Below, piece by piece: positions 1 to 64,000 of a DNA stretch of 64,000 nt. Below the pieces are notes generated by a model. It did no database searches, had not been told where the DNA came from, and saw only the letters and a list, made by a program, of their open reading frames with translations. The translations under genes were made by a program, and so were the position numbers. Origin of the DNA: Ignisphaera cupida (GTDB lineage Archaea; Thermoproteota; Thermoprotei_A; Sulfolobales; Ignisphaeraceae); contig NZ_JASNVW010000001.1 of assembly GCF_030186535.1 (NCBI RefSeq), positions 558,001 through 622,000 on the forward strand, in the 5' to 3' direction. Each line of letters starts with the position of its first letter. Position 1 is the stretch's first letter.

Positions 1-527
1 CTCTCAGGTGCTACAACATCTATATACATTCTGCCAGTTTCTTGATCATTAGCAACAAAATGTTTTAAGGTGGCACCTACACCAACAGATTGAACACCCC
101 TAACATAAGCTGCTGCCATCTCACCTGCAAGTAGCGGATCTTCAGAGAAATACTCAAAGTTTCTACCACAAAGCGGTATTCTATGCATGTTAAGACCTGG
201 TGAAAGCATTATATCAACTCCATACTCCTTAGCCTCCTCACCTATGGCTTTCCCAACCCTCTCAACAACATCTAAATTCCAAGTAGATGAAAGAAGAATC
301 TCATTAGGAAATGCAGTAGCATAAAACGTTTCCTTAACACCAAATCTAAGAGGATGAATTCTCACACCAGCGGGGCCATCACTCATAACAATAGATGGTA
401 TACCCAATCGCTCAACAGCTCTAGACTCGCCAGCAGCTCCAGGAACTATTTTTGAAAATCCTGCACCAACAAGTAAGGAAATCCTCTCCTCAATACTTAG
501 TTTATTCAAAAGCTCTTTAACATCCAT
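1..527 (-). CDS. Glycoside hydrolase family 3 beta-glucosidase, N-terminal part (gene runs off the window)
   Basis: An open frame of about 175 codons starts at ATG 527 and is cut by the window edge. It translates to a typical GH3 N-terminal TIM-barrel. Near residues 20-55 it reads GAGFSKIVPGAAG, then LGIPSIVMSDGPAGVRI. Further on are FPNEILLSSTWN, GLNMHRIPLCGRNFEYFSED and, near residue 160, LKHFVANDQE, the conserved KHF(V)AN block that shapes the sugar subsite. The catalytic nucleophile and C-terminal domain lie outside the window. GH3 enzymes remove terminal beta-linked sugars from oligosaccharides. No signal peptide is seen, so it is probably cytoplasmic. A GGGGGTT stretch 5 nt upstream of the ATG may aid initiation. 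The gene is divergent from the BtuF-type gene. The family call is confident; the substrate is unknown. Confidence 0.9.
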   Translation of the reverse strand, partial: MDVKELLNKLSIEERISLLVGAGFSKIVPGAAGESRAVERLGIPSIVMSDGPAGVRIHPLRFGVKETFYATAFPNEILLSSTWNLDVVERVGKAIGEEAKEYGVDIMLSPGLNMHRIPLCGRNFEYFSEDPLLAGEMAAAYVRGVQSVGVGATLKHFVANDQETGRMYIDVVAPE

Positions 528-560
528 ATTCAACCCCCTAGCAAGACAACTAAGCCAGCT

Positions 561-570
561 CTTTATAAAT
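561..570 (-). promoter_or_regulatory. TATA-like element for the GH3 gene
   Basis: On the minus strand this reads ATTTATAAAG, about 35-40 nt before ATG 527. That fits an archaeal TATA box with a transcript start near 540. It was found by eye only. Confidence 0.4.
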
Positions 571-635
571 CTATTTGACTATTTTCATTATAATGTTTTC
601 ATTTTAAATTTGAATTTGACATTATGAACCAATAA

Positions 636-645
636 ACTTTTAAAC
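636..645 (+). promoter_or_regulatory. TATA-like element for the btuF-type operon
   Basis: ACTTTTAAAC lies about 40 nt before ATG 682, predicting a start near 667 and a short leader. The 528-681 gap carries the two divergent promoters and nothing else that I can see. Confidence 0.35.
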
Positions 646-681
646 TGAAGCTAAAAACTAATATATGGCTAGGGTATCCAC

Positions 682-1839
682 ATGGAGATTAAGACAATAG
701 CTCTAATTGTCATTGCATTGATAATTGGTATTGCAATAGGCTATACTCCAATAGCATTCATGCCAAAAACACTAGAAACAATAACAATACCTGTTTACGA
801 AACTGTTACTTACCGTGAAACAGTGGTTACAACAGTAACGCAAGTGCAACAAACTACCGTATCTTTGTCTTGGCCTAGAAAAGTTGTTGATGCACTTGGC
901 AGAGAAATAACCTTTGATGCTCCACCTCAAAGAGTTGTTTCAACTATTCCAAGCATAACAGAGAACTTATTTGCTTTAGGTGTTGGCACTAAGGTTATTG
1001 GTGTAGATCAGTATTCGAATTATCCACCAGAAGTGTTGGATCTAATTAACAAAGGTAGTATAGCTGTTGTTGGAAAACCATGGACATTGGATATTGAGAA
1101 AATAGCTGCTTTAAAACCTGATATAGTGTTTATGTGTAGAGGGGTTAAACCACAGGAAACTCAATTTGCTCCCAAGCTAGAGGAAATGGGTATAAAAACA
1201 TTTTTCCTAACATGCGACACTGCAAAAGATCAATATGATATATATAAGGATTTGAGATTACTTGGTCAAATATTTGGAGTTGAGCAAAAGGCTGAAGAGG
1301 TTATTAGTAACATAGACAAGAAAATATCTTCAATTATAAACAAACTCGTCAATGTTTCTAGACCTAGGGTTTTGCAACTTGCAGGGCCACCATCGTGGGG
1401 GTTGTGGAGTGCTGGTGGAGACACATTCATAGGCTGGTTGATTAAAACAGCTGGTGGAAGCAACATAGCCTCTACATATAGTGGATGGCCGCAGCTAAGC
1501 TACGAATATATATTGTCTAAAGACCCGGAGGTGATAATAATAACTGCTCATGATGTTGATGCGAAATCTGTGTATAAGGAGGTGTCTTCAAGTCCATTAG
1601 TAAATACAACAGCTTGGAAGAAAGGTAGAGTTTATCTTTTAACTGGTGAAGCTGATGATGTTTTAAGTAGGCCAGGACCCAGAATAGCCGAGGCTCTTGA
1701 GATACTTGCAAAGATTATACATCCAGAAATATTTGGTGAAATTACAAGATCTGATGTAACCAATATTGTATCTATGAGTTTTAGCTTAATTGATGTAAGT
1801 GGTTTTATAAATATAGAGATAAAGGCTGTGGTTGTTTAA
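682..1839 (+). CDS. ABC transporter substrate-binding protein, BtuF/FepB (cobalamin or Fe3+-siderophore) type
   Basis: This is a 385-residue extracytoplasmic ligand-binding protein. Residues 5-22 form one hydrophobic signal/anchor segment. A Thr/Val-rich linker (about 30-62) follows, then a class III periplasmic-binding fold. The first lobe has the characteristic RVVSTIPSITENLFALG (84-100) and VIGVDQYSNYPPEV. The second lobe carries LAGPPSWGLWSAGGDTFIG. No lipobox cysteine is visible, so it is probably membrane-anchored by the N-terminal helix. It is followed 2 nt later by the permease gene and then the ATPase, making a complete importer. Ligand specificity (corrinoid, haem or siderophore) cannot be read from the sequence. 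The last 30 or so residues after EIFGEI are a non-conserved hydrophobic extension. Confidence 0.85.
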   Translation: MEIKTIALIVIALIIGIAIGYTPIAFMPKTLETITIPVYETVTYRETVVTTVTQVQQTTVSLSWPRKVVDALGREITFDAPPQRVVSTIPSITENLFALGVGTKVIGVDQYSNYPPEVLDLINKGSIAVVGKPWTLDIEKIAALKPDIVFMCRGVKPQETQFAPKLEEMGIKTFFLTCDTAKDQYDIYKDLRLLGQIFGVEQKAEEVISNIDKKISSIINKLVNVSRPRVLQLAGPPSWGLWSAGGDTFIGWLIKTAGGSNIASTYSGWPQLSYEYILSKDPEVIIITAHDVDAKSVYKEVSSSPLVNTTAWKKGRVYLLTGEADDVLSRPGPRIAEALEILAKIIHPEIFGEITRSDVTNIVSMSFSLIDVSGFINIEIKAVVV

Positions 1840-1841
1840 CA

Positions 1842-2882
1842 ATGGCATTTGAGCTATACAAGAGAAAAATAAAATACTTTTTTGTTTCATTATTTACACT
1901 TTTAATTCTTGCTATAATCATAATAGTAATTTCATTGTCTGTAGGTCCAGCAATGCTTAATCCAAAAGATGTTTTCAAGGCTATTTTCCTAAAGAGCTTT
2001 TATTCAGATGTTGACCCAACTATTTATTCAATTTCGATGCTTAGACTATCCAGAACAATGGCTTCATTCTTCTGTGGTGCTGCACTTTCCTTGGCAGGGT
2101 TACTTATGCAAACTATTACGAGAAACCCTCTTGCAGATCCATATATATTTGGATTGTCATCAACAGCCTTAACATCAATTGCCATAGCAGTCATAGTTTC
2201 TCCATCATTTGCTGTTTACAGGTATAACTTAGTTTTAGTTGCTTTCATAGGCGCTTTGACAGGGTATGTAATTACAGTTTCATTAGCTAAACTCGCTGGT
2301 GGGGATAGCCTAGCACTTGTTTTAGCGGGTGTAGCAGTAGCTTCACTGTTTTCAGGTGTTTCACACATTCTTCTATATGTTGTTCAAAACATTATCAGAA
2401 CACCTTATGTATATTTCCTCATGGGATCTACAAGCACAGTATTGCTTAAGGATCTCAATTTCCTATTCTATCCAACACTATTGTTATTGCTTATCGCGAT
2501 AGTATTTTTTAAGCCATTGAATGCATATCTATATGGAGATGACTATGCAAAGCAGCTTGGATTCAATCCAAAGAGAATAATATTTATAGCAGCAACAATA
2601 GCCTCTATACTAACAGCTATTACTGTTGCCTTCATAGGTATTGTTGGCTTTATAGGTCTTGCAGCTCCACACATAGCAAGATTTTTCGTAGGATCTGATC
2701 ATAGATTTTCAATCCCAATAACTACTCTTGTTGGAGGTATAATAACAACTATTGCTGACATTGTTGTAAGGTTAATATCAATGTTTGCAAGAGGTATTGG
2801 AGAGCTCCCCCTAGGTGTTATAACATCAGTTATTGGAGCTCCTTTTCTAGCATATCTAATCATTAGAAGGTCGAGAGCATGA
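1842..2882 (+). CDS. ABC transporter permease, BtuC/FecCD family
   Basis: This 346-residue integral membrane protein has about ten hydrophobic segments. It carries FecCD family blocks: LRLSRTMASFFCGAALSLAG (residues 66-85), then MQTITRNPLADPYIFGLSS, and GIVGFIGLAAPHIARFFVGSDHR near 265-287. The last is the cytoplasmic coupling helix that contacts the ATPase. It forms the homodimeric channel for the ligand delivered by the upstream binding protein. ATG 1842 lies 2 nt after the previous stop. Its own stop overlaps the ATPase start by 4 nt (ATGA), so the three genes are an operon. Confidence 0.9.
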   Translation: MAFELYKRKIKYFFVSLFTLLILAIIIIVISLSVGPAMLNPKDVFKAIFLKSFYSDVDPTIYSISMLRLSRTMASFFCGAALSLAGLLMQTITRNPLADPYIFGLSSTALTSIAIAVIVSPSFAVYRYNLVLVAFIGALTGYVITVSLAKLAGGDSLALVLAGVAVASLFSGVSHILLYVVQNIIRTPYVYFLMGSTSTVLLKDLNFLFYPTLLLLLIAIVFFKPLNAYLYGDDYAKQLGFNPKRIIFIAATIASILTAITVAFIGIVGFIGLAAPHIARFFVGSDHRFSIPITTLVGGIITTIADIVVRLISMFARGIGELPLGVITSVIGAPFLAYLIIRRSRA

Positions 2883-3655
2883 AAATAGTGATTAGTGGTG
2901 TTGAGGTTTGGTACAACTCTGTCAAAGCACTTGATGAAGTATCAGCAGAGATAGAGTCAGGTGAAATGGTATTTGTTATAGGTCCTAATGGTGCTGGAAA
3001 AACAACTCTTTTAAAAACAATAGCCTCTATTGTTAAACCAAGTAAAGGTGTGATTTATATAGATGGAAAAACACTATCGGAAATTCCTCAACGTGAAATA
3101 GGTAAAATAATAGCCTTTGTTGATCCACATATTTCAAGATCTATACCATCAACAGTATTCGAGTTTTTACTAACAGCTAGATATCCACATCAAAACACCT
3201 TTAGCATTTCACAATCACCTCAAGATGTAGAAATTATTGACTCTATTGCTAAACAATTCAACATAACCCATTTACTTAATCGTAGATTAGACCAGTTAAG
3301 TAGTGGTGAATTGCAAAGGGTTTTAATAGCTAGAGCTATGGTGCAACAACCTAAGATTCTTTTACTTGATGAGCCTTCAGCTTTTCTAGATCTTAGACAT
3401 AGACTAGAAACTTTGAGGTATGTTAAAAATGTTGTAAAAACTAATGATATTACATGTTTAGTGGCCATACATGATATATACCTGGCATCGCTTTACGCTG
3501 ACAAAGTTGTAATAATGAGCAGAGGGTCTATAATCGCTTTTGGAACTCCTGACGAGGTTTTGAAAAAAGAAATTCTTGAAAAGGTTTACAACGTGAGAAT
3601 TGCTTATGTAGATGTTAATGGAAGAAAAGTAATAATCCCAATAGAACCAATATAG
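2879..3655 (+). CDS. ABC transporter ATPase, BtuD/FepC family
   Basis: This 258-residue nucleotide-binding subunit energises import through the upstream permease. Walker A GPNGAGKT is at 35-42. The signature LSSGE is at about 140-144, followed by Walker B ILLLDEPSAFLD near 160-171 and the switch His in VAIHD near 196. Length and motif order are those of the FepC/BtuD group. Its start overlaps the permease stop (ATGA), implying translational coupling. Confidence 0.92.
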   Translation: MKIVISGVEVWYNSVKALDEVSAEIESGEMVFVIGPNGAGKTTLLKTIASIVKPSKGVIYIDGKTLSEIPQREIGKIIAFVDPHISRSIPSTVFEFLLTARYPHQNTFSISQSPQDVEIIDSIAKQFNITHLLNRRLDQLSSGELQRVLIARAMVQQPKILLLDEPSAFLDLRHRLETLRYVKNVVKTNDITCLVAIHDIYLASLYADKVVIMSRGSIIAFGTPDEVLKKEILEKVYNVRIAYVDVNGRKVIIPIEPI

Positions 3656-3672
3656 CATAGAGTTGAGCATTA

Positions 3673-4479
3673 ATGAGAACATTAATTTATCACATAACGT
3701 ATTATGATTATGACAAGTCAGTTTATATACAATTTGCTGGATGCAATTTAAGATGTTTGGGTTGTATAAGGAATAGATATGGATGGGATCATCACTTAGA
3801 AGACACAGTTATGGAAAATCTAACTACATTAAAACAAGTAAATACATTAACCATTGAGGAACTTAGAAATATCTTAACAAACACAAAGGCGATGCTTGGA
3901 CTCAAAAAAGCTGTTCTTGGTGGTGGAGAACCAACTCACGATCCAAGCTTCTGTGAAGTTATGGAAGTTTTGAAGAGTCTTGATTTAGACATATCGATTT
4001 TGACAAACGGCTATATCATTGATAAGGTGCTGAGGTGCATACCTACTAATACAGTGATAGAGCTTAGCATAAAAAGTATTTATCCAGATAAGTACAGGTT
4101 TTATACCGGTGGTGGAGATTTATATAGGGTTTTGAAAAATTTTGAAATAATTATTGATGGTGAACGAAGAGTTCTGGTAGAAACAATTTTGATACCAGAT
4201 TTTAATGAAGCTAAAGATATTGAGAAACTTGCTATACATGTCGCTTCATATAACAGGGAAATACCAATGATAATAGATGAATACATACCCATTCCCACAG
4301 CACCGTGGAGAAGACCAACAGAGGCTGAGCTTGAAACAGCGTATAAACTTGCTTCAAAGCATTTAAAACACGTTACTGTGAGAAGTAGCTATGAGAAATT
4401 TGGTACAAGTAAGAAGTTAGGTAATGTAATTTCTCTTTACCCAGAATTGTTAAGATATGAAACCTCAAATATCAATTGA
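3673..4479 (+). CDS. Radical SAM protein of the PFL-activase-like type
   Basis: This 268-residue protein has a CxxxCxxC [4Fe-4S] site at Cys24, Cys28 and Cys31 inside QFAGCNLRCLGC, the pattern of glycyl-radical-enzyme activases. The SAM-contacting GGGEPT motif is near 83-88. It starts 17 nt after the ABC ATPase stop on the same strand, so it may belong to the transport operon. No glycyl-radical enzyme is encoded nearby, so its substrate is unknown. A role in metabolism of the imported cofactor is only a guess from position. ATG 3673 is the natural start. Confidence 0.8.
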   Translation: MRTLIYHITYYDYDKSVYIQFAGCNLRCLGCIRNRYGWDHHLEDTVMENLTTLKQVNTLTIEELRNILTNTKAMLGLKKAVLGGGEPTHDPSFCEVMEVLKSLDLDISILTNGYIIDKVLRCIPTNTVIELSIKSIYPDKYRFYTGGGDLYRVLKNFEIIIDGERRVLVETILIPDFNEAKDIEKLAIHVASYNREIPMIIDEYIPIPTAPWRRPTEAELETAYKLASKHLKHVTVRSSYEKFGTSKKLGNVISLYPELLRYETSNIN

Positions 4480-4521
4480 AATTCCTAACTCTAAAACCTT
4501 TGAATTGAATTCAAAATTTTG

Positions 4522-5358
4522 CTAAACTTCCTTGCATATCTTCACAGTATCTCTTTTATTCACTTTGAGAATATCTTTTGCAGAACCCTTATTTATAGCC
4601 AGTTCTGCGAGTTGAAAGCTGTTCTCATATAGTACAAGCTCTCCCTCTCTAGCTAATGAAAATACTTCTCTTACAACAGCTTCAAATCTTGCATTATTTG
4701 TATATACATATAACCTATCTCCGATGTCTAATCCCAGCGCTTTTGCCACATCATTAAACATGTTTGATAACATTATGTTACCGAATTTATCTATGTGTAT
4801 TGCCTTGAGCTCTATACATTTTGAATTTATTTTCTTTATATAGAGCATTGCTTCAAGTTCTTTAATGCTATCAATAGGTTGTAATGAGCCAAAAGATTCT
4901 GGGGGTGTTCCACAGGCTAACCAAGCTGCAACAGGCATGAAAATGTCTCTACCGTGAAACGACCTGGAAACAGGTTTTCTGAAGTAGATCTCGTTTTCAA
5001 GTTTAATAACAGCCTCAATACCATCATTTTTAGCGGCTAGAGTTAAAACACCGTTGTCAGGTCCAATGAAATAATAGTTTCTTGTGACAATTAGAATAGG
5101 TCTTCTAGCACTACCAACACCAGGATCTACAACAACAACAAATATTGTGCCAACTGGATAATATTTATACACCATAAACAAAGCTAATGCTGCATAGTCT
5201 ATGTCAAAACTTGGAATTTCATGTGTTATATCAACAATTTTTATCTTTGGACATATATCAAGTGCTACACCCTTCATAGCACCAACATAAGGATCTATAT
5301 AGCCAAAGTCAGTGATTAAGGCGATTACTCCACACGAAGTTTTCAATGCCAATAACAC
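4522..5358 (-). CDS. SAM hydroxide adenosyltransferase (DUF62, chlorinase/fluorinase-like fold)
   Basis: This 278-residue protein opens with VIALITDFGYIDPYVGAMKG (residues 11-30) and continues with IVDITHEIPSFDI, VVVVDPGVGSARRPI and GPDNGVLTLAA. These are the SAM-binding blocks of the DUF62 family. Archaeal members cleave S-adenosylmethionine with a water-derived hydroxide to adenosine and methionine, and lack halide use. The start is GTG 5358, directly abutting the stop of the SpoIIM-like gene (TAG at 5359-5361), so the pair is probably translationally coupled. It converges with the radical SAM gene across 42 nt. Confidence 0.88.
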   Translation of the reverse strand: MLLALKTSCGVIALITDFGYIDPYVGAMKGVALDICPKIKIVDITHEIPSFDIDYAALALFMVYKYYPVGTIFVVVVDPGVGSARRPILIVTRNYYFIGPDNGVLTLAAKNDGIEAVIKLENEIYFRKPVSRSFHGRDIFMPVAAWLACGTPPESFGSLQPIDSIKELEAMLYIKKINSKCIELKAIHIDKFGNIMLSNMFNDVAKALGLDIGDRLYVYTNNARFEAVVREVFSLAREGELVLYENSFQLAELAINKGSAKDILKVNKRDTVKICKEV

Positions 5359-5970
5359 CTACAGACTACTAGATGCAAGTACTCTCATTAAAGTTGCTTC
5401 TATAAATGCTGCTATGAATAGTAACGCCATTGAAAAAACTACTAGGAAAAGAAAGTATCTCACTTTCTCTTTATTTATCTCCTTCTTAAGCATAGATATT
5501 GCGAGTTTCATAGAAGCTACCAATGATAGTGAATAGGAGAAGAACTCGATGTAAAAATGTGGCATTAAGAAAAGTAGTGCGAGAAAGTATACCAAATCAT
5601 TGAAAATATTTGCTTTACTGCTTTGAAGCCCCACATAAACTCTTAGAGCCCAAGCTGTTGAAAGAATCATTGTTGGATACATTACAATATTCAAAAAGGG
5701 AATTGAGATCATGATATTAACTTGTGCATTATTGCTAAATATTGCTAAAAGAATTGCCAAAAAATTGGTTTCCCTAGCTATGCTCTCCATCTTCTTGACT
5801 TCATCCCTTATGGTGTCAACAAATTGCTGAGGAACATCTATAAAGAGTGTTGCCACTGAGAAAAATATGATAGAAAATACTAGAACAGCACCAATAAGTG
5901 GAAGATCATTTACAAACATTTTGAGAATACTCATCATCTTCACTTTTCCAATTAATTTAAAACGAGACAA
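5359..5970 (-). CDS. SpoIIM-like (DUF95) integral membrane protein
   Basis: This 203-residue protein has four or five hydrophobic segments, at about 23-47, 70-112, 120-160 and 170-198. MPHFYIEFFSYSLSL near 135-149 corresponds to the conserved 'P-H-x-x-x-E' membrane motif of stage II sporulation M-like proteins. The C-terminal AAFIEATL is the other family hallmark. Archaeal members are of unknown function; the sporulation name is historical. The gene sits immediately before the DUF62 gene with no gap, so co-expression is likely. The ATG lies 15 nt from the divergent ORF at 5986. Confidence 0.75.
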   Translation of the reverse strand: MSRFKLIGKVKMMSILKMFVNDLPLIGAVLVFSIIFFSVATLFIDVPQQFVDTIRDEVKKMESIARETNFLAILLAIFSNNAQVNIMISIPFLNIVMYPTMILSTAWALRVYVGLQSSKANIFNDLVYFLALLFLMPHFYIEFFSYSLSLVASMKLAISMLKKEINKEKVRYFLFLVVFSMALLFIAAFIEATLMRVLASSSL

Positions 5971-5985
5971 AGTTTATATATTGTT

Positions 5986-6321
5986 ATGAGTGGCACCTAT
6001 AAAGAGAAGATGAGAATATTTATAGATTTTTGCTTAAAAAATATAGAGAAATATAATATTGATCAAAGAGAGTTCTACTATATTTGGAGATATATTGTAA
6101 TAGAGCTAGGTGAAATAATAAGAATTTGCAACGCTGATGATGTGTTGAGAAACAGTTGTAAAGAAATTGACTTGAGTTATCTACATACTATAGTAAATAG
6201 GCTTTTGTATGCACAATACTCATCTATAAGTAATGAAGAGATCATTGCATTATTGCAAAAATTATGTAAATGTATTAAAGATAGTTGGATTGGCATAGAG
6301 AGAAAACTAGAGATTTGCTAA
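5986..6321 (+). CDS. Small hypothetical protein, helical
   Basis: This 111-residue protein is mostly alpha-helical by composition, with five Cys and many Lys/Ile. I do not recognise a family. Its 3' end overlaps the NAC gene stop by 4 nt in convergent orientation. It is divergent from the SpoIIM-like gene with a 15 nt gap, which leaves no room for a separate promoter outside coding DNA. Composition is like its neighbours, so it is probably a real lineage-specific gene. Confidence 0.55.
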   Translation: MSGTYKEKMRIFIDFCLKNIEKYNIDQREFYYIWRYIVIELGEIIRICNADDVLRNSCKEIDLSYLHTIVNRLLYAQYSSISNEEIIALLQKLCKCIKDSWIGIERKLEIC

Positions 6322-6719
6322 GATTTCCTAGTAGTTCTTGATTGCCCAATTTCAATAGCTTTAGCTATGTCTCCTTTTGCTTCTATCAACAACTTTTTAG
6401 CTTCTTCAACCCCAATACCCAGATACTCCGCAACAAATTGAATATCCTCACTCGACATATTTACATTAACTACTTCTACTTGTTTCATTGTTTGAACAGT
6501 CTCTGTAGATAGCTCCTCCTCTCTAATGTTGCCAGCTATATAAAACATTTTCTGTCCTCCAAATTCCATCACCATAACTTCTGGATTTTCTATAACAATC
6601 CTCTTGTCTTGAAGCTCTATCACAGCTTTTTGAACATTTTGAAGATGATCTATTTTAATACCCATTCTCTTAAGTTGCTTCAACTGTTTTTGAAGCTCTC
6701 TAGGATTAGTTACAAACAT
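6318..6719 (-). CDS. nac: Nascent polypeptide-associated complex protein (archaeal NAC)
   Basis: This 133-residue protein forms the archaeal NAC homodimer, a ribosome-bound chaperone at the exit tunnel. The N-terminus is basic (KQLKQLKRMGIK, the ribosome-binding element). A NAC beta-barrel follows (about 25-75: AVIELQDKRIVIENPEVMVM, then FYIAGNIREE). A C-terminal UBA helix bundle spans about 90-127, with VAEYLGIGVEEAKKLLIEAKGDIAKAI split across its helices. Length is normal. It is a single gene transcribed away from the beta-CASP nuclease gene. Confidence 0.93.
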   Translation of the reverse strand: MFVTNPRELQKQLKQLKRMGIKIDHLQNVQKAVIELQDKRIVIENPEVMVMEFGGQKMFYIAGNIREEELSTETVQTMKQVEVVNVNMSSEDIQFVAEYLGIGVEEAKKLLIEAKGDIAKAIEIGQSRTTRKS

Positions 6720-6799
6720 TTTTCTCTCCTCATAATACTTAAAATAGAGAGTAAATATATCCTCGCTTAAGTATTTTTCAGAATTAAAGTGAGAAATAG

Positions 6800-8080
6800 A
6801 TGAAATTAGAGATATTAGTACTTGGCAGTGGTAGAGAAGTTGGAAGAGCAGCTATAGCCATTAAAAGAAATAGCGATCAACAATACCTGTTATTTGACTA
6901 TGGTATAAACTTTGACTTAGAAGATAAACCAGTGCTGCCTTTACCCATTTCACCAAATAAGATAAGAGCTTTATTTATATCACATGCACACTTAGATCAT
7001 ATTGGTGCAGCTCCACTATTCTACATATCATCACACCCATCGATATATTCAACACTTCTAACAGCATTGCTAAGTAAAATAATGATATCTGATATGTTAA
7101 GACTTTCTGGATATTATTTACCATTTGAGTATTTGGAGCTTGATACAATGATTAATAGCATTAAGACTCTTTCTTATGGAGCTCAAATTGAAATAGATGA
7201 CAAGATTGTTAACGTTTTTAGTGCTGGGCATATACCTGGAAGTGCAATGTATCGTGTAGAGTTTAGAGATGGAACTTCAGTGATTTATACAGGTGATGTA
7301 AACACAATTGATACAAGAATTGTGAAAGGGGCTACCTTAAATGGGTTAGAAGCAGATGTTCTTGTTATGGAATCAACATATGGTCTCTATAACCATCCCA
7401 TTAGAGAAAGAGTTGAGGAATCGTTTATAGAAACAGTGAAGAGTGTTGTAGAAGATGGTGGAATAGCTCTTGTACCAGCATTTTCTCTTGGAAGAGCACA
7501 AGAAATACTTGCTCTTTTAGCAGATAGAATGCCTCATGCAAATGTTTACTATGATGGAATGTCGAGAGAAATTTTAGAACTTTTTCTGCAATTCAAGGAA
7601 TATATAAACAATTACCAGCTTTTGGAAAAAGCTGCAAAACTGTTTACACCTGTTAAAGGCTCTGATATGCGTAAACAAATATGTAAAGAAGGTGGGAGTG
7701 TAATAGTGTCACCAGCTGGAATGTTAAAAGGAGGACCTGCACAATACTATGTAAAAAGACTTTATAACGATTCCAAGAACGCAATAATTCTTGTAAGTTA
7801 CCAAGCACCATCAACACCTGGAAGAAGATTATTAACAGATGGTGTACTTGATGATTCTGGAACAAGAGTTAAGGCAAAGGTTTACTGGTTTGATTTTTCA
7901 AGCCATGCAGGATCAAATAATCTTGTTGAACTTGCTAAAAGTGTTAGAAACCTTAAGAAAGTTATTTTAATTCATGGAAGCGAGGATGCTGCCTTCACAC
8001 TTGGCTATAGAATAAAGGAGGCTGCAGGAGCAGATTTTGAAGTGCCCAAAACGGGAGATTCGATAATTATAGAGGTTTAG
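6800..8080 (+). CDS. Beta-CASP metallo-beta-lactamase ribonuclease (aCPSF2/RNase J-like)
   Basis: This 426-residue protein has an MBL core with metal motif HAHLDH at 62-67 and a downstream His in AGHIPGSAM near 148. Asp is in YTGDVN (motif 4). The beta-CASP motifs are ALVPAFSLGRAQE (A), VSPAGMLKGGPAQYY (B) and FSSHAGSNNL (C), with a terminal HGSE. There are no N-terminal KH domains, so it belongs to the short archaeal CPSF2-like/RNase J-like group. These act as exo- or endoribonucleases in mRNA decay and 3'-end formation. It is divergent from nac. Confidence 0.88.
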   Translation: MKLEILVLGSGREVGRAAIAIKRNSDQQYLLFDYGINFDLEDKPVLPLPISPNKIRALFISHAHLDHIGAAPLFYISSHPSIYSTLLTALLSKIMISDMLRLSGYYLPFEYLELDTMINSIKTLSYGAQIEIDDKIVNVFSAGHIPGSAMYRVEFRDGTSVIYTGDVNTIDTRIVKGATLNGLEADVLVMESTYGLYNHPIRERVEESFIETVKSVVEDGGIALVPAFSLGRAQEILALLADRMPHANVYYDGMSREILELFLQFKEYINNYQLLEKAAKLFTPVKGSDMRKQICKEGGSVIVSPAGMLKGGPAQYYVKRLYNDSKNAIILVSYQAPSTPGRRLLTDGVLDDSGTRVKAKVYWFDFSSHAGSNNLVELAKSVRNLKKVILIHGSEDAAFTLGYRIKEAAGADFEVPKTGDSIIIEV

Positions 8081-8096
8081 AGAACCAAAAATAGTG

Positions 8097-8954
8097 TTAA
8101 ATAACAATGTATTCTAAACCATATTGCTTCGTAACATCAATTATTGCATTTCTTAATTCGCTTCTCATTTTCTCAATAACAACAATCTCAGCTTGAGGAG
8201 TATTCTCAATAGCCATTTTAGCAATAAACTTTAAATCATTTATTCCAAGCTCTCTAATAACGTAATTTGGTATCATATGCCCATAGCACTCATTTTTCTC
8301 CAAAGCTCTCTTCGTAAATAACGGAGCATAATGTGAACCTCCAAATCCAATAGCAATTTTACATGGTTTGCTACTACCTAGAGAATAATACTTTTTAATG
8401 CTACTCCTAATAGCGTTTGAAATAGTCTCTTGAGCTATTGGATCCCTCCATTCATTCTCACTGCTTCCAATCTCAACAAAAAGTATTGGCACCTTTTTTA
8501 CTGTAGGCCCATGATGTGTAGCTTCATAGCTTACATAAAATTTTGAGATTTTATCATAACTTTTTCTTGCAATATAAAGATCTTGTAGAATAAGCCACAT
8601 TACAACTGGATTTGAAAGTGACAACGACATTGGATCTCCACCAAAGTCATTTCTTCTCCACGGATTACCAGTGACATGAACAGTTAAGCAAGGAATTTTA
8701 GACTCGGATTCATGTCGTGAAGGAACAATAATCATGTCGAAATCTTTTAACATATCAAGATGTTTTAAGTAAAGAACCTCTTCGTTAAAACCAAGAAGAG
8801 CATATTCAACTCCTTCTAATATACATTTCTCGTATTTTTCTACTTGAAAATCTCTAGCACTAAGCTCTATACAACTGACGTTATTGTAAATAAGTTTATT
8901 GACAATACCAACAGCTGCTACATCTCTAAATGTATATACTATGGCTATTTTCAT
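8097..8954 (-). CDS. dtdA: D-aminoacyl-tRNA deacylase (archaeal DtdA/GEK1 family)
   Basis: This protein of about 285 residues removes D-amino acids mischarged on tRNA. It shows the family blocks YEATHHGPT (near 147), VEIGSSENEWRDP (near 164), FGGSHYAPLFTKRAL (near 213) and GHMIPNY. The His residues in HHGP and GGSHY are the zinc/catalytic positions. An upstream GTG (8963) is in frame. ATG 8954 is preferred because an AGTGA sits 6 nt before it and MKIAIVYTF is the usual N-terminus. The gene converges with the nuclease gene across 16 nt. Confidence 0.88.
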   Translation of the reverse strand: MKIAIVYTFRDVAAVGIVNKLIYNNVSCIELSARDFQVEKYEKCILEGVEYALLGFNEEVLYLKHLDMLKDFDMIIVPSRHESESKIPCLTVHVTGNPWRRNDFGGDPMSLSLSNPVVMWLILQDLYIARKSYDKISKFYVSYEATHHGPTVKKVPILFVEIGSSENEWRDPIAQETISNAIRSSIKKYYSLGSSKPCKIAIGFGGSHYAPLFTKRALEKNECYGHMIPNYVIRELGINDLKFIAKMAIENTPQAEIVVIEKMRSELRNAIIDVTKQYGLEYIVI

Positions 8955-9056
8955 TGAAGTCACTTTGCATATACAGTTAAATAAACATAAATTTAAAAAT
9001 TTGATATACTGCTAATGAGGTAAAGCATTTAATAATCCAAAAGATGATGATTTGCC

Positions 9057-9698
9057 ATGAATTATCTAGAAACAGCCTCCAATTCTTTAACAAGTCTCTT
9101 ACACTATGCAACTAGGCTAGGATTTTCATTGGAATCACAATATGTTGCAAAGGCTATAAGAATGTTAAAAGATAAAGGTGTTTCACTTGCGCATTTAATG
9201 GCTGAACTGCTTCTTTGTAAATATTTAAGTGAAAAAAACTTTTCATGTGATATAGAGTTCACCATTGGTGATATGAAATGCGATGTTTATGCAAAAATAG
9301 ATAATGTAGATACTTGTATAGAGATAATTTACTACACATTACCACTAGAAACAATTGACAAATGGAGTAATATATTAGTATCAATTCATTTGAAAAAACT
9401 CATAAAAATGTCTAAGAATAAAATAATGTTTGCTGCGTTTGCTTATCCACTTGGACTTATTCCTTTGATACCACCAAAATTATTGGATAATTATACAAAA
9501 GAGGTGATAGTTCAGCTATCTCTTAAGTACATGTTAGATGAGGATGTAATAGCAGAAGCTAGAGAACTGAATTTTGTTACCTCAATAAGTAAGATATATA
9601 TATTTGATCTGTATGCGGCAAAGGTAGAGGAGGTTTTGCCGAGCACTATAAAAAATCTCTTACTGTTCTATGAATCAATATTAAGAGCTAGTATCTGA
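9057..9698 (+). CDS. Hypothetical protein, possibly with a nuclease-like core
   Basis: This 213-residue protein matches no family that I can name. Residues 1-60 look helical. A beta-rich stretch around 72-100 (GDMKCDVYAKIDNVDTCIEIIYYT) has the Asp-then-Glu spacing seen in PD-(D/E)XK folds but lacks the following Lys, so catalysis is doubtful. The 3' end overlaps the ilvD stop by 18 nt in convergent orientation. The start is ATG 9057, right after a GATGATGA stretch. Confidence 0.5.
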   Translation: MNYLETASNSLTSLLHYATRLGFSLESQYVAKAIRMLKDKGVSLAHLMAELLLCKYLSEKNFSCDIEFTIGDMKCDVYAKIDNVDTCIEIIYYTLPLETIDKWSNILVSIHLKKLIKMSKNKIMFAAFAYPLGLIPLIPPKLLDNYTKEVIVQLSLKYMLDEDVIAEARELNFVTSISKIYIFDLYAAKVEEVLPSTIKNLLLFYESILRASI

Positions 9699-11354
9699 CA
9701 CCTTGAATATAGCACCAGTATTAGCAGATGTAACAAGTTTTGAATATCTATAGAGATAACCACCCAATTTCCTCTCTAGTGGTTTAAATGTAGCAAGTCT
9801 TTCTCTAAGCTCCTCTTCTGATATAAGCAAATCAATTCTCTTTCTTTTCAGATCAATTCTTATTCTATCACCATTTCTAACAACTCCTATAGGCCCACCC
9901 TCAGCTGCTTCTGGAGATACATGCCCAATTGCAATACCTCTTGTAGCACCAGAAAATCTGCCATCAGTAACAAGTGCAACATCTCTATCTAAACCCATTC
10001 CAACAAGAGCTGATGTTGCTGTAAGCATTTCTCTCATGCCAGGACCTCCTTTAGGACCCTCATATCTTATTATAACAACATCTCCTTTCATAATTTCCCC
10101 ATTTAGAATAGCTTTAACAGCATCTTCTTCACAATCAAATACCTTTGCATTCCCCTCAAACAAGTAGAGCTCTTCTGGTACTGCAGAAGCCTTTATAACA
10201 GCTCCCTTTGGTGCTAAATTCCCTTTGAGAATTAAAATTCCTCCTCTATTCATATACGGATTCTCAACAGGTCTTACAACATCTGTTCGCCTATTGATAG
10301 CTGCTGATATTATCTCTCTTACCGTTTTTAGCGAAACTGTTATTCTATCTAAATGTATTAGTCCTTTCTTTGAAAGCTCTTTCATAACAACAGGTACTCC
10401 ACCAGCTTCGTGAAGATCCTGTATATGATAAGGACCAGCTGGACTTAACTTGGCAATTGTAGGAGTTTTTTCGCTAATTTCATCAAAATCATCTAGTGAA
10501 AGTTCAACTCCAGCTTCATTAGCTATTGCCATTAAATGCAAAACAGTGTTTGTAGAACCTCCCAAAGCCATGTCAACTGCTATAGCATCTAAAAATGCTT
10601 CTCTAGTTAAGATCTTTCTAGCAGTAATTCCTCTTTTAACAAGTTCCACTATCATCATACCTGTGTACTTAGCTATTCTAATTCTCTCTGCAGAAACTGC
10701 TAAAGCCGTTCCATTACCAGGAAGAGATATTCCCATGGCTTCAGAAAGAACATTAAGAGTATTTGCTGTGAACATACCTGCACATGATCCTACACCAGGA
10801 CAAGCAACATTTTCTAACTCAATTAGATCTTCATATGATGTTTTACCACTTTTATAAGCACCAATAGCCTCGAAAACATCATGCAAATCAACATCTTTAC
10901 CTTTATACCTTCCAGCAAGCATAGGACCGCCGGAAATGAAAATCGCTGGTATATCAAGTCTTGCTGCAGCCATGAGCATACCCGGTATAATTTTATCGCA
11001 TGAAGCTATTAAAACGATGCCATCGAATTGATAAGCCTTTGCCATAATTTCTATTGAATCCGCTATAACCTCTCTAGATGGTAAGGAATACTTCATACCT
11101 TCATGACCCATTGCAATTCCATCACAAAGACCAATTGTATTAAATTCTAGCGGCGTTCCACCAGCAATTCTAATACCAGCTTTAGCAGCTTCAGCAATTT
11201 CTCTCAAATGCTTATGCCCTGGTATTAACTCATTCCATGAATTTGCAATACCTATAATCGGTTTTGATAATTCCTCATCTGTTAGCCCAAGAGCTTTATA
11301 GAGACATCTATGAGGAGCTCTTTCAATACCCTCTATAGTAATTCTGCTTCTCAA
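9681..11354 (-). CDS. ilvD: Dihydroxy-acid dehydratase
   Basis: This 557-residue enzyme dehydrates 2,3-dihydroxy-isovalerate and -methylvalerate to the 2-oxo acids of valine and isoleucine. Its [Fe-S] ligands are Cys76 (GLCDGIAMGHEGM), Cys119 (ASCDKIIPGM) and Cys191 in ACPGVGSCAGM. The C-terminal domain has ALVTDGRFSGATRG. The start is TTG 11354, set by a strong GGGTGATG ribosome binding site 6 nt upstream; no ATG fits. That site overlaps the stop of the citramalate synthase frame (TGA 11361-11363), so the two are translationally linked. Confidence 0.95.
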   Translation of the reverse strand: MRSRITIEGIERAPHRCLYKALGLTDEELSKPIIGIANSWNELIPGHKHLREIAEAAKAGIRIAGGTPLEFNTIGLCDGIAMGHEGMKYSLPSREVIADSIEIMAKAYQFDGIVLIASCDKIIPGMLMAAARLDIPAIFISGGPMLAGRYKGKDVDLHDVFEAIGAYKSGKTSYEDLIELENVACPGVGSCAGMFTANTLNVLSEAMGISLPGNGTALAVSAERIRIAKYTGMMIVELVKRGITARKILTREAFLDAIAVDMALGGSTNTVLHLMAIANEAGVELSLDDFDEISEKTPTIAKLSPAGPYHIQDLHEAGGVPVVMKELSKKGLIHLDRITVSLKTVREIISAAINRRTDVVRPVENPYMNRGGILILKGNLAPKGAVIKASAVPEELYLFEGNAKVFDCEEDAVKAILNGEIMKGDVVIIRYEGPKGGPGMREMLTATSALVGMGLDRDVALVTDGRFSGATRGIAIGHVSPEAAEGGPIGVVRNGDRIRIDLKRKRIDLLISEEELRERLATFKPLERKLGGYLYRYSKLVTSANTGAIFKVSDTSS

Positions 11355-11360
11355 GTATCA

Positions 11361-12920
11361 TCACCCTCTTAAACCAAATGTTTTATTATTAAATTTCATA
11401 GACTTTAAAATATTGTAGTATTCTAATCCATCTATAACTGCTTTTGCAATTGCATCAAATATATTGAGAGATACTGCCTGTGTAGACCAAGATAAATACT
11501 TATTGTTAAAACTTATAGTGACTCTAAACATTTTATCTTGTAACAATGAAATTTCAATGCTTATTTTGAGATCATTATCTATAGAATACGCTCTTTTAAC
11601 GGAATCCAGCAAAGCATTAACCAAGGCATTTACAGGATCTATACCAACATCCTTACTCACAATATTATCAACATCAACAACAGCCACTGAAACACCCATA
11701 GAACTTGAAAATACAGTCCAGCTGAACTTATTTACGCCATTGCCTCCATAGCCAAGCTCCTTTAACGCAATTAGCACAGCTGATGCAGCAGCTTTATCAA
11801 ATGTATAGCCTTGTTTCTCTAAATTCTTAATCTTCGCAATAATTCTCTTAATGCGATCATCCTTTTTATCTACATTAATTCCAAAGTCCTTTAAAATAGC
11901 AACAATATTTGCAGCCCCACCTAATTCAGAGATTATAAATTTTCTAGAGTTGCCTACAACTTCAGGATCTATATGTTCATAAGCTTTTGGATTCTTCAAA
12001 ACAGCATCAACATGCACACCACCCTTATGTGCAAATGCAAATTCTCCTACATATGGTTGATAGGGATTCGGCAAAGTATTGGTTATTTTATATACAAGAT
12101 TAGAAACATCTCTAAGTTTCTTCAAATTCTCATCATTTTTCAATACTCTAAACCCAAGTTTAAATCGTATAGATGGAATAACTTGAGTTAGATCAGCATT
12201 ACCCGTTCTCTCACCAATTCCATTTATAGTTCCTTGCACATGTCTAGCACCTGCATAAACTCCAATTAGCGTATTGGCAACAGCACATCCACTATCATTA
12301 TGCATATGAAGACCAACTACACTATTAACATTTTTAACAACATTTTTTACAATGTCGTATACCTCCCAAGGCATCATACCTCCATTTGTATCAGCAAGAA
12401 CTAAAACCCTTGCACCAGCCTCTTCAGCAACTCTAATAACATTCATTGCGTATTCAGAGTCTTCTTTGAATCCTTGGAAGAAGTGTTCAGCATCAAATAT
12501 TACTTCAATTCCATGTTTTCTCAAATAATCTATTGTATCGTATATCATTTCTAGATTCTCTTCTTTAGATGCTTTCAAAACCTCATATACATGAAGAGTC
12601 CATGCCTTTCCAAATATTACTGCTACCTCAACATCGGCTTTTATTATGGCTTCAACATTTTTATCTTGTGCTACATGAACATCCTTTTTTCGAGTACTTC
12701 CAAAAGCTGCTATCTTAGCATTTCTAAGCCCATATTTCTTTATTTCTTTAAAGAATTCCTCGTCCTTAGGATTTGACCCTGGCCAACCACCTTCTATGTA
12801 GTTAACACCTAGGTCATCAAGAGCTAATGCAATTCTTATTTTATCTTCAAGTGAAAATGATACTCCAGCTGCTTGAGAACCATCTCTTAGCGTCGTATCA
12901 AGTACTTCAACCTCGGATTT
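11361..12920 (-). CDS. cimA: (R)-citramalate synthase (CimA, long type), frame lacking a usable start codon
   Basis: The open frame encodes 519 residues, the full family length. It opens with LDTTLRDGSQAAGVSF, then GVNYIEGGWPGSNPKD, the catalytic LHMHNDSGCAVAN and a C-terminal LeuA-type regulatory domain. CimA condenses pyruvate with acetyl-CoA, opening the threonine-independent isoleucine route, which fits its place between ilvC and ilvD. There is no ATG, GTG or TTG between the frame's upstream TAG (12921-12923) and TTG 12578, which lies about 114 codons inside. An ATG (12930-12932) is in frame but is followed by GTG, GTT and the TAG. A second ATG (12947-12949) opens a frame that one extra A in the AAA at 12918-12920 would join to cimA. 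It may be a sequencing error, a recent mutation or recoding. Confidence 0.85.
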   Translation of the reverse strand, partial: KSEVEVLDTTLRDGSQAAGVSFSLEDKIRIALALDDLGVNYIEGGWPGSNPKDEEFFKEIKKYGLRNAKIAAFGSTRKKDVHVAQDKNVEAIIKADVEVAVIFGKAWTLHVYEVLKASKEENLEMIYDTIDYLRKHGIEVIFDAEHFFQGFKEDSEYAMNVIRVAEEAGARVLVLADTNGGMMPWEVYDIVKNVVKNVNSVVGLHMHNDSGCAVANTLIGVYAGARHVQGTINGIGERTGNADLTQVIPSIRFKLGFRVLKNDENLKKLRDVSNLVYKITNTLPNPYQPYVGEFAFAHKGGVHVDAVLKNPKAYEHIDPEVVGNSRKFIISELGGAANIVAILKDFGINVDKKDDRIKRIIAKIKNLEKQGYTFDKAAASAVLIALKELGYGGNGVNKFSWTVFSSSMGVSVAVVDVDNIVSKDVGIDPVNALVNALLDSVKRAYSIDNDLKISIEISLLQDKMFRVTISFNNKYLSWSTQAVSLNIFDAIAKAVIDGLEYYNILKSMKFNNKTFGLRG

Positions 12921-12971
12921 CTAAACCACCATTCACCCACACTCACCATAAAAATGTTTTTACATGTATTA

Positions 12972-12985
12972 AATGATTTAAGAAA
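12972..12985 (-). promoter_or_regulatory. TATA-like element before cimA
   Basis: On the minus strand TTTCTTAAATC lies about 28 nt before ATG 12949, which would give a leaderless transcript starting near that ATG. A second candidate, CTTAAAAACC, is at 13001-13010. Either would give cimA its own promoter downstream of ilvC. Both are read by eye. Confidence 0.35.
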
Positions 12986-13005
12986 TATGTATTTTCTTAG
13001 GGTTT

Positions 13006-14321
<1,316 letters not shown>

Positions 14322-14344
<23 letters not shown>

Positions 14345-16052
14345 ATACAATCATCTCTCTAAAGCTACCACCAGGAGGTAAAGTTGGAAGAGCCTTCTCA
14401 TCTCTATTAACAGGTACTCTAATAACAGCTGGCACATTCTCCTTCATAGATTTCCTCAATGCAACCTCAATATCTTCATATGATTGAGCATCAAAACCTA
14501 GAGCACCAAATCCCTCCGCAATCTTTACAAAGTTTGTTGAAGGTCCAAGGTCAACAGCAATTATTCTTCTGTTAAAGAATAAATCTTGCACTTGTCTTAC
14601 AAGACCTAAAGTTCTGTTGTCAAATACTATAGCTATTATTGGTATGTCTTCATCTACCGCTGTTCCAAGATTATTCATAGTCATTATGAAGGAGCCATCA
14701 CCATCTAAATCAACAACAACCTTATCAGGTCTAGCAACCTTGGCTCCCATGGCTGCGGGCAAACCAAATCCCATTGTGCCCATGCCGCCAGATGTTAAAA
14801 ATGTTCTTGGTTCAAAGGATTCCCAGAAAACCCCTGCCCACATCTGGTGAGCGCCTACACCAGTTGTTATTATAGCATCTCTTGGTATTGTATTTCTAAT
14901 TGTTTTTAATATCTTCCACGGTTTCAGCCCTCTTCCATCATCATAGTAATATATTTGAGAGTAGTACTCTTTGTATTCTAATATTTTCCTAATCCATGCA
15001 CTTCTGTCGCTCTTTAAACCAATTTCATGTACAGCTTTAATGAGTTCCTTCAACCCCTTCCTAACATCACTTATTATAAATGATTCTACAGGAAGTTGTA
15101 CAGAAAGTCTCTGAACATCCGTAGGATCAATATTGATAAGAATAAGCTTCTTCTTTGTATCAAGAACATCCTTAATATTCGGAATTGTTCTATCACTTAA
15201 TCTGGCACCTACAACAAGAACAACGTCAGCTTCCATAAATGCCTTGTTTGCTTCTGCCCTTCCATAATAACCCATCATGCCAATGTACAAAGGGTGATCA
15301 TTTGGTATAGCTGATTTGCCAAGTAATGTAGAGACAATTGGCATTCTAAGCATTTCCGCAAGAGCTATAATCTCTTCTGAAGCTGGAGACCAAACAGCTC
15401 CTGCTCCTACAATCATTAAAGGTTTTTCAGCTTCAATCAAGAGTTTAGCTGCTTTCTTAACCATTATAGGATCTATAAACTCTGGAAACTCTCTATACCC
15501 TTTGAATGAAAAACCATTGTACCACTTGATTCTATCACTATCAACATCTTCATTAAATAAGTCTCTTGGAATATCAATCACAACAGGTCCTGGTCTTCCA
15601 GTTGTTGCTATATAAATGGCATTTCTAACCCATATGGGAATATCCTCAGCCTTTCTTATTTGTATAGCAAACTTCGTTATATTAGCTACAACCCCAGGTA
15701 TATCAGCTTCTTGAAATGATAATTTGCCTAAGCTTGATCTTGTTACTTGACCAGTTATTGCAATGACAGGAGAACTATCCCAATAAGCAGTTGCAAGACC
15801 GGTTACAAGATTAAGTGCACCTGGTCCTGATGTAGCTGTGCAAAAACCTGGTTTTCCAGAGGCTCTTGCATAACCATCTGCTGCATGTGCTGCCCCCTGT
15901 TCATGTCTCATGATAATAACTCTTATGTCATTGTTTGCTACATATTCTACTAAAGCATCATAGAATGCCATGTTTGATAATCCAGGAATTCCAAAGATTA
16001 CCTTCACACCCTCTCTCTTTAGAGTCTCAGCTAAAAGCACCGAGCCCTTCAT
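14322..16052 (-). CDS. ilvB: Acetolactate synthase, catalytic (large) subunit
   Basis: This ThDP enzyme of about 576 residues makes acetolactate from two pyruvates, or acetohydroxybutyrate from pyruvate and 2-oxobutyrate. The catalytic Glu is in RHEQGAAHAADGYARASG (about residue 51). Other blocks are ATSGPGALNLVTG and the ThDP/Mg motif GDGSFIMTMNNLGTAV running to VFDN near 450-480. An in-frame GTG at 16061 is possible. ATG 16052 is better because GGTGAG lies 4-5 nt before it. The gene heads the minus-strand set ilvB-ilvN-ilvC-cimA-ilvD. Its leader is unusually long for an archaeal mRNA and holds small ORFs (separate entries). Confidence 0.94.
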
Positions 16053-16057
16053 AATAC

Positions 16058-16144
16058 TCACCTTATCAGAATAAGCAAAAGATTCAACAACAGATTGCTA
16101 TCTTTTCCATAACTCAATTTGCTGTTTCTGCTTTTGCTCTCCAT
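16058..16144 (-). CDS. Small leader ORF, 28 codons, Leu/Ile-rich C-terminus, in front of ilvB
   Basis: From ATG 16144 the frame runs 28 codons to TGA 16058-16060. The last eleven residues are LLLNLLLILIR: six Leu and two Ile, i.e. the products of this pathway. The stop lies inside the GGTGAG ribosome binding site of ilvB (the TGA overlaps the alternative GTG start by GTGA). A ribosome stalled or terminating here would therefore directly affect ilvB initiation. No clear ribosome binding site precedes ATG 16144, and another small frame (from ATG 16156-16154, 14 codons) overlaps it. Translation is unproven. Confidence 0.4.
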   Translation of the reverse strand: MESKSRNSKLSYGKDSNLLLNLLLILIR

Positions 16145-16161
16145 AGACGAATTTGCATTGC

Positions 16162-16182
16162 TTAACTGACTTGGAGTTCCAT
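16162..16182 (-). CDS. Six-codon upstream ORF with strong ribosome binding site in the ilvB leader
   Basis: ATG 16180-16182 opens MELQVS followed by TAA. It is preceded by GGTGATGGTG, which places a perfect GGTGA 5 nt before the ATG, the same spacing as at ilvB itself. It could load ribosomes onto the leader ahead of the Leu/Ile-rich ORF. It may equally be chance, given its length. Confidence 0.25.
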   Translation of the reverse strand: MELQVS

Positions 16183-16245
16183 CACCATCACCTAACCATA
16201 TCTTAATACATTTATCTCAGGTACTTCTTATTTTGTGTATGAGCA

Positions 16246-16260
16246 GGTTTTTAAATTTTT
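16246..16260 (-). promoter_or_regulatory. TATA-like promoter element of the ilvB operon
   Basis: The minus strand reads AAATTTAAAAACCTG, a good crenarchaeal TATA box. Transcription would start near 16226, giving a leader of about 170 nt before ilvB. The 16053-16349 gap also holds the divergent leuA promoter. Confidence 0.45.
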
Positions 16261-16293
16261 TAGGTGCTTATACATGTTTAATTGTGCATAATA

Positions 16294-16304
16294 GCTTATA
16301 TACC
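16294..16304 (+). promoter_or_regulatory. TATA-like promoter element of leuA-leuB
   Basis: GCTTATATACC lies about 50 nt before GTG 16350. The predicted start near 16327 gives a leader of about 23 nt. It is back to back with the ilvB promoter. Confidence 0.45.
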
Positions 16305-16349
16305 TGACTCAACACTTCTTAGCATTGGACAAAAGCCAAGCTTGGAGGT

Positions 16350-17540
16350 GTGTTTATTGCTCCAACTCAAAATAGTTTAGACTATATACAAAGAAAAAGT
16401 GAAAAGAGAGTTGTAAGACTATTGGATACAACATTAAGAGACGGAGAGCAAATGCCTGGAATTTCTCTAACATCACAGCAAAAACTTGAAATAGCGTTGG
16501 CTCTAAATGATTTAGGTGTTGATTCTATAGAGGCTGGTTTTCCAATTACTAGCAGAGGAGAGTTTGAAGCTGTAAAAAGAATTGCTAAAGAGATCAGAGG
16601 TTCAGAGGTTATAGCCTTGGCTAGAGCAAATAAACAAGATATTGATAAGGTTATCGAAGCTGAGGTGCCAGCTGTTCATACATTTATAGCCACATCTGAG
16701 CTGCATATGAAGTACAAGCTTAAGCTTAGCCCTGAGCAAGTTGTTGAAAAAGCTGTTTCAGCTGTTGAATATGCTAAAAGTCATGGTTTAGTAGTAGAGT
16801 TTAGTGCTGAAGATGCTACAAGATCTAATTTGCAGTTCCTAAGCAGGGTATTTCAAGCTGTTGTTAATGCAGGAGCAGATAGAATAGATATTGCAGATAC
16901 TGTTGGAGTTGCATATCCAAGTTACATTGCCTTTATAACAACATATATTAGATCGTCTGTAAAAGGAAACTATCTACTAAGTGTTCACTGTCACAATGAT
17001 TTTGGCATGGCCGTTGCAAACAGTGTTACAGCTATTGAGAATGGGGCTGACCAAGCTCATGTCACAGTTCTTGGGGTTGGTGAAAGAGCAGGAAATGCTG
17101 CATTAGAAGAAGTTGCAACCGCACTAGCATTCCTATATGGATATAAAGTCAAGATAGATTTTAGTAAAATAAACAAGGTTGCAAAACTTGTTTCATCATA
17201 TTTCGGAATACAAATACCGCCAAACAAGGCTATTGTAGGTGCAAATGCATTTTCGCATGAGTCTGGTATTCATGTTCATGGTATATTAAGTTATCCTCTT
17301 ACATATGAGCCTTTAGATCCTTCAATTGTTGGTGCAGAGAGAAGAATTGTTATAGGAAAGCATAGTGGACGACATGCAATTGAATATGTTATTAAACAGC
17401 TTGGATTAGAGCCTAGAGAAGAGGCTATAAAGAATATCTTGAATAAAGTAAAGGATTTAGCTGACCAAGGAATTAAAATTACATGGGAATTGATACTAAA
17501 ACTTGTGAAAGAGGAATATGGGGATGTGAATAATGTATAG
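16350..17540 (+). CDS. leuA: 2-isopropylmalate synthase-like enzyme without regulatory domain
   Basis: This 396-residue member of the isopropylmalate/homocitrate/citramalate synthase family condenses acetyl-CoA with a 2-oxo acid. The catalytic motif LLDTTLRDGEQMPG is at 24-37, EAGFPITSRGEFEAV follows, metal His are in SVHCHNDFGMAVANS (about 211-225), and ANAFSHESGIHVHG is near 300. The roughly 120-residue C-terminal allosteric domain is absent, so leucine feedback is not expected here. Pairing with leuB next to ilv genes favours leucine synthesis; a homocitrate role cannot be excluded. GTG 16350 is the only canonical start that keeps the first strand. GGAGG sits only 1 nt before it, closer than usual. 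Confidence 0.85.
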   Translation: MFIAPTQNSLDYIQRKSEKRVVRLLDTTLRDGEQMPGISLTSQQKLEIALALNDLGVDSIEAGFPITSRGEFEAVKRIAKEIRGSEVIALARANKQDIDKVIEAEVPAVHTFIATSELHMKYKLKLSPEQVVEKAVSAVEYAKSHGLVVEFSAEDATRSNLQFLSRVFQAVVNAGADRIDIADTVGVAYPSYIAFITTYIRSSVKGNYLLSVHCHNDFGMAVANSVTAIENGADQAHVTVLGVGERAGNAALEEVATALAFLYGYKVKIDFSKINKVAKLVSSYFGIQIPPNKAIVGANAFSHESGIHVHGILSYPLTYEPLDPSIVGAERRIVIGKHSGRHAIEYVIKQLGLEPREEAIKNILNKVKDLADQGIKITWELILKLVKEEYGDVNNV

Positions 17541-18546
17541 AGTAGCTATTATAGAAGGTGATGGAATAGGTCCTGAAGTTGTTAATGCTGCACTTCATGT
17601 TTTAAACAAGGTTGTTGCAAGATATGCACTTAATATAGAGTTCATAAAGGTTGAGGCAGGGGATGCTGCTGTTAAGAAGTATGGTGTTGCTGTTCCAGAA
17701 GATTCTTGGAGAATTATAAAATCATGTGATGTTATTCTAAAAGGTCCTGTAGGAGAATCTGCAGGTGATGTTGTTGTCAAAATTAGAAGAGGACTTGATT
17801 TATACGCAAATATAAGGCCTTCAAAAGCATTTCCTGGTGTAAAAGCTTTGAATCCAAATATTGACTTAGTTATTGTGAGAGAGAATACGGAGGATGTGTA
17901 TGTAAGAGCAGAATATATTCTCCCGAATGACGTGTCTATTGCTATTCGTGTCATAAGTAAGAAGGCTTCCCAAAGAATAGCTAGAAAGGCATTTGAAATA
18001 GCTAGGAATAGAAGAAAGAAAGTTACAGTTGTGCATAAAGCTAATGTTTTAACCATAACAGATGGTCTTTTCAGATCCATGACATATGAAGTTAAAAAAG
18101 AGTATCCAGATGTCGATATAGATGAAATGTATATTGATGCTGCTGTAATGGACATTGTTAGAAAACCTGAGAGATTTGATGTTATTGTAACAACGAATCT
18201 GTATGGAGATATACTAAGCGATTTAGCAGCTTATGTATCTGGCAGTATAGGACTTGCCTCTTCAGCGAATATAGGTGATGAAAAAGCAATGTTTGAACCT
18301 ATTCATGGTGCTGCATTTGATATTGCTGGTAAAGGTATTGCAAATCCCACGGCCATGATATTGTCAGCTGCTTGGATGCTTAAATGGCTTGGTGAAAAAA
18401 GCCATAGTGAAAGATATGTAGAGGCTGGTAAAAGCATAGAAAGAGCTGTTGAAATAACACTAGCAGAAGGGAAAAAACTCACACCTGATCTTGGAGGAAA
18501 TGCAACAACAATTGAGTTTACTGAAGCAATTGCTTCAAAGATTTGA
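17533..18546 (+). CDS. leuB: 3-isopropylmalate dehydrogenase (isocitrate/isopropylmalate DH family)
   Basis: This 337-residue oxidative decarboxylase opens with RVAIIEGDGIGPEVV (residues 3-17). It contains YANIRPSKAFPGVKAL, VIVRENTEDVYVRAEY near 118-133, the catalytic Lys in VVHKANVL near 168, and the metal Asp residues in TTNLYGDILSDLAAY near 219-233. FEPIHGAAFDIAGKGIANP completes the nucleotide site. The family also includes homoisocitrate dehydrogenases. Context with leuA and ilv genes favours isopropylmalate or the methylmalate step of the citramalate route. ATG 17533 overlaps the leuA end by 8 nt. The LeuC/LeuD isomerase is not in the window. Confidence 0.85.
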   Translation: MYRVAIIEGDGIGPEVVNAALHVLNKVVARYALNIEFIKVEAGDAAVKKYGVAVPEDSWRIIKSCDVILKGPVGESAGDVVVKIRRGLDLYANIRPSKAFPGVKALNPNIDLVIVRENTEDVYVRAEYILPNDVSIAIRVISKKASQRIARKAFEIARNRRKKVTVVHKANVLTITDGLFRSMTYEVKKEYPDVDIDEMYIDAAVMDIVRKPERFDVIVTTNLYGDILSDLAAYVSGSIGLASSANIGDEKAMFEPIHGAAFDIAGKGIANPTAMILSAAWMLKWLGEKSHSERYVEAGKSIERAVEITLAEGKKLTPDLGGNATTIEFTEAIASKI

Positions 18547-18551
18547 ATTCT

Positions 18552-18920
18552 CTACAAAATTTCGCTATATCTTCGGTAAAAACAACTAAAGTTACCTGTG
18601 TGACACATAGGACCCATAGGCTTTACCAAAACAAGTACAGCATCCTCATCACAATCAATCTTAATATCAACAACAATTTGCAAATTTCCACTAGTTTCAC
18701 CTTTCAACCACAACTTTTTTCTAGATGTTGACCAAAGGTGAAGATATCCTGTTGTAACTGTTTTTATCAAAGCTTCTCTATTCATAAATGCAACTGATAA
18801 AACCTCTTTTGTTTTATAGTCTTGCACAACAGCTATTACAGTATTATCCTCATGTCTAAACTTCAATTTATTAGCTAGTTTCTCTGCCTCTTCAATACTA
18901 AGTCTCATGTTTTCAACCAC
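18552..18920 (-). CDS. hisI: Phosphoribosyl-AMP cyclohydrolase
   Basis: This 122-residue zinc enzyme opens the adenine ring of PR-AMP (third step). Metal ligands are visible in IDCDEDAVLVLV (near 87-98) and CHTGNFSCFYRR (near 107-118). It is the monofunctional, HisI-only form; PR-ATP pyrophosphatase is a separate gene (hisE). It is last in the operon. Its start overlaps hisH by 16 nt, and MRLSIEEAE (ATG 18908) is an alternative start. It converges with leuB across only 5 nt. Confidence 0.95.
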   Translation of the reverse strand: MVENMRLSIEEAEKLANKLKFRHEDNTVIAVVQDYKTKEVLSVAFMNREALIKTVTTGYLHLWSTSRKKLWLKGETSGNLQIVVDIKIDCDEDAVLVLVKPMGPMCHTGNFSCFYRRYSEIL

Positions 18921-19513
18921 TTGGCTATTCTCTTAAGAAATTCAATACCATTTTTACTACTTTTCTCTGGATGAAACTGTACACCTATAACTCTATCCTT
19001 TAATATCATTGAAGGAATTATAGCAGAGCCATATTCGCTAATGAAACATATATTGTTATACTCATCAATGTAAGCTGTGTAGCTATGCATAAAGTACATG
19101 TATTTTCCATCGAAATCGAGAAATGGTCTGCATTTCTCATTATTCACATACCTTATTTTATCCCAGCCTATGCGAGGCAACTTTGAATTTGTTTTAATTT
19201 TGTCTATATAGCCTTTAAACCATCCCAAGCCCTTATTTTTTTCTCCACCTTCCAGGCCATACTCGAACATTACCTGCATTCCTATGCAAATACCTAAGAA
19301 TGCTACACCACTTTTCTTAAGCTCATTTATAACATCAACATATCTTGTCATATATGTTGAAACAGCCTTGAAAGTACCAACACCTGGAAAAACAATTATA
19401 TCAGCATGTCTTTTAGGCTCGAGCTCTATGGAAACTTCGAATCCTACTTTCTTCAATGCATTGTATATGCTATATATGTTTCCAACACCATAATTTATTA
19501 CTACTGCCTTCAT
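18905..19513 (-). CDS. hisH: Imidazole glycerol phosphate synthase, glutaminase subunit
   Basis: This 202-residue class I glutamine amidotransferase supplies ammonia to HisF. The nucleophile Cys is in FLGICIGMQVMFE (near 71-83). His-Glu of the triad are in GVQFHPEKSSKNG near 177-189. INYGVGNIYSIYNALKKVG is the HisH-specific N-terminus. Its start overlaps the hisE stop by 4 nt. Confidence 0.95.
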   Translation of the reverse strand: MKAVVINYGVGNIYSIYNALKKVGFEVSIELEPKRHADIIVFPGVGTFKAVSTYMTRYVDVINELKKSGVAFLGICIGMQVMFEYGLEGGEKNKGLGWFKGYIDKIKTNSKLPRIGWDKIRYVNNEKCRPFLDFDGKYMYFMHSYTAYIDEYNNICFISEYGSAIIPSMILKDRVIGVQFHPEKSSKNGIEFLKRIAKWLKT

Positions 19514-19794
19514 TTTTTCATCCTCGCCTCAAGCTCCGTACAAACATCATCTATAGAAACGTTGTTTATAGCCATGAATACTAGCATGTGGTATATAAGA
19601 TCTGCTAATTCTTCAACAATCCTTTTCCTATCTTCCGATAGAGATGCCACTATTGCTTCTACAGCTTCTTCTCCAAGCTTTCTAGCAACATAGCCTCTGC
19701 CTTTACTAGCCAGTTGAGCAGTATAGCTTCCAACAGGTTTCTTCTCTAACCTGTCTAATATGATTTTGTATAGTTTTTCAATTGTTTCACACAT
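19510..19794 (-). CDS. hisE: Phosphoribosyl-ATP pyrophosphatase
   Basis: This 94-residue all-helical MazG-like enzyme hydrolyses PR-ATP to PR-AMP (second step). GSYTAQLASKGRGYVARKLG is followed by EEAVEAIVAS, and EELADLIYHMLV carries the metal-binding acidic helix. It overlaps hisD by 8 nt upstream and hisH by 4 nt downstream. Confidence 0.94.
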   Translation of the reverse strand: MCETIEKLYKIILDRLEKKPVGSYTAQLASKGRGYVARKLGEEAVEAIVASLSEDRKRIVEELADLIYHMLVFMAINNVSIDDVCTELEARMKK

Positions 19795-20986
19795 GTCTCA
19801 TCACAATACTTTTTGCATGAAAATCAAAACCCTCATACCTGGCCAGAGTTTCTGCAGCTCTTAGAATCTTTTTATCAATGTTTTTATCATCAAATAAAAT
19901 AGCTATTGGCTTAAGAAAATCATAAACTGTTAAAGCTCCTCTAACTCGTGACCATCTATTCGTTGGTAGAATGTGATTAGGACCTATATAATCTATTAGT
20001 GCTGGTGGAGAGGTTCCAGCAGAAATAGCACCTGCATTATCAATACTACTAAGAACCTTGTATGCCTCATTTATATGCAGAGATAGATGCTCTGGCGCAA
20101 GTTCATTCGCAATTGCAAGTGCTTCTTCAAGTGATTCAACAACATGTATATAGAAAGTCCCTTTAGAATCTTTAATCAAATTTTCAACAGCTAATGCTAG
20201 TTTCTGCGATGTTGTTATAAGCACTATTGGGCTTTCTAAACCATGTTCAGATTGTGCCATCATGTCTAAGGCAACTTGATTTGGATCGGCAGATTCATCA
20301 GCAATAATAACAAGTTCTGTAGGACCCTCAACACCATCTATTCCAACAACATCTCTAACTATTATTTTTGCTGCTTGAACATATATGTTTCCGGGTCCAA
20401 CAATCTTGTCTACTTTCTTTACGGTTTCAGTGCCATAAGCCATAGCAGCTATTATTTGAGCTCCACCAACTCTGTAAATGCTTTGAGCATTTATCAACTG
20501 AGAAACGTATATTATGGCAGGATCTACGCAACCAATTTTATTTGGGGGCGAAGCAACATATATTCTATGTACCTTTGCTACTTGAGCTGGAACACCAGCC
20601 ATTAAAAGAGTTGATGGATAGGGCTTTCTACCTCCTGGAACATATATTCCGACACTACCAATAGGTTTCCACATTATCCCTAGCTTTACACCACCTAATT
20701 CTACCTGAAAATCCCTTGGCTTAAACTCTTCATAAAATTTTGTGAGAAGCTCATATACCGTATCTATAGCGTTTTTTACTTCATTATCTAAACCTTCAAG
20801 GCATTTAATCTTTGCATCAGAGCCTAATTCAACACTATCAATGTCAACTCCATCAAATTTCTTTGTGTACTCAATTAATGCTGTATCACCTCTCCTCCTA
20901 ACATCATCCACTATCTGCCTAACATAACTTAAAACACTACTAACATCGTACTGACTTTGCTTTGGAATACCATGAACAACAGTCAT
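19787..20986 (-). CDS. hisD: Histidinol dehydrogenase
   Basis: This 399-residue Zn, NAD-dependent enzyme catalyses the last two oxidations, from histidinol to histidine. Visible blocks include [15 protein letters not shown] (near 114-128), [25 protein letters not shown] (Zn-ligand Gln/His) near 242-252, and the Glu-His pair in [10 protein letters not shown] near 295-304. It is slightly shorter than the bacterial enzyme (about 430). It overlaps hisF by 4 nt. Confidence 0.95.
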
Positions 20987-21735
20987 AGTCTCACCTCAAC
21001 ACCTTTTCCATGAAGATACATTTTCAAGTCCCTAATTCTTATAACACCATCGTGAAAAACTCCTGCAGCCAAAGCAGCATCGGCTTTACCAATTGTTAAA
21101 ACCTCGTAGAAATGCTCCATGACTCCAGCACCACCACTAGCTATAACGGGTATTGAAACAGCTTCTGCTACTTGCTTTGTCAACTCTATTTCGTAGCCGA
21201 TACGAGTTCCATCTCTATCTATACTTGTTAATAGAATTTCTCCAGCACCTAGTCTTTCAACAGTTTTTGCCCATTCAATAGCATCTAGACCGGTATTGAC
21301 AGTAGCTGATTTTGTAAATACTAAGTATTTATTTCCAATCTTCTTAGCATCAATAGCTACAACTATTGATTGCGAACCAAATTCGCTGCTAGCTTTAGTT
21401 ATTAAAGATGGGTTCTCAACTGCAGCAGTATTAATGCTTACTTTGTCAGCTCCACTTGAAAGAGCTTTTGAGATATCATCTAGCGATTTTATGCCTCCAC
21501 CAACAGTAAGAGGAATTGTTAAAACACTTGCAGTATCTTTAACAACTTTGAATAAGGTTTCCCTATTCTCAAGAGATGCTGAAATATCAAGAAAAACTAT
21601 TTCATCTGCGCCTTCCTCTTCATATCTTGATGCAAGTTCAACAGGATCTCCCTTATCCCTTAAATTAATGAAGTTAACTCCTTTCACAACTCTACCATTT
21701 TTAACATCTAGACATGGTATAATTCTCTTAATCAC
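20983..21735 (-). CDS. hisF: Imidazole glycerol phosphate synthase, cyclase subunit
   Basis: This 250-residue half-duplicated TIM barrel opens with [18 protein letters not shown] (residues 5-22), which contains catalytic Asp11. The second catalytic Asp is in [13 protein letters not shown] near 172. Phosphate-gripping GGGIKSL and SGGAG are present. It pairs with HisH. It overlaps hisB by 4 nt. Confidence 0.96.
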
Positions 21736-22316
21736 TTCAAAACACCCTTTAAACTCTTTATAGAGCCTCCAACCACTCTCGTTGCATCATATAAGGCTAT
21801 GCCAAGACCCTTAAAAATAGCTTCAACAACATGATGATCATTAAGCCCCTTTAACTTAATAACATGAATTGTTATTCCAGATCTCTTGGCCAGGGAATCT
21901 ATAAAGTGACTAACATTTTCTAGTGACAGCCCTCCAATAGCTTCTCTAGTAAAGTTTAGCTCTATAAAGGATCCACCTCTACCAGAGATATCAACAGCTA
22001 TAAGTATTAGGGCATCATCCATTGGTATTATTTGATGTGAAAACCTTTTCACACCTACTCTATCACCTAAACACTTATCTAGTGCGTTACCAATTGTAAT
22101 AGCTGTGTCTTCCACAATGTGATGATCATCAACACGTTTTTTCTCCTCAGTCAAGATACTTGCCCTTGAATTCATATATACAAACATTGTTTCAAGCATG
22201 TGGTTAAAGAATGGAATTGGTGTACTTACCTCAACATCACCTGGTTCATCTAGATTAAACTCAACTAAGACTTTAGTTTCCTTGGTTTCTCTAACATCTT
22301 TACAGACCCTAGACAC
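21732..22316 (-). CDS. hisB: Imidazoleglycerol-phosphate dehydratase
   Basis: This 194-residue Mn enzyme carries both metal motifs of the repeated fold, [15 protein letters not shown] (near 62-76) and [14 protein letters not shown] (near 157-170). It is dehydratase-only, with no fused histidinol-phosphate phosphatase domain. It overlaps hisA by 8 nt. Confidence 0.96.
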
Positions 22317-23004
22317 TTTTCACACCCCATAACCTCCTATTATACAACGCCATACCAACAACAGCATAATCTATGCCAAAACTCTTCAGCTCATACAAAT
22401 CATTTATAGATGAAATCCCACCTGCATATTCCTTAATACCCTTGACTATACTAGCAAAGATCTTCACATTCCTATCTATACCTTTTTCACTGCCTTCATA
22501 CTCAACATATGTGAATAAAACTCCTTTAACATTGTAATTGCTAACATCATTCAAGGCGTCATAAATTTTCACAGCTTTTCTACTCCAACCACCTATCCTC
22601 ACACTATAATCATTATCATAATCTAAAGCAATTATCACTTTATCACCTCCAACAACACTTAAAATTTTTTCAAATTCATTTCGATTTGTGAAGAAAATTG
22701 TTGAAATAACTACTGCTGATGCACCATATGATATCAACCTAGATGCCTTATCAGCATTTCTTATACCACCACCAACCTGAATCCATTTAAATCCCATTTT
22801 GCAAAGCTTTTTCACAATAGACTCGTTGTCTCCACTACCTTCAGCAGCATCTAAATCAACTATATGTATATATTCATAACCTGCCTCAAACAATTTATTT
22901 CCAACTTCTAGTGGATTTCCCAAAACAAGTTCTGTACCCTTTACACCTTTAACTCTTTTTACAGCTACACCATTACTTATATCTATGCTTGGCACTACAA
23001 TCAT
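22309..23004 (-). CDS. hisA: ProFAR isomerase
   Basis: This 231-residue TIM barrel isomerises ProFAR to PRFAR. VVPSIDISNGVAVKRVKG carries the first catalytic Asp (about residue 8). The second is in IALDYDNDYSVRIGGW near 124-139, and the phosphate loops are VGGGIRNA and AGGISS. The sequence is more divergent from bacterial HisA than hisF is from bacterial HisF. No TrpF-type bifunctionality can be judged. It overlaps hisG by 4 nt. Confidence 0.93.
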   Translation of the reverse strand: MIVVPSIDISNGVAVKRVKGVKGTELVLGNPLEVGNKLFEAGYEYIHIVDLDAAEGSGDNESIVKKLCKMGFKWIQVGGGIRNADKASRLISYGASAVVISTIFFTNRNEFEKILSVVGGDKVIIALDYDNDYSVRIGGWSRKAVKIYDALNDVSNYNVKGVLFTYVEYEGSEKGIDRNVKIFASIVKGIKEYAGGISSINDLYELKSFGIDYAVVGMALYNRRLWGVKSV

Positions 23005-23867
23005 TTAATCACCTTCTCAATATCAACTACAACAATGTCTCTTGCACCAAGTTCAAGAACCTTTGATACCACCTCTGGTATAGAGTCTTCGTCAACAACT
23101 GTTATAACCTCCCACGCATCACCCTTGCTTAGTCTTGTAACAGCTGGTGCAAGCATTGCTGGTAAAGTTTCTAAAACCTTGTCTAGACTCTCACTAGGAA
23201 CATTCATGAAAAGCATCTTCTTATTTCTACCTTCTATAACACCTTTAAGCATTGTTATAACAATCTTAATTAAATTAGCATCTTTGCTTAGAATCCAATC
23301 CTTTCTTGCAACAACCACAGCTTGAGTTTCTAAAACAGTGTCTATAGGCTCTAAACCATGTATCTTCAATGTAGTACCAGTACTCATAACATCTATAACA
23401 GCATCTGCTGCTCCTAAATAAGGCATAACCTCTGCAGCACCGCTAATCTTAACTATTTTAGCTCTTAGATTACGTGACCTTACATATTTAAGAGCAATAT
23501 TATAGTACTTCGTAGCTATTCTAACTTCTTTACCACTTTTTGCCAACTCTTCAACACTTTTAATGCCTAAAGTCTGAGGTACGGCAAAAACTATTTTTGC
23601 TTTCCCGAAGTCAAGCTTTAGAACCTCCTCAACTTCTGCACCACTTTCAACAACATAGTCATGTCCTGTAATTCCCAGTGATGCACCACCACCTTCTATA
23701 ATGTATGGAATATCCTCTGGTCTAACCATTATAACCTCAACATCTTTCCAATTAGTTGAAACAATCAATGCCCTCTCATCAACAGAGAAAAGCTTTATCC
23801 CAGCTGCACTAAGTAATTCTATTGTTGGTTGTTGCAATCTACCCTTATTCGGAATTGCTATTCTCAT
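23001..23867 (-). CDS. hisG: ATP phosphoribosyltransferase, long form
   Basis: This 288-residue enzyme makes the first committed step. MRIAIPNKGRLQQPTIELL is the N-terminus. The PRPP-binding loop is DAVIDVMSTGTTLKIHG near 154-170. A C-terminal domain from about 210 (KKMLFMNVPSESLDKV onward) is the HisG_C regulatory domain, so this is the long, histidine-inhibited form that needs no HisZ. It overlaps hisC by 4 nt. Confidence 0.95.
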   Translation of the reverse strand: MRIAIPNKGRLQQPTIELLSAAGIKLFSVDERALIVSTNWKDVEVIMVRPEDIPYIIEGGGASLGITGHDYVVESGAEVEEVLKLDFGKAKIVFAVPQTLGIKSVEELAKSGKEVRIATKYYNIALKYVRSRNLRAKIVKISGAAEVMPYLGAADAVIDVMSTGTTLKIHGLEPIDTVLETQAVVVARKDWILSKDANLIKIVITMLKGVIEGRNKKMLFMNVPSESLDKVLETLPAMLAPAVTRLSKGDAWEVITVVDEDSIPEVVSKVLELGARDIVVVDIEKVIK

Positions 23868-24874
23868 AGAATCTCCCTCAGAAGCTTAATAATCATTTCA
23901 ACATTTTCCTCATTTCCAATACTAACCCTATATAAATCATCTGCTACTCTCTTTATGGCTATACCAAATTTTGCAAGATACTTATCAAGCCTTTCGCTAT
24001 TTTTAACAAGCAAGAAATTGGCATAGCTTCTATAAACCTTAAATCCCATGGTCTTTAATTGTAGATATAGATAATCACGTAACTGTTTAATTTTTTCAAT
24101 TATATTCATATGATAATCAAGATTTTCTAATGCAGCTATTCCAGCAGCTAAAGAGGGTGTTGATATATCGAATGTTGTCACCACTTTCACAATGTTACTT
24201 AAAACATCTTTATCAGCAATTACATAACCTAGTCTAAACCCGGCAAGACAAAATGCCTTACTTAAACTTCTTACTACAATAATATTTGGATATTCATTAA
24301 CAAAATCAGCAACGGTATAACCACTAAATTCATAATAGGTTTCATCAACAATTACAAAGCCCTTGGTATTTAATGCAATGGCTTCTAGAAACTTCTTGTC
24401 TCCTTTAATTATAGCGTTACCAGTTGGATTATTAGGATCAACAAGTACAACTAATGAAGCCTCTTTAGCCAACTCAATTAATTTGTTCATATCCGCAACC
24501 CATTCATCACCATATTCAATCAAATCAACGCTTATTCTTCTTAACCCCATAAACTTTGCATAGATTTCAACCATGCTAAAGGTGGGTTTAACAAATAATA
24601 CACTATCTCCTGGATCAGTAAGAGATAAGAAAAGTGTTCGTAAAGCTGCATCAGCTCCTGGAAATGGATAAACATTCTCAATACTAAGACCGTTGTATTC
24701 TGCCAATAATTTTCTAAAGTAATTAAACATGTGCTTATTTGGATAGTAATTGCATTGATTTAATACATTTACAACAGCTTTAATTACATGTTCTGGTGGA
24801 TTATAAACACATTCATTTAAATGTAATCTAATAGGCTCTTCAACTTCTTCATACTGATAGTTTTCAGCATTCAA
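23864..24874 (-). CDS. hisC: Histidinol-phosphate aminotransferase
   Basis: This 336-residue PLP class I/II aminotransferase includes IRLHLNECVYNPP (residues 16-28), FPGADAALRTLF, VDPNNPTGN near 147-155, YYEFSG, and the PLP Lys in VRSLSKAFCLAGFRLGY near 199-215. It is the first gene of the nine-gene his operon. The start is TTG 24874, since the nearby ATG at 24870 is out of frame. A TATA-like element about 30 nt upstream suggests a nearly leaderless mRNA. Confidence 0.93.
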   Translation of the reverse strand: MNAENYQYEEVEEPIRLHLNECVYNPPEHVIKAVVNVLNQCNYYPNKHMFNYFRKLLAEYNGLSIENVYPFPGADAALRTLFLSLTDPGDSVLFVKPTFSMVEIYAKFMGLRRISVDLIEYGDEWVADMNKLIELAKEASLVVLVDPNNPTGNAIIKGDKKFLEAIALNTKGFVIVDETYYEFSGYTVADFVNEYPNIIVVRSLSKAFCLAGFRLGYVIADKDVLSNIVKVVTTFDISTPSLAAGIAALENLDYHMNIIEKIKQLRDYLYLQLKTMGFKVYRSYANFLLVKNSERLDKYLAKFGIAIKRVADDLYRVSIGNEENVEMIIKLLREIL

Positions 24875-24897
24875 AACTCTTTTCTTTAATTTCTCAT

Positions 24898-24911
24898 AAA
24901 TATTTATATGT
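24898..24911 (-). promoter_or_regulatory. TATA-like promoter element of the his operon
   Basis: The minus strand reads CATATAAATATTTA, about 26-35 nt before TTG 24874. This is the only clear promoter for the nine overlapping his genes. Confidence 0.45.
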
Positions 24912-25036
24912 GCAATCCAAGACCCCTTTCAACTAAAACTTTATCAATTTATGTTTTGCTCTAATTTAAAAGCTTATAGCAAGCAAAAGTCATAAAAGTA
25001 TATATTCTAGAACGAATTATTATAATCTGTGAGAAA

Positions 25037-25321
25037 ATGTCTTCTAAGGAGATATCTCGTGAAGAATTAATAGATTTAATACTTGCCAATAATATGCTCG
25101 ATCAATTTATAGCCTGGTTAAGACTAAGGGGTTTAGATAGTGATCCTGTATCTCTAAGAGATATAGACTTGAAATATTTATACGAGTTTGCATTAGAGAA
25201 AAAACTTTTAACAGAGGATGAACTTGAACAAGATGAGAAGGATTATAATTCAGAGCTTGAATATTCTATAGAGAAGAAAATAATTAATGTAAAGCCTAGA
25301 AAAATTAGAAGAAAAACATAA
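25037..25321 (+). CDS. Small hypothetical protein with acidic centre and basic tail
   Basis: This 94-residue protein has a helical N-terminal half (SREELIDLILANNMLDQFIAW). An acidic middle (LTEDELEQDEKDYNSE) is followed by a Lys/Arg-rich tail (KPRKIRRKT). I do not recognise a family. It stands alone between the his operon and the ferredoxin gene, with a possible TATA at about 25000 (AAGTATATATTC). Confidence 0.5.
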   Translation: MSSKEISREELIDLILANNMLDQFIAWLRLRGLDSDPVSLRDIDLKYLYEFALEKKLLTEDELEQDEKDYNSELEYSIEKKIINVKPRKIRRKT

Positions 25322-25392
25322 ACAATTTCCATATCATCTTGATTTAACTTTAGACGTGAAAAGATATTCTATGTCCTACATTAATTTGAGTA

Positions 25393-25623
25393 TTATGTTC
25401 TTTTGTAAAATCTCGTATAAAATGCATAAACATCTCTAGGGGTAATAGTGATAGCATTAGTTGAACACTTAACTATACATGCTCTACATCCAACACATGC
25501 ATCTTGATTTACTGGTACAGCTTTTTTATTTATAATTGCAAATACCTTGTTAGGACATGCTACATAGCATTGCGCACATCCAATGCATTTGGATGTGTCT
25601 ACATATACCTTATAACCTGCCAA
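25393..25623 (-). CDS. Two-cluster (2x[4Fe-4S]) ferredoxin
   Basis: This 76-residue protein has two complete CxxCxxCxxxC motifs: CIGCAQCYVACP (residues 13-24) and CVGCRACIVKCS (near 42-53). It is an electron carrier of the bacterial-type dicluster class. It starts 3 nt after the DUF362 stop on the same strand and is therefore probably its partner. Confidence 0.9.
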   Translation of the reverse strand: MAGYKVYVDTSKCIGCAQCYVACPNKVFAIINKKAVPVNQDACVGCRACIVKCSTNAITITPRDVYAFYTRFYKRT

Positions 25624-25626
25624 AGA

Positions 25627-26562
25627 CTATACCTCCACGAGATCATATTCCATGTTACCAAGACCTTTTCTGTGAGCAGCTTCTACTTGTATGTATGGAT
25701 CTTTGCCATGAATTATAAAGAACTTGTTATCACCAGGCTTCAAACCTGCTTTCTCGCCTATAGATCCTGGCACTACTGGGGCATTATTTATCAAGTCAAG
25801 CGTTGCTTTCTCTAATGCTACAACATCCTCAGATGCAAGTATTCCTATATCAGGTACTATTGGAATATCAGACCAGGGTGCACAATCACAAGTTGGTTGA
25901 ACATCAAGGACATAGTTTATGTTGTACACCTTATTTGGCTTGTTTAAAATTACAGCATGAAATGCATCTGCCAAACCCTCTTGAAATGCTCTACCTATTT
26001 GATCCTCTCTTTCAAGGTTGTGTATAGCTGATCTTGTATTTGGTCCTGTACACCCCATCGAAACATTCTTTATAGCTCCTCCATACCCAGATGATGGATG
26101 ACCTTTTGAATGAGCAAAGTTTATCAAGACATCAGCATAGTAAACAGCAGAACCCACTTCAATTTCTGAAACTCTCAAAGGATTTGGTACACGTACCTTT
26201 ACCAAGTCTGTTTCCTTTATTCCCGATACAGGTAGTGCTACTGCCCCAATAGTTTCATAGTTATAGCCGTTTTCTAAACCAACTATAATATGCCTTAGTC
26301 CCCATGTATCTGTTATAAATGGTATTCCACCAAGTTTCTTCACGTAATCAACTAGTACTCTAACGAATATTGGTCTGATTGTCCTATAACCACCATGCTC
26401 CATGTCGCCAACATGAATCTTTATAGCTACAATGTTTCCTGGAGTAATCATGTTTTTTAATGGACTTGCTTCTAAAAGATTCATAAATTTGTATGGTAGA
26501 GAATAAGCCTTGTCAATTCTCTCCAGCTGTGCTTTGGCAAATAATACTTTTGATTTGGCCAT
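25627..26562 (-). CDS. DUF362 family protein
   Basis: This 311-residue protein contains VAIKIHVGD (near 45), GGIPFITDTWG, INFAHSKGHPSSGYGGAIKNVSMGC split near 148-172, and PTCDCAPWSDIPIVPDIGILAS, the typical DUF362 blocks. Some DUF362 proteins are fused to a ferredoxin domain. Here the ferredoxin is a separate, immediately downstream gene. Several Cys (CDC, GC) could bind a cluster or metal. The biochemical role is unknown, probably redox. Confidence 0.85.
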   Translation of the reverse strand: MAKSKVLFAKAQLERIDKAYSLPYKFMNLLEASPLKNMITPGNIVAIKIHVGDMEHGGYRTIRPIFVRVLVDYVKKLGGIPFITDTWGLRHIIVGLENGYNYETIGAVALPVSGIKETDLVKVRVPNPLRVSEIEVGSAVYYADVLINFAHSKGHPSSGYGGAIKNVSMGCTGPNTRSAIHNLEREDQIGRAFQEGLADAFHAVILNKPNKVYNINYVLDVQPTCDCAPWSDIPIVPDIGILASEDVVALEKATLDLINNAPVVPGSIGEKAGLKPGDNKFFIIHGKDPYIQVEAAHRKGLGNMEYDLVEV

Positions 26563-26663
26563 AATATATCACCATAAGATTGAGACTAGTCATGGAAATG
26601 TATCTATATTTTAAGATGTGGTAAAGTTAAAAATTTTTCCCTTATAAAACCTTATAACAGAAA

Positions 26664-28850
26664 TCATATTATATCTTTCATTTTTCTTGCTTCTTCAACT
26701 ATTTTCTTCCCCCAACCATCACCGAATAATCTTATTACTAAGTTCTCCTTGTTTAAAACATCTTCAATGCTTTTAATGCCACTATTTATCATCATTCTTG
26801 CCCTGACTCTGCCAACGTATCTTATTTTTACAAGTTCTAAAGCATCTTCTTTAACACCATGTTTAACTCTTTCAACTAGTTTAAAGAGCTCTTTGGAATG
26901 TGTTACCATGTTAAGTGTTTTTGCTATTACAGCTGCAGAATACGTTAACCATTCACCATTTTCTCTAATCACTCTTAAATCACCTGCTTCTATACCATAC
27001 TTTTCTATAATTCTTCTTTCCGGAACCTCATTAACCCAGTCAGTCAGTATAAGACCTATCATAACTCCTCTCATCCAATCTATTCTTTGATCAATGAATA
27101 CCTGCTCCAAATCTTCATCAGGTAACTGCTTCAAAAGAACATAACTATCTATCAAGTCGTAATAGGCTTTTCTCACACCTCTACCAATATTCACATCACT
27201 GAAATCAGGTGTCATGCCAATTAATGAAAGATAGTACAGCTCTGATGCTTTCTCATTTCTTTTAAGACCTTCAACAATTATAGTTGTTGTCAATGGGTCT
27301 ATATAAAGCATTGTTGTTACTAAACCAAGTTTTGTAGCCTCATAAACAACATTGTTTACAACTTTTCTTTTTGTAATCATGCTAAGATCTTCAAGAAGTT
27401 CTAATATGTTGTTTATTTTTTTGTTTAAAATCTCTTTACCCATCTTCATGGCTGCAAAAGTATTTGAAAAGAATAGCTGTATATCATTCAATGTGTTAGC
27501 CTCTTTAGATGCTATAACAGCTAGAACATGTTTTCTTAAAGCAGATTCGCTTAATAGAGTAGAATTTATTGGTTCTGGAAATCCACGTATATAATATTCG
27601 GATTCTCTCATACTCTTAACATCTTTAGCAGTAACAACAATTCCATAGGGATCATACTGAGGTCTACCAGCTCTACCAGCAAGTTGTTTATATTCTAAAA
27701 CGCTTATCTTCTTTCTACCACCCCCACTATAGTAATAAACATTTACAATAACTACTCGCGCAGGTAGATTAACCCCCATTGCAAGTGTTGGTGTAGCAGC
27801 AAGATATTTTATTATTCTCTCCCTAAATGCATTCTCAATTATTCTTCTAGCTTCTGGCGTTAACCCAGCATGATGATAGGAGACACCACATTTAATCAAG
27901 TGTTCAAGCTTCTCATACTCAAAATCTGGCAACTCTACTTTCATTAACTGAACCAACTCCTCTAACCTATTTCTGTCATCACTAGTCAAATACTCACACA
28001 CAACACTGCTATACTGCTCAGCAAGCTCTTCAACACCTCTTCTAGAATATTTGAATTCTAAAACATTGAAACCCTCTTTAACTGCTTTTTCAATCCAATA
28101 ACGCGTAACATCACTAACAACAATAGGTGAGCTAGCATTATTTATGTTCCCTGGCAAAAACATTGCATATGAGCCATCACTTAACCTATAAGTAATCACT
28201 TCATATAATTTCACAGGTCTCCAAGAAGACTTTACAAGTTTTGCTTTTAACCAAAGAGCAATTTCTTCAGGATTTCCCACAGTTGCTGAAAGTCCAATTA
28301 CTTGAATGCCAAGAGTCTTAGCCCTTGTAAGTATCATTTCAACAATATGTCCCCTACTTTCATCACCAAGCATGTGAAGCTCATCAACAACAATAACACC
28401 AACGTTTTTTATCCAATAAGGTCTTCTTCTCAATATAGAGTCTAACCTTTCATATGTAGTAACTATGATGTTGTATCGACCAAGTCTCTCAACCTCTTCC
28501 TCAGTAACTTCATAGTCTCCCATCGATATTCCTACTCTAGCACCATACCTCTCCCAAAAAGAAAACTCAATGTATTTCTCATAAGCCAAAGCCTTTAAAG
28601 GTGTTGTATAAACACCTTTTAATCCATTCAAAAAAGCATTAATAAGAGCCATTTCTCCAATCAAAGTTTTTCCACTAGCTGTTGGAGCACACACAACAAT
28701 GTTATCTCCTTTTAGAAACCCAGATTCCAAAGCCTCTACTTGAGGAGGTGTAAGCACCCTATACCCTTTTTCCTTTAAACCCTTCACCATAATACTTCCA
28801 AGAACATACTCGTAATTATCTATTGTTACCGATTCCAGCACCTTCTTCAC
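26664..28850 (-). CDS. hel308: Hel308-type Ski2-family DNA helicase
   Basis: This 728-residue SF2 helicase unwinds 3'-5' at forked DNA in replication-fork repair. Motif I is APTASGKT at 55-62, motif II DELHMLGDESRG near 155-166, motif III GLSATVGNP near 190, motif V ATPTLAMGVNLPAR near 355, and motif VI QLAGRAGRPQYDPYG near 390-404. The winged-helix and ratchet domain follow. A C-terminal HhH (VRARMMINSGIKSIEDVLN) is at about 690. The start is GTG 28850. A TATA-like CTTAAAAATCT about 30 nt upstream implies a leaderless mRNA and overlaps the promoter of the divergent transporter. Confidence 0.92.
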   Translation of the reverse strand: MKKVLESVTIDNYEYVLGSIMVKGLKEKGYRVLTPPQVEALESGFLKGDNIVVCAPTASGKTLIGEMALINAFLNGLKGVYTTPLKALAYEKYIEFSFWERYGARVGISMGDYEVTEEEVERLGRYNIIVTTYERLDSILRRRPYWIKNVGVIVVDELHMLGDESRGHIVEMILTRAKTLGIQVIGLSATVGNPEEIALWLKAKLVKSSWRPVKLYEVITYRLSDGSYAMFLPGNINNASSPIVVSDVTRYWIEKAVKEGFNVLEFKYSRRGVEELAEQYSSVVCEYLTSDDRNRLEELVQLMKVELPDFEYEKLEHLIKCGVSYHHAGLTPEARRIIENAFRERIIKYLAATPTLAMGVNLPARVVIVNVYYYSGGGRKKISVLEYKQLAGRAGRPQYDPYGIVVTAKDVKSMRESEYYIRGFPEPINSTLLSESALRKHVLAVIASKEANTLNDIQLFFSNTFAAMKMGKEILNKKINNILELLEDLSMITKRKVVNNVVYEATKLGLVTTMLYIDPLTTTIIVEGLKRNEKASELYYLSLIGMTPDFSDVNIGRGVRKAYYDLIDSYVLLKQLPDEDLEQVFIDQRIDWMRGVMIGLILTDWVNEVPERRIIEKYGIEAGDLRVIRENGEWLTYSAAVIAKTLNMVTHSKELFKLVERVKHGVKEDALELVKIRYVGRVRARMMINSGIKSIEDVLNKENLVIRLFGDGWGKKIVEEARKMKDII

Positions 28851-28941
28851 TTCAGCTAAGTTTTTAACTTCTCTTAAGATTTTTAAGTTACAACCTTATA
28901 AATTCGAAAATAAATTGAGTGAACGTCTACGTGATCAGCAT

Positions 28942-30495
28942 ATGAAAGTGACACATAAAATAATTGTTATACTTGTCTTAGTGCTTCTAATGTCTTTTGT
29001 ATTCATGTATTTTATTCGCATAGGAAACGATGAAATAGGATTGAAAATGGTGAAGCAATGGTGTAACGAGCGAGGTGAAAGTAGTACTACTGAAGTTTCT
29101 TGCTTAAATATGATTAATTCTCTTCATGAAATAATTAAACAGACAATAGCTTTGGCGCTTTTCTTCTTTGTTATAGCATTAACAATTATTAGAATGGAGT
29201 GGCGTACAAGTGCAGCAATACTAGCTTTAATTCCATTGCTGGTTACCGGTGTAGCACCACCACAATATCTTATAAATGCTGTTGCATGGGATTTAATAGT
29301 ATTCCTAATAGGTTCAATGACCCTTGCAGGTATTTTAAGGGAATTAGGTGTTTTTAGATATTTAGCTTTAAGAGTTTTGGAGATTTCAAAAGGTAATGCT
29401 ATTATTCTAATCTTGCTTATTTCACTTATGGCCTTCTTTCTTTCAGCTGCATTAGGTGAAGTAACAAGTATTATCTATGTTACTATGCTTGTTTTCGAAA
29501 TTAGCAGAATTGTTCATGTGGATGCTGTACCATTGATTATCTTATCAGTTTTAGCCACAAACACAGGTAGCACCGCCTTGCCTATAGGCAATCCCATAGG
29601 TGTGTACATTTTATTTGAAACGAATATGAGTGTAACTCAATTCATAAAAAATGCATTTCCACTAGCATTAATAGATTTAATTGTGTTAGTATTAGTTCTA
29701 CTCTTCATTGAGAGATCAACCATGAAAGAATTGATTGAAAAGATTATGAGGTCTAAACATAGAATAGAAGCTTATATATCAAGTCAAAGAATTGAATTTG
29801 GCTCTAATAACAAAGCATATTCTCGATTAAAAAGAATATATATAGGTTTAGTAATACTCATCTTATTTATATTGACCGTAGCGTTAAATGATGTTATCAC
29901 CCAAGGCTTGTCAAATGTACTTAAAATTTTTGTAGATCCACATGCTTCTCTATCCTTTATTCCATATGTATTCATAGCAATAACTTTAATCTTGGCAATT
30001 CCTATGGAGGAAATATCGAGATTTATTGAAAGATCTGTGGAGTGGTCTTCATTATTATTCTTCATATTCCTGTTTATGTTTGGCTATACACTTACATATA
30101 CTGGTGTTATGACTAAGCTAGCCTATGCTTTTTCCCATATAGGATTGGCTCCTCTTACACTTTTAGCCTTGATGCTATTCTCATCAGCTCTTCTCAGCTC
30201 TGTTCTCGATAATCTTTCTGTTATAGTAGCGTTTACACCAATAGCTATGACTTTTAATGGCATAGGATTGATAGGTAATCAAATATACTTTGCGCTGCTT
30301 TTTGGTGGTGTTTTTGGAGGTAACTACACACCTGTAGGCTCTACAGCAAATATAATTGCTGTTTCTCTTGCTGAAAAGAGGAGAATCAGAATTACTTGGG
30401 GTAAGTGGCTCAGAATTGCCTTAGCAACAACAACACTGCAAATTATAGTGGCACTTTCATGGCTTTACATAGCAAGTTATGTTCTACATCTATAG
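28942..30495 (+). CDS. ArsB/NhaD (IT superfamily) membrane transporter
   Basis: This protein of about 517 residues has around 12 hydrophobic segments and the duplicated arsenite/anion permease fold. Family blocks include WDLIVFLIGSMTLAGILRELG, ATNTGSTALPIGNPIGVY and, in the second repeat, SSVLDNLSVIVAFTPIA and GGVFGGNYTPVGSTANIIA. Substrate (arsenite, Na+/H+ or a dicarboxylate) cannot be told. ATG 28942 gives a short basic N-terminus. A TTG at 28915 is in frame and would fit a leaderless start from the TATA at 28876-28887. Confidence 0.85.
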   Translation: MKVTHKIIVILVLVLLMSFVFMYFIRIGNDEIGLKMVKQWCNERGESSTTEVSCLNMINSLHEIIKQTIALALFFFVIALTIIRMEWRTSAAILALIPLLVTGVAPPQYLINAVAWDLIVFLIGSMTLAGILRELGVFRYLALRVLEISKGNAIILILLISLMAFFLSAALGEVTSIIYVTMLVFEISRIVHVDAVPLIILSVLATNTGSTALPIGNPIGVYILFETNMSVTQFIKNAFPLALIDLIVLVLVLLFIERSTMKELIEKIMRSKHRIEAYISSQRIEFGSNNKAYSRLKRIYIGLVILILFILTVALNDVITQGLSNVLKIFVDPHASLSFIPYVFIAITLILAIPMEEISRFIERSVEWSSLLFFIFLFMFGYTLTYTGVMTKLAYAFSHIGLAPLTLLALMLFSSALLSSVLDNLSVIVAFTPIAMTFNGIGLIGNQIYFALLFGGVFGGNYTPVGSTANIIAVSLAEKRRIRITWGKWLRIALATTTLQIIVALSWLYIASYVLHL

Positions 30496-30900
30496 ATGGT
30501 AGTCAATGGGTTTTTGTTGTGTCTGTTGTGTTTGTGGCGGTGGTTGCACCGGCGGTGGCAAGCCCATTTCTCTTGAAAGTAATGAGATTATTGGTAGCGC
30601 ATAGCTGTAGACAGCAAGTATTAGTGGATATGGTATAGAACCTTTTTGAAATTCTTCACCAAGCACCTTAGCTTCATCAGCATTTATTGGAGATACCATT
30701 ACAACACCTTTTACATCAATAGAAGCTACTGGTGGATTACAATCAATTTTTATTACAAAGCCTAGGACATAATTATTATCTCTCTTCTCCGGTTTGCCAA
30801 ACATCAAATTCATGTTTATGTTTAGTTGAGGTACTGGTTCTAAGCTATACCTTTCAGCTCTAACACCATCAATTCTAAACCCAAGATTTGGCAAAAACAT
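30490..30900 (-). CDS. SecB-like chaperone (tentative)
   Basis: This protein of about 136 residues shows the SecB order. A strand FRIDGVRAERYSLEP is followed by an alternating strand LNINMNLMFGKP. GVVMVSPINADEAK sits where SecB has its third and fourth strands. A helix in the form IPYPLILAVYSYALPIISLLSREMGLPP resembles the SecB 'fPYaRe.i..lv.rggFP.l.l.P' segment. A Pro/Gln-rich flexible tail follows (PPPVQPPPQTQQ). SecB is rare in archaea. It lies 1-4 nt after a small unknown gene and overlaps the transporter end by 6 nt in convergent orientation. The call rests on pattern similarity by eye. Confidence 0.45.
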   Translation of the reverse strand: MFLPNLGFRIDGVRAERYSLEPVPQLNINMNLMFGKPEKRDNNYVLGFVIKIDCNPPVASIDVKGVVMVSPINADEAKVLGEEFQKGSIPYPLILAVYSYALPIISLLSREMGLPPPVQPPPQTQQTQQKPIDYHL

Positions 30901-30904
30901 CACC

Positions 30905-31237
30905 CTACTTACTAGCTACATCCTTATTTCGCTGGTTAATGGGTATAAATGCTATTGCGTAGACATCGTTTCTAGGTGACTCAGCTTTTAACACAAGTCC
31001 TTTGCCAAGCTCAGACCTCAATATTATATCATTTAACATTTTTATATCTGAAAATTCCACATATTGTGGAGAACTATTAGTACATACAATATCAAAATAG
31101 TTCTTTAACTTGCTATCACTAATTATATTGCTACACCCATTAAGATAATTTATTATTCTCTTCAATATCTCATTTATGTTTTTTCCGTAGATTATATATG
31201 CCTGAAACTTTGAAACATCATCATCATTAATTATCAT
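30905..31237 (-). CDS. Hypothetical protein, partner of the SecB-like gene
   Basis: This 110-residue alpha/beta protein has a helical part (INEILKRIINYLNGC) and a beta end (GKGLVLKAESPRNDVYAIAFIP). I recognise no family. It is directly upstream of the SecB-like gene in one transcription unit with almost no gap, so the two products may interact. Confidence 0.5.
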   Translation of the reverse strand: MIINDDDVSKFQAYIIYGKNINEILKRIINYLNGCSNIISDSKLKNYFDIVCTNSSPQYVEFSDIKMLNDIILRSELGKGLVLKAESPRNDVYAIAFIPINQRNKDVASK

Positions 31238-31306
31238 AAGTGTTCTATCCCATAAACATAGTTTGTATAAGGATATAAAGCTTTATTTGAAAATTAGATA
31301 TGTGAG

Positions 31307-31627
31307 ATGATGCAAGAAGATCTTAGTAAAAAGCTTTTAGAAGTTCCAAGTGATGTGCTAAAGGAGATTGAAGAATATGAGGAAACTATGCATAGTCGTA
31401 GAACTAGCAAAAGAAGAAAGTATCCAAGCAATGAGGATATTGTTAATGCTATAAGGAATGTTACAGGTGGTGTTGTGAATAGACACAATATTGATTTAGT
31501 ATTTGATGCAGTGAAGCAATATTTAGAGGAGCAAGGTTTTGATACTTCAGCATTAAATGAGTCGAGATTCTGGAGACTTTTATCGAGTTTAGTTAGAAAA
31601 AATGTTATAAGAACTGAATTAGAATAA
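31307..31627 (+). CDS. Small conserved-looking protein, possible winged-helix
   Basis: This 106-residue protein has a basic stretch (SRRTSKRRKYPS, near 31-42). A helical domain of three or four helices follows and ends in FWRLLSSLVRKNVIRTELE, reminiscent of a winged-helix wing. No family was recognised. Co-directional with the Lrp gene after a 48 nt gap. DNA binding is a guess. Confidence 0.5.
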   Translation: MMQEDLSKKLLEVPSDVLKEIEEYEETMHSRRTSKRRKYPSNEDIVNAIRNVTGGVVNRHNIDLVFDAVKQYLEEQGFDTSALNESRFWRLLSSLVRKNVIRTELE

Positions 31628-31632
31628 GATTC

Positions 31633-31646
31633 AAAATTTAAATAAC
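31633..31646 (+). promoter_or_regulatory. TATA-like element before the first Lrp gene
   Basis: AAAATTTAAATAAC lies about 32-40 nt before TTG 31676, predicting a transcript that starts within a few nucleotides of the start codon. Confidence 0.4.
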
Positions 31647-31675
31647 TGCTATATTTTGCTCATTGGCGTGAAACC

Positions 31676-32134
31676 TTGGGTATAGAACTTGATGATTTAG
31701 ACAAAAATATTATAAATATGCTTATAGAGAATTGCAATAGAAGTGTAAGAGACATTGCGAAAGCCGTTGGAAAGTCTCCATCACTTATTTTGAAGAGGGT
31801 GAAGAGACTTTATGAAGCTGGTTTAATTAAGCGTTGTGAGGCTTCTATAGATTATTCTAAGCTTGGATATGATTTGATGGCGCTTATACTTTTCAAGGTT
31901 GATGGTGCACATATAGAAGATGTTGAACAAGAACTAGCTAAAGAACCTAGAGTCAGAGGTGTATATGATATAACAGGAGAATTTGATATAGCAGTGCTAG
32001 CGTTGTTTAAGAATGTGAATGATTTGAATTCATTTATAAAAAGAGTTCTCAAAAACCCATATATTAAGGAAAGTGTAACCAGCATCATATTTAAAGCTGT
32101 TAAAGATGAGAAAAACATAGAGTATTTTAAGTGA
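31676..32134 (+). CDS. Lrp/AsnC family transcription regulator (first)
   Basis: This 152-residue protein has an N-terminal helix-turn-helix (NIINMLIENCNRSVRDIAKAV, then SPSLILKRVKRLYEAGLI) over residues 8-52. A C-terminal RAM (ACT-like) ligand and oligomerisation domain follows, with VRGVYDITGEFDIAVLALF near 92-110. It probably senses an amino acid; targets are unknown. The start is TTG 31676. Its stop codon is embedded in the box C of a C/D sRNA that fills the gap to the helicase gene. Confidence 0.9.
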   Translation: MGIELDDLDKNIINMLIENCNRSVRDIAKAVGKSPSLILKRVKRLYEAGLIKRCEASIDYSKLGYDLMALILFKVDGAHIEDVEQELAKEPRVRGVYDITGEFDIAVLALFKNVNDLNSFIKRVLKNPYIKESVTSIIFKAVKDEKNIEYFK

Positions 32135-32183
32135 TGAGTGTGGTGGGCTCTGATTGGTGATGTCATGAATCCTCTCTGATTCG
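32128..32183 (+). ncRNA. C/D box sRNA (double guide) between the Lrp and helicase genes
   Basis: All four boxes are present with canonical spacing. Box C GTGATGA is at 32131-32137, a 12 nt guide at 32138-32149, box D' CTGA at 32150-32153 and a 3 nt spacer. Box C' GTGATGT is at 32157-32163, a 12 nt guide at 32164-32175, and box D CTGA at 32176-32179. Archaeal C/D sRNAs direct 2'-O-methylation five nucleotides from D or D', together with L7Ae, Nop5 and fibrillarin. The predicted target strings are AGCCCACCACAC (D' guide) and AGAGGATTCATG (D guide). I could not match them to an rRNA or tRNA. Box C overlaps the Lrp stop, so the RNA is probably cut from or embedded in that transcript. Confidence 0.8.
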
Positions 32184-32196
32184 AGGCGATTTTAAT

Positions 32197-35100
32197 ATGA
32201 ACATTGTTGATAGTGAGGAATTTCTCAAAAACCTTGGATATGAGTACATCAAAAAAATAGAGCCTTCTGAAGAACCTGCAACAATGAACATACTATTCAA
32301 AGACATTATACCAGAATTTGAAACACATGGTATTTGGCTTGCAAACAAGTCTTTGTACGATCATCAACTTAAAGCACTAGAGGCTTTGATGAATGGCAAT
32401 AACCTGGTTTTGATCTCTGGAACAGGTTCGGGTAAGACCGAGGCTTGGTTTCTTTACTTCTACAAAAAATTCAAGAATGATGATTTTACTGTAGTAGCTG
32501 TTTACCCAACACTGGCTTTGGCCAATGATCAAATAAATAGAATATCAATGTACTGTAATGCTATAGGAGCTAAAACTATTTTGCTCGATGCTGTTAATAG
32601 AGATGAAATGCTTAAGAAACTTGGACCAAATGGTCTTAGAAAAGCTATTGCTGAAGCTGATATAGTTGTTACGAACCCTGCTTTTCTTTTTCATGAGTTC
32701 AAAAAGTATTTGATTAAACCACAAACTTCACTTCTTCATAGCTTGTTTAAGAAAGTTGATATGATAGTATTCGATGAACTTGATTTTTATACTCCAAGGG
32801 AAATTTCTTTATTGCTCGCTTTAATAGAAATTCTTGTTGAAACCTGTGACAAGAAACCACAGATAATTGTTTTAACAGCTACACTAGCTAATCCAGATGA
32901 GATGTGTACATATCTTAAAGATAAAACTGGCAGGGATTGTATCGTTGTTGAGGGTAAGCCATTCAAAGTTGAAAACAGACTTTATGTAATACTTGGCAAG
33001 AACATACAAAGTATTTGGGAAAAGATACGAAGTTTGAGAAATTCTATTGTTAAAAGAGATGTTCCAGAGGATGTTATAAAAGCTTTAGATGATTTTGATT
33101 ATTTCAAGAAGAATGCAATCAAAGTTTTGCAATTTCTTGAAGCCCTAGGAGTAGAAACTCCTTCAATTTCTGTAAACATATATGAGATTTTGTCTAGGTA
33201 TATAAATGATGATGGTGTAACACTGGTTTTTACAAGAAGTATTGCAAGAGCAGATGAAATTGCTAAGGCAATGAAAGAAATTGTTGGCAATAAAATTGCT
33301 TCGCATCATCATCTAATTTCAAAGAATCTTAGAAAAAATATTGAGGAAAAGGCGAGAAAAGGCGAAATTAAGATTATTGTAAGTCCTAGAACGCTTATGC
33401 AAGGAATAGACATAGGAACAATAGTTAGAGTTGTACACATTGGTTTGCCAGAAAATGTTAGAGAATATCTACAAAGAGAAGGCAGAAAAGGAAGACGTAA
33501 AGAAATACCATTTACAGAAACAATAGTAATACCATCTTCGCGGTGGGACTGGGAGCTTTTTTCAAAAGGTTTTGAAGCATTTGAAAAGTGGGTTTCACTA
33601 CCACTAGAAAAGGCTATTATAAACCCTGAAAATAAATACATCAAGTTGTTTAAGGGCTTAGCAAAAATTTTAACGCCTTGGTATAGACAAAATCTTACAG
33701 AAGAAGAACATGAATCTCTTGTAAATGTTGGTGTAATTAAGAAGGATGGTTCAATAAATATTCAAAAAGCTCAGTGGATTTGGGAGAGAATAAATTTCTA
33801 TGAATTTGGCCCTCCATATGGCATTAAAAGATATTTAGAAGTTGAAGAAGGATTTCTCAAACCTATAGAGCCTATAGGGCATTGTGACCTTGTTGAAAGA
33901 TTTCAAATTGGTTGTATAGATCCTTCAGAGGATGCTATGGTTATTAAAATTAATGGGGGGAGAAACTCAAGGATTGTGAGAAGTGTTGTAGAAAGACCTT
34001 TGTCAAAAATAAATATTTTCTCTCATGATGCTCTTGCTGAAGCTTTTGAAGAGTATAAATACATAAAGATGAAGTGGGGAGAAGATATATCTTTTTTAAA
34101 AGATATTGCTAGGGGAAAACTCCACAGCTATGTGCTAGCAACAGTATATACTCCTAGAAATGGATTTGGAGAATTAAAGAAAATTCCAAACAGAGTTTTG
34201 TGGCATCTAATTTCAAGTAAGCCAAGAATTGTTAAAATTGGTGAGAAATATTATGTAACCTATGACAGAAAGGTTATTTACGTTCCTGTTACTACATTTG
34301 GTGAATACAGAGATTATACTTATGGCATGTTATTTGATGTTGATGATAGAGAGGATTCTGTGTTGCTGAGGCTGGGGCTAGCATATCTCATGATAGTTCT
34401 TAGAAGAATTTTTGGAATACCTTTTGAAACTATAATGTATAGTGTAGAGAAAATAAGTGAAAAGAAGTTTTTCTCTCTTCACGAGCCAGAATCCGCAGGT
34501 ATTTTAGAGAAAATGGATTGGAACAATGTTAGAAAGGTTCTTGAGCAGTACAATTCTGATGATCTCGACTTCGTGCTGCTTTCACAACTTGATGAAATAG
34601 CTTATAGTGATTTGATCAGCATGGGAATAGACTTCTCAACACTGAAAGAAATCGCCATGAGAATTATTGATTATATCACCTTAAAAGATAGAATAGAGGC
34701 TGTATTTAATAATAAAAAAGTTGTTATTCCTAAGCCAAGCAAAGCACTCAAATATATTGCTTTAGAGGCTACATCAATTATCTTAGATGATGAGCCGTTG
34801 CCAAAGGTTTTAACAAGCGTAGCATATTTTGATGGTGAAGAAGAAAAAGCTGTTGCTGATTTTTATGTGAAATACCCCTTCACACCACCACCAATATCTC
34901 TTAGAGAATTCGAAGAGAAAATTGAAGAAGCAATATACTATTCTGATTTCAGACTTCTGGTATTTGATAAAGAGACTTTAATTAATGAACTAAATACGGC
35001 TAATTTGAAGAGGTTGGCTAAAATTGTTAAGGAGAATGCCATTGAGACTAGACAAGAGTTACTTAAACTAGGTTTTAACACACCATCTTTGCTCACAATA

Positions 35101-35298
35101 ATAGATAACATAAATATTGAAGACCCAAAATACAAAGATCTTGCCACAAAGTTATTGAATTCTTATAGAAAGTTTCACGAAGAATATACAAGGGACAAGA
35201 AAGGTGTCTCTATGGAAAGCCTTAGAGATTTCACCATGGTAAGATCTAAAATGGTTTATATAACCTATTTAATTGCTTTATCGATAAGTACTTCATAA
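32197..35298 (+). CDS. Large SF2 helicase, Hrq1/MrfA (YprA)-like, with unassigned C-terminal half
   Basis: This is a 1033-residue protein. Motif I is SGTGSGKTEAWF at 74-85, the GKTEA form typical of Hrq1/YprA/MrfA helicases. Motif II is FDELD near 192-196 instead of DEVH/DEAH. Motif III is VLTATLANPDEM near 226. Motif IV is LVFTRSIARADEIA. Motif VI is EYLQREGRKGRR near 424-435. The helicase core ends near 470. The remaining 560 residues show no domain I can name and lack the four-Cys DUF1998 signature of MrfA. It is probably an ATP-driven DNA (repair) translocase. It lies downstream of the Lrp gene and the sRNA, and 75 nt before a thioredoxin-fold gene. Confidence 0.8.
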   Translation: MNIVDSEEFLKNLGYEYIKKIEPSEEPATMNILFKDIIPEFETHGIWLANKSLYDHQLKALEALMNGNNLVLISGTGSGKTEAWFLYFYKKFKNDDFTVVAVYPTLALANDQINRISMYCNAIGAKTILLDAVNRDEMLKKLGPNGLRKAIAEADIVVTNPAFLFHEFKKYLIKPQTSLLHSLFKKVDMIVFDELDFYTPREISLLLALIEILVETCDKKPQIIVLTATLANPDEMCTYLKDKTGRDCIVVEGKPFKVENRLYVILGKNIQSIWEKIRSLRNSIVKRDVPEDVIKALDDFDYFKKNAIKVLQFLEALGVETPSISVNIYEILSRYINDDGVTLVFTRSIARADEIAKAMKEIVGNKIASHHHLISKNLRKNIEEKARKGEIKIIVSPRTLMQGIDIGTIVRVVHIGLPENVREYLQREGRKGRRKEIPFTETIVIPSSRWDWELFSKGFEAFEKWVSLPLEKAIINPENKYIKLFKGLAKILTPWYRQNLTEEEHESLVNVGVIKKDGSINIQKAQWIWERINFYEFGPPYGIKRYLEVEEGFLKPIEPIGHCDLVERFQIGCIDPSEDAMVIKINGGRNSRIVRSVVERPLSKINIFSHDALAEAFEEYKYIKMKWGEDISFLKDIARGKLHSYVLATVYTPRNGFGELKKIPNRVLWHLISSKPRIVKIGEKYYVTYDRKVIYVPVTTFGEYRDYTYGMLFDVDDREDSVLLRLGLAYLMIVLRRIFGIPFETIMYSVEKISEKKFFSLHEPESAGILEKMDWNNVRKVLEQYNSDDLDFVLLSQLDEIAYSDLISMGIDFSTLKEIAMRIIDYITLKDRIEAVFNNKKVVIPKPSKALKYIALEATSIILDDEPLPKVLTSVAYFDGEEEKAVADFYVKYPFTPPPISLREFEEKIEEAIYYSDFRLLVFDKETLINELNTANLKRLAKIVKENAIETRQELLKLGFNTPSLLTIIDNINIEDPKYKDLATKLLNSYRKFHEEYTRDKKGVSMESLRDFTMVRSKMVYITYLIALSISTS

Positions 35299-35373
35299 AC
35301 TTAAAACTTATAGACTTTGTAAATAAACATATAGTATGTACATAGCCATGGATAGTGGAGCAGGTGAAAAATA

Positions 35374-35946
35374 GTGAGCAAAGACCTGTTTTTTAAACGT
35401 CTTGATAGTTCATCTCCACATGGAATATACTTTTATGATGATAGAATAGGTATGTGGAAATTGTTGAGAAGTGATGGAGGTGCTTTTGAACCTTTCGAAA
35501 AAGGTGTGTATGTGATATACTTTGACAACGCTAAGTGCTCTGCATGTAGAAGATATGATGAAATTTGGTACCCATTTGTAGATAAATGGATAAAGGAAAA
35601 GGATAAGGGATTTAAATTTGTGATAGTTTTTTGTGATTGGTTTGCACGAGAATGCAGGTCAAGTGCTGCTGCAGAAACTTTTAAGAAATTTGATGTGCAT
35701 GCATCACCTACAACAATTGTGCTTTATGTTGATAACAACAATACTGTCAAGTATCAAGAAAAATATGAAGGAGTTATGTATGAATTTGAGCTTAAGCTAA
35801 TTCTTGAAAAATTTGAGGAAAGAGCTTTGAAGGCTATGAAGGGAGAAAAAGTGTCTCCTCCAATATCAAAAGAGAGTGGAAAATCTTTAGAGGATCTTAT
35901 AATGCAGATATTGAAAGCTTTGACGTTAGGTGAGAAGAAGGATTAG
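35374..35946 (+). CDS. Thioredoxin-fold protein with CxxC
   Basis: This 190-residue protein has a redox motif AKCSACRRYDEIW with Cys55 and Cys58. The thioredoxin cis-Pro is in VHASPTTIVLYVD near 109-121. Between them are two extra Cys (FCDWFARECRSS). There is no signal peptide, so it is cytoplasmic. The C-terminal 50 residues are a charged helical extension. The start is GTG 35374 with AGGTG 8 nt upstream. Its 3' end overlaps the second Lrp gene by 4 nt in convergent orientation. Confidence 0.75.
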   Translation: MSKDLFFKRLDSSSPHGIYFYDDRIGMWKLLRSDGGAFEPFEKGVYVIYFDNAKCSACRRYDEIWYPFVDKWIKEKDKGFKFVIVFCDWFARECRSSAAAETFKKFDVHASPTTIVLYVDNNNTVKYQEKYEGVMYEFELKLILEKFEERALKAMKGEKVSPPISKESGKSLEDLIMQILKALTLGEKKD

Positions 35947-36398
35947 TCTATGTAAAATCCCTTATCAAGTTCTTTCACAGTTTTCAATACAATAGCAGGA
36001 CAAACTCTTTTTACACCATCGATATTTGCAAGCTCTTTATGTATCTTGGCCATCTCAACTTCATCTCTAGCCCATATAATTGACATTAATGGATGATCGC
36101 CTGTTGTAAGCCATAAACCCCTTATATATTCCTTATTTTTAATTACTTCAATTACATTGAATAACTTATCAGGATCAACATCAATTCCAGTAATGGATAC
36201 AACTCTAAATCCTAGATTGCGAGGATCAACAACTATGGTATATCTCTTAATGATTCTACCCTCTAACTTTTTAACCCTTTTAATAACTGCTACATCACTT
36301 AGTCCAAGTTCTTTTGCAAGTTCTGTATATGTTGCTCTAGCATTTTCAGATAATTTTTCAATTAATTTTTTATCTTTCTCATCGAGTTCTTCTGTCAA
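35943..36398 (-). CDS. Lrp/AsnC family transcription regulator (second)
   Basis: This 151-residue protein has a helix-turn-helix over about 8-50 (ATYTELAKELGLSDVAVIKRVKKLEG) and a RAM domain with YIRGLWLTTGDHPLMSIIWA. It differs clearly from the first Lrp of the window. The start is TTG 36398, supported by AGGTGA 6 nt upstream. It overlaps the preceding 112-residue gene by 20 nt, so the two form a coupled pair. Confidence 0.9.
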   Translation of the reverse strand: MTEELDEKDKKLIEKLSENARATYTELAKELGLSDVAVIKRVKKLEGRIIKRYTIVVDPRNLGFRVVSITGIDVDPDKLFNVIEVIKNKEYIRGLWLTTGDHPLMSIIWARDEVEMAKIHKELANIDGVKRVCPAIVLKTVKELDKGFYID

Positions 36399-36717
36399 GA
36401 GGCTTCACCTCTTTTATCTTAAATACACCAATTCTCCAGGAGCTCTCACTATCCTCAGGCTCTAAAATTTTATCTAAATCCGCTTCAATACCAACATCTT
36501 CAAGAGTATATTTAAAATCTTCTATCCAATCATTAACTCCACAGGTATAGCAGAAATGCCCCTTAAACAAAGCCCACACTTCATTATCATCGCTTTTCAG
36601 TATCTCTATGTGGGCTTCTTTACCTCGATAGCTATTATACAATTCAGCTGCTTCACTTACCAAATCTGATATATTTTTAGATTCTTTGCTTATTCTAAAT
36701 TTATTACTTTGAAACAT
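36379..36717 (-). CDS. Hypothetical protein with CxxC motif
   Basis: This 112-residue alpha/beta protein has a central WALFKGHFCYTCGVNDWIED, in which CYTC could be a redox or metal site. Not recognised. It is upstream of, and overlaps, the second Lrp gene, so it may feed a signal to that regulator or simply share its mRNA. A TATA-like CTATAAACTAG lies at about 36740-36755. The gap 36718-36952 is AT-rich with no other feature. Confidence 0.5.
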   Translation of the reverse strand: MFQSNKFRISKESKNISDLVSEAAELYNSYRGKEAHIEILKSDDNEVWALFKGHFCYTCGVNDWIEDFKYTLEDVGIEADLDKILEPEDSESSWRIGVFKIKEVKPLDRRTR

Positions 36718-36952
36718 TTTATTTCAATATTATATTTTTCAGCTAGTTTATAGTCTTTTCCAATTTGACATATTTAGTTTAAAGAAATTATGTAAAATGA
36801 GTTTTGATATGTCATAAAATGTTTTATTAACAATATTTTATAATGTTTTTCTGCTACAAGCATTGATGTAACAAAATAAATTAAGTTCTAGGCATTACAA
36901 CACTAAACAGTATTGATATATTGATATAACTGAAAATGAAAATGCATCTGTG

Positions 36953-37231
36953 TTAGTCACAGCTACACCTACATGTTTCAATTATTTTTATAAAGGAATC
37001 CAATTTCTTTTCAGAAAGTTTCTCTAAAACTATTGGTATATACTCCAGTGGAAACATGTATAAAGAGCCACTAATTTTTATTCCTTTCATATCTTTTACC
37101 ATTCCCTTAGATCTATATCTTCTGCCCTTTATTGTAACAACAGCTCCATTCATGATCCTATATATCTTCATTTTAACATTTCTTGGAGTATCTCGAGCCA
37201 CTTGTATCAAGGCATATCCATAGCACTTCAA
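36953..37231 (-). CDS. Small hypothetical protein, basic, Cys-ended
   Basis: This 92-residue protein has a basic beta-rich centre (GAVVTIKGRRYRSKGMVKDMKG). It ends in IIETCRCSCD, with three Cys in five residues. Not recognised. The start is TTG 37231, overlapping the stop of the upstream gene by 4 nt (TTGA), so translation is probably coupled. Confidence 0.5.
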   Translation of the reverse strand: MKCYGYALIQVARDTPRNVKMKIYRIMNGAVVTIKGRRYRSKGMVKDMKGIKISGSLYMFPLEYIPIVLEKLSEKKLDSFIKIIETCRCSCD

Positions 37232-37788
37232 TGTTTTTCAACCTCTTCTAAACACAAATCCTCCCGACAACGCATACTTGCTTCAGTTAAGATATTTGCA
37301 GCTACCTTACTTCTTTGTAACATGTTCATTATTCCCCTCAACAAATTTCCACGAACCCTTAAAAGTGTTTTTATATATTCCATCAACTCAACGTTGTTAC
37401 TATCTTTTAATTTCTTCAACAATTTCTCTATACATTCATCAACATGAATAAGCGCTGTTGTTGAATGTTTCAAGGCACACCATATGCTTTCCCACGACGA
37501 TCTAATATTAACATTACCACTCTTCATAGCCTCTAGCTTCTCTATCACAAACATTACTTGACCAACAATCTTTCTCTGCTCTCTAAAGCTATCAATAATG
37601 TCTCCAAATATCGGTGTCCCAACATTAGAATCAGATTCTATCAGATGCTGCTCAACATGGTTGAGGTGGGCAATAGCATAAATAAATTCTTGTATTAGAG
37701 CCTCCTCCCAAACAGCCAAATCTTTTTTCTCCTCAACGACTTTTTGCAATTGTTTTTGCTCAGATTGTGATTCAATTTGCAAACTCAT
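37228..37788 (-). CDS. Hypothetical all-helical protein with His/Glu-rich helices
   Basis: This 186-residue protein has a charged N-terminus (QKQLQKVVEEKKD), then long helices. Two helices carry regularly spaced Glu/His: EEALIQEFIYAIAHLNHVEQHLIE near 28-51 and LKHSTTALIHVDECIEK near 110-126. The pattern could fit a four-helix bundle with a metal site but matches no family that I can name. It heads a two-gene unit with the 92-residue protein. The 287 nt gap upstream (37789-38075) is AT-rich. Confidence 0.5.
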   Translation of the reverse strand: MSLQIESQSEQKQLQKVVEEKKDLAVWEEALIQEFIYAIAHLNHVEQHLIESDSNVGTPIFGDIIDSFREQRKIVGQVMFVIEKLEAMKSGNVNIRSSWESIWCALKHSTTALIHVDECIEKLLKKLKDSNNVELMEYIKTLLRVRGNLLRGIMNMLQRSKVAANILTEASMRCREDLCLEEVEKH

Positions 37789-37994
37789 AGTATATACCTA
37801 CATTTTTATGAAAAAGTTTGCATAAAAAATTTGTTGCTAAGTTAATATATTTAACTGCACTCGACTCTAATAACCACTAAAAATTTGACAATGATCTTAA
37901 TGCTTATCTTTACTCAATTATATTTCTATTCATGTAATAATACTGATTTTTCATTCACTATATACAGATGGATTTCCTAAATAACAGAACCACG

Positions 37995-38023
37995 GCTACA
38001 ACTTATTTGCTGATAATTGTAGC
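37995..38023. repeat. Inverted repeat upstream of the 38076 gene
   Basis: GCTACAA (37995-38001) and TTGTAGC (38017-38023) are a perfect 7-bp inverted repeat with a 15 nt loop, ending about 50 nt before ATG 38076. It could be a hairpin or an operator half-site pair. It is short enough to be chance. Confidence 0.3.
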
Positions 38024-38075
38024 AAGAAAAAATAATAACTGGGTACGTGTTTTGGTTACTCCAAGGTAGATTTAA

Positions 38076-38444
38076 ATGGACATAACCACAATTTTAAGTG
38101 CTAAAGGAGGTATTGAAAAGACTATGGGTGATGTTCTTAGGGTTTTATGGTTATATAAGCGTTTGTGGTTAACAGAAATTTGTATGGAGATAGAAGGCAT
38201 GAATGCAACACTAAAAGAGAATATACCCAGCTACGATGATGTGAGAAGTGCTGTGAAGGAGTTAAGCAATAAAGGATATGTTCAAATGGAAAAAGGCATT
38301 AGAGGCTCGTTGCTGCATGTTCGTGGTGTAGAAGACTATCTTGTAACACTCAATGAAAATCCAGAAATTGTTAGTGCCTTGACTGAAGATAAAAAGCTTT
38401 CTGAGTATATAAGAATAAAGTATAGCATGTTTAAAGCAACATAG
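38076..38444 (+). CDS. Small winged-helix-like protein
   Basis: In this 122-residue protein, residues 17-95 read as a winged helix (VLRVLWLYKRLWLTEICMEIEG, VRSAVKELSNKGYVQMEKGIRG, LLHV). It is a likely DNA-binding regulator. No ligand domain is attached. It is a single gene convergent with alaS. The inverted repeat just upstream could be its own operator (inference). Confidence 0.55.
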   Translation: MDITTILSAKGGIEKTMGDVLRVLWLYKRLWLTEICMEIEGMNATLKENIPSYDDVRSAVKELSNKGYVQMEKGIRGSLLHVRGVEDYLVTLNENPEIVSALTEDKKLSEYIRIKYSMFKAT

Positions 38445-38495
38445 AATACAATGTTTTTGTAAAACCATAGAATATTTTCTTTTAATAAACTTCTA

Positions 38496-41237
38496 TCATT
38501 TTGTCATCTCTTTAATAGCCTCTCTTACGATATTTTCAGCATCTTTTACTGAAGCCTCTACCACACCAGTTACATGATCTCTTTTTCCTCCTGCTTTTAG
38601 CAAAACCTTCTTAGATATAACCTTAGCAAATTCTCTTGCATCAACATATTTTTCTGCTTCCCTGCCAAGTGATATCTCTATAAACGTTCTATTATTCCTA
38701 GGCTGTAAAACAATAAGCACAAGCTTAGGGTCTTTCTCTATAGCCTTTACAATAACACTTTTTAGAAGTTCCTCATCGGGAATTTCTGGCTTCAATATAA
38801 ATACTTTAAAGTTACCCAAATCTTCACTATTCTTAATTATTTGCTCTATTAACAAACCCTCATACATTATTCTATAAGATCTAAGCATATTTTCTAGCAT
38901 CTGAACTTGCTTTACTATACTTTCAGCCCTTTTATCAACATTTTCAATACTTGCATCTAGCATGCTAGAAATACTTGAAAGCTTGTTTTCAAGTTGTTTT
39001 GCGTAATCCGATAATGCTGTTCCTGCTACAAACTCAAATCTTATTACACCATCAGCTATTTTCTCTACATTTACTATCTTTATTGCCCCCACCTCCATAG
39101 TGTTCCTAACATGTGTACCAAAACAAGCTTCTACATCCCAGTTTGGTATTTCAACAACTCTTATCGTTGGTGTCATGGGTACTCCACCTTGGTATAGAAC
39201 AAATCCATATTTTTTCTCAGCCTCATTTCTATCCATATATTTTACACTAACATTCAATCCCATATCAATAACACTATTTGCAATTTTTTCTATTTCTTCA
39301 ATTTCTTTTGGTGAAGGCATTTTATAATGAGTTACATCAAGTCTTGCCTTATATTCTGTTTTTTCTGCTCCAGCTTGCCAAACATGATCTCCTAGAACAT
39401 TTCTCAATGCACCAAGAATTATGTGAGTAGCTGTGTGATGTCTCATTCTTCTGTATCTCACACTCCAATTGATTTCACCTACAACTTCCATACCACTTGT
39501 CAATCCTTTAGAATCTTCAACAATGTGTATAACCACATCCCCAACTTTTTTAGTATCAACAACTTTGTATATGCCCTTATCTGTCTTTATGTAACCAATA
39601 TCACCTAGCTGACCACCACCCTCAGGATAAAAAGCTGTAGCATCTAGAACAACATAGTTTTTATAAACATCTATGACCTTAGCTTTAAACACTCTTTGAT
39701 AGGGATCCTCATGGAAAAGTTTCCTAGTTGGTGGTAGCTTCTCAGCCCATTCAACAACATCCCTAGGAAGCTTAACTTCTTCAAATTCTCGGACAACCCT
39801 TGGTTTGCTGTGACGAGAAGCTACAAGAGAATAGAAGTTGCTTGGAATTTCAATTTTCACTCCATATCTTTTCTCAATTTCTTGAGATACAATATCTGGT
39901 GGTAAGCCATGAGAATCATAGAGTTCTACAAGTTCATCTATAGATGGAGTTCTTTTAACATATTTTTCAACAATTGAAGAAGCCTTTGCTATTATTTCTC
40001 TAAACTTCTCCTCCTCTATTTGAATAATTTCAATTATTCTATTCTTATACTTAATCATATGCGGATACATATCTCCCCAGTAATGTAATTGCTTAGCAAC
40101 AAGCTCAGCAAGTGGAATGCCAACACCTAATTTGCTTAATCTTCTAAGGGTTCTTCTAATAACTAGTCTTGCTAAATATCCTTCACCACTATTGGAAGGT
40201 ACAATACCATCTGCTAACATCAATGCAATGGTTTTTGTATGATCTAGTATTGCATAGACATCAAATACGTTTCTTAGTTGATCCCAAGCATCATTTTTAT
40301 TAATGCCAAGACTTGTTGAAACAATTTCTAATACCTTGTTAAAATCCTCCTTCTTGGTTAGGTCATAACGTCCTGATGCCTTGACTAAGGCATATAAAAT
40401 CTCTTTATCTGGTTCTAAAATATTTAATGCTTTATGAAAGTCTTTAACAAGATCTCCATAAACAGCATGAAAAGCTGTTGGAGTTTTTTGCAAAAACCAA
40501 GCTATTCTCTCTATGCCATATCCCGTATCAACAATTTTTAAAGGCAATTCCACGTAATTGCCATTCTCATCAACCTTAAACATCATAAACACTAGTGTAG
40601 CAAGTTCCAGCCCCCCAACAGCAACCTCAAAACTAGGACCTGCATTTCCTCCACCTTCCCACCAAGACTCTTTAAATGTTATCTCATCCTCAGGTATTCC
40701 AAGCTCATCAACAAAGAACTCCTTAGCAAACTCAACTGTTTCATCAACCCAATAAATCTGTTTAGTTGGATAGTTAAATGCATGGTGACCACCCATTATG
40801 AAATTTGTTAGATGTCTCCCCATGGTATATCCAACAGCATCAATATCTTCTAGTCTTATACATGGCTGTGCAATTACAAGTGGATTTGCTGGTGGATCCA
40901 CAATTCCTGATGTGACATGAGGCTGAAAAACAACAATACTTGCAATTGTTAAATATAGATCCTCTCTCCACCTTGCTACAACAGGTCTAGGCTCTACAAT
41001 TTCATGCCCTCGTTTTTTGAAAAATTCTATGAATAAATTTCTTGCTTCTCTGTAACTCAAAGTTCTTTTAGTCTTTATATCGAAGAATGTATAATCTGTA
41101 CAGGGTGCATCTCCGCAGTTGTCTCTATCTACTACGCTCCAAAAGTCAACCTTGCAATACTTACATTGCCTCCTTCTATATCCTCTTTCATTAAACATTT
41201 TAGTGACATAAATAGATGGATTTATAGGCTTTACCAT
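38496..41237 (-). CDS. alaS: Alanyl-tRNA synthetase, archaeal type
   Basis: This 913-residue enzyme charges tRNA-Ala. An N-terminal Cys cluster (CKYCKVDFW, DNCGDAPC, near 21-41) is typical of the archaeal form. The class II aminoacylation core includes VARWREDLYLTIASI and FIMGGHHAFNYP. The editing-domain zinc motif HHTATHIILGALR (near 604-616) is followed by the CFGTHVRNT block near 707. A C-terminal DHHA1-type domain ends the protein. ATG 41237. It lies downstream of the stalk protein gene on the same strand after an 87 nt gap. Confidence 0.96.
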   Translation of the reverse strand: MVKPINPSIYVTKMFNERGYRRRQCKYCKVDFWSVVDRDNCGDAPCTDYTFFDIKTKRTLSYREARNLFIEFFKKRGHEIVEPRPVVARWREDLYLTIASIVVFQPHVTSGIVDPPANPLVIAQPCIRLEDIDAVGYTMGRHLTNFIMGGHHAFNYPTKQIYWVDETVEFAKEFFVDELGIPEDEITFKESWWEGGGNAGPSFEVAVGGLELATLVFMMFKVDENGNYVELPLKIVDTGYGIERIAWFLQKTPTAFHAVYGDLVKDFHKALNILEPDKEILYALVKASGRYDLTKKEDFNKVLEIVSTSLGINKNDAWDQLRNVFDVYAILDHTKTIALMLADGIVPSNSGEGYLARLVIRRTLRRLSKLGVGIPLAELVAKQLHYWGDMYPHMIKYKNRIIEIIQIEEEKFREIIAKASSIVEKYVKRTPSIDELVELYDSHGLPPDIVSQEIEKRYGVKIEIPSNFYSLVASRHSKPRVVREFEEVKLPRDVVEWAEKLPPTRKLFHEDPYQRVFKAKVIDVYKNYVVLDATAFYPEGGGQLGDIGYIKTDKGIYKVVDTKKVGDVVIHIVEDSKGLTSGMEVVGEINWSVRYRRMRHHTATHIILGALRNVLGDHVWQAGAEKTEYKARLDVTHYKMPSPKEIEEIEKIANSVIDMGLNVSVKYMDRNEAEKKYGFVLYQGGVPMTPTIRVVEIPNWDVEACFGTHVRNTMEVGAIKIVNVEKIADGVIRFEFVAGTALSDYAKQLENKLSSISSMLDASIENVDKRAESIVKQVQMLENMLRSYRIMYEGLLIEQIIKNSEDLGNFKVFILKPEIPDEELLKSVIVKAIEKDPKLVLIVLQPRNNRTFIEISLGREAEKYVDAREFAKVISKKVLLKAGGKRDHVTGVVEASVKDAENIVREAIKEMTK

Positions 41238-41324
41238 AAATGCTTCATCAACTAAACATTATTGTCATAAATAAAACACATTGTTAAATTTTATATGACT
41301 CTACTTCGTAATTAATTTCTTGTT

Positions 41325-41660
41325 TTAGCCAAAGAGCGCTGATAAACCCTCAGCCAACTGCTCCTCAGAAACACCCTCCTTCTTCTCCTCCTTCTCCTCA
41401 ACCTTCTGAGGCTGCTGAGCCTGCTGAGCAGCTGCAGATTGTGTAGCCTGTACTGTTACAGGTGCTACTGGCATGGCAAATGAGGATTTTAGCACATCAT
41501 CTATGTTTATCTCCTTTACTGCAGCAACAAGTGCTTTGAGTCTTATATCATCTATTGCTATACCTGCTGCCTCTAAAACTCTTTTGATATTATCTTCTGA
41601 AATATCTTTTTTTGCTGCATGAAGCAGGAGGACTGCATATATGTACTCCATTTCAAGCAC
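41325..41660 (-). CDS. rpl12: Ribosomal stalk protein P1 (archaeal L12)
   Basis: This 111-residue acidic stalk protein recruits elongation factors. The helical N-terminal dimerisation domain is [21 protein letters not shown]. An Ala/Gln-rich hinge ([20 protein letters not shown]) follows. The conserved C-terminal tail EGLSALFG binds EF-1A/EF-2. The gene is normally in an L11-L1-L10-P1 string. Here the upstream neighbour is an MBL nuclease gene, while alaS still follows. Confidence 0.95.
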
Positions 41661-41752
41661 CTCTTAATTACATCTCAGCTTATTATAGTGACCCGCTCTT
41701 ATAAGTTATTATTAAGCTTTCAAAGAATTTTTATTTATTGTAATTAAGTATC

Positions 41753-42757
41753 CTAGAAAATTGTTTTTGGCATAACCATAGATTTAATACCTAGCTGCTC
41801 CTCAACAATGGATGCAAACTTTTCTGCATATGAGCTTCGAGAAGCATCTACTATTAAAAGATGTGGTTTTGATTCATCAACATAATAGATAATATCATTA
41901 AAATCTGCATGCCCACTTATTCCAACAATCCACGTGTTACTGGAATTTAGTCTATATATTGTTTTTGCGAATCTTCCTGTTAAAATTATGTGGAAAGAGG
42001 TATTTCTGTAGTTTTTTGCAGATGAAATATGGTTTACCTCTATGAACCACCCAGTTTTTCTAACTTCCTCAGATTCTCTGGATCCTGATGGAAAAACATC
42101 TTGAATTCTATATCCATACCTTTCCAAAACCCTATGAACTTTCCAATGCGAATGTGATAAAAGAAATGGTGCGTCAATACCATATTCACGAAGCTTCATC
42201 ATAACTTCGTGGGCTTTTCCATAGTATGCATACATAGATATAGAGCCCTGACTAAGCAATTTTTTAACAAGCTCTACAAATTTTTGCCATATAATATCTT
42301 CCCCTTCCCTAACATATATTGGATCACCATAAGTAGCATCTATAATAAGTACATGAGGCTCCTTTATAATCACTGTTTTGCTTCCAGGATTCTTGAAGTC
42401 TCCCGTATAAGCAAGTAATATACCCTCTTTCTCAACACTCACCTGTGCCGAACCTGGTATGTGATCAGAATAATAGAGCCTTATTCTAATGTTTTCAAAT
42501 TCTAAAAGCTGATCATAGTTAAGTGGTAGTTTCTTAATCTTTGGAATAGAATAGCCGAGAACATCCAGAAGATCAAGCGTTATTGGAGTTCCTGAAATAT
42601 GTTTACACAGTAATAAGCTTTTGCTTAAATTTACTGTGTGATCACTATGAACGTGAGTTACAAATCTTATGAAGCAACCATTTGAGTGACCATCTATACA
42701 AATCTTATTGAAAAATACTATAGCTCCACTAGCATCTATAGCAACATTTTCTAGCAT
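41753..42757 (-). CDS. MBL-fold exonuclease-like protein
   Basis: In this 334-residue protein the metallo-beta-lactamase metal motif is THVHSDHTVNL, near 34-44. SDHIPGSAQV (near 96-105) and AYTGDFKNPG (near 114-123) are the next motifs. ILTGRF and ISGHADFNDI near 268-277 resemble beta-CASP motifs. Proteins of this type (archaeal Snm1/RNA exonuclease-like) process DNA or RNA ends; the substrate is not decided. It is between taw1 and rpl12 on the same strand. Confidence 0.75.
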   Translation of the reverse strand: MLENVAIDASGAIVFFNKICIDGHSNGCFIRFVTHVHSDHTVNLSKSLLLCKHISGTPITLDLLDVLGYSIPKIKKLPLNYDQLLEFENIRIRLYYSDHIPGSAQVSVEKEGILLAYTGDFKNPGSKTVIIKEPHVLIIDATYGDPIYVREGEDIIWQKFVELVKKLLSQGSISMYAYYGKAHEVMMKLREYGIDAPFLLSHSHWKVHRVLERYGYRIQDVFPSGSRESEEVRKTGWFIEVNHISSAKNYRNTSFHIILTGRFAKTIYRLNSSNTWIVGISGHADFNDIIYYVDESKPHLLIVDASRSSYAEKFASIVEEQLGIKSMVMPKTIF

Positions 42758-42807
42758 TACAAGAAACCTGCTGTTAGTTTCTTATAATAATCTTATACAT
42801 TGAAAGT

Positions 42808-43878
42808 CTATAAAACCTTATCTGCTTCTCCATATTCACCAGAATTTTCATCGCCTATATCAATATCATTCCATGAGATAGGTGGATTGCCATATCTTAT
42901 AATAGGCTTATCTAATTTTGATAAGAGCACTACCCTGCTTGGAATGCTTTCAGAAACAACATTATAACCTATTTTACTTCCCAAGAGCTTTGCAATTTCT
43001 TTAACTTCATTATGAGATGGCATTGCATTACGTGAAAGTCTCGTTATAGAAGCTCCTATGTGCATATATGCCTTAACTTCTACAAAAGTTGGTTGTGCAA
43101 TGTTTAAAAGCTTGGCCCATGCCTCTACAGCTTTCTCATTCATATTAAAACCTCTTACAACTGTTATTCTCACAACTGTTGGTGATGTGAAACTAGGTAA
43201 AAGTTCAAGTGTTTCTAAAGTTTTTTTCCAAAGATTTTTAGATATTGGATTATTGAAATAAGCATAGCTTTCAGAATCATAAGACTCTAAAGAAACATAA
43301 AGCTGTGTGGGCTCTTCATCCAAATTCGCTAGAACATCAGGTCTAATACCCCTCGTAACAAGAAACGTTGTTAAACCCTTCTTGTGAAACTCCTTTATTA
43401 ACTCCCCTAAACGTGGATATAGTGTTGGTTCGCCAGTTAAGCTTATAGCTACATGCTTTGGATTAAGAGATTCCTCAAACATTTTCTTATCAACACCAGG
43501 GTATTTTCTATATCCACTTACTGTTCTTCTATGTTCCTTTACAGCCATTTCAACTAAAAACCGAGGATCATCCACATTCTCAGGAAACTTAAACCATATT
43601 TCATCCCATTGATCCTTAGATCGATAACGCCAGCAATGAAGACAATAATTCCAGCACCAAAGAACAGATGGCGAGAATTGTATGCACCTATGAGATTCTA
43701 TTCCATAGAATTTAGCCTTGTAGCAAAATGCTTTTTCTGTTAGAGCTTTATGAACCCAGTAACACTTCTTTACAGCGCTATGCGCACCTATAATATGATA
43801 TTTTTGTTTTCTAAGCACATTTAGGGCTTCTGAAAGTGGATTTAAAGTCCTATAACTTGCTTTCATTCTTGGATTCAC
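42808..43878 (-). CDS. taw1: tRNA 4-demethylwyosine synthase
   Basis: This 356-residue radical SAM enzyme condenses N1-methylguanosine-37 of tRNA-Phe with pyruvate. The Cys motif is CIQFSPSVLWCWNYCLHCW near 66-84, with the CxxxCxxC at WCWNYCLHC. An N-terminal pair of Cys (CYWVHK and CYKAKFYG) supplies the second cluster. SLTGEPTLYPRLGELI is the SAM-binding GEP block. The start is GTG 43878; ATG 43866 (MKASYR) is also possible. Confidence 0.93.
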   Translation of the reverse strand: MNPRMKASYRTLNPLSEALNVLRKQKYHIIGAHSAVKKCYWVHKALTEKAFCYKAKFYGIESHRCIQFSPSVLWCWNYCLHCWRYRSKDQWDEIWFKFPENVDDPRFLVEMAVKEHRRTVSGYRKYPGVDKKMFEESLNPKHVAISLTGEPTLYPRLGELIKEFHKKGLTTFLVTRGIRPDVLANLDEEPTQLYVSLESYDSESYAYFNNPISKNLWKKTLETLELLPSFTSPTVVRITVVRGFNMNEKAVEAWAKLLNIAQPTFVEVKAYMHIGASITRLSRNAMPSHNEVKEIAKLLGSKIGYNVVSESIPSRVVLLSKLDKPIIRYGNPPISWNDIDIGDENSGEYGEADKVL

Positions 43879-44034
43879 TTTAATAATTAATACTTAAGTT
43901 ACTTTAAATCCCAATGTGCTCTATACTATAGCGTTTTAGAAAATCTCATCTTCATTATTATACGATAATTGTTTATAAGGTCTTAATATTGTATAGTATT
44001 ATTAGAGGTATAATAAGCGTTTATAGGTGCTATA

Positions 44035-45030
44035 ATGACTGTAAGAGCTGTGGTGATATATCATGGTGATTGTGATGGTGTTATTTCAGCAGGTCTGTAT
44101 ATAAGGCATTTTCTACTTGACTATGTGCCAAACAATATTATGCTGAAATTTTCGCATCCCTGGCGTTTAAATGAAGATTTAGAAAAATCAATTAAAAATT
44201 TGAATACAATAGAAATTCTCATACTACTCGACTTAGCCATAGGGGTAAATATTGCTAATAAGCTTAGAGAAATTGTGAAAAGAAATCCAAGCATAAATAT
44301 TGTTATCGTGGATCACCACTTATCATCTACATCAGTGTTGAAAGAACTTCAAGAACTTAGCCCAAGAATTAAGGTGTTGTGGAATAAGGTTCAGTCAACG
44401 CCAGAGGTTCTAGCAATAAATGTAATAAGAAATCTAAATGAATTCGAGCAGGTTTTAATCAAAGTAGCAAATGTTTGTGAAGGTGGTTCTACAAATGAGC
44501 AGCATGTTCGTGAAATTGCTGATAAGATAAAGCTTGTTTTAGCAGTTGAACCAACTAATGAGCAGTTAATTAGGGGTGCTGTTGAGGCTATTGTAAAAGG
44601 AATTGAATTCTGGAATTCCAGAGAATTCAATGAGAAGTACTCTAAAGCTAAGTGGCTTTTACATACTCTTTTAAAGAGGATTGAGGAAAGGGTAGAAAAT
44701 GTGTGTAATTGGAATATAGCCATCTTTCGTGCAGCAGAATCGATTATATATGCAGGTCTTTTTGGAATAGCTTCATCTGAATTCATTAAGAAAATTAGAC
44801 AAAATATGTTGATAATAAGAGAAGAAAGAGAGAAAATAGTATTAACTGTTCGTACAACAAACGATCAGGCGCTAGAATTTTGCAAACTTTTTTCATCAAA
44901 GTATGCTAATATAGCTCATATTACTTATGGAGGACATAAAGAGGCTGCTTCCATGACTATAAAAATTGATAAATCCTTAGATGACTTTGCTACAATAGTT
45001 AAAAACTTCATCAGGGAAAAGTTTTGTTGA
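44035..45030 (+). CDS. DHH-family phosphoesterase
   Basis: This 331-residue protein has DHH motifs YHGDCDGVISAG (9-20), LLDLAIG near 66, IVDHHLSSTS near 91-100, and a C-terminal DHHA1-type YGGHKEAASMTIKID near 302-316. The family cleaves short RNA/DNA oligonucleotides, pAp or cyclic dinucleotides, and includes archaeal RecJ/GAN-like proteins. It heads a plus-strand run of five genes, with nucS starting 5 nt after its stop. AGGTG 6 nt before ATG supports the start. Confidence 0.82.
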   Translation: MTVRAVVIYHGDCDGVISAGLYIRHFLLDYVPNNIMLKFSHPWRLNEDLEKSIKNLNTIEILILLDLAIGVNIANKLREIVKRNPSINIVIVDHHLSSTSVLKELQELSPRIKVLWNKVQSTPEVLAINVIRNLNEFEQVLIKVANVCEGGSTNEQHVREIADKIKLVLAVEPTNEQLIRGAVEAIVKGIEFWNSREFNEKYSKAKWLLHTLLKRIEERVENVCNWNIAIFRAAESIIYAGLFGIASSEFIKKIRQNMLIIREEREKIVLTVRTTNDQALEFCKLFSSKYANIAHITYGGHKEAASMTIKIDKSLDDFATIVKNFIREKFC

Positions 45031-45035
45031 TGTAA

Positions 45036-45800
45036 ATGAGTAAGTGCATAAGTATTGATCCAAAAGATTCATGTCTAGAGACAATCATAAAATTGAATAA
45101 TGCTAAGAGCAGAAATGTTATAATTATTGTTGGGGAAATGAATATAGAATATGTTGGAAGAGCTTCATCTTATGCACCATCTGGAACAAGATTGCTTATT
45201 GCAAAACCTGATGGTAGTCTAATTATACATGAAGCTTCAAAAGTTGAGCCATTAAATTGGCAACCCCCAAAATCACAAATACACTTTGAATGTCGAGATA
45301 ATAAAATATTCGTGAAATCGAGTAGAAAAATACCGCCAGAAGATGTATTTATTGAAATTAACAATGTATATCTAATATCAATTTGCCAACTTGTTACAAC
45401 AAAACTTGTTGTAATTGGAAGAGAAAGTGATATTGTTAAAATGATAGTTTCAAACCCTGGTATTATTGAGCCAGATGCTAAAGTGGTAGGAACAGATATT
45501 GCGACAACGTATGGAAAAATAGATATTTTGCTTAGGAAAGAGAATGGAACATTAATTGTAGTAGAGGTAAAGAATGAAAAAGCAGGAATTTCTGCAGCTC
45601 TTCAGCTAAAAAGATATGTTGATTTTTATAGAGAAAAAGGCTTAGAAGCTAAGGGAATACTTATAGCCCCTTCAATAACTTCTGAGGCACTTAATTTCCT
45701 AATAAGAGAAAATATAATATTCATAGATTTAAATAGAATGCTTCAATTGGTTAACATAAACAATGTGAAAAAGCTCGATAAATATATTAAGGGTAGTTAA
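45036..45800 (+). CDS. nucS: Endonuclease NucS (EndoMS)
   Basis: This 254-residue mismatch- and flap-directed nuclease has an N-terminal beta domain with GRASSYAPSGTRLLIAKPDG (near 43-62). The C-terminal RecB-like core has IATTYGKIDILL, then LIVVEVKNEKAG (near 158-183), giving the D-E-x-K active site, and QLKRYVDFYREKG. In archaea it cuts mismatched DNA on both strands and interacts with PCNA. Its position between DHH and hotdog genes suggests one transcript. Confidence 0.92.
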   Translation: MSKCISIDPKDSCLETIIKLNNAKSRNVIIIVGEMNIEYVGRASSYAPSGTRLLIAKPDGSLIIHEASKVEPLNWQPPKSQIHFECRDNKIFVKSSRKIPPEDVFIEINNVYLISICQLVTTKLVVIGRESDIVKMIVSNPGIIEPDAKVVGTDIATTYGKIDILLRKENGTLIVVEVKNEKAGISAALQLKRYVDFYREKGLEAKGILIAPSITSEALNFLIRENIIFIDLNRMLQLVNINNVKKLDKYIKGS

Positions 45801-45827
45801 ATAATTTAGAAAGAGGTTGTGTTGATA

Positions 45828-46241
45828 ATGTCATTTAATAGTTATGTTCATATAGAGGGAATTCCTTCACTATTTAAAGACACAATTAGAATAAAAGAAT
45901 TTAGAGAAGATAAACAAAATAAATGTATTGAGATATTACATGAGCTAGTGCCAGATTTTTTAGACCAGTATAGCAATGTCCATGGTTCAGCACTAGCTTT
46001 GTTATCAATTCTAGCTGCAGAAAATGTTGCTAAAACCCAAATATCTGACGATGAGTATTTAGTAGCTATTTCTCATACAATTAACTTTATCTCACAACCA
46101 GAAACTTTTGGTGATTTAGAGATAAAATCTTGTGTTATTGGCAAAAGTGATAGAATTATACATGTTCAAACAACTATAGCGTGCAATGACAAAGAACTTG
46201 CGAATGCATTAACAGTGTTCATTACAGAGAAAAGTGTGTAA
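45828..46241 (+). CDS. Hotdog-fold (PaaI/thioesterase-like) protein
   Basis: This protein of about 137 residues has the hotdog central helix VHGSALALLSILAAENVAKT, near 46-65, in the place of the HGG motif of PaaI-type thioesterases. The following strands are VAISHTINFISQPE and VQTTIACND. Acyl-CoA hydrolase activity is possible but the substrate is unknown. ATG 45828 is preferred over the in-frame GTG 45819 because GAGGTT sits 9-10 nt before it. Confidence 0.65.
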   Translation: MSFNSYVHIEGIPSLFKDTIRIKEFREDKQNKCIEILHELVPDFLDQYSNVHGSALALLSILAAENVAKTQISDDEYLVAISHTINFISQPETFGDLEIKSCVIGKSDRIIHVQTTIACNDKELANALTVFITEKSV

Positions 46242-46243
46242 CA

Positions 46244-47164
46244 ATGAATATTGTTTTAATAGGTTTTGAAAGTTTTGGTGTAAGATCTCAGGCAACATTT
46301 ATTCAAACAAAACATGCAAATATTTTCATAGATCCATCAGCAGCACTAGCTCCTAAACGATATGGTTTACCACCACATAAATTAGAGGTTAAGAAACTTA
46401 TAGAGACCTTTAACAAAATAGAGAATTTTCTAAGAGATTCCGAATATATCATAGTTACACATTATCATTATGATCATCACGATCCTGGAAAATTTTTAGA
46501 TCCAACGTTTTTCAAAGGGAAAACAATATTGATAAAAGATTTTGAAAAGAACATAAACTTTTCACAAAAATTACGAGCACAACGTTTCATAAGTATAATC
46601 AAAAATTTTGCAAAAAACATTGTAATATGTGATCAAAAAATAATTGAAATGGGAACAAACAAAATAGTATTTAGCAAACCCCTACCACATGGTATTAATA
46701 CAAGACTTGGCTATGTAATTTCGGTGTGTATCAAAGATGAATATGAATTTCTCTTTACATCAGATATAGAAGGTGGTACTAATGAAGAACATTCTTATAT
46801 ATACGATTTCTGTAAACCTTATGTAGCTATAGTAGATGGTCCACCAACATATTTAATGGGGTATGCATTTTCAGAAAAAGATTTACATCATTCGCTAAAC
46901 TTTCTCAAAACATTCATAGATAAGAATAGCAATGTTTTAAAGTATCTTATTCTTGATCACCATGCATTTCGCGATGAGAATTACGCATCTCTAGTTCAAA
47001 ATATAAGAAACTCACACATCATTATAGAAACAGCTGCTGAGTTTATGGGCTTTGAACCAAAACCTCTTGAAGCTTTAAGAAAAGGTTTATACATGGTAGA
47101 TAATGAAAGTGGCTTAGATTTGTTACATGATGTAGTGAAACATGGGGTGGAGCCAGATGAGTAA
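46244..47164 (+). CDS. UPF0282 family metallo-beta-lactamase-fold protein
   Basis: This 306-residue archaeal MBL protein opens with IVLIGFESFGVRSQATFI. It has NIFIDPSAALAPKRYGLPPHKLE split near 26-48, the metal motif VTHYHYDHHDPG near 74-85, LFTSDIEGG near 167, and ILDHHAFRD near 239. No beta-CASP domain. Its function is unknown for the family. It starts 2 nt after the hotdog stop. Confidence 0.85.
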   Translation: MNIVLIGFESFGVRSQATFIQTKHANIFIDPSAALAPKRYGLPPHKLEVKKLIETFNKIENFLRDSEYIIVTHYHYDHHDPGKFLDPTFFKGKTILIKDFEKNINFSQKLRAQRFISIIKNFAKNIVICDQKIIEMGTNKIVFSKPLPHGINTRLGYVISVCIKDEYEFLFTSDIEGGTNEEHSYIYDFCKPYVAIVDGPPTYLMGYAFSEKDLHHSLNFLKTFIDKNSNVLKYLILDHHAFRDENYASLVQNIRNSHIIIETAAEFMGFEPKPLEALRKGLYMVDNESGLDLLHDVVKHGVEPDE

Positions 47165-47864
47165 CACTATTAGTTTAATCATCTTTAGTGATGCTCATGG
47201 GAAATTAGAGTATGTAAAAAAGATATTGAGCAGTGTTAAAGAAAATGTTGATGCAATTGTTTTTTGTGGCGATATTGCACCATATCGACAACACATTAGC
47301 ACGTTACAATACATAACCATGTTCTTGAGCTATGTAAGCAGCTTTAAAGTGACAAAAGTTATTGCTGTGCCAGGAAATGTTGATTATTTAGAGCACTATA
47401 TTGAGGCTAGTAAAAAGAGTGATATGTTTATAAATATTCATGAAAACATCTATGTGTACAAAGAGTATCTTTTTGCTGGATTTGGAGGTTCAAATATAAC
47501 TCCTTTCAATACTATTCTCGAGACCCCAGATGAAATTATAGAGCAAAAACTTGAAGCTTCTCTACAAAGAGCTAAGAACTTAAACAAGAATCTAAATAAA
47601 CTTATCCTAGTTACTCATACTCCACCATACAACACAAAATGTGATCTCGCCTATAATGGACAACACATAGGCTCTACTGCAGTAAGGAAAATCATTGAGA
47701 AATATAAACCCATAGTTGCTATATCTGGTCATGTTCACGAATCTCGATGTATAGATAAAATTGAAGAAACTGTAATAGTTAATCCTGGACCTTTGTCAAG
47801 GGGATTCTATGCTATGATCAAAATTAATGATAATGTAAAAGCTGAGCTTAAGCAAGTTTATTAG
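47157..47864 (+). CDS. Calcineurin-like metallophosphoesterase (YfcE/MJ0936-like)
   Basis: This protein of about 235 residues has all metal motifs: FSDAHGK (near 9-15), CGDIAPY near 36, GNVDY near 75, THTPP near 156 and SGHVHES near 192. Small archaeal members hydrolyse phosphodiesters. ATG 47157 is chosen over ATG 47142 because GGGTGG precedes it by 6 nt. It overlaps the UPF0282 end by 8 nt and converges with the next gene by 17 nt. Confidence 0.85.
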   Translation: MSNTISLIIFSDAHGKLEYVKKILSSVKENVDAIVFCGDIAPYRQHISTLQYITMFLSYVSSFKVTKVIAVPGNVDYLEHYIEASKKSDMFINIHENIYVYKEYLFAGFGGSNITPFNTILETPDEIIEQKLEASLQRAKNLNKNLNKLILVTHTPPYNTKCDLAYNGQHIGSTAVRKIIEKYKPIVAISGHVHESRCIDKIEETVIVNPGPLSRGFYAMIKINDNVKAELKQVY

Positions 47865-48237
47865 CAATTAGGTTTCTAATGATATTTGCTTTTTCTGAAT
47901 CCAGCTCCTCTATACTTTCAATATACTCATTTATTTTGTCTAGAGGTACTACAACGACATTATCCTCTGTTACATCTAAAAACACATCATCTAGAATATA
48001 AAATGATTCATTGTCATCTCCAGAGCCTATAAAGTGGAACATTACCACATTAGGAGTGTTATCAAGAATTAATTGTAAGAGACAAGCACAGCAATTATTT
48101 AACGAGATTATATTGAATGGTTTTTCTGGTTCTAGATAATCTGTGCAATAGCTTGGGGTTGAACATGTAGGACACTGCATGTAAATATCTTCACTCTTTT
48201 TATATAATTCCTCTACTATGTTGCTCCATTTCACCAT
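47848..48237 (-). CDS. Hypothetical protein with Cys cluster
   Basis: This 129-residue protein has CPTCSTPSYC (near 21-30) and NNCCACLL (near 47-54), which could form one zinc site. The C-terminal half is acidic (DDVFLDVTEDNVVVVPLDK, then ESIEELDSEKAN). Not recognised. It starts 5 nt after the tmcA stop on the same strand, so it shares that transcript and might assist TmcA (guess). Confidence 0.5.
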   Translation of the reverse strand: MVKWSNIVEELYKKSEDIYMQCPTCSTPSYCTDYLEPEKPFNIISLNNCCACLLQLILDNTPNVVMFHFIGSGDDNESFYILDDVFLDVTEDNVVVVPLDKINEYIESIEELDSEKANIIRNLIANKLA

Positions 48238-48242
48238 TAATC

Positions 48243-50723
48243 TTACCCACTTCCATAATTTTCTAATGATACCTTACCCAAAAGCGTGTCTATATTTTCT
48301 TCATTTATCATGAAAAACTGTTTAAGAAGTTTTATCACAATTTTTCTCATATCCTCTATGAGTTTAACTTTCTTAACACCCAATATATTTGCACATTGTT
48401 CCCAGGATAAGCCTTGCAATGTTTTCAGAATGATTAACTTTTCTTCTAATGGTTCTAATATTCTACATTTATCTGAGGATTTCCAATAACTCTTTATCAG
48501 AGTTGTTATAACATCGCAACAAGTTTCATAGGTCATATACCCTTCTACATAGCTTAATAATCTATCTAATTGAATTTTTGATAAAGTTGGTTTTTTGCAA
48601 TCATCCTCTTGCCTTTTAAATGCTTTTAGTAGTTGTAATGCTACATCAATTTCTAAATCTCTGTAAGTATCATGTAAACTATCAATTATTTTCTCAACAA
48701 ATTCATTATAAAGGATGTTAACAATTTTTCGCCACTTATCATTTAAAGGCTTCAAAACAAGTACTGTATATTCCGCACTAACAGGATTTCTATCAGGTGA
48801 AATGTGTAAAGGTATGAAACCATTCTTTATCCAAAAACGTAATAACTCATCCGTTGCTCCAAAACCACTTCCTATCCAGTCATATCCTCTTTCAATAGAT
48901 TCCTTAACAAGCTCATTTAGAAGATAGGATCCTATTCCCCTACCCTGTACATTAGGATGAACAGCTATTCGAACAATTCTCCATCCCTTACCAGCTGCAA
49001 TATCTCTAAGCCTACCATGTTTCAGCAACCTATCGGGTATTATATTACCTGCTATTTTACCACCTCTAAGTAGAGAATCTATGTATTCATTAGGTATTGG
49101 ACCTTCTTCAGCTAGTTGCGCAGCTGCAACTATTTTACCATTTTCGAGAGCCAATGCTCTTATACTGTGATGAGGTGCATCAGCCATCATTGCAAGATCG
49201 TCAGGCTCGTTTCTGTAATGAGCCAAAACGTAGATTCCAAAAAGACTTTTCAGAATCTTCTCATTTTCTAAGCTGAATAGAGTTTCAGGCTGCATTTTTA
49301 AATAAATGAATTTTTTCTCTTCAATTAATTTCAAGTCCTCATCTGTTAACTCCTCTGGTTCAGCATCAAGCAATAGTGTTCTAAACTGCCATTTTTCAGC
49401 AGGATCATCAATGGCGTATCTTATAGGCTCTTCCATTTCAAGTATTAAGAGATTTGTTGATTTATCTTCTTTAATTCTTTTTAGAAACCTCACTGAAAAT
49501 CCTCTACCAGCACCTTCATAACCATGTATCGTTGTGGCAAAGATTGTTCTTCTGAATTTACTCCATATATTATGGAGAAGTGGAACAGGTATTCCTGCAG
49601 CTTCATCAACAACAGCAATATCCACATCAAGTTTTGGTATGATTGCCGGTTCCCAATACTCAATACTAAATCTGTCACCTCTAATCTCATACACCATATC
49701 ATTATTTTCAAGTTTTTTGTATTCTAGTCCTATAGATTCAAGAGATTTCATAGCTAGTTGCATCAATGACTGAACATTAGTTAGAGAAGGAGCTGTTACT
49801 GCTATCCTAACTTTGTTTTTAAACTCCAATAAGGCTTTGATAAGACCTGCTAATGCAATTCCAATTGCACATGACTTCCCCCTACCCCTATCAGCAATAA
49901 ATATTGCAGTTATTCTTTTAAAAGGCTTTTTTGGAAGGTCAATGAAATTCTCTAGAAGATGAATAGCTTCAACCTGGTCTTGAGTTAATGCAAGTTTATA
50001 TAATTCAACTGGGAATCGCGTCTCGTTAGGTATTTTCAATTCTTTTCTTTCATAACCCTTAACATATACTTTATCCGCCTTTAAAACTTCGTTGAAATCG
50101 GTATCATAAATAAAAACGCCATTACTATTCATAGTAACATCTTTAAACCACTTAACAAACACCTTTCTAGGCTCTGGATGCTGTGGAACAGTTAATGACA
50201 TCTGAAATAGGTTTTTTCTTTCATGCCACTCACTCCATTTAGGAACCAATAGAACTATTACACCACCTCCTTCAACTATGCCAACAAGTCTTCCAATATC
50301 CAAAGGTCTCAAGCTATTTACTAAGTCCATAATAAGAGTTTGATATGTTGTTCCCAAATATTTATCAGAATTTTCATATACTGAAAACTCTAGTTTAGCA
50401 TTTATCTTCTTTTTCTTTATATAACTCATAACTAAAGATTTTACTATACTCTTTCTAGTATTTGCATCGTCAAATTCATCATGGTAAGTATATAAAATTT
50501 TAACATGTTCTCTATATTGTAAAAGTTTTCTCAAAAAATTTATAAGAATATCTGATAAGATTATGGATTGCTTTTTGCTATCATCACCTGCTAGTATTAA
50601 TACTAATCTGTGCCGATTTTTAATGGCCTTATCTAGCTCATCTAGAAACAATCTTCTGAATTGTCTATATTTTTCATTTTTAATGAAATATGCAATTTCC
50701 TTCTTTCTAATCACTATTGCCAC
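48243..50723 (-). CDS. tmcA: tRNA(Met) cytidine acetyltransferase
   Basis: This 826-residue enzyme makes N4-acetylcytidine in RNA (tRNA, and in hyperthermophiles also rRNA) from acetyl-CoA and ATP. There is an N-terminal DUF1726-type domain. A RecD-like helicase module has ADRGRGKSCAIG (Walker A, near 278-289) and VVDEAAGIPVPLL near 370-382. A GNAT domain has VHPNVQGRGIGSYLLNEL near 585-602. A C-terminal helical tRNA-binding part follows. The start is GTG 50723. It lies 111 nt downstream of cdc48. Confidence 0.94.
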   Translation of the reverse strand: MAIVIRKKEIAYFIKNEKYRQFRRLFLDELDKAIKNRHRLVLILAGDDSKKQSIILSDILINFLRKLLQYREHVKILYTYHDEFDDANTRKSIVKSLVMSYIKKKKINAKLEFSVYENSDKYLGTTYQTLIMDLVNSLRPLDIGRLVGIVEGGGVIVLLVPKWSEWHERKNLFQMSLTVPQHPEPRKVFVKWFKDVTMNSNGVFIYDTDFNEVLKADKVYVKGYERKELKIPNETRFPVELYKLALTQDQVEAIHLLENFIDLPKKPFKRITAIFIADRGRGKSCAIGIALAGLIKALLEFKNKVRIAVTAPSLTNVQSLMQLAMKSLESIGLEYKKLENNDMVYEIRGDRFSIEYWEPAIIPKLDVDIAVVDEAAGIPVPLLHNIWSKFRRTIFATTIHGYEGAGRGFSVRFLKRIKEDKSTNLLILEMEEPIRYAIDDPAEKWQFRTLLLDAEPEELTDEDLKLIEEKKFIYLKMQPETLFSLENEKILKSLFGIYVLAHYRNEPDDLAMMADAPHHSIRALALENGKIVAAAQLAEEGPIPNEYIDSLLRGGKIAGNIIPDRLLKHGRLRDIAAGKGWRIVRIAVHPNVQGRGIGSYLLNELVKESIERGYDWIGSGFGATDELLRFWIKNGFIPLHISPDRNPVSAEYTVLVLKPLNDKWRKIVNILYNEFVEKIIDSLHDTYRDLEIDVALQLLKAFKRQEDDCKKPTLSKIQLDRLLSYVEGYMTYETCCDVITTLIKSYWKSSDKCRILEPLEEKLIILKTLQGLSWEQCANILGVKKVKLIEDMRKIVIKLLKQFFMINEENIDTLLGKVSLENYGSG

Positions 50724-50834
50724 CTTGCATTGTTGATGAATATATCAAAAAAATGTTATGGGTATTTATTTACCTTGCTTATAGACAAAACATTGATTTT
50801 ATTGATTTTTATAAAAGATAGAATGTCGAGTTCT

Positions 50835-53097
<2,263 letters not shown>

Positions 53098-53163
53098 CTT
53101 TTTTGTTATTAATAATAGAAAGTTAAATAAAAAAGACTGTGTTTTAAAATTAGTAAAACTACA

Positions 53164-56022
53164 TTAGCTCTTGTATTTTAGAGCTGCTTGTGCAGCTGCT
53201 AACCTAGCCACGGGCACTCTAAATGGCGATGCACTAACATAGTCTAAGCCAATCTTGTGAAGGAACATTATCGATGCTGGATCACCACCATGCTCTCCAC
53301 AAATCCCTATTTCTATCTTTGGATTGCTTGCTCTAGCCATTTTTACTGCCATCTCAATTAATTTTCCAACACCCTTAACGTCTAGTGTTTCAAATGGGTT
53401 TGCCGGTACTATTTTCTCTTGTAGGTATAGAGGTAGGAACTTGTTCTCAGCATCATCTCTACTAAAGCTGAATGTTGCTTGTGTTAAGTCATTTGTTCCA
53501 AAGCTTATGAAATCAACTTCCTTAGCTATTTCATCCATTGTTAAACATGCTCTAACAGTTTCAACCATAGTTCCTATTTTAACGTCTAATTCAACACCAT
53601 ACTTCTTCTTAACATCTTCTAATGCTGGCAAAATTGCTTTCTGCTTCACATATCTAATCTCATTGACTTCAGCTACTTGTGGAATCATTATTTCGATTAC
53701 TGGCTTATATCCCTCTTTCTTAAGCTCAGCAGCAGCTTCTAGTATAGCTGTTGATAGGTAGTAGTAGAACTCTGGATATGTCACACCTACTCTAACACCT
53801 CTATGACCCAGCATCGGATTTGCTTCCTGCAAAACTGTAACTCTCTTGTATAGCCACTCTTTCTCTTTGATAACATTTTCTGGTGCATTCTTCATTCTAA
53901 GCTCATAAATTTCTCTCAAAACCTCCTCAGGCTTTGGCAAGAACTCGTGAAGTGGCGGATCAATTAATCTAACTATTACAGGCTTTCCATCCATTATCTT
54001 GAATATCTCTTTGAAGTCCTGCTTTATCATTTCAGCTAAAGGCTTTAGATGCTTCACCCTCTCCTCTGTGTTCTCAGCCAATATAACTTTTCTTAGCAAC
54101 TCTAATCTCTCAGGCTTTCTAAACATTCTCTCTATTCTCAGCAAACCAATACCTTCAGCACCAAACTTCAAAGCCATTTCTGCATCTGCAGGCACATCAG
54201 CATTTGCTCTTACACCAAGCTTTCTAATCTCATCAGCCCATGCAAGAATTTCTGCAAGCTCTGGTATTAACCCAGCTTCAACAGTTGGTACAACACCTAG
54301 ATAAACATTACCTGTGTTGCCATCAATTGTGACCCAGTCGCCCTCTTTAACAACAATGTTACCAACTCTGAAGTACTTCTCCTCTTCGTGTACATCAAGA
54401 GCTTCTGCACCAACAACAGCTGTTTTGCCTATAGCTCTTGCCACAACTGCTGCATGACTTGTCATACCACCTCTGCTTGTCAATATTCCAACCGCTGCAT
54501 AGAATCCGTGAACATCATCAGGCTTAGTCTCTGTTCTAACTAGTATTACCCTCTTACCCTCTCTCGCCCATCTCACAGCATCATCAGGATGGAACACCAC
54601 CTGACCACTTACTGCTCCAGGCGAGGCTGGAAGTCCTTTTGCTATTGGTGTTGCCTTAGCTTTTGGATCGATTCTTGGGTAGAGCAATTGAATAACATGT
54701 TCTGGACTTACCTTTAGTATTGCCTCCTCCTTTGTCAATATACCCTCTTTAACCATGTCAACAACTGTTTTAACTCTTGCAAGAGGAGTCATCTTTGCAT
54801 CTCTGCACTGTAGGAAGTATAGCTTACCTCTTTCAACAGTAAACTCTATATCCTGTACATCCTTATTCACTTTCTCTAAAAGCTTTGAAGCTCTGTAAAG
54901 CTCCTCATAAAGCTGTGGACTTATCCTCTTTAGCTCTGATACTGGATATGGAGTTCTTATACCAGCAACAACATCCTCTCCCTGTGCATTAGGTAGAAAC
55001 TCACCATACAAAACATCCTCTCCAGTTGCAACATCTCTACTAAACACAACACCAGTTCCACTGTCCCATCCCATGTTTCCAAATACCATTGTAACTACAT
55101 TAACAGCTGTACAATGTGCAATATCTGGTGTTACCTTATTCATTATTCTATAGAATATTGCTCTTGGATTCATCCAAGATCTAAACACAGCTTTAATTGC
55201 AAGCTCTAGCTGTTTCCAAGGGTCTTGCGGAAACTCTCCCCAGTTCTTCTTAACAACCTCTTTATACTTTTCAACAAGTTCTTTCAAATACTCTACAGAT
55301 CTTTGCCACAATCTTGGAGCTATGTCTCTAGGTGGTTGAGCATCGAGTCTAGGTGTGTAAAGAGGTATCTTCTCTCTAATTTTCTGTAGTTCATCAGCAA
55401 ACTTCTCTTCAGCTTCCTTCTTGAATTTTTCATTAAGCTCCTCAAAAACACTGTTAAACTGTTTTTCATCAATGCCCAACACTATTTTTCCAAACATGTT
55501 TATGAATCTTCTATAAGCATCATAAGCAAACCACTCATTATCTGCAAGTTTTGCTAATCCTACAACTACTTGATCATTTAGACCTAGGTTCAAAACAGTA
55601 TCCATCATGCCAGGCATTGAAATTGGTGCTCCACTTCTCACTGAAACTAGTAATGGGTTATTTGGATCACCAAATTTCTTGCCAGTTTTCTTCTCTAAAA
55701 TCCTCATGTTTTCTACAACTTGTTCCCATAAACCTTGAGGAAGCTGCAGAGAATCTATTATGCTCCATACTTTTTCAATAAGCCTATCTCTAATCTCTGG
55801 TGGTGGATTCTTCGATAATTCAGCCTCTATAGAATCAATTTCAGCTTTTCTAGGTGCATAGAAGTCTACGCAGGTGTCTGTAGTTATTATGAATCCTGGT
55901 GGTACTGGAAGTCCAAGCTTGGACATCTGTATTAAGCTTACTCCCTTACCACCAAACAACTTCTTATTATGCTCATCTGCTTCTTCAAACTGATAGACAT
56001 ATTTCTTCACTGTTGCTGACAT
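53164..56022 (-). CDS. ppdK: Pyruvate, phosphate dikinase
   Basis: This enzyme of about 952 residues interconverts pyruvate + ATP + Pi and PEP + AMP + PPi. The ATP-grasp N-terminal domain opens with LFGGKGVSLIQMSKLGLPVPPGF (split near 16-40). The swivelling phospho-His domain has GGMTSHAAVVARAIGK near 515-530. The PEP-binding barrel includes MLGHRGVRVGVTYPE and GICGEHGGDPASI, with the catalytic Cys. It is longer than the usual 870-880 because of inserted helical segments. ATG 56022 (MSATVKKY) has GGTG 9 nt upstream; GTG 56046 is the in-frame alternative. With enolase in the window it links glycolysis and gluconeogenesis at PEP. Confidence 0.93.
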   Translation of the reverse strand: MSATVKKYVYQFEEADEHNKKLFGGKGVSLIQMSKLGLPVPPGFIITTDTCVDFYAPRKAEIDSIEAELSKNPPPEIRDRLIEKVWSIIDSLQLPQGLWEQVVENMRILEKKTGKKFGDPNNPLLVSVRSGAPISMPGMMDTVLNLGLNDQVVVGLAKLADNEWFAYDAYRRFINMFGKIVLGIDEKQFNSVFEELNEKFKKEAEEKFADELQKIREKIPLYTPRLDAQPPRDIAPRLWQRSVEYLKELVEKYKEVVKKNWGEFPQDPWKQLELAIKAVFRSWMNPRAIFYRIMNKVTPDIAHCTAVNVVTMVFGNMGWDSGTGVVFSRDVATGEDVLYGEFLPNAQGEDVVAGIRTPYPVSELKRISPQLYEELYRASKLLEKVNKDVQDIEFTVERGKLYFLQCRDAKMTPLARVKTVVDMVKEGILTKEEAILKVSPEHVIQLLYPRIDPKAKATPIAKGLPASPGAVSGQVVFHPDDAVRWAREGKRVILVRTETKPDDVHGFYAAVGILTSRGGMTSHAAVVARAIGKTAVVGAEALDVHEEEKYFRVGNIVVKEGDWVTIDGNTGNVYLGVVPTVEAGLIPELAEILAWADEIRKLGVRANADVPADAEMALKFGAEGIGLLRIERMFRKPERLELLRKVILAENTEERVKHLKPLAEMIKQDFKEIFKIMDGKPVIVRLIDPPLHEFLPKPEEVLREIYELRMKNAPENVIKEKEWLYKRVTVLQEANPMLGHRGVRVGVTYPEFYYYLSTAILEAAAELKKEGYKPVIEIMIPQVAEVNEIRYVKQKAILPALEDVKKKYGVELDVKIGTMVETVRACLTMDEIAKEVDFISFGTNDLTQATFSFSRDDAENKFLPLYLQEKIVPANPFETLDVKGVGKLIEMAVKMARASNPKIEIGICGEHGGDPASIMFLHKIGLDYVSASPFRVPVARLAAAQAALKYKS

Positions 56023-56074
56023 TACATCTACACCTTTTTTGAACACTCATGGACAAGCTAAAAATATGTGATCT

Positions 56075-56086
56075 AGTTTATAAATG
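56075..56086 (-). promoter_or_regulatory. TATA-like element of ppdK
   Basis: The minus strand reads GCATTTATAAAC, predicting a start near 56052 and a leader of about 30 nt to ATG 56022. The rest of the 56047-56199 gap shows nothing I can name. Confidence 0.4.
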
Positions 56087-56199
56087 CTACTCACTATATT
56101 TGTGTAAAGTTAATGTAAATATAATAAACAGGTAAAGGCTAGTACCTAAAGTGATTCAAGCATAATAATAGTTTAGGCATTCAACTAAATAAGAAATTC

Positions 56200-56967
56200 A
56201 TGTGCAAAGGGTGTATGGAATTGAGTAGATATATTGGAAAGAAATCATTTATAGATCCTTCAGTAATTATAGGTGTCAACACGTTTATATATGGCCCATC
56301 AAGGATAGGCAATGAAACAATTATTGATACAGATGTGGTAATTGGGTATCCAACAAGGAAAAAGCTATTTGAATCTAGATATACTAAACAAAGCCATGGC
56401 ATTTTTGAATTGGACGAGATTTTTGATGAGTTAAGTGAAGGTAGTGTGATAGGAGGGCATTGCATTATTAGACGTGGAACAATAATATATGAAAGAACTG
56501 TAATAGGGGACTACACTGAAACAGGTCATAACGTTCTCATAAGAGAAGATACAAAAATTGGTGAAAAATGTAGAATAGGCTCATATACAATAATAGATGG
56601 TATGGTCACTATTGGTAGTAACACAGTCATACAGTCAAATACATATATACCCCCTAAGACAGTCATAGGATCTCAAGTATTTATAGCACCTAGAGTTGTG
56701 TTTACAAATGATAGATATCCACCAAGCAAAAGATTGATAGAGACTATTGTAGAGGATGATGTTGTTATAGGTGCTAATAGCACTATTATTGCAGGTATAA
56801 AAATTGGAAAAGGTGCTGTAATAGCAGCAGGTTCAGTAGTAACTAAAAGTGTTGAACCCTACACAGTTGTTGCTGGGGTTCCTGCCAAACCAATAATGAG
56901 TAGAGAAGAATATGAAAAGAGGAAAAAGAATTACGAAAACCTTGTAAATCTATTTCCATGGAAATAA
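56200..56967 (+). CDS. Left-handed beta-helix (hexapeptide) acyltransferase
   Basis: This 255-residue protein is built of hexapeptide repeats such as [14 protein letters not shown], then [20 protein letters not shown] and [16 protein letters not shown]. It ends in the classic [27 protein letters not shown] block of sugar N- or O-acetyltransferases (WecD/WbbJ/DapH-like). It probably acylates an amino sugar for surface glycan or N-glycan synthesis. The substrate is unknown. ATG 56215 (MELSRYIG) with GGGTGT 3 nt upstream is an alternative start. Confidence 0.85.
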
Positions 56968-57069
56968 TCTATTCATTTAGCACCGCATACTTTTATAATC
57001 TAGATTAATATTAATTATCTCTAGGATGTAGTCAGCGTTAACTAGCCTTAGTTATAATTGGGTTGAAGA

Positions 57070-59904
57070 ATGGGAAAGAATAAGTCGCTACTAGACTTCA
57101 TTTCAAAAAAGAGTAGTTTAGATACTTCTAAAAAAGACAAAGCCTATGACACACCCTCAAACAGCTCTGATTCTTTTCAGGGAACAAACAACAAATTTGA
57201 GTCACAATCACAAGCTGAAACTATTCACAAAGAGTTGCAAGAACGAAGAAGTGATGAATACATTAGTAAAGACGAGTCTCAAAAAGTTTTAGGTACTTCA
57301 ATATTGAATATTGTTATTCCAAGTAATATTAATATCAATGAGCCTATTAAAAAGACATTCTTTAAGAGAAGACTATTTGTTGACACTATTTCTTCTGCAT
57401 ATTTGCTTCAAGTTGATTATGATGGTGATGCTAAAAAAGCACTGCTTATATTCTATGATCCACAATCACACAAGTTAATGTTTCTTTACGACAAAACTGG
57501 TCATAAACCATATTTCTTAACTGATATAAGCATAGACAAATTCAATGACAAAAACAATCCCATTATCAAGAAAATTATTTCTCACCCTTCCTTTGATCAT
57601 GTTGAAGTTGTTGATAAAATTGATCTTCTATACAATGTGAAGAGAACCCTAACAAAAGTTGTTACAAAGGACCCCCTAGCGGTAAGAACTCTAAGGGAAA
57701 GAGTTGCAAAAGCGTGGGAAGCTGATATACGCTATCACATCAATTACATCTACGATAACCTCCTAGTACCTGGTTTTCCCTATTCCATAACTGGAGCAGA
57801 GTTTAAGGAACTTAGCACTATAGATAATGAATCAATAATCGAAAATCTTAAAAAAGATTTAGGAATAGATGATGAAGAGTTAATGGATGTTGCAATACAT
57901 TTTCTAAAGCTTTTTGAAGTTAAATGGTTTTCGCCTAGAAGACTGGCTATAGATATAGAGGTTTATACACCATTTGAAGGAAGAATCCCTTCCCCTGAAG
58001 CAGTGGAATACCCTATAATGTCAATTGCTGTTGCTTCTAATGATGGTCTTAAAAAAGTTTTTGTTCTCTACAGAGAGAATTTAAAAGCAATTACAGATAT
58101 TCCTAATGACATCGAAATTGAAATTTATGATAGCGAAAGAAACATGATTTCAGACTTCATATATCTAATTCAGGACTATCCAATTATTTTAACATTTAAT
58201 GGTGACAACTTCGATTTTAGATACCTCTTTGCTAGGGCAATAAAACTTGATATTGATAAAGAGTTGCTAGGAATAGAAATAAGAAAAGTGGTTAAAGGCA
58301 GTAAAACAGAGTTTGAAGCAAAATTAAGAACATCACTTCACATTGACTTGTATAAGTTCTTCAGCAATAAAGCTATTCAAACCTATGCATTTGAAGCACG
58401 ATACAAAGAAGCAAACTTAGACTCTATTGCTCAGGCATTACTTGGGGTAGGGAAGGTGCAATTGGATGAGGATTTAAGTAAGGTTAGTCTTGGTGATTTA
58501 GTTAGGTATAACTTCAGAGATGCACAAATAACATTAGAGCTAACAACATTTTCAAATGAGCTTGTGTGGAAGCTCATATTATTGCTCATGCGTATAAGTA
58601 AACTTGGATTAGAGGATTTAGTTCGTTCAACAGTTTCCATCTGGATAAAAAACTTGTTTTACTGGGAGCATAGAAGAAGAGGATACTTAATACCAAGAAA
58701 AGACGATATTCTTAGGCTGAAGAGTAAGAAGGTGACGGAAGCTATAATTAAGGGAAAGAAGTATGCGGGAGCTATAGTAATGGAGCCGCCACAAGGAATA
58801 TTCTTTAATGTTGTTGTGCTAGACTTTGCATCTCTATACCCATCAATTATGAAGAGATGGAACCTTAGCTACGAGACTATAGATCCCGATAAAAGCTCTT
58901 GTCATAGAATTGGTAATATTGTTGATGAAAACGATAAAGTAATTCACCAAGTGTGCTTAGATAAATCGGGTATTACAGCTGCAATAGTTGGTATGCTTAG
59001 AGATTTTAGAGTTAAAATATATAAGAAAAAAGCTAAGGATAGAAATCTTGATGATGCAACCAGAAGCTGGTATGATGTTGTTCAAAGAGCTATGAAGGTA
59101 TTTATCAATGCTGCTTATGGAGTTTTTGGAGCTGAAACATTTTCATTGTATGCACCATCAGTAGCAGAAAGCGTAACTGCAACTGGGAGAAGGGTTATTA
59201 TAGCTACAAGAGATAAGGCATTGGAATTAGGATTACATGTATTATATGGGGATACAGACTCTCTATTTATATGGAACCCAGATGAAAATAAGCTAAATGA
59301 GCTTAGGGAATGGGTTGAAAAAACGTTTGGGCTTGAATTAGAAACAGATAAAACATATAAATTTGTTGCCTTTCCTGCACTAAAGAAAAACTATGTTGGA
59401 ATTCTAACATCTGGAGAAATAGATGTTAAGGGTATGGTTGGTAAAAAGAGAAATACTCCTAACTTCATAAAACAGCTGTTCTCTTATATATTAAAACAGC
59501 TATCAACAATAGAAGAGCCTGAGGATGCTTTCAAAGTTATTAATGAAATTAGAAATGAGCTAGAGAAACACTATATTCTGCTAAAATATAAACTTATTAC
59601 TTTAGATGAGATAGCCTTTCAAACAACACTTTCTAAACCACTAACAGAATACAAGAAGAATACTCCACAGCATGTAAAAGCAGCATTAATGCTTCAAAGA
59701 TATGGCTTGCAAATATCATCAGGAGATGTAATAACATATATCAAGACCAAGACAAAAGAAGGTGTTAAACCCATTCAATTAGCTAAGATAACAGAACTTG
59801 ATGTGCAAAAATATGTAGAGGCTATGAAAACTTCGTTAGAACAATTATTTACAGCATTGAATATTTCTTGGGAAGAAATAATTGGTGGAACCAAAATAAG
59901 TTAA
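57070..59904 (+). CDS. polB1: DNA polymerase family B, crenarchaeal PolB1/Dpo1 type
   Basis: This 944-residue replicative polymerase closely follows Sulfolobus Dpo1 in block order. Exonuclease motifs are LAIDIEVYTP (near 292-301), LTFNGDNFDFRY near 374-385 and YNFRDAQITLEL near 479-490. Polymerase motifs are VLDFASLYPSIM near 582-593, KVFINAAYGVFGAE near 677, LYGDTDSLF near 722 and KKNYVGI near 775. Uracil-recognition residues were not assessed. The first 90 residues are a Ser/Lys/Asp-rich low-complexity extension, longer than in Sulfolobus, where a PCNA-binding peptide is expected (LLDFISKK near 5-12 is a candidate). Confidence 0.95.
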   Translation: MGKNKSLLDFISKKSSLDTSKKDKAYDTPSNSSDSFQGTNNKFESQSQAETIHKELQERRSDEYISKDESQKVLGTSILNIVIPSNININEPIKKTFFKRRLFVDTISSAYLLQVDYDGDAKKALLIFYDPQSHKLMFLYDKTGHKPYFLTDISIDKFNDKNNPIIKKIISHPSFDHVEVVDKIDLLYNVKRTLTKVVTKDPLAVRTLRERVAKAWEADIRYHINYIYDNLLVPGFPYSITGAEFKELSTIDNESIIENLKKDLGIDDEELMDVAIHFLKLFEVKWFSPRRLAIDIEVYTPFEGRIPSPEAVEYPIMSIAVASNDGLKKVFVLYRENLKAITDIPNDIEIEIYDSERNMISDFIYLIQDYPIILTFNGDNFDFRYLFARAIKLDIDKELLGIEIRKVVKGSKTEFEAKLRTSLHIDLYKFFSNKAIQTYAFEARYKEANLDSIAQALLGVGKVQLDEDLSKVSLGDLVRYNFRDAQITLELTTFSNELVWKLILLLMRISKLGLEDLVRSTVSIWIKNLFYWEHRRRGYLIPRKDDILRLKSKKVTEAIIKGKKYAGAIVMEPPQGIFFNVVVLDFASLYPSIMKRWNLSYETIDPDKSSCHRIGNIVDENDKVIHQVCLDKSGITAAIVGMLRDFRVKIYKKKAKDRNLDDATRSWYDVVQRAMKVFINAAYGVFGAETFSLYAPSVAESVTATGRRVIIATRDKALELGLHVLYGDTDSLFIWNPDENKLNELREWVEKTFGLELETDKTYKFVAFPALKKNYVGILTSGEIDVKGMVGKKRNTPNFIKQLFSYILKQLSTIEEPEDAFKVINEIRNELEKHYILLKYKLITLDEIAFQTTLSKPLTEYKKNTPQHVKAALMLQRYGLQISSGDVITYIKTKTKEGVKPIQLAKITELDVQKYVEAMKTSLEQLFTALNISWEEIIGGTKIS

Positions 59905-59943
59905 CAAGAAAATATTGTCTAAAATTTACATAACCACATAAAA

Positions 59944-60003
59944 ACTGCTCAGCTGTGGGCCTTCATCATAATTTATCAGCGCTTTTAACCTTCATCACAA
60001 TTT
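59944..60003 (-). ncRNA. C/D box sRNA (double guide) downstream of polB1
   Basis: Reading the minus strand: box C GTGATGA (59998-59992), a 12 nt guide AGGTTAAAAGCG (59991-59980), and box D' CTGA (59979-59976). A 6 nt spacer follows, then box C' ATGATGA (59969-59963), a 10 nt guide AGGCCCACAG (59962-59953), and box D CTGA (59952-59949). All boxes match the archaeal consensus and the spacing is canonical. Predicted target strings are CGCTTTTAACCT and CTGTGGGCCT. The RNA is antisense to the gap between polB1 and the next gene and touches no ORF. Confidence 0.82.
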
Positions 60004-60064
60004 CTAAAAGCCTCACTTTTTATATTATGTGCTTTCTAGAACAAAAGTTTTTGGGAATATCAAT

Positions 60065-60313
60065 ATGGGGTTAGAAGAATTAAGCGAAGTATTTAACCAT
60101 TTTACAGTATTGTTTAGCAATGGTAATAATGTTATTGCAAAAACATTTGCATGGATTGGCATAGTGTTAATAGTGTTAGTGGCCTTATACTATTTAGCAG
60201 TAGGAGTAACAAAGCTAGCAAAAGCCTTTTGGAGAATGAATGTAAAATACCTCGGCCTTGTATTGTTAATGCTAGGAATAGTATTTGTAGCAATCTCATT
60301 AATTATACCATAA
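60065..60313 (+). CDS. Small membrane protein with two transmembrane segments
   Basis: This protein of about 82 residues starts at ATG 60065 (MGLEELSEVF). Two hydrophobic helices are at about 24-45 (TFAWIGIVLIVLVALYYLAV) and 59-81 (LGLVLLMLGIVFVAISLIIP), with a short basic loop. A TATA-like TTTTTATATT at 60016-60026 predicts a start near 60045. That makes the in-frame GTG 60029 unlikely as the start. No family recognised. Confidence 0.55.
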   Translation: MGLEELSEVFNHFTVLFSNGNNVIAKTFAWIGIVLIVLVALYYLAVGVTKLAKAFWRMNVKYLGLVLLMLGIVFVAISLIIP

Positions 60314-60380
60314 AATTATTTAAGTTTTTAAATCCTGTGGAACACCATTTTCTTTGAGTAATATAGAGAGGTAATGGTAA

Positions 60381-60812
60381 TTGAAAATACTGGTTCTACG
60401 GGCTGAGCTAGGTGAGATAAAGGAGAAAAATGTAGTTGAAGGTGATTTCAATAATGTTTTGAAAGATGTTGTGATGAAAGCTTTGAGTCTTTGGGAGCCA
60501 CAAAAATCAGATTTAATTGTGGTTAAACATAGACATGAAATAAACATAAAATTACCTATAAAAAAGGAGCAATACGATCTTTATTCACAACTTAATCTTA
60601 GGAGAAAGGGAGATGTTGCAACAATTGAGGTTCTAATATATTTGGTTAGTTTTGAAAATCAGTGGATAGATAATGATATTATTGATTCAAAAGTGTTTTT
60701 AGTAGCTCCATATATAGATGATTTCATCTCAGAGAAAATAGAGGATTTGGCAAAGGGTATAACATCACCAGAACGTAAAGAAGAAGAGGAAAAAGAAGTT
60801 GAAGAGGAGTAG
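60381..60812 (+). CDS. Hypothetical archaeal protein with acidic C-terminal tail
   Basis: This 143-residue beta-rich protein (KILVLRAELGEIKEKNVVEG, then SDLIVVKHRHEINIKLP, ATIEVLIYLVSF) has a tail of almost only Glu and Lys (KEEEEKEVEEE). It resembles an uncharacterised archaeal family (possibly DUF2286), but I cannot confirm this. The start is TTG 60381 with GAGGT 8 nt upstream. It is two genes after polB1 on the same strand. Confidence 0.55.
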   Translation: MKILVLRAELGEIKEKNVVEGDFNNVLKDVVMKALSLWEPQKSDLIVVKHRHEINIKLPIKKEQYDLYSQLNLRRKGDVATIEVLIYLVSFENQWIDNDIIDSKVFLVAPYIDDFISEKIEDLAKGITSPERKEEEEKEVEEE

Positions 60813-60817
60813 AAAAA

Positions 60818-61129
60818 TTATGTTGTTATTCCTAGAGCTAGCATTGCATCCTTTTTAGCTTTTTCTAAATCAACATCTAATGTTTTCTCATTTATAGGTA
60901 AACGTGTCAATATAGGCTTTATTTCTTCATCTATTTGTGCAAATAATTGAGGAAGCCATGCCATTCCAAATTCGTCTTTTTCACCATAAGTGTTTACAAA
61001 TACGTAGTCCTCTTCAATTATATCCAAAGGCACCTTTAAATAGTTAGCTATATCTTTTGCTATTGTCTCAAAATATTTATGCTGTGGAAGATGTTTTGCA
61101 GTAACTAAAATTAATTTCTTAATGTTCAT
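60818..61129 (-). CDS. Small hypothetical protein
   Basis: This 103-residue alpha/beta protein begins with a strand and helix (KLILVTAKHLPQHKYFETIAKDI). It continues with LDIIEEDYVFVNTYGEKDEFGMAWLP and a helical end. A thioredoxin-like or flavodoxin-like small domain is conceivable but no motif decides it. It is 58 nt downstream of the TGS GTPase on the same strand and converges with the acidic-tail gene across 5 nt. Confidence 0.5.
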   Translation of the reverse strand: MNIKKLILVTAKHLPQHKYFETIAKDIANYLKVPLDIIEEDYVFVNTYGEKDEFGMAWLPQLFAQIDEEIKPILTRLPINEKTLDVDLEKAKKDAMLALGITT

Positions 61130-61187
61130 TTTTGAAAACCTTTACTTAGCCAGTTTGAGGGAATAGGGTATTTAAGTTGTTATGAAA

Positions 61188-62345
61188 TTATTTTTTAAGA
61201 ACTATTTCAACAATATCTCCATCATGTAAAACATGGTCTAAGCCAACTCTTTGACCAGGATACTTCACAGAAGACCCCCATACCCTCGCATAAGCAAATT
61301 TTCTTACAAAGTCCTTATGAATTGCCTCTGCAACATTTTGTACTGTAGAACCTTTTTTAAGCACCAATGGCTTTGAAGATGGCTCTCCATTGGGAGGCTT
61401 TGTATATATCCTCACAATATTGAGCAACTCAAAAATTTTATTACCTAATACATCCTTATTGAAACCTCTAATTGCAGAAACAAAGAACACAGGTATTTTA
61501 AAATTGTTCAAGAAACCAATTTTTAGTGCAGCACCGTTATTGCCTAGAGCATCAATTTTATTTATCAGTATTAAAGCTGGTTTATATATTGTTCTTTCAA
61601 ATATTGCCTTCTCAACATCGTCTATATTCACCTCTCCATATATTTTAACAATAGCATTGTATATTCTATAACTATTTAGGAGTTTAATCACCTCATCCTC
61701 TGTTCCAACAAGTTTGCCATAATTAATTATTCTTATCCCACCTGCATGTCTTTTTTCAAATTCTACAAATCCCTTAGGCTTTTCAATAACAATTCCATGA
61801 TCATTTAGGAAATCGATGATAAGCTTGAAATCATTCTCATAATCTCTTGTCGCATCCAAAACTATTATAATTCCATCACTATTCTTAGCTAAACCAGCAA
61901 CTTTTGTGTTCCATCCACCACCATTAGGTATTATAGATGGTGCTTCAACAATTTGAAATTGAATATCCTTATACTGCATCATACCAATGGCAGGAAACTT
62001 GGTAGTATAGGGAACATCAGATACTTCAACTTTTGCTCCAGTCAAAAACTTTAGCAATGCACTCTTGCCAGATTTCGTTAATCCTAGTAAAACAAGTTGT
62101 GCAGCACCTTCCTTCTCAACAAAGAATGAAAGACCAGAACCTGTTTTTCTCTGTTTCTTCTCTTCAACTTCCTCTCTAAGTTCTGCCATTCTTTTTCTAA
62201 TCCAACGCACCAAGTTTTCTGTTCCTTTGTGCTTGGGAACAGCTGAAAGAAATTCCTCCAATGCACGAAGCTTTTCTTCAGGTGTCTTAGCTTCCATGTA
62301 TTTTACAAATTTTGCTTTAGCTTCAGCAGGTAAATTCGTAACCAT
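61188..62345 (-). CDS. DRG-like GTPase with TGS domain
   Basis: This 385-residue protein of the OBG/DRG class has a helical N-terminus (1-65). G1 GLTKSGKS is at 88-95 and G2-region VPYTTKFPAIG near 111-121. The G3 position reads IVEAPS instead of DxPG. G4 INKIDAL is near 260. A C-terminal TGS domain (from about 313) ends in GLDHVLHDGDIVEIVLKK. DRG proteins associate with ribosomes or polysomes. The altered G3 may change hydrolysis. Confidence 0.85.
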   Translation of the reverse strand: MVTNLPAEAKAKFVKYMEAKTPEEKLRALEEFLSAVPKHKGTENLVRWIRKRMAELREEVEEKKQRKTGSGLSFFVEKEGAAQLVLLGLTKSGKSALLKFLTGAKVEVSDVPYTTKFPAIGMMQYKDIQFQIVEAPSIIPNGGGWNTKVAGLAKNSDGIIIVLDATRDYENDFKLIIDFLNDHGIVIEKPKGFVEFEKRHAGGIRIINYGKLVGTEDEVIKLLNSYRIYNAIVKIYGEVNIDDVEKAIFERTIYKPALILINKIDALGNNGAALKIGFLNNFKIPVFFVSAIRGFNKDVLGNKIFELLNIVRIYTKPPNGEPSSKPLVLKKGSTVQNVAEAIHKDFVRKFAYARVWGSSVKYPGQRVGLDHVLHDGDIVEIVLKK

Positions 62346-62554
62346 TTTTAAACCCTAGAAACTAGTAAATTACTGAACCTGCTACATACTATAATATAAG
62401 GATAGCCAAATTGATTTAAAAAGATTAATAGTCATTAAACTCCTGACCTCCTCCATACTAAAAGAAAGATTTTCAAACATACTTTATATTAGAAACATTT
62501 AATTGCTAAATTAAAATAATTAGGTTTAAAACATGATATTATCTCTACATATTG

Positions 62555-63844
62555 TTACATCTTCAATAGTTTTCCAGCATATGTAGCATCGGCACTAAGA
62601 TACTTTTCAATTCTCAATAATTCATTATACTTAGCTGTTCTCTCTCCTCTTGCTGGTGCACCAGTCTTTATAAATGGTCCTTTAACTGCTACCGCTAAGT
62701 GTGCTATTGTGTTATCCTCACTTTCTCCACTTCTATGGCTAATTATGGTATAAATGTTGTTGTTTTTAGCTAATGTAATAAAATCAAGCGTTTCTGATAA
62801 TGTTCCTATTTGATTTGGTTTAACTATAACTGCTGAAACCGAATTATGTTTAATTGCTATCTCAAGTCTTTCAACACTTGTTACTGTTAAATCATCGCCA
62901 ACAATAATTGTTTTATTCTTCAATTCTTTTTTAAGTTCTGCATATGCTTCGAAGTCTTCTTCATTGAATGGGTCCTCAATACTTAAGATATTAAACTCTA
63001 TTGCAATTGATTTCCAATACTCCAAAAGTTTTTCTCTAGCTAATTTAGAGCCATCTATTACATATGTTTTGCTGGACTCATCATAGAATTGTGATGCTGC
63101 AGCATCAAGTGATATTCTAACCTGCTTTTCTGGATCATAACCACAGTTTTTAATAGCTTTTAAAAGAGTTGAAATAGCTTCTCTAACATATTTCATTGGT
63201 GGAGCATAACCTCCCTCATCACCAACATTAACTGCTGAAGCTCCATACATGTTCTTTAATACTGATTTCAATTCTTTGTATATCTCGACAGCAGCCCTCA
63301 TAGCCTCTGAAAATGTTTCAAACCCTATTGGAACTATCATAAATTCTTGAACAGCTAACTCATTTCCTGCATGAGCTCCTCCATTAATTATGTTCAAAAG
63401 TGGTATAGGCAATATTCTACTGTCTATACCACCTAAATACTGAAACAAAGGAATTTTAGCAGTATCTGCAGCTGCTTTTGCAACAGCCAAACTTGTTGCT
63501 AGAATTGCATTTGCACCTAGCCTAGACTTATTTGCAGTTCCATCAACTTGAATCATTATCCTATCTATTTCTCTCTGTCTTCTTGCATCAATGCCTTGTA
63601 TTGCTGGAGCAATATAATTAATAACATTTGAAACAGCCTTGGTTACACTACGTCCCTTAAACTTTGCGGCATCCCCATCTCTAAGTTCCAAAGCTTCGTA
63701 TTTTCCTCTAGAAGCTCCTGCAGGTGCTATTGCCCTGCCAATTCCACCACCAACAGTTTCAACCATGACTTCTACCGTTGGATCTCCACGTGAATCTAAA
63801 ACTTGTATGGCATCTACAAATCTTATTACATATGGATTAGACAT
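62555..63844 (-). CDS. eno: Enolase
   Basis: This 429-residue enzyme interconverts 2-phosphoglycerate and PEP. Visible motifs are VLDSRGDPTVEV (near 12-23) and GAHAGNELAVQEFMIVP. Metal Asp and Glu residues are in SLDAAASQFYDE and SIEDPFNEEDFEAY, with DDLTVT next. The catalytic Lys is in IVKPNQIGTLSE, then ISHRSGESEDNTIAHLAV. ATG 63844 has AGGTG 8 nt upstream and is preferred to GTG 63868. The 62346-62554 gap downstream is AT-rich without visible features. Confidence 0.96.
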   Translation of the reverse strand: MSNPYVIRFVDAIQVLDSRGDPTVEVMVETVGGGIGRAIAPAGASRGKYEALELRDGDAAKFKGRSVTKAVSNVINYIAPAIQGIDARRQREIDRIMIQVDGTANKSRLGANAILATSLAVAKAAADTAKIPLFQYLGGIDSRILPIPLLNIINGGAHAGNELAVQEFMIVPIGFETFSEAMRAAVEIYKELKSVLKNMYGASAVNVGDEGGYAPPMKYVREAISTLLKAIKNCGYDPEKQVRISLDAAASQFYDESSKTYVIDGSKLAREKLLEYWKSIAIEFNILSIEDPFNEEDFEAYAELKKELKNKTIIVGDDLTVTSVERLEIAIKHNSVSAVIVKPNQIGTLSETLDFITLAKNNNIYTIISHRSGESEDNTIAHLAVAVKGPFIKTGAPARGERTAKYNELLRIEKYLSADATYAGKLLKM

Positions 63845-63922
63845 TGCTGAAACACCTGTGGCTAACACGTACTAAGCTATATTAAGCAGAGACATAATAT
63901 ACTTTGCTTCTTTATCAAAACA

Positions 63923-63932
63923 CTTTATATAC
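63923..63932 (+). promoter_or_regulatory. TATA-like element for a rightward gene at the window end
   Basis: CTTTATATAC lies about 36-45 nt before ATG 63968. It is back to back with the enolase promoter region (minus-strand TATA-like AAGTATATTA at about 63895-63904). Confidence 0.4.
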
Positions 63933-63967
63933 ACTAACTAAGCAATGTTACATTGTGTGAGTCAAAA

Positions 63968-64000
63968 ATGGCTAGAAAAGAGAGTCGAAAAACTTTAAAC
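63968..64000 (+). CDS. Possible gene start cut by the window edge
   Basis: ATG 63968 opens eleven codons (MARKESRKTLN) to the end of the window, downstream of a good TATA-like element. Too short to identify. A basic N-terminus is all that is seen. Confidence 0.35.
   Translation, partial: MARKESRKTLN

Follow-up and report, generated by a model that had tools for sequence, protein, structure and literature searches.

The ilvB operon and its leader ORF

The window, a stretch of 64,000 nucleotides from Ignisphaera cupida, contains an operon in which ilvB comes first and is followed by a small ORF in the position of ilvN and then by ilvC, cimA and ilvD, with leuA and leuB divergent from it. According to the NCBIfam profile, the ilvB product is a full-length acetolactate synthase large subunit. 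The 120-aa ORF in the position of the small subunit (13988–14350, minus strand) matched no NCBIfam model, suggesting that the regulatory subunit is unusual or very divergent. The following features were distinguished at ilvB and in its leader:

16246–16261, minus strand: predicted promoter element (TATA-like) for the ilvB operon, AAAAAATTTAAAAACC
16181–16192, minus strand: Shine-Dalgarno-like GGTGATGGTGAT ahead of the short ORF
16162–16182, minus strand: putative sensor ORF MELQVS-stop, ATGGAACTCCAAGTCAGTTAA, read as ATG GAA CTC CAA GTC AGT TAA behind GGTGAT
16168–16180, minus strand: proposed −1 slip sites G-GAA CTC and C-CAA GTC (hyphen ahead of the P-site codon), at each of which the first base of the P-site codon is also the base 5′ of it
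16058–16174, minus strand: stop-free −1 path, which begins CCA AGT, ends with the TGA at the ilvB start and includes the 28-codon ORF (based on stop counts in Ignisphaera and Sulfolobaceae)
16058–16144, minus strand: 28-codon ORF with the C-terminus LLLNLLLILIR
14322–16061, minus strand: ilvB, acetolactate synthase large subunit, with its start at GTG 16059–16061 or ATG 16050–16052 (NCBIfam NF005039, 991 bits)

The TATA-like element, the six-codon ORF with its GGTGA, the 28-codon ORF and the TGA within GGTGAG (16058–16060, overlapping the ilvB GTG at 16059–16061) were all found where the preliminary description had placed them. An equivalent TATA-like element lies 50–73 nt 5′ of the short ORF in 10 of 10 Ignisphaera leaders, and a Shine-Dalgarno sequence (at least 5 nt) before the short ORF is present in nine of the ten. 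MELQVS-stop carries a Leu (CTC) and a Val (GTC) codon immediately ahead of its stop; CTC, GTC and ATC are rare in the source genome, where each accounts for about 4–5% of its codon family.

The short ORF was conserved throughout the genus. Searched at zero mismatches, GATGGAACTCCAAGT, which encodes MELQV and has one variable codon and then a stop behind it, occurred exactly once per genome in ten Ignisphaera genomes, always before ilvB, and had no match in the remaining genomes of the same search. All ten genomes read MELQV-x-stop, ending in AGT TAA, AGC TGA, ATG TAA, CGT TAA, CAA TAA or CAT TAA, with synonymous swaps at the Val codon (GTC/GTT/GTA) and both TAA and TGA as the stop. The short ORF is thus conserved at the level of codons: its start, Leu, Val and stop persist although silent positions and the type of stop vary.

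We read the ilvB leaders of more than 60 genomes of the order and of about 80 more from the phylum, many of them incomplete, and found related tiny ORFs in most, throughout Sulfolobales and also further out in Thermoproteota. A count made without selection by eye gave 47 small ORFs preceded by a Shine-Dalgarno sequence in 64 ilvB leaders, four times as many as in dinucleotide shuffles (11.3 ± 3.1), and 94% of these ORFs carry Leu, Ile or Val among their last three codons. Sulfolobaceae have the form M...LQ[VI]-stop (MIGDCTLQV, MKGEYTLQI and MIGEFSLQI, each followed by a stop). In other families the ORFs read MELEVxQIH-stop (f2, for instance MELEVRQIH), MPLELR-stop (f6), MELWVMPLEIR-stop (f4), and MKRDRALQVH-stop and MSGGTLQVH-stop (f43 and f39). 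Family f7 has up to three tandem ORFs, for Val, Ile and Leu (MVSMSNVPM, MVQMSNIM and MQSKMELAW, each with a stop). Outside the phylum, Ferroplasma acidarmanus (MKSVSRFI-stop) and a Thermoplasmata MAG (MNSVRSFI-stop) have such an ORF before an ilvB that is Sulfolobales-like (56–57% identity) and was probably transferred; in both, the −1 frame stays open until a stop codon that overlaps the start of ilvB. Among Nitrososphaeria-type leaders (L112, L114) there was no clear case.

At the f7 loci L023–L025 and L074–L077, two or three tandem short ORFs share one frame and have a different branched-chain residue at the equivalent place, and the −1 frame runs into ilvB. In Methanomethylicota (f19; L088, L090, L195, L196), two chained short ORFs precede ilvB, and the stop of the first, MVKKVTGVFGDTLL-stop, overlaps the start of the second, which is rich in Leu, Ile and Val. 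In f26 (L099, L100, L103, L182–L188), a conserved inverted repeat, GGAGG...CCTCC around a loop of 8 nt, lies in the sensor ORF and may stimulate frameshifting. In the distant Thermoproteota L082, L107, L115 and L116 (f15, f49 and f31), long leader peptides rich in Leu, Ile and Val, such as MRTRSLLVNLQIVIPLIVIVILI-stop, occur with inverted repeats nearby and look like conventional hairpin attenuators.

The shifted frame between the short ORF and ilvB

We counted stop codons between the sensing codon and ilvB in the frame of the short ORF and in its +1 and −1 frames. The counts were 49, 27 and 0 in the ten Ignisphaera leaders, against 25.6 ± 4.7 per frame in shuffles (minimum 14 in 300); 154, 0 and 0 in 29 Sulfolobaceae leaders, against 55.5 ± 6.4; and 43, 33 and 2 in other families. 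These shuffles take no account of phylogeny, but thinning to one genome per lineage gave the same picture. Four more distant families are open in the +1 frame instead (f26, f17, f32 and f19, with 0, 0, 0 and 1 stops where 17.6, 10.4, 1.8 and 15.8 were expected); the choice between +1 and −1 was made for each family after seeing the data, at a cost of at most a factor of two.

The −1 path is also tied to the gene at its far end. In 53 of 65 loci its stop lies between −15 and +17 nt from the first residue of the ilvB alignment and in 11 (f4 and f7) it is the ilvB frame itself, so that the arrangement characteristic of regulatory programmed frameshifting, a short zero-frame ORF overlapped by a shifted frame open to the gene, was found at 64 of the 65; at the remaining locus, L095, the −1 path is closed and the +1 frame open. 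In several species and at many loci, including L003, L008 and most Sulfolobaceae, the shifted frame contains no start codon and is preceded by an in-frame stop 3–8 codons upstream, indicating that entry must occur inside the short ORF. Substitutions in the path fall evenly over the three codon positions (107/103/111), so we rejected a conserved peptide as its product; it is openness that appears to be selected. A frame that is open, not conserved in sequence and lacking a start is what would be expected if ribosomes entered it by slipping within the short ORF.

These results change the role of the 28-codon ORF, which is the tail of the −1 path. The preliminary description had viewed the leader as attenuator-like and the LLLNLLLILIR run as its sensor. 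An amino-acid-sensing leader is upheld by our analysis, with the six-codon ORF and not the 28-codon ORF as the probable sensor; the Leu/Ile-rich run is missing from the aligned leaders of relatives, whose paths end instead in ...MLTVGQGSIKILIR-stop, ...PIAYTPSLHGE-stop or ...VNNDEVLR-stop, and was rejected as not conserved, an outcome that the preliminary description had itself named as refuting. The importance that had been attached to the position of the TGA at the ilvB start was borne out, since the −1 path ends there, and this overlap appears to be part of the design.

The codons around the presumed point of entry may permit a backward slip. At ilvB the last sensing codon follows CAA, GAA or GGA, and at all 65 loci this preceding codon obeys an X-Xnn rule, its first base being repeated immediately 5′ of it (background, 23%). 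Such a site allows −1 re-pairing at two or more of the three positions; re-pairing is partial, CAA to CCA and GAA to GGA each keeping two of three pairs. In Ignisphaera both sensing codons obey the rule. Slips in the +1 direction would be weaker than −1 slips, and their sites are poorly defined. In Sulfolobaceae, Leu is preceded by ACC, TCC or a similar codon, a context fitting +1 better than −1 and a possible reason for the openness of both frames in this family. Its leaders have an internal GGTGA, 4 nt ahead of ACC and 10 nt ahead of CAA; the internal Shine-Dalgarno sequences of prfB and dnaX have similar spacings.

Short ORFs at leuA, cimA, hisC and trpB2

Overlapping short ORFs were also found at further amino-acid biosynthesis genes, and the window contains the following:

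12907–12936, minus strand: putative cimA sensor ORF MNGGLEIRG-stop, GTG AAT GGT GGT TTA GAA ATC CGA GGT TGA, with the Ile codon ATC at 12916–12918
11361–12920, minus strand: cimA, citramalate synthase, start-less and read +1 relative to the sensor ORF (TIGR00977, 386 bits)
16348–16380, plus strand: short ORF overlapping leuA, GTG TGT TTA TTG CTC CAA CTC AAA ATA GTT TAG, with leuA (GTG 16350) in its −1 frame
24904–24915, minus strand: putative hisC sensor ORF TTG CAC ATA TAA (MHI-stop)
24914–24916 onward, minus strand: hisC, in the −1 frame from ATT GCA CAT, running to 23864

The cimA product catalyses the initial reaction of the citramalate route to Ile. An overlapping short ORF with [EQK]-Ile was present at all 47 cimA loci, and cimA lies in its +1 frame. 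In the window, TAG at 12921–12923 is in frame with cimA and directly 5′ of KSEVEVLDTTLRDG; in 8 of 10 Ignisphaera, this one included, a TAG abuts KSxVEVLDTTLRDG in the cimA frame and there is no start codon. Twelve of the 47 genes have no canonical start nearby in their own frame. At L307, AAG replaces the TAG ahead of the cimA body, leading to a GTG start, and its close relatives L302–L306 keep the TAG.

A short ORF with early Leu codons, defined by a loose pattern, was present at 30 of 31 leuA loci. It contains TTG CTC CAA CTC in Ignisphaera, with leuA in the −1 frame, and reads ATG AGT ATT CTC TGG AGC TAA in Sulfolobaceae, with leuA in the +1 frame. No start was found within 95 nt in the frame of leuA at 13 of the 31 loci; leuA of the window has its own GTG.

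The his operon opens with hisC, and in 26 of 26 hisC loci a His codon, either CAC or CAT, directly follows TTG. The gene begins ATT GCA in the −1 frame and has no canonical start in 10 of the 26; initiation of hisC at AUU could be an alternative. At trpB2, the first gene of the trp operon, the short ORF ends in xQW-stop in 26 of 30 loci (MSQW, LHQW, VRQW or LYQW before the stop); its start varies between ATG, TTG and GTG, and CAA is invariably preceded by a codon with a final C. trpB2 is its −1 frame, and the trpB2 ATG overlaps the stop of the short ORF (ATGGTAA). Second, non-operon copies of trpB2 in Ignisphaera (L440–L443, L450, L451) are preceded by M[HR]QWx-stop or LRQWR-stop with trpB2 in the −1 frame (6/6). 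There was no Trp ORF at the second trpB2 copies of the other six genomes examined, Sulfolobaceae included, or at the trpB2 near ilvB in an Ignicoccus-like group. The ilvD loci that were read have their own starts and no such leader ORF, which makes them a useful negative control, and trpE was rejected as a further case, being internal to its operon. Judging from these ORFs, the sensing codon of the leader changes with the pathway: Ile at cimA, Leu at leuA, His at hisC and Trp at trpB2.

A predicted frameshift switch, its alternatives and known systems

Conserved short ORFs, codons matching the pathway, stop-free shifted frames and start-less genes recur at these loci. We consider it highly probable that the ilvB leader is a ribosome-frameshift switch sensing branched-chain amino acids, and that leuA, cimA, hisC and trpB2 use the same device. 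Ribosomes would load at GGTGAT-ATG and translate MELQV-x. When Leu and Val are plentiful, they would terminate after six codons and leave, some 100 nt short of ilvB. A shortage of Leu-tRNA or Val-tRNA would make them pause while GAA or CAA occupies the P site and the A site presents an empty ("hungry") codon, and the P-site tRNA would slip back one base, from G-GAA to GGA or from C-CAA to CCA. The slipped ribosome would bypass the stop of the short ORF, read the stop-free −1 frame to the stop overlapping the ilvB start, and re-initiate there; it may also protect the ilvB mRNA from termination. In some lineages ilvB itself occupies the shifted frame, and there the slipped ribosome would continue directly into the gene. 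At leuA, cimA, hisC and trpB2, a codon of the relevant amino acid would act through a −1 or +1 shift, the identity of the slipping tRNA being least certain for +1. The match of pathway to codon, together with the rare codons CTC, GTC and ATC, which would sharpen the response, suggests a dependence on uncharged tRNA, and the sign of such a switch would be right for feedback control. For the start-less genes, slipping would be the only route that can be seen from the sequence; ilvB, trpB2 and the leuA of the window keep a canonical start, at which direct initiation would be the alternative.

It also seems likely that frameshift switches of this type, sensing starvation for Leu, Ile, Val, His or Trp, form a general family in Thermoproteota. 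Ribosomes would arrive at the first enzyme of the pathway only or mainly after a slip within a tiny decoy ORF, at a codon whose tRNA is uncharged, and several enzymes would have lost their own start codons as a result.

Classical leader-peptide attenuation, in which a stall at the short ORF would refold the RNA, exposing the ilvB binding site or blocking a terminator without any frameshift, is improbable. In its favour, the 5′ part of the leader has a short ORF containing branched-chain codons, the codons of MELQVS-stop and its relatives are those expected of an attenuator, and the long Leu/Ile/Val-rich ORFs of the distant archaea L082, L107 and L115 would fit it. However, the fold of the ilvB leader was no more stable than that of shuffles (z −0.45), and an Rfam 15 scan gave five matches, all far under the gathering threshold and at chance level, so that neither analysis revealed the alternative terminator and antiterminator hairpins of bacterial-type attenuators. 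Attenuation also leaves the stop-free shifted frame and the start-less leuA, cimA and hisC unexplained. The same holds for the proposal in the preliminary description that a slow ribosome covering the ilvB binding site was the switch: it does not explain why the −1 frame running from the short ORF to ilvB is stop-free, and start-less in several species, or why many genomes have start-less leuA, cimA and hisC.

A relay by termination and re-initiation, in which ribosomes would complete the short ORF and start again further downstream while the overlaps reflect translational coupling only, is still less probable. Stops do overlap the ilvB start at most loci, and the trpB2 ATG overlaps the stop of its short ORF, but the shifted frame often has no start (L003, L008 and most Sulfolobaceae), leuA and cimA are often start-less, and simple coupling would turn the genes on when amino acids are plentiful, which is the wrong sign. 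Least credible is a nucleotide-level element, a protein- or RNA-binding site encoding these peptides by chance: CTCCAA is almost invariant in nucleotide sequence across families, but exchanges occur at the level of codons (GTC/GTT/GTA/ATT, TAA/TGA, CAC/CAT in hisC, ATG/TTG/GTG starts in trpB2), each pathway has a different amino acid, and the stops are phased over 100 nt downstream. An operator for a transcription factor in the transcribed leader is disfavoured because codon-level swaps are tolerated and the downstream stops are phased.

We found no description of a frameshift switch of this kind in the open-access literature, as distinct from subscription papers and preprints, and it has apparently not been described before; by 2021 a single case of programmed −1 frameshifting had been demonstrated among archaea (PMC8211752). 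If the frameshift reading is true, a large group of archaea has a general amino-acid control system. In that case several core biosynthetic genes of well-known species are also likely mis-annotated or without an annotatable start, and the leaders provide a directly testable set in a genetically tractable genus, Sulfolobus.

Among known systems, the ermC leader, as outlined in PMC5009743 (citing Gupta et al. 2013), shows regulatory frameshifting induced by telithromycin: as proposed here, a ribosome in difficulty on a short leader ORF shifts frame into the spacer and the downstream gene is initiated, but in that account the trigger is an antibiotic, the target is one bacterial resistance gene and this gene has its own start. 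The bacterial ilv, leu, his and trp attenuators, such as that of C. glutamicum ilvBNC (PMC11857589), likewise place a leader ORF with end-product codons before the operon. They work through alternative hairpins and a terminator, whereas the archaeal leaders have one or two sensing codons and a shifted frame open to the gene, and that of the window has no conserved hairpin. Antizyme (+1) and RF2 prfB (+1) resemble the proposed device in using frameshift efficiency as the sensor and in getting past a stop so that a gene is expressed. Their signals are polyamines or release factor, whereas the archaeal device would serve five amino-acid pathways, use −1 and +1 shifts and, at ilvB, mostly deliver ribosomes instead of making a fused product. 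A further parallel is hungry-codon frameshifting, reportedly described in E. coli by Gallant and Lindsley, in which the ribosome slips at a codon whose aminoacyl-tRNA is scarce; the difference is that this is known as a laboratory phenomenon. A 2016 review knew of no example in which such shifting makes a product with a starvation function (PMC5009743), and the leaders described here, if they work as proposed, would be the first case in nature of hungry-codon frameshifting that serves as a sensor.
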